This document shows, piece after piece, positions 1-9,725 of a stretch of 9,725 nt of DNA. Origin of the DNA: Candidatus Atribacteria bacterium. GTDB lineage: Bacteria; Atribacterota; JALVIU01. Each line of letters opens with the position of its first letter. The stretch's first letter is position 1. The stretch is taken from NCBI GenBank assembly GCA_027028665.1, contig JALVIU010000265.1, forward strand, positions 1 to 9,725, given 5' to 3'. The notes under the pieces were generated by a model, which was not told the origin of the DNA, did not search any database, and saw nothing but the letters and a program-made list of their open reading frames with translations. Both the position numbers and the translations under genes were made by a program.

Positions 1-513
1 TTTTGGCTTTATAATGATGGTGTAGTTACTATAATAAAAATGGCAACAGCTTATGGAGTGGAAATTGGCATTCAATCTAAAGACCTTATTTTAGCAATAC
101 TTCTTACCCAGTTTATAGGTATACCTTTTACGATTCTGTTTGGAAATATCACCCGTACACTAAAAACCAAATATGCAATACTTATTGCCCTTTCTGTATA
201 TGTAGGTATTACTATATGGGGTGCATTTATGAAATCTGCAATAGAATTTTATATCCTTGCTCTTTTGGTAGGAACTGTCCAGGGAGGTGTTCAGTCCCTT
301 AGCAGATCTCTTTATAGTAGGATTATACCTCAGGAAAAGTCTGCGCAATTTTTTGGTCTATATGCCCTTTCTTCCAAATTTTCCTCTGTACTTGGCCCAC
401 TCCTTTTTGGTCTTGTAGCCCAATTTACAGGAAGTGGTAGAAATTCTATTTTTGTTCTCGTTATTTTCTTTATAGTAGGTGGATTACTCTTGCTAAAGGT
501 TAAGAAAGTTTAA
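1..513 (+). CDS. UMF1/Atg22-like MFS transporter, C-terminal part (5' truncated)
   Basis: The frame is open from base 1, so the gene starts upstream of the window; 170 residues are visible before TAA at 511-513. The first visible residues read FWLYNDGVVTIIKMATAYG, a segment characteristic of the UMF1 (vacuole effluxer Atg22-like) branch of the major facilitator superfamily. A further conserved block, GTVQGGVQSLSRS followed by FFGLYALSSKFSSVLGPLLFG, supports this. About five hydrophobic membrane segments can be seen, ending in a short basic tail (LLLLKVKKV), so this is roughly the last 40% of a 12-helix inner-membrane permease. The substrate is unknown; bacterial members are poorly characterised. 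The ATG at 40 is internal, not the true start. There is no obvious GC-rich terminator after the stop, but a separate promoter follows, so the gene is probably not part of the downstream operon. Confidence 0.85.
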   Translation, partial: FWLYNDGVVTIIKMATAYGVEIGIQSKDLILAILLTQFIGIPFTILFGNITRTLKTKYAILIALSVYVGITIWGAFMKSAIEFYILALLVGTVQGGVQSLSRSLYSRIIPQEKSAQFFGLYALSSKFSSVLGPLLFGLVAQFTGSGRNSIFVLVIFFIVGGLLLLKVKKV

Positions 514-528
514 AAACAAAAGGATTAA

Positions 529-546
529 AAAATTTATATAAATTTT
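529..546. repeat. 18-bp AT-only perfect palindrome
   Basis: AAAATTTATATAAATTTT is perfectly self-complementary. It lies between the MFS stop and the -35 of the next gene. Having no G or C, it would make a weak hairpin and is unlikely to be an intrinsic terminator. It could be an UP-like AT-rich element or a chance product of local AT richness. Confidence 0.3.
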
Positions 547-555
547 GACTTTTGC

Positions 556-584
556 TTGATTTTTTATTATATAGATGGTATAAT
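556..584 (+). promoter_or_regulatory. Sigma-A-type promoter for the gntR-kor-mcm operon
   Basis: A -35 box TTGATT (556-561) and a consensus -10 box TATAAT (579-584) are separated by exactly 17 bases. The -10 is preceded by TGG (576-578), giving an extended -10 (TGnTATAAT). Transcription would start near 591, leaving a leader of about 40 bases before the gntR start codon. An alternative upstream pair, TTGACT (545-550) and TATTAT (565-570), has only a 14-base spacer and is less likely. No other convincing promoter lies in the tightly packed genes downstream. Confidence 0.75.
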
Positions 585-596
585 CTTGGTTAAATT

Positions 597-614
597 TAAT
601 GGATTAGTCCATTA
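597..614. promoter_or_regulatory. Candidate operator: 7-4-7 perfect inverted repeat
   Basis: TAATGGA (597-603) and TCCATTA (608-614) are perfect inverted copies around a TTAG spacer. The element begins about 6 bases after the predicted transcription start and ends 7 bases before the GGAGG ribosome binding site (621-625). A direct repeat, ATTAGTC, at 603-609 and 611-617 overlaps it. The symmetry, size and position fit a dimeric winged-helix repressor of the GntR type, and the next gene encodes one, so autoregulation is the simplest reading. Binding itself is inference. Confidence 0.55.
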
Positions 615-629
615 GTCTTTGGAGGTTAT

Positions 630-1622
630 ATGTGGATTGAGTTGGATAAAAATTCAAAAATTCCTTTTTATATTCAAATTAAGGAGCAAATAAAAAAAAT
701 GATTCAAGAGGGGATGCTTACCGAAGGTGAACAGCTCCCCACAGAGAGAGAACTGTCCGAAACCCTTAATATAAGCCGTAATACAGTAAGTACTGCATAT
801 GAAGAACTAAAAAGAGAAAGAATTATCGATTCCTCCCCTGGAAGAGGTACCTTTGTAGCTACCTCCGATAAAACCCTTAATATAAAAATCCCTAAAGACA
901 AAGTGAAAAAATATGGGGCAATATTTGAAAAGATAATTGATGAAGCACTTCAAGAAGATCTCTCCTTTGATGACCTTTCAGGTATCTTTAAGGAGAAGAT
1001 AAAGGAGAAAAAGAAACTTTTAAAGAAGACAAGACTTGCCTTTGTAGAGTGTAATTATGAACAACTTAGCTATTTTTCCCATAGGTTAGAGCTGGGTGTA
1101 GGTGTAAATATCCATTCATTTTTGCTGGATGATATCTATAAGGATATACCAGGATTTTTAAGACAGATAAGAGATATGGACCTTATAGTGACAACATTTT
1201 TTCATCTACCCGAGGTAGAGAAGATTGTGAGCGGGAAAAAACCAGTAATGGCTATCTCTTTAGACCCTCAGATAGAGACCATGGTGAGAATCGCTCGTCT
1301 TCCAGAGGGTGCAAAAGTTTCTTTGGTATGCATCTCAGATAGATTTGCAGAGAGAGTAAAAAAGTCCTTGAGGAACGTAAATTTGACAAATATTGAGCTA
1401 AAGCATACTACTACTAAGGATATAAAAAAACTTCAGAAATTTTTAAAGGGTTCTGATGCAATTATTGTCTCTCCAGGGAGGAAAAGAGATGTGGAGGCAA
1501 TCGTTAAAGATAAAAATATACCTATCATCGAATTTGTATATGTGCCAGATAAGGGTTCAGTTCACAATTTGAGAATGAAAATTATAAAGGTCCAAAGGGA
1601 GAAAGAGAAAAATGGCTCTTAA
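630..1622 (+). CDS. GntR-family transcriptional regulator with an unassigned C-terminal domain
   Basis: This 330-residue protein starts at ATG 630, five bases after GGAGG (621-625). Residues 1-76 form a textbook GntR winged helix-turn-helix: PFYIQIKEQI near the N terminus, LPTERELSE (36-44), SRNTVSTAYEEL (49-60) and the wing motif PGRGTFV (70-76), closest in style to the YtrA/MocR type of DNA-binding domain. A charged helical stretch (about 88-133) leads to a C-terminal region of about 200 residues with alternating beta-strand and helix segments (strand-like at 134-141, 183-190, 204-212, 228-236, 275-283 and 297-305). It lacks the aminotransferase domain of MocR proteins, and YtrA proteins are much shorter. 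It is the first gene of the operon and overlaps korD by 11 bases, so it likely controls the operon and its own expression in response to an acyl-CoA, oxoacid or related signal. The ligand is unknown. Confidence 0.88.
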   Translation: MWIELDKNSKIPFYIQIKEQIKKMIQEGMLTEGEQLPTERELSETLNISRNTVSTAYEELKRERIIDSSPGRGTFVATSDKTLNIKIPKDKVKKYGAIFEKIIDEALQEDLSFDDLSGIFKEKIKEKKKLLKKTRLAFVECNYEQLSYFSHRLELGVGVNIHSFLLDDIYKDIPGFLRQIRDMDLIVTTFFHLPEVEKIVSGKKPVMAISLDPQIETMVRIARLPEGAKVSLVCISDRFAERVKKSLRNVNLTNIELKHTTTKDIKKLQKFLKGSDAIIVSPGRKRDVEAIVKDKNIPIIEFVYVPDKGSVHNLRMKIIKVQREKEKNGS

Positions 1623-1833
1623 GGCTAAGGCAAAGGTAGACCATATTGACATTAACACCTCTTGGTGTAAGGGATGTGGGATATGTATTGGTATGTGTCC
1701 TACACAGGTATTGGAATTTGATGAGCGTTTTAAAGCAAGAGTAGCTCATCTTGAGAAATGTATTAACTGTAAACTATGTGAGCTTTTATGCCCTGAACTT
1801 GCAGTATCTGTAGAGGAGGCAGAAAATGAGTAA
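1612..1833 (+). CDS. korD: 2-oxoacid:ferredoxin oxidoreductase delta subunit, 2[4Fe-4S] ferredoxin
   Basis: This 73-residue protein has two classical [4Fe-4S] motifs: C19-x2-C22-x2-C25-x3-C29-P and C50-x2-C53-x2-C56-x3-C60-P. It is the electron-transfer subunit of the Kor complex, taking electrons from the beta-subunit cluster to soluble ferredoxin. The short acidic tail and the length match the small ferredoxin-like subunits of four-subunit 2-oxoacid oxidoreductases. It starts at ATG 1612 inside the end of gntR (11-base overlap), with AAAGGGAG (1594-1601) as ribosome binding site, and its own end overlaps korA by 8 bases, indicating translational coupling. The order delta-alpha-beta-gamma and the neighbours favour a 2-oxoglutarate enzyme, but this subunit alone would not separate it from pyruvate or branched-chain oxoacid enzymes. 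Confidence 0.93.
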   Translation: MALKAKAKVDHIDINTSWCKGCGICIGMCPTQVLEFDERFKARVAHLEKCINCKLCELLCPELAVSVEEAENE

Positions 1834-2959
1834 GAATGTAAGACTTATGCAAGGGAATGAGGCATTGGTAGAAGCTGCAATAATGGCTGGTGTTAGATTT
1901 TTTGCAGGATACCCTATTACACCTTCCTCTGAGATTGCAGAAGGTTTTTCAAAAAAACTACCAAGAGTAGGTGGAAAGTTTATCCAGATGGAAGATGAGA
2001 TTGCATCAATGGCGGCTACAATTGGTGCTTCCATTGCAGGTGTAAAGTCTGTTACTGCTACATCTGGTCCAGGTTTTTCCCTTAAGCAAGAAAATTTAGG
2101 TTTTGGTATTATGGCAGAGGTTCCTTGCCTTGTAGTAAATGTACAGAGGATGGGCCCAAGCACAGGTAGGCCAACAAAACCCTCTCAAGGCGATATTATG
2201 CAGACTCGGTGGGGGACGCACGGAGATCATCCTATAGTAGTACTCTATCCCACTACAGTTCCAGAAGTATTTAAATATACCATTGAGGCAATAAATATAT
2301 CTGAAAGACTTAGAACTCCTGTGATATTTCTTATGGATGAAACCCTGGGTCATATGAGGGAAAAAGTGTTACTACCTGAACCAGATGAGATTAAAGTGGT
2401 AAATAGAAAATTCCCAAAGGTGGGTAAAGAAGATTATCTTCCTTACAAACCAGCAGATGATGATGTACCTGTTATTGCACCTTTTGGTAAGGGGTATAGG
2501 TATCATATAACAGGCCTACATCATAATTATAAGGGCTATCCTACTACTCAACCAGAAGAAGTAGAAGAACTTACTAAAAGGCTTTTAAGGAAGGTAGAGA
2601 GAGTGCTCGATGATATCTTTATTTTAAACACCTATATGTATGATGATGCAGAATATGTCTTATATGCATACGGTATTACTGCAAGAATAGCCAAAGAGGC
2701 AGTAAATATTCTAAGAGAAGAGGGACTTAAGATCGGACTTTTGAATCCTATTACCATATGGCCATTTCATGAAGATAAGATAGAGGGGCTTTTAGGGGGT
2801 AAGAAAAAGGTTTTTGTAGTAGAGCTTAATTCGGGGCAGATGAAGGGAGAGATCGAGAGGATCTATCCTCGAAAAGATGTTATAGGGATAAATAAACTAA
2901 ATGCAGAGCTTATAAATCCTTATGAAATTGCAGATCATGTGAGAGAGGGATTAAGATGA
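1826..2959 (+). CDS. korA: 2-oxoglutarate:ferredoxin oxidoreductase, alpha subunit
   Basis: This 377-residue alpha subunit carries the pyrimidine-binding and transketolase C-terminal-like domains of 2-oxoacid:ferredoxin oxidoreductases. Hallmarks seen are GYPITPSSE (28-36), the acidic MEDE block with the glutamate expected to activate thiamine diphosphate (55-58), TSGPG (79-83), GPSTGRPTK (110-118) followed by QGD (121-123) and GTHGDH (130-135), and a late VELNSGQM block (332-339) typical of KorA. With KorB it oxidatively decarboxylates 2-oxoglutarate to succinyl-CoA, reducing ferredoxin. It starts at ATG 1826 behind GAGGAGG (1813-1819), overlapping korD by 8 bases, and its TGA overlaps the korB ATG (ATGA). 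The substrate call rests on similarity to KorA and on the succinyl-CoA-using genes downstream; a branched-chain oxoacid (Vor-type) enzyme is the main alternative. Confidence 0.9.
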   Translation: MSKNVRLMQGNEALVEAAIMAGVRFFAGYPITPSSEIAEGFSKKLPRVGGKFIQMEDEIASMAATIGASIAGVKSVTATSGPGFSLKQENLGFGIMAEVPCLVVNVQRMGPSTGRPTKPSQGDIMQTRWGTHGDHPIVVLYPTTVPEVFKYTIEAINISERLRTPVIFLMDETLGHMREKVLLPEPDEIKVVNRKFPKVGKEDYLPYKPADDDVPVIAPFGKGYRYHITGLHHNYKGYPTTQPEEVEELTKRLLRKVERVLDDIFILNTYMYDDAEYVLYAYGITARIAKEAVNILREEGLKIGLLNPITIWPFHEDKIEGLLGGKKKVFVVELNSGQMKGEIERIYPRKDVIGINKLNAELINPYEIADHVREGLR

Positions 2960-3774
2960 GTTTACAAAATATAAAGAAATACCTAAGAAAAGATATGTTT
3001 CCGCACATATGGTGCCCTGGGTGTGGAAATGGTATTATAATGGCATCTCTTTTGCGCGCAATAGATGCATTGGCTTTAGATCCAGATAAAGTGGTAGTGG
3101 TTTCTGGTATAGGATGCTCTGGTAGGATTTCTGGATATCTTGATTTCAATACAGTACATACTACGCATGGAAGGGCGCTCGCCTATGCAACAGGTATAAA
3201 GCTTGCAAACCCGGAGCTTACTGTTATAGTAGCGATGGGTGATGGTGATGGAAGTGCTATTGGAGGGAATCATCTTATCCATGCAGCAAGGAGAAATATA
3301 GATTTAACAGCTATCCTATTTAATAACTCTATATATGGAATGACAGGGGGACAATTTTCTCCACTTACGCCCTTTGAAAAAAGGGCATCTACTGCTCCAT
3401 ATGGTAATGTAGATCATCCATTTGATCTGGCACCTCTTGTAAAGAGTGCTGGTGCTTCATTTGTAGCACGTACTACTACATTCCATGTATTTAATCTCCA
3501 GAAGTATCTTGAGCGAGGTATAAAGAAAAAGGGATTTTCCTTTATAGAGGTGATAACAGGGTGTCCAACATTCTACGGAAGATACAACAAGATTGGAGAA
3601 GGGTTAGATATGATAAAATATCAAAAGGAGCACTCTATTACATATGATAGGGCAAAGAATCTATCAGAAGAAGAACTTGCAGATAAGATTGTGGTGGGTG
3701 TATTTCAGGATATAGAAAAACCAGAATATATAAGTGAATATGAAAAAATAATAGAGAGGGAGCATCATGAGTAA
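2956..3774 (+). CDS. korB: 2-oxoglutarate:ferredoxin oxidoreductase, beta subunit (ThDP and [4Fe-4S] binding)
   Basis: This 272-residue catalytic beta subunit binds the diphosphate of thiamine diphosphate and one [4Fe-4S] cluster. Visible cluster ligands are C20 and C23 (WCPGCGNG), C54 (GIGCSG) and C203 (TGCP); the C20/C23/C54 spacing equals that described for archaeal two-subunit 2-oxoacid:ferredoxin oxidoreductases. The ThDP/Mg motif is GDGD (95-98) with the following asparagine-rich NNSIYGMTGGQ (123-133). The PLTPFEKRAST stretch after it is usual in KorB sequences. The protein is cytoplasmic. Its start shares the ATGA junction with korA, and its stop overlaps korC by 8 bases, so subunits are likely made in matched amounts. 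All expected residues are present, so it should be active. Confidence 0.92.
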   Translation: MSLQNIKKYLRKDMFPHIWCPGCGNGIIMASLLRAIDALALDPDKVVVVSGIGCSGRISGYLDFNTVHTTHGRALAYATGIKLANPELTVIVAMGDGDGSAIGGNHLIHAARRNIDLTAILFNNSIYGMTGGQFSPLTPFEKRASTAPYGNVDHPFDLAPLVKSAGASFVARTTTFHVFNLQKYLERGIKKKGFSFIEVITGCPTFYGRYNKIGEGLDMIKYQKEHSITYDRAKNLSEEELADKIVVGVFQDIEKPEYISEYEKIIEREHHE

Positions 3775-4321
3775 TAGAGATAGAATTGAGGTCTTGTTTT
3801 GGGGTATTGGGGGTCAAGGACTTGTGCTTGCATCCATTATTCTGGCAGAAGCAGTAGGTGTTTATGAGGGGAAGAATGTAGTTCAATCTCAGGCATATAC
3901 AGCTATAGTGAGAGGTGGAACAAGTAAGGCCAATGTTATTGTATCAGAAGAAAAAGAAATTCTTTTCCCTCAGGTGCTTTCCCCTGATATTTTAGTGGCC
4001 TTCTCTCAGGAGGCGTATAATGCAAATAAAGGAAAGCTAAAGCCAGACACAAAAATCATATATGATAGTGATATGGTAAAGATAGAAGATAATGTTCCAT
4101 TTAAGCTCTATGGAATTCCATTTTTTAAGATCGCAAGAGAGGAACTTGGAATTCCCTTTGCAGGGAATGTAGTGGCCCTTGGTGCCTTCAGTGCAGTGAC
4201 TGGCATAGTAAAGCTCTCTTCTCTGGAGAGAGCCCTCTTATCAAAGGTAAGAGAGGAGTATCACGAGATAAATAGAAAGGCCCTGGAGAGGGGATTTGAG
4301 TTAGCCGAGAAACTCAATTGA
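3767..4321 (+). CDS. korC: 2-oxoglutarate:ferredoxin oxidoreductase, gamma subunit
   Basis: This 184-residue protein belongs to the POR/KOR gamma family. Family landmarks are the N-terminal GIGGQG loop (13-18) followed by a long helix, the QAYTAIVRGGTS block (42-53), DILVAFS (74-80) and GNVVALGAF (133-141). In the complex this domain contacts the alpha subunit and helps form the CoA-binding side of the active site. It starts at ATG 3767 within the end of korB, behind GAGAGGG (3754-3760). Stop TGA is at 4319-4321, and the next gene begins 14 bases later. Two adjacent small inverted repeats sit in the mRNA near its 3' end (4213-4233 and 4235-4253). Confidence 0.92.
   Translation: MSNRDRIEVLFWGIGGQGLVLASIILAEAVGVYEGKNVVQSQAYTAIVRGGTSKANVIVSEEKEILFPQVLSPDILVAFSQEAYNANKGKLKPDTKIIYDSDMVKIEDNVPFKLYGIPFFKIAREELGIPFAGNVVALGAFSAVTGIVKLSSLERALLSKVREEYHEINRKALERGFELAEKLN
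4213..4253 (+). other. Two tandem small hairpins within the korC 3' coding end
   Basis: GCTCTCT (4213-4219) pairs with AGAGAGC (4227-4233), and CTCTTA (4235-4240) pairs with TAAGAG (4248-4253). Both have 7-base loops and are one base apart. No T-tract follows, so they are not an intrinsic terminator. They could slow RNase decay or ribosomes at the boundary between the kor genes and the next gene, or could be coincidence in purine-rich coding sequence. Confidence 0.25.
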
Positions 4322-4335
4322 TATAGTATGTAAAC

Positions 4336-5154
4336 ATGGAAGTATATGCACTTATTGGTGAAAGTGGCACAGGTAAGAGTTATAAATCTTTACTTCTTGC
4401 ATATGAATATAAAATAGATTATATACTTGATGATGGCCTTTTAATAAAAAGAAATAGGGTCATAGCAGGTAGATCTGCGAAAAATGAGCCCAATAGATTT
4501 AGGGCAGTAAAGAGGGCGATATTTTTTGAAAAAGAGCATAGAGAAAGTGTAAAGACCGCTATTAAAGAACAACATGTAGAAAAACTCCTTATACTTGCTA
4601 CTTCTGAAAAGATGTTAAACAGAATTATAGAGAATTTAGATCTACCTGCTCCTATAAAGATCATAAGAATTGAAGACATCTCAGACCCTGAAGAAATCTA
4701 TCTTGCAAAAAGAGAAAGAAATAAGGAAGGAAAGCATACTATTCCTATTCCTAAAATTCAGATTGAAAAAGATTTTCCTGGAAATTTTGTAGAATCTTTA
4801 GAGGTAATATATAAAAGTATATATAAGATTGGGGAGCGGACTATTGTGCGTCCCCCATTTAGTTTTTTTGGTAAACTATTTATTTCAGAAAGGGCGATCT
4901 TTTCTCTTATAGAGTATATATTAAGTGATATCGATGGTATATATAAGATAAGAAAAAAAAGTGCGAAATTTGGTGATGTAGGTTTAGAAGAGATCAACCT
5001 TGAAGTACTGCTTTATTTTGATGTAAATATTGCTCAGAAAGTAGAAGAGATTCAAGAACGAATATACAATGTATTTTCAGAGTATGTAGGAATACCTGTA
5101 GAAAAGATAAATGTAAAGGTATTAGATTTAATAGAGAGGAGTGAGGAGGTTTAA
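4336..5154 (+). CDS. P-loop NTPase-like protein with C-terminal Asp23/Gls24-like domain, function unknown
   Basis: This 272-residue protein begins with a beta strand running straight into a Walker A motif, GESGTGKS (8-15). A DDG-containing strand (about 29-36) and ILAT (86-89) follow, but no clear Walker B or known NTPase family signature could be assigned. A variable linker (about 130-175) leads to a region (about 178-265) that looks like an Asp23/Gls24 domain: GKLFISERAIFSLIEYIL, a GDVG turn, the strand NLEVLLYFDVNIAQKV, a helix, then a VGIPVEKINVKVLDL strand. Asp23-family proteins are small envelope-associated or stress proteins in Gram-positive bacteria. There are no membrane segments. 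The start is fixed because an in-frame TAG (4324-4326) lies just upstream with no other start codon between, yet no Shine-Dalgarno sequence is visible, unlike all neighbours. It is sandwiched between the kor and methylmalonyl-CoA modules, 3 bases before the mutase gene. The domain call is from pattern recognition only. Confidence 0.7.
   Translation: MEVYALIGESGTGKSYKSLLLAYEYKIDYILDDGLLIKRNRVIAGRSAKNEPNRFRAVKRAIFFEKEHRESVKTAIKEQHVEKLLILATSEKMLNRIIENLDLPAPIKIIRIEDISDPEEIYLAKRERNKEGKHTIPIPKIQIEKDFPGNFVESLEVIYKSIYKIGERTIVRPPFSFFGKLFISERAIFSLIEYILSDIDGIYKIRKKSAKFGDVGLEEINLEVLLYFDVNIAQKVEEIQERIYNVFSEYVGIPVEKINVKVLDLIERSEEV
4831..4869 (+). other. GC-rich hairpin plus T7 tract inside the P-loop/Asp23-like gene
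   Basis: GGGGA (4831-4835) pairs with TCCCC (4851-4855), extendable past a one-base bulge by CG (4837-4838) with CG (4849-4850), leaving a 10-base loop. A run of seven T follows at 4863-4869, seven bases after the stem. It lies at the linker between the two domains of the host protein. The stem-to-T distance is longer than in an ideal intrinsic terminator, so pausing or coincidence is more likely than efficient termination. Confidence 0.25.
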
Positions 5155-5157
5155 AAA

Positions 5158-6822
5158 ATGAATGAGAGTTTGAAAAAAGAAAAAGAGAGATGGGAATCTA
5201 CAACATTAAAAAAAGTTATAGATAGATTTCCTGAGAGGAAGAAAGAGTTTAGAAGTTACTCAGGTATACCTATTGAAAGGGTTTATACACCTTTGGATAT
5301 AGAAGGATTTGATTATCTTTCCCATCTGGGATTTCCTGGTGAGTACCCTTATACCCGTGGTGTACAGCCCACCATGTATAGAGGTAGATTCTGGACCATG
5401 AGACAGTATGCAGGTTTTGGTACTGCAAAGGAGTCAAATCAAAGATATAAATACCTTCTTTCCCAGGGACAAACAGGTCTCAGTATCGCATTTGATCTTC
5501 CTACACAGATGGGATATGATTCAGATAATCCACTGGTAAGTGGAGAGGTAGGGAAGGTGGGTGTAGCTATCGATTCACTGGAGGATATGGAAGTACTTTT
5601 TTCAGGTATTCCTCTGGATAAAGTAAGTACTTCTATGACAATAAACTCTACAGCTGCTATACTTCTTTCAATGTATATGGCCATTGCTGAAAAACAGGGA
5701 ATATCCTTTAATAAGCTAAGAGGAACTATTCAAAATGATATACTAAAAGAGTATATAGCTCGTGGTACATATATCTATCCGCCGAGACCCTCTATGAGAC
5801 TTATTACAGATATATTTGAATTTTGTTCCAGAAATATTCCCAGGTGGAATACTATCTCTATTAGTGGATATCATATAAGAGAGGCAGGTGCTACTGCACC
5901 CCAGGAGATTGCATTTACCCTGGCAGATGGTATTACTTATGTAGAAGCCGCTTTAAGTAAGGGATTAAATGTAGATGAGTTTGCCCCAAGGCTTTCCTTC
6001 TTTTTCAATGCTCATAATAATCTTTTGGAAGAGGTAGCAAAGTTCAGGGCAGCAAGGAGAATGTGGGCAAAAATTATGAAAGAGAGATTTGGTGCAAAAA
6101 ATCCAAAATCGATGATGCTTCGTTTCCATACCCAGACTGCAGGATCCACACTTACAGCTCAGCAGCCTGATAATAATATAGTAAGAGTTACTATTCAGGC
6201 CCTTGCTGCAGTTCTTGGAGGTACACAATCCCTCCATACTAATTCCAGAGATGAAGCCCTATCATTACCCACAGAGGACTCTGTAAGAATTGCACTCAGA
6301 ACACAACAGATCATTGCATATGAAAGTGGTGTCCCAGAAACCGTTGATCCATTGGCAGGCTCTTATTTTATAGAGGCGATGACAAATCGAATAGAGAAAG
6401 AGGCATGGGAATATATAGATAAAATAGACAAAATGGGAGGTATGATAAAGGCTATAGAAGAAGGATATGTACAAAAGGAGATTCAGGATAGTGCATATCA
6501 ATTCCAGAAAGAAGTAGAGGAAAAAGAGAGGATAATTGTAGGTGTAAATGAATTTAAGATAGAGGAAGACATAAAGCCAAAAATACTTAAAGTTGATCCT
6601 GAGATAGAACGTATACAGATAGAAAGGCTTCAGGAGCTTAAGAAGAAAAGAGATAATAGAGCAGTAAAAAGTGCGCTTTCTACCTTAAAGGATAAAGCAA
6701 AAACTGATGAAAATCTTGTTCCATACATATTTGATGCGGTGAAGGCATATGCTACCCTGGGAGAGATAAGTGATGTATTAAGGGATGTATTTGGTATATA
6801 TGAGGAGAAGATATTTATATAG
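5158..6822 (+). CDS. mcmA1: Methylmalonyl-CoA mutase, large (catalytic) subunit
   Basis: This 554-residue TIM-barrel subunit of the split mutase interconverts succinyl-CoA and (R)-methylmalonyl-CoA by a radical mechanism with adenosylcobalamin. The substrate barrel is complete: [17 protein letters not shown] (72-88), [20 protein letters not shown] (104-123), [11 protein letters not shown] (189-199), SGYHIREAG (236-244), HTQTAGSTL (324-332) and TQSLHTN (356-362). By alignment spacing, Y84, R202 and H239 match Tyr89, Arg207 and His244 of the Propionibacterium enzyme. The Tyr/Arg pair marks methylmalonyl-CoA rather than isobutyryl-CoA specificity (Phe/Gln). The C-terminal B12 domain is absent and encoded by the next gene, as in archaeal and many anaerobe mutases. 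ATG 5158 follows GAGGAGG (5143-5149). The TAG stop is in the same frame as the downstream small subunit. Confidence 0.96.
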
Positions 6823-6829
6823 GAGGGAG
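6821..6829 (+). promoter_or_regulatory. Ribosome binding site fixing the TTG start of mcmA2
   Basis: AGGAGGGAG overlaps the mcmA1 TAG stop and sits 5 bases before TTG 6835. It supports this rare start codon and implies translational coupling to the large subunit. Confidence 0.8.
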
Positions 6830-6834
6830 AGAAA

Positions 6835-7239
6835 TTGAATAGGAGACTAAGAGTTCTTATTGCAAAACCTGGATTAGATGGCCATGATAGGGGAGCAAAG
6901 GTAATAGCAAGAGCATTAAGAGATGCGGGTATGGAGGTTATATACACAGGTCTCCATCAAACACCAGAACAGATAGTGGAAACTGCTATACAGGAGGATG
7001 TTGATGTGATAGGTCTTAGTATTCTCTCTGGTGCCCATATTCCTTTATTTAAGAGGGTAATGGATCTTTTAAAGGAAAAGGGAGCAGAAGATATATTGGT
7101 ATTTGGTGGAGGCGTAATTCCAGAAGATGATATACCCGTGCTTGAGAGTTTCGGTGTGAAAAAGATATTTACTCCTGGCACATCCACCAGAGAGGTTATA
7201 GAGTATTTAGAGGAATATTTTAAAAATGGAAGAAATTGA
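6835..7239 (+). CDS. mcmA2: Methylmalonyl-CoA mutase, small (cobalamin-binding) subunit
   Basis: This 134-residue protein is a stand-alone B12-binding domain. It shows the base-off/His-on signature D15-x-H17-x2-G20 (LDGHDRG), the serine-rich loop SILSG (62-66) and the GGG loop (91-93), all of which line the dimethylbenzimidazole nucleotide tail pocket; H17 would be the lower axial ligand to cobalt. Its length is normal for small subunits of split mutases. It pairs with the large subunit immediately upstream to form the active enzyme. Translation starts at TTG 6835: the in-frame TAG of mcmA1 (6820-6822) bounds the ORF, no ATG lies between, and a strong AGGAGGGAG is correctly spaced. The 3' end overlaps meaB by 14 bases. 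Confidence 0.95.
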
Positions 7240-8155
7240 TAAGCTTCTTGAAGATTTTAAAAAGCGAGATAGACGTGCACTATCTCGACTCATTACTATT
7301 ATAGAGAATAATTTTTATAAAATTCAAAAAAAATTCTATTTGTTACTTGACGGAACTCAAAAATCTTATATAATAGGAGTAACAGGTGCACCTGGTGCTG
7401 GAAAGAGCTCTCTTATAAATTTATTGATCTCGGCATTTAGAAAAGAGGGAAAAAGTGTAGGAGTAATTGCAGTGGACCCCACAAGTCATAGGACTGGTGG
7501 GGCATTTTTAGGTGATAGAATAAGGATGCAGTCCCATGCTCTGGATAAGGATGTATTTATAAGGAGTATGGGCTCAAGAGAGGGAAAGGGTGGACTTTCA
7601 TTATCTACCCCTCTTGCCGTGAGACTCTTAGATGCATACGGTTTTGATATTATAATGGTAGAGACCGTAGGCATAGGTCAAGAAGATATAGAAATTTTTA
7701 AACTATCTGATACAGGATTGTTAGTCGTTACCCCAGAATCCGGAGATGATATTCAGCTTATAAAAGCGGGAAATCTTGAAGAGGCAGATATTATTGTTAT
7801 AAACAAGGCAGATAGGGAAGGTGCAGATAGACTATATAAAGAATTTAAGAGAGAGCTTGGCAATGTTAAGAATTCCTATGGTTTTTCACCCATTATAGTT
7901 AAGGTAAGTACTGTAAAAAAGGAAGGTATTTCTGAGCTTATAGAAGCCATAGATATTCATAAGAGATTTATGGAAGATAATCGGGTATTTGAAAAAAAGA
8001 GAAGAGAAAGGAATCTTTCTTTGTTTTATTTACTTATGGATTATACTATTCGAAAAACTCTTAGGGAAGAGGGAATAATATTAAAAGATATAGAAAGTGG
8101 TAATATAGACCCTTTTACAGGGGTAAAAAAGGCGATGAATGTTATTTGTGAATGA
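7226..8155 (+). CDS. meaB: MeaB-family GTPase, chaperone of methylmalonyl-CoA mutase
   Basis: This 309-residue G3E-class P-loop GTPase loads adenosylcobalamin into the mutase and protects or rescues it from inactivation. Motifs in order are Walker A GAPGAGKS (54-61), VDPTS (83-87), [12 protein letters not shown] (90-101), the switch/Walker B region [10 protein letters not shown] (145-154), [10 protein letters not shown] (173-182) and the guanine-specificity motif NKAD (193-196). A short N-terminal helical arm (1-45) and C-terminal helices (about 240-309), typical for dimerisation, are present. The usual ETVGVGQSE block reads ETVGIGQED here, a mild variation. The gene starts inside the end of mcmA2 (14-base overlap), with AGAGGA (7209-7214) as a somewhat distant ribosome binding site. 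Its place right after the mutase subunits makes it the cognate chaperone rather than an ArgK-type kinase, an old and doubtful name for this family. Confidence 0.95.
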
Positions 8156-8161
8156 GGAGGG
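8154..8161 (+). promoter_or_regulatory. Ribosome binding site deciding the mce start
   Basis: GAGGAGGG overlaps the meaB TGA and sits 4 bases before ATG 8166. It argues for 8166 rather than the in-frame ATG at 8139, which lies inside meaB and lacks such a site. Confidence 0.8.
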
Positions 8162-8165
8162 ATAT

Positions 8166-8579
8166 ATGTTAAAAGAGATTGATCACCTGGGAATAGCTAT
8201 TTCTAATCTTGATGAGGGTGTGAGGCTTTATAAAGACCTTTTGGGTTTTGATCTGGAAGGATATGAAGAAGTAGAGGATCAAATGGTAAAAGTAGCAATG
8301 CTTAATGCCCACGGGAAGACCCCGAATATTGAACTTCTTGAGCCTACGAGCAGTGATAGTCCTATATATAAGTTTATAGAAAAGAAAGGTGAAGGTATAC
8401 ATCATATTGCACTTGGTGTAGAAAATATAGAAGAGGTCCTTGAAAGGTTAAAAAAAGAAGGTGTAAGAGTTATAGATGAAGTGCCTCGTATGGGCGCAGG
8501 TGGTAAAAAAATCGCCTTTTTACATCCAAAGTCTACAAAAGGGGTGCTTATAGAGCTCTGTGAAAAGCAATCCGAATAA
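8166..8579 (+). CDS. mce: Methylmalonyl-CoA epimerase
   Basis: This 137-residue protein of the vicinal-oxygen-chelate (glyoxalase) fold interconverts (R)- and (S)-methylmalonyl-CoA, linking the mutase to the carboxyltransferase. Two beta-alpha-beta-beta-beta modules are seen, beginning [20 protein letters not shown] and [15 protein letters not shown]. Putative divalent-metal ligands are H7, E56 (in IELLEP), H80 and E130; the H80-E130 spacing of 50 matches that of the Propionibacterium ligands His91 and Glu141. The ending [14 protein letters not shown] is the family hallmark. The chosen start gives the usual length and puts DHLGIA at the normal N-terminal position; an extended frame from 8139 would add nine residues with no family counterpart. 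The next gene follows after 10 bases. Confidence 0.95.
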
Positions 8580-8589
8580 GGAGGAGAAT

Positions 8590-9725
8590 ATGAGCGAAAG
8601 AACTATTGATGATTTGCTGAAAGAACTTGAAGAAAGAAGAGAGAAAGTCAAGAAAGGTGGGGGAGATAAGGCCATTGAGAAACAACACCAAAAGGGAAAA
8701 CTTACAGCAAGAGAGAGACTTGCGCTGTTGCTTGACCCAGATAGTTTTGTAGAAATTGATACATTTGTTCAGCATAGGTCTACCTATTTTGGTATGGATA
8801 AAAAGGAGGCCCCTGCAGATGGTGTTGTTACAGGTTTTGGCACAATAAACAACAGACTTGTATTTGTGTATGCTCAGGATTTCACCGTTTTGGGTGGTTC
8901 TCTGGGGGAGATGCATGCTCAGAAGATATCAAAGATCCAGGATATGGCACTTAAGATGGGAGCACCTATAATAGGTATAAATGATTCAGGTGGTGCGAGG
9001 ATTCAAGAAGGGATAGACTCTTTGAAGGGATATGGCGATATATTTTATAGAAATACCATCTCTTCTGGTGTTATACCTCAGATTGCCATAATTGCAGGAC
9101 CATGTGCAGGTGGAGCTGTGTATTCTCCAGGTATTATGGATTTTATTGTAATGATAAAAAATACAAGTAATATGTTCATTACAGGACCACAGGTTATAAA
9201 GGCTGTTACAGGGGAAGAGGTTACATTTGAGGAATTAGGTGGCGCAATGACCCATAATAAGAAAAGTGGCGTTGCACACTTTGCTGCAGGCTCAGAGGAA
9301 GAAGGTTTCAATACAGTAAGAGAGCTACTTTCATATATACCATCTAATAATGCAGAAGAAGCTCCTATTTTTGATACACAAGACCCCCTTAATAGAAGAG
9401 AAGAATTCTTAAAAGATATAGTTCCAACCAATCCTAACAAACCCTATGATGTAAGAGATGTGATTAAGGGTGTATTTGATAATGGAGAGTTTTTTGAGGT
9501 GCATAAATACTTTGCTCCAAACATTGTAGTAGGGTTTGCAAGATTAGGTGGTCGTTCCGTGGGGATAATAGCTAATCAGCCAAAGGTGTTTGCAGGTGCA
9601 CTGGATATAGATGCATCAGATAAAGCTGCACGATTTATAAGATTTTGTGATGCCTTCAATATTCCCATAGTTACATTTGTAGATGTCCCAGGGTTTTTAC
9701 CAGGCACTACTCAGGAATACGGGGG
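8590..9725 (+). CDS. mmdA: Methylmalonyl-CoA decarboxylase alpha / propionyl-CoA carboxylase beta (carboxyltransferase), 3' truncated
   Basis: The frame is open from ATG 8590 (AAGGAGGAG at 8578-8586) to the window edge, giving 378 residues of a protein that is normally about 510-520. It belongs to the biotin-dependent carboxyltransferase family acting on propionyl-/methylmalonyl-CoA. Visible landmarks are GKLTARERLALLLD (36-49), FTVLGGSLGEMHAQK (98-112), NDSGGARIQEG (131-141), the first oxyanion-hole region AGPCAGGAVYSP (169-180), ITGPQV (197-202), ELGGA with a following THNKKSGVAHF (215-231), and FVDVPGFLPGTTQEYG (363-378), which opens the second oxyanion-hole segment. It moves the carboxyl group between (S)-methylmalonyl-CoA and carboxybiotin. 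Whether it works in a Na+-pumping decarboxylase, a transcarboxylase or an ATP-dependent carboxylase depends on partners beyond the window. Confidence 0.93.
   Translation, partial: MSERTIDDLLKELEERREKVKKGGGDKAIEKQHQKGKLTARERLALLLDPDSFVEIDTFVQHRSTYFGMDKKEAPADGVVTGFGTINNRLVFVYAQDFTVLGGSLGEMHAQKISKIQDMALKMGAPIIGINDSGGARIQEGIDSLKGYGDIFYRNTISSGVIPQIAIIAGPCAGGAVYSPGIMDFIVMIKNTSNMFITGPQVIKAVTGEEVTFEELGGAMTHNKKSGVAHFAAGSEEEGFNTVRELLSYIPSNNAEEAPIFDTQDPLNRREEFLKDIVPTNPNKPYDVRDVIKGVFDNGEFFEVHKYFAPNIVVGFARLGGRSVGIIANQPKVFAGALDIDASDKAARFIRFCDAFNIPIVTFVDVPGFLPGTTQEYG

Follow-up and report, generated by a model that had tools for sequence, protein, structure and literature searches.

What does a protein do that combines a P-loop domain with an Asp23 domain and is encoded inside a central-metabolism cluster? 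The question is posed by the open reading frame at positions 4336–5154 (+) of the window, i.e., the whole 9,725-nucleotide stretch of Atribacterota DNA analyzed here. Asp23 proteins are abundant yet poorly understood; the family has been termed exclusive to Gram-positive bacteria, and the Staphylococcus aureus Asp23 forms filaments, its self-assembly and membrane recruitment being known (PMC6954212). In the present protein the Asp23 domain is joined to a putatively active enzyme, and the conserved fusion reaches several phyla, including Borrelia- and Treponema-like genomes.

The gene and its product

The frame starts with ATG, ends with TAA and codes for 272 amino acids (protein P0001). In-frame full-length orthologues were present in 42 of the 61 genomes of the first survey, showing the frame to be genuine, and its product is a genuine two-part protein consisting of a putatively ATP-binding, kinase-like domain and an Asp23 domain. 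The gene is single copy. The following features were located:

1612..4321, + strand: korD (1612–1833), korA, korB and korC, directly upstream (context, outside the family)
4336..5154, + strand: P-loop–Asp23 fusion gene, 272 aa, with orthologues across several phyla
4336..4815, + strand: N-terminal P-loop kinase-like domain, about residues 1–160 (Walker A, invariant residues, hhalign, Foldseek)
4357..4380, + strand: Walker A GESGTGKS, residues 8–15 (G8, G11, G13, K14 and S15 invariant in the alignment)
4429..4446, + strand: DDGLLI motif, residues 32–37, where predicted strand 2 ends (alignments and model)
4717..4752, + strand: R-x(5)-H-x-I-P-x-P motif, residues 128–139, LID-like region (R128, H134 and P137 invariant)
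4846..4878, + strand: VRPPFSFFGKL linker motif, residues 171–181, ahead of the Asp23 domain (P173 invariant in all aligned sequences)
4882..5139, + strand: Asp23 domain, about residues 183–268 (profile matches and AlphaFold model)
5143..5149, + strand: probable mcmL ribosome-binding site GAGGAGG within the 3' end of the fusion gene (mcmL start at 5158)
5158..9723, + strand: mcmL, mcmS, meaB, mce and pccB (cut by the window end), directly downstream (context)

The domain limits are close to residues 1–180 (linker counted in) and 183–268. An earlier note, made from the sequence alone, had placed the domains at 1–130 and 178–265, recognizing both correctly with limits that are now shifted. It had also rightly described a fusion of the two, a Walker A motif with K14 (G8-E-S-G-T-G-K14-S15) and an uncharacterized protein encoded within a central-metabolism gene cluster, and its label "P-loop NTPase-like" is correct as well. 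A 19-residue hydropathy scan of P0001 found no clear membrane span, the maximum being 1.19 versus 2.75 for a transporter of the same window, which suggests that the fusion protein is soluble. The likely ribosome-binding site of mcmL sits in the final codons of the fusion gene, and promoter and terminator scans gave scores no better than shuffles.

The C-terminal Asp23 domain

Searched alone against Pfam PF03780, P0001 scored 25.9 bits (E 1.4e-5, residues 219–264; cut-off 28), and 30.7 bits when searched with its neighbours in the frame. Of 23 Atribacterota fusion members the profile matched 22, and of 51 drawn from all phyla it matched 49 (best E 5.7e-12, up to 42.7 bits), several of them covering profile positions 9–107 of 108. 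By the curated cut-off the family thus belongs to Asp23, though P0001 alone falls below it, so that the PF03780 match expected earlier was obtained for the family and not for P0001 by itself; the matches of its relatives remove the doubt over the Asp23 identity of P0001.

The NCBIfam AmaP model (NF033218) matched residues 179–262 of P0001 with E 1.8e-6 and 27.8 bits against a cut-off of 55, and in 40 of the 51 members the C-terminal part was like the Asp23 part of AmaP. In the AlphaFold model, residues 183–270 formed an alpha-beta-beta-alpha-beta unit at mostly confident to fair confidence. The profile match and this predicted unit are shared with the Asp23/Gls24 proteins, including AmaP, while the fusion protein differs from them in having its Asp23 domain joined to a P-loop domain, and from AmaP also in missing its cut-off and lacking an AmaP-like membrane hairpin. 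The modelled Asp23 part is also similar to the C-terminal domain of the cation diffusion facilitators, at a Z of about 11; the likeness is one of predicted fold only and does not indicate metal transport. PF03780 matched nothing but the fusion in nine Spirochaetota-like genomes, and two others had no match anywhere.

The N-terminal P-loop domain

Twenty columns were identical in an alignment of 127 sequences, including G8, G11, G13, K14, S15, D32, D33, S47, K49, F63, S90, M93, R128, H134, P137 and P173; for 56 of these sequences the frames had been chosen by a pattern demanding Walker A and DDG, so that the invariance of these two motifs is partly circular there, while that of the other positions is not. 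An independent 51-row alignment gave the same invariant set, including Walker A and D32–D33 in all rows. Three Bacillota-like members that escaped the pattern had DDA instead of DDG (Ala for G34) and kept both Walker A and D32–D33. The residues kept in every aligned sequence, such as D32, D33, R128 and H134, point to a putative active site. They also show which positions to mutate, making the role of an Asp23 protein testable via catalytic activity.

Neither Pfam nor NCBIfam had a model for this domain, and neither matched the N-terminal half convincingly; PHROGs had no match over this half, and the PDB held no sequence relatives other than de novo designs and P-loop segments. Among the kinase models of Pfam and NCBIfam, none attained its curated cut-off across the domain: in one member the general AAA model barely reached its own, and AAA_33 and AAA_17 gave at most about 20 bits versus 27 in ten members.

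Profile comparison with hhalign aligned the domain, between strands 1 and 3, with shikimate kinase (PF01202): the probability was 90 over 78 columns, and 64–87 over 75–77 columns with only three sequences, while the MeaB control aligned by the P-loop alone (22 columns). Walker A and the strand 2 Asp keep the register of shikimate kinase as far as strand 3. Foldseek with the N-terminal model placed gluconate, adenylate, deoxyadenosine and shikimate kinases on top, with E only 2e-3 at best, while VIA-align reached Z of at most 7.1 (5–7 for several P-loop classes) and favoured Clp1/Grc3 and GPN-type P-loops. Because these scores are modest and the structure model was built from two sequences (mean pLDDT 66.7), "kinase-like" is a lead and not a classification; since residues 128–180 of the model are unreliable, the putative role of R128 and H134 is read from conservation.

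Shared with the shikimate, gluconate and adenylate kinases are the Walker A, the conserved Asp ending strand 2, the order of elements to strand 3 and, by eye, an Arg-containing LID-like segment. The fusion protein differs from P-loop small-molecule kinases in its extra predicted strands past the DD motif, in the missed curated scores and in its own invariant set of S47, K49, S90, M93 and H134. Taken together, the profile and fold comparisons weakly favour a place within this P-loop kinase group (shikimate, gluconate, adenylate kinase) and not with HPr kinase. The domain may even represent a new P-loop kinase family with the signature D32–D33, S47-x-K49, S90-x-x-M93 and R128-x5-H134-x-x-P137, fused to Asp23 before the compared phyla separated, a possibility which we rate as distinctly short of an even chance. 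If true, it would provide an enzymatic function for an Asp23 protein, extending to spirochaetes without any other Asp23 domain.

Distribution and descent

The fusion was found in 42 of 50 genomes of Atribacterota, the phylum of the window, several misses being fragmented assemblies. It is therefore a conserved single-copy gene of the phylum and not an oddity, as it had first seemed. Elsewhere, all but one of 120 genomes from a Synergistota-like phylum (119) carried it, as did 29 of 120 genomes from a Spirochaetota-like phylum, including Borrelia-like and Treponema pallidum-like ones, and one of two genomes from one further phylum. A draw centred on a Bacillota-like genome had it in 110 of 395 genomes (78 genera); these "-like" names are inferred from gene order and genome size. 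The result is a conserved uncharacterized fusion family in at least four bacterial phyla. The phylum of genome G059, with 136 genomes searched, yielded no copy, although an empty answer is weak there. A narrow family had been considered when, in a first count, no more than four genomes outside the phylum had the gene; the 110 genomes then found by a draw around another centre identify this early near-absence as a sampling effect.

In a tree made before the Bacillota-like set was found, and thus without it, the sequences of Atribacterota-A, Atribacterota-B, the Synergistota-like and the Spirochaetota-like phyla formed one group each, which fits vertical descent. The fusion was inherited as one unit in each phylum group. 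No viral relatives were found. Among about 330 genomes outside Atribacterota no stand-alone N-terminal domain was present, save for the T. pallidum-like copy, which has kept this domain and lost Asp23; the N-terminal domain may therefore act alone. The frame of this copy (L104:8083-8889) ends soon past VRPPFS and is followed by the next gene about 40 bases on.

Long open frames in G482, G433, G459 and G453 had hinted at extra domains, as in Rosetta-stone fusions. None was found in G433 and G482: the upstream translation in G433 is low-complexity and GC-rich, and G482 has a run of N. A literature search for the putative locus tags BB0816, TP0423 and CD0178 returned nothing relevant, most subscription journals being outside the search.

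Gene neighbourhood

In the window the fusion gene is part of a tight operon. The upstream part includes a korD-like ferredoxin gene at 1612–1833 (+; 73 aa, two Cys clusters), which overlaps korA and the end of a GntR gene and makes this part korDABC. The neighbour counts below come from chosen loci with no chance baseline, and related genomes among them are not independent. Among 73 distinct loci, mcmL was immediately downstream in 19, all from one half of the Atribacterota (Atribacterota-A), and korC immediately upstream in the window only; no Synergistota-, Spirochaetota- or Bacillota-like locus had a kor or mcm gene directly adjacent. The earlier note had proposed a neighbourhood survey, holding that the location would be incidental if orthologues were mostly away from kor/mcm, and mostly away they were; hence the fusion protein does not serve Kor or Mcm in particular, and its conservation in at least four phyla speaks likewise against a helper specific to the two adjacent metabolic enzymes.

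The order in Atribacterota-A was gdh-[fusion]-mcmL-mcmS-meaB-mce-pccB, with korABC-ackA-nfnAB ahead in complete loci, the window being a variant with korC directly upstream. Atribacterota-B had secA-prfB-[fusion]-pccB, then a biotin carrier in most, while in the Synergistota-like phylum [fusion]-UDG-uppS-cdsA-dxr came after murA or murA-hisC; the gene ahead of the fusion in seven Spirochaetota-like loci codes for a pseudouridine synthase (rluA). Within 3.2 kb downstream in the Bacillota-like loci, GDH was present in at least 23 of 57, NfnAB in 7 of 57 and OGG in 34 of 57, and Rex was upstream in 21 of 57. GDH or Nfn recurred in two phyla, as did a DNA glycosylase (two unrelated types), and GDH or NfnAB is a more widely shared neighbour than kor/mcm.

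Two further observations concern single loci. In the Bacillota-like L179, L183 and L186, GDH was absent and the fusion overlapped or abutted the OGG gene, followed by groES-groEL. In an Atribacterota locus (L002:10479-12061), pccB lay in two overlapping frames (87 and 456 aa), possibly by a frameshift or an assembly error.

Possible functions

The explanation favoured here, tentatively and at slightly under an even chance, is that the fusion protein depends on ATP and acts as a kinase-like core enzyme or switch, Asp23 serving as its docking or self-assembly module. Its N-terminal domain would bind Mg-ATP via Walker A (K14, S15) and D32, and R128 and H134 of the LID-like segment, to judge from their conservation, would transfer a phosphate or switch conformation. 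By analogy with stand-alone Asp23, the C-terminal domain may self-assemble or dock on a partner, and this module would set the cellular place of the enzyme or switch; neither Kor nor Mcm in particular would be its substrate or partner. The state to which it may respond could be that of redox and amino-acid metabolism, as suggested by the recurrence of GDH, NfnAB and Rex. None of the envelope, carboxylase and nucleic-acid-repair alternatives is favoured by the neighbourhood in all phyla.

A role in envelope homeostasis is unlikely, yet deserves to be taken seriously. Asp23 would then sit at the inner membrane face, as in the S. aureus Asp23–AmaP pair, and the NTPase would report the energy state to wall and lipid synthesis. 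This would agree with the AmaP-like C-terminal parts, with the Synergistota-like neighbours murA, uppS, cdsA and dxr, with the Mur ligase that follows the fusion in a Borrelia-like locus and with the cell-wall stress caused by loss of Asp23 in S. aureus (PMC6954212). It is countered by the lack of a clear membrane span in P0001 and its miss of the AmaP cut-off, and by the metabolic and housekeeping neighbours in Atribacterota and Bacillota-like genomes.

Regulation of a biotin-dependent acyl-CoA carboxylase (PccB and a biotin carrier, beside Mcm) is rather improbable. It is suggested by analogy with the Asp23 protein YqhY of Bacillus subtilis, which appears to restrain acetyl-CoA carboxylase; yqhY shares its operon with accBC, and ACCase mutations are selected when it is lost (PMC5437119). 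Carboxylation genes of this type are indeed near the fusion in Atribacterota, where pccB was immediately downstream in 15 Atribacterota-B loci, with the biotin carrier next in most, and ended the mcm cluster in Atribacterota-A; in 10 of the 12 Synergistota-like regions, pccB or meaB was likewise no more than about 8 kb away. The gene order is not common to YqhY and fusion loci, and YqhY is not known to have a P-loop domain. However, no pccB was present in the sampled Spirochaetota-like regions or within 3.2 kb in Bacillota-like loci, and Borrelia, seemingly a carrier of the fusion family, is not known to make fatty acids, which also counts against this explanation.

Quite improbable is a nucleic-acid enzyme with a polynucleotide-kinase-like P-loop and a KH-like accessory domain, acting in base-excision repair or RNA processing. 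In its favour, uracil-DNA glycosylase is the next gene in nearly all Synergistota-like loci, the OGG of the Bacillota-like loci is unrelated to it, and RNase E/G, prfB and rluA adjoin the fusion elsewhere. VIA-align put the Clp1/Grc3 kinases first, and Foldseek of the whole model put first Der, in which, as in Era, a KH-like alpha/beta domain comes after the P-loop domain; the whole-model Der/Era alignments had TM-scores of about 0.2, not meaningful as a whole, and by eye the fusion lacks the NKxD motif of these GTPases. The Z and E-values are weak, long housekeeping operons may alone explain the neighbours, and Asp23 proteins are not known to bind nucleic acids.

An HPr kinase/PEP carboxykinase-like protein kinase, first suspected from the similar spacing, by eye, between Walker A and DD (GxSGTGKS ... 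DD), is very unlikely: PF07475 appeared for one member among the matches listed, with E 0.02 and 14.8 bits versus a cut-off of 33.3, hhalign with three sequences each gave 31% over 29 columns versus 64–87% over about 76 for shikimate kinase, and this kinase was absent among the Foldseek matches listed. Separately, a 287-aa frame elsewhere in the genome of the window (L130, G000:C308:2544-2693) gave a partial HPr-kinase-like match of 27 bits, below the cut-off.

That the protein is dedicated to assembling or regulating Kor or Mcm, as put forward in the earlier note, has next to no probability: the tight operon and the 19 loci with mcmL adjoining speak for it, while the adjacency is missing from every other clade and the operon already has MeaB, the known Mcm chaperone.
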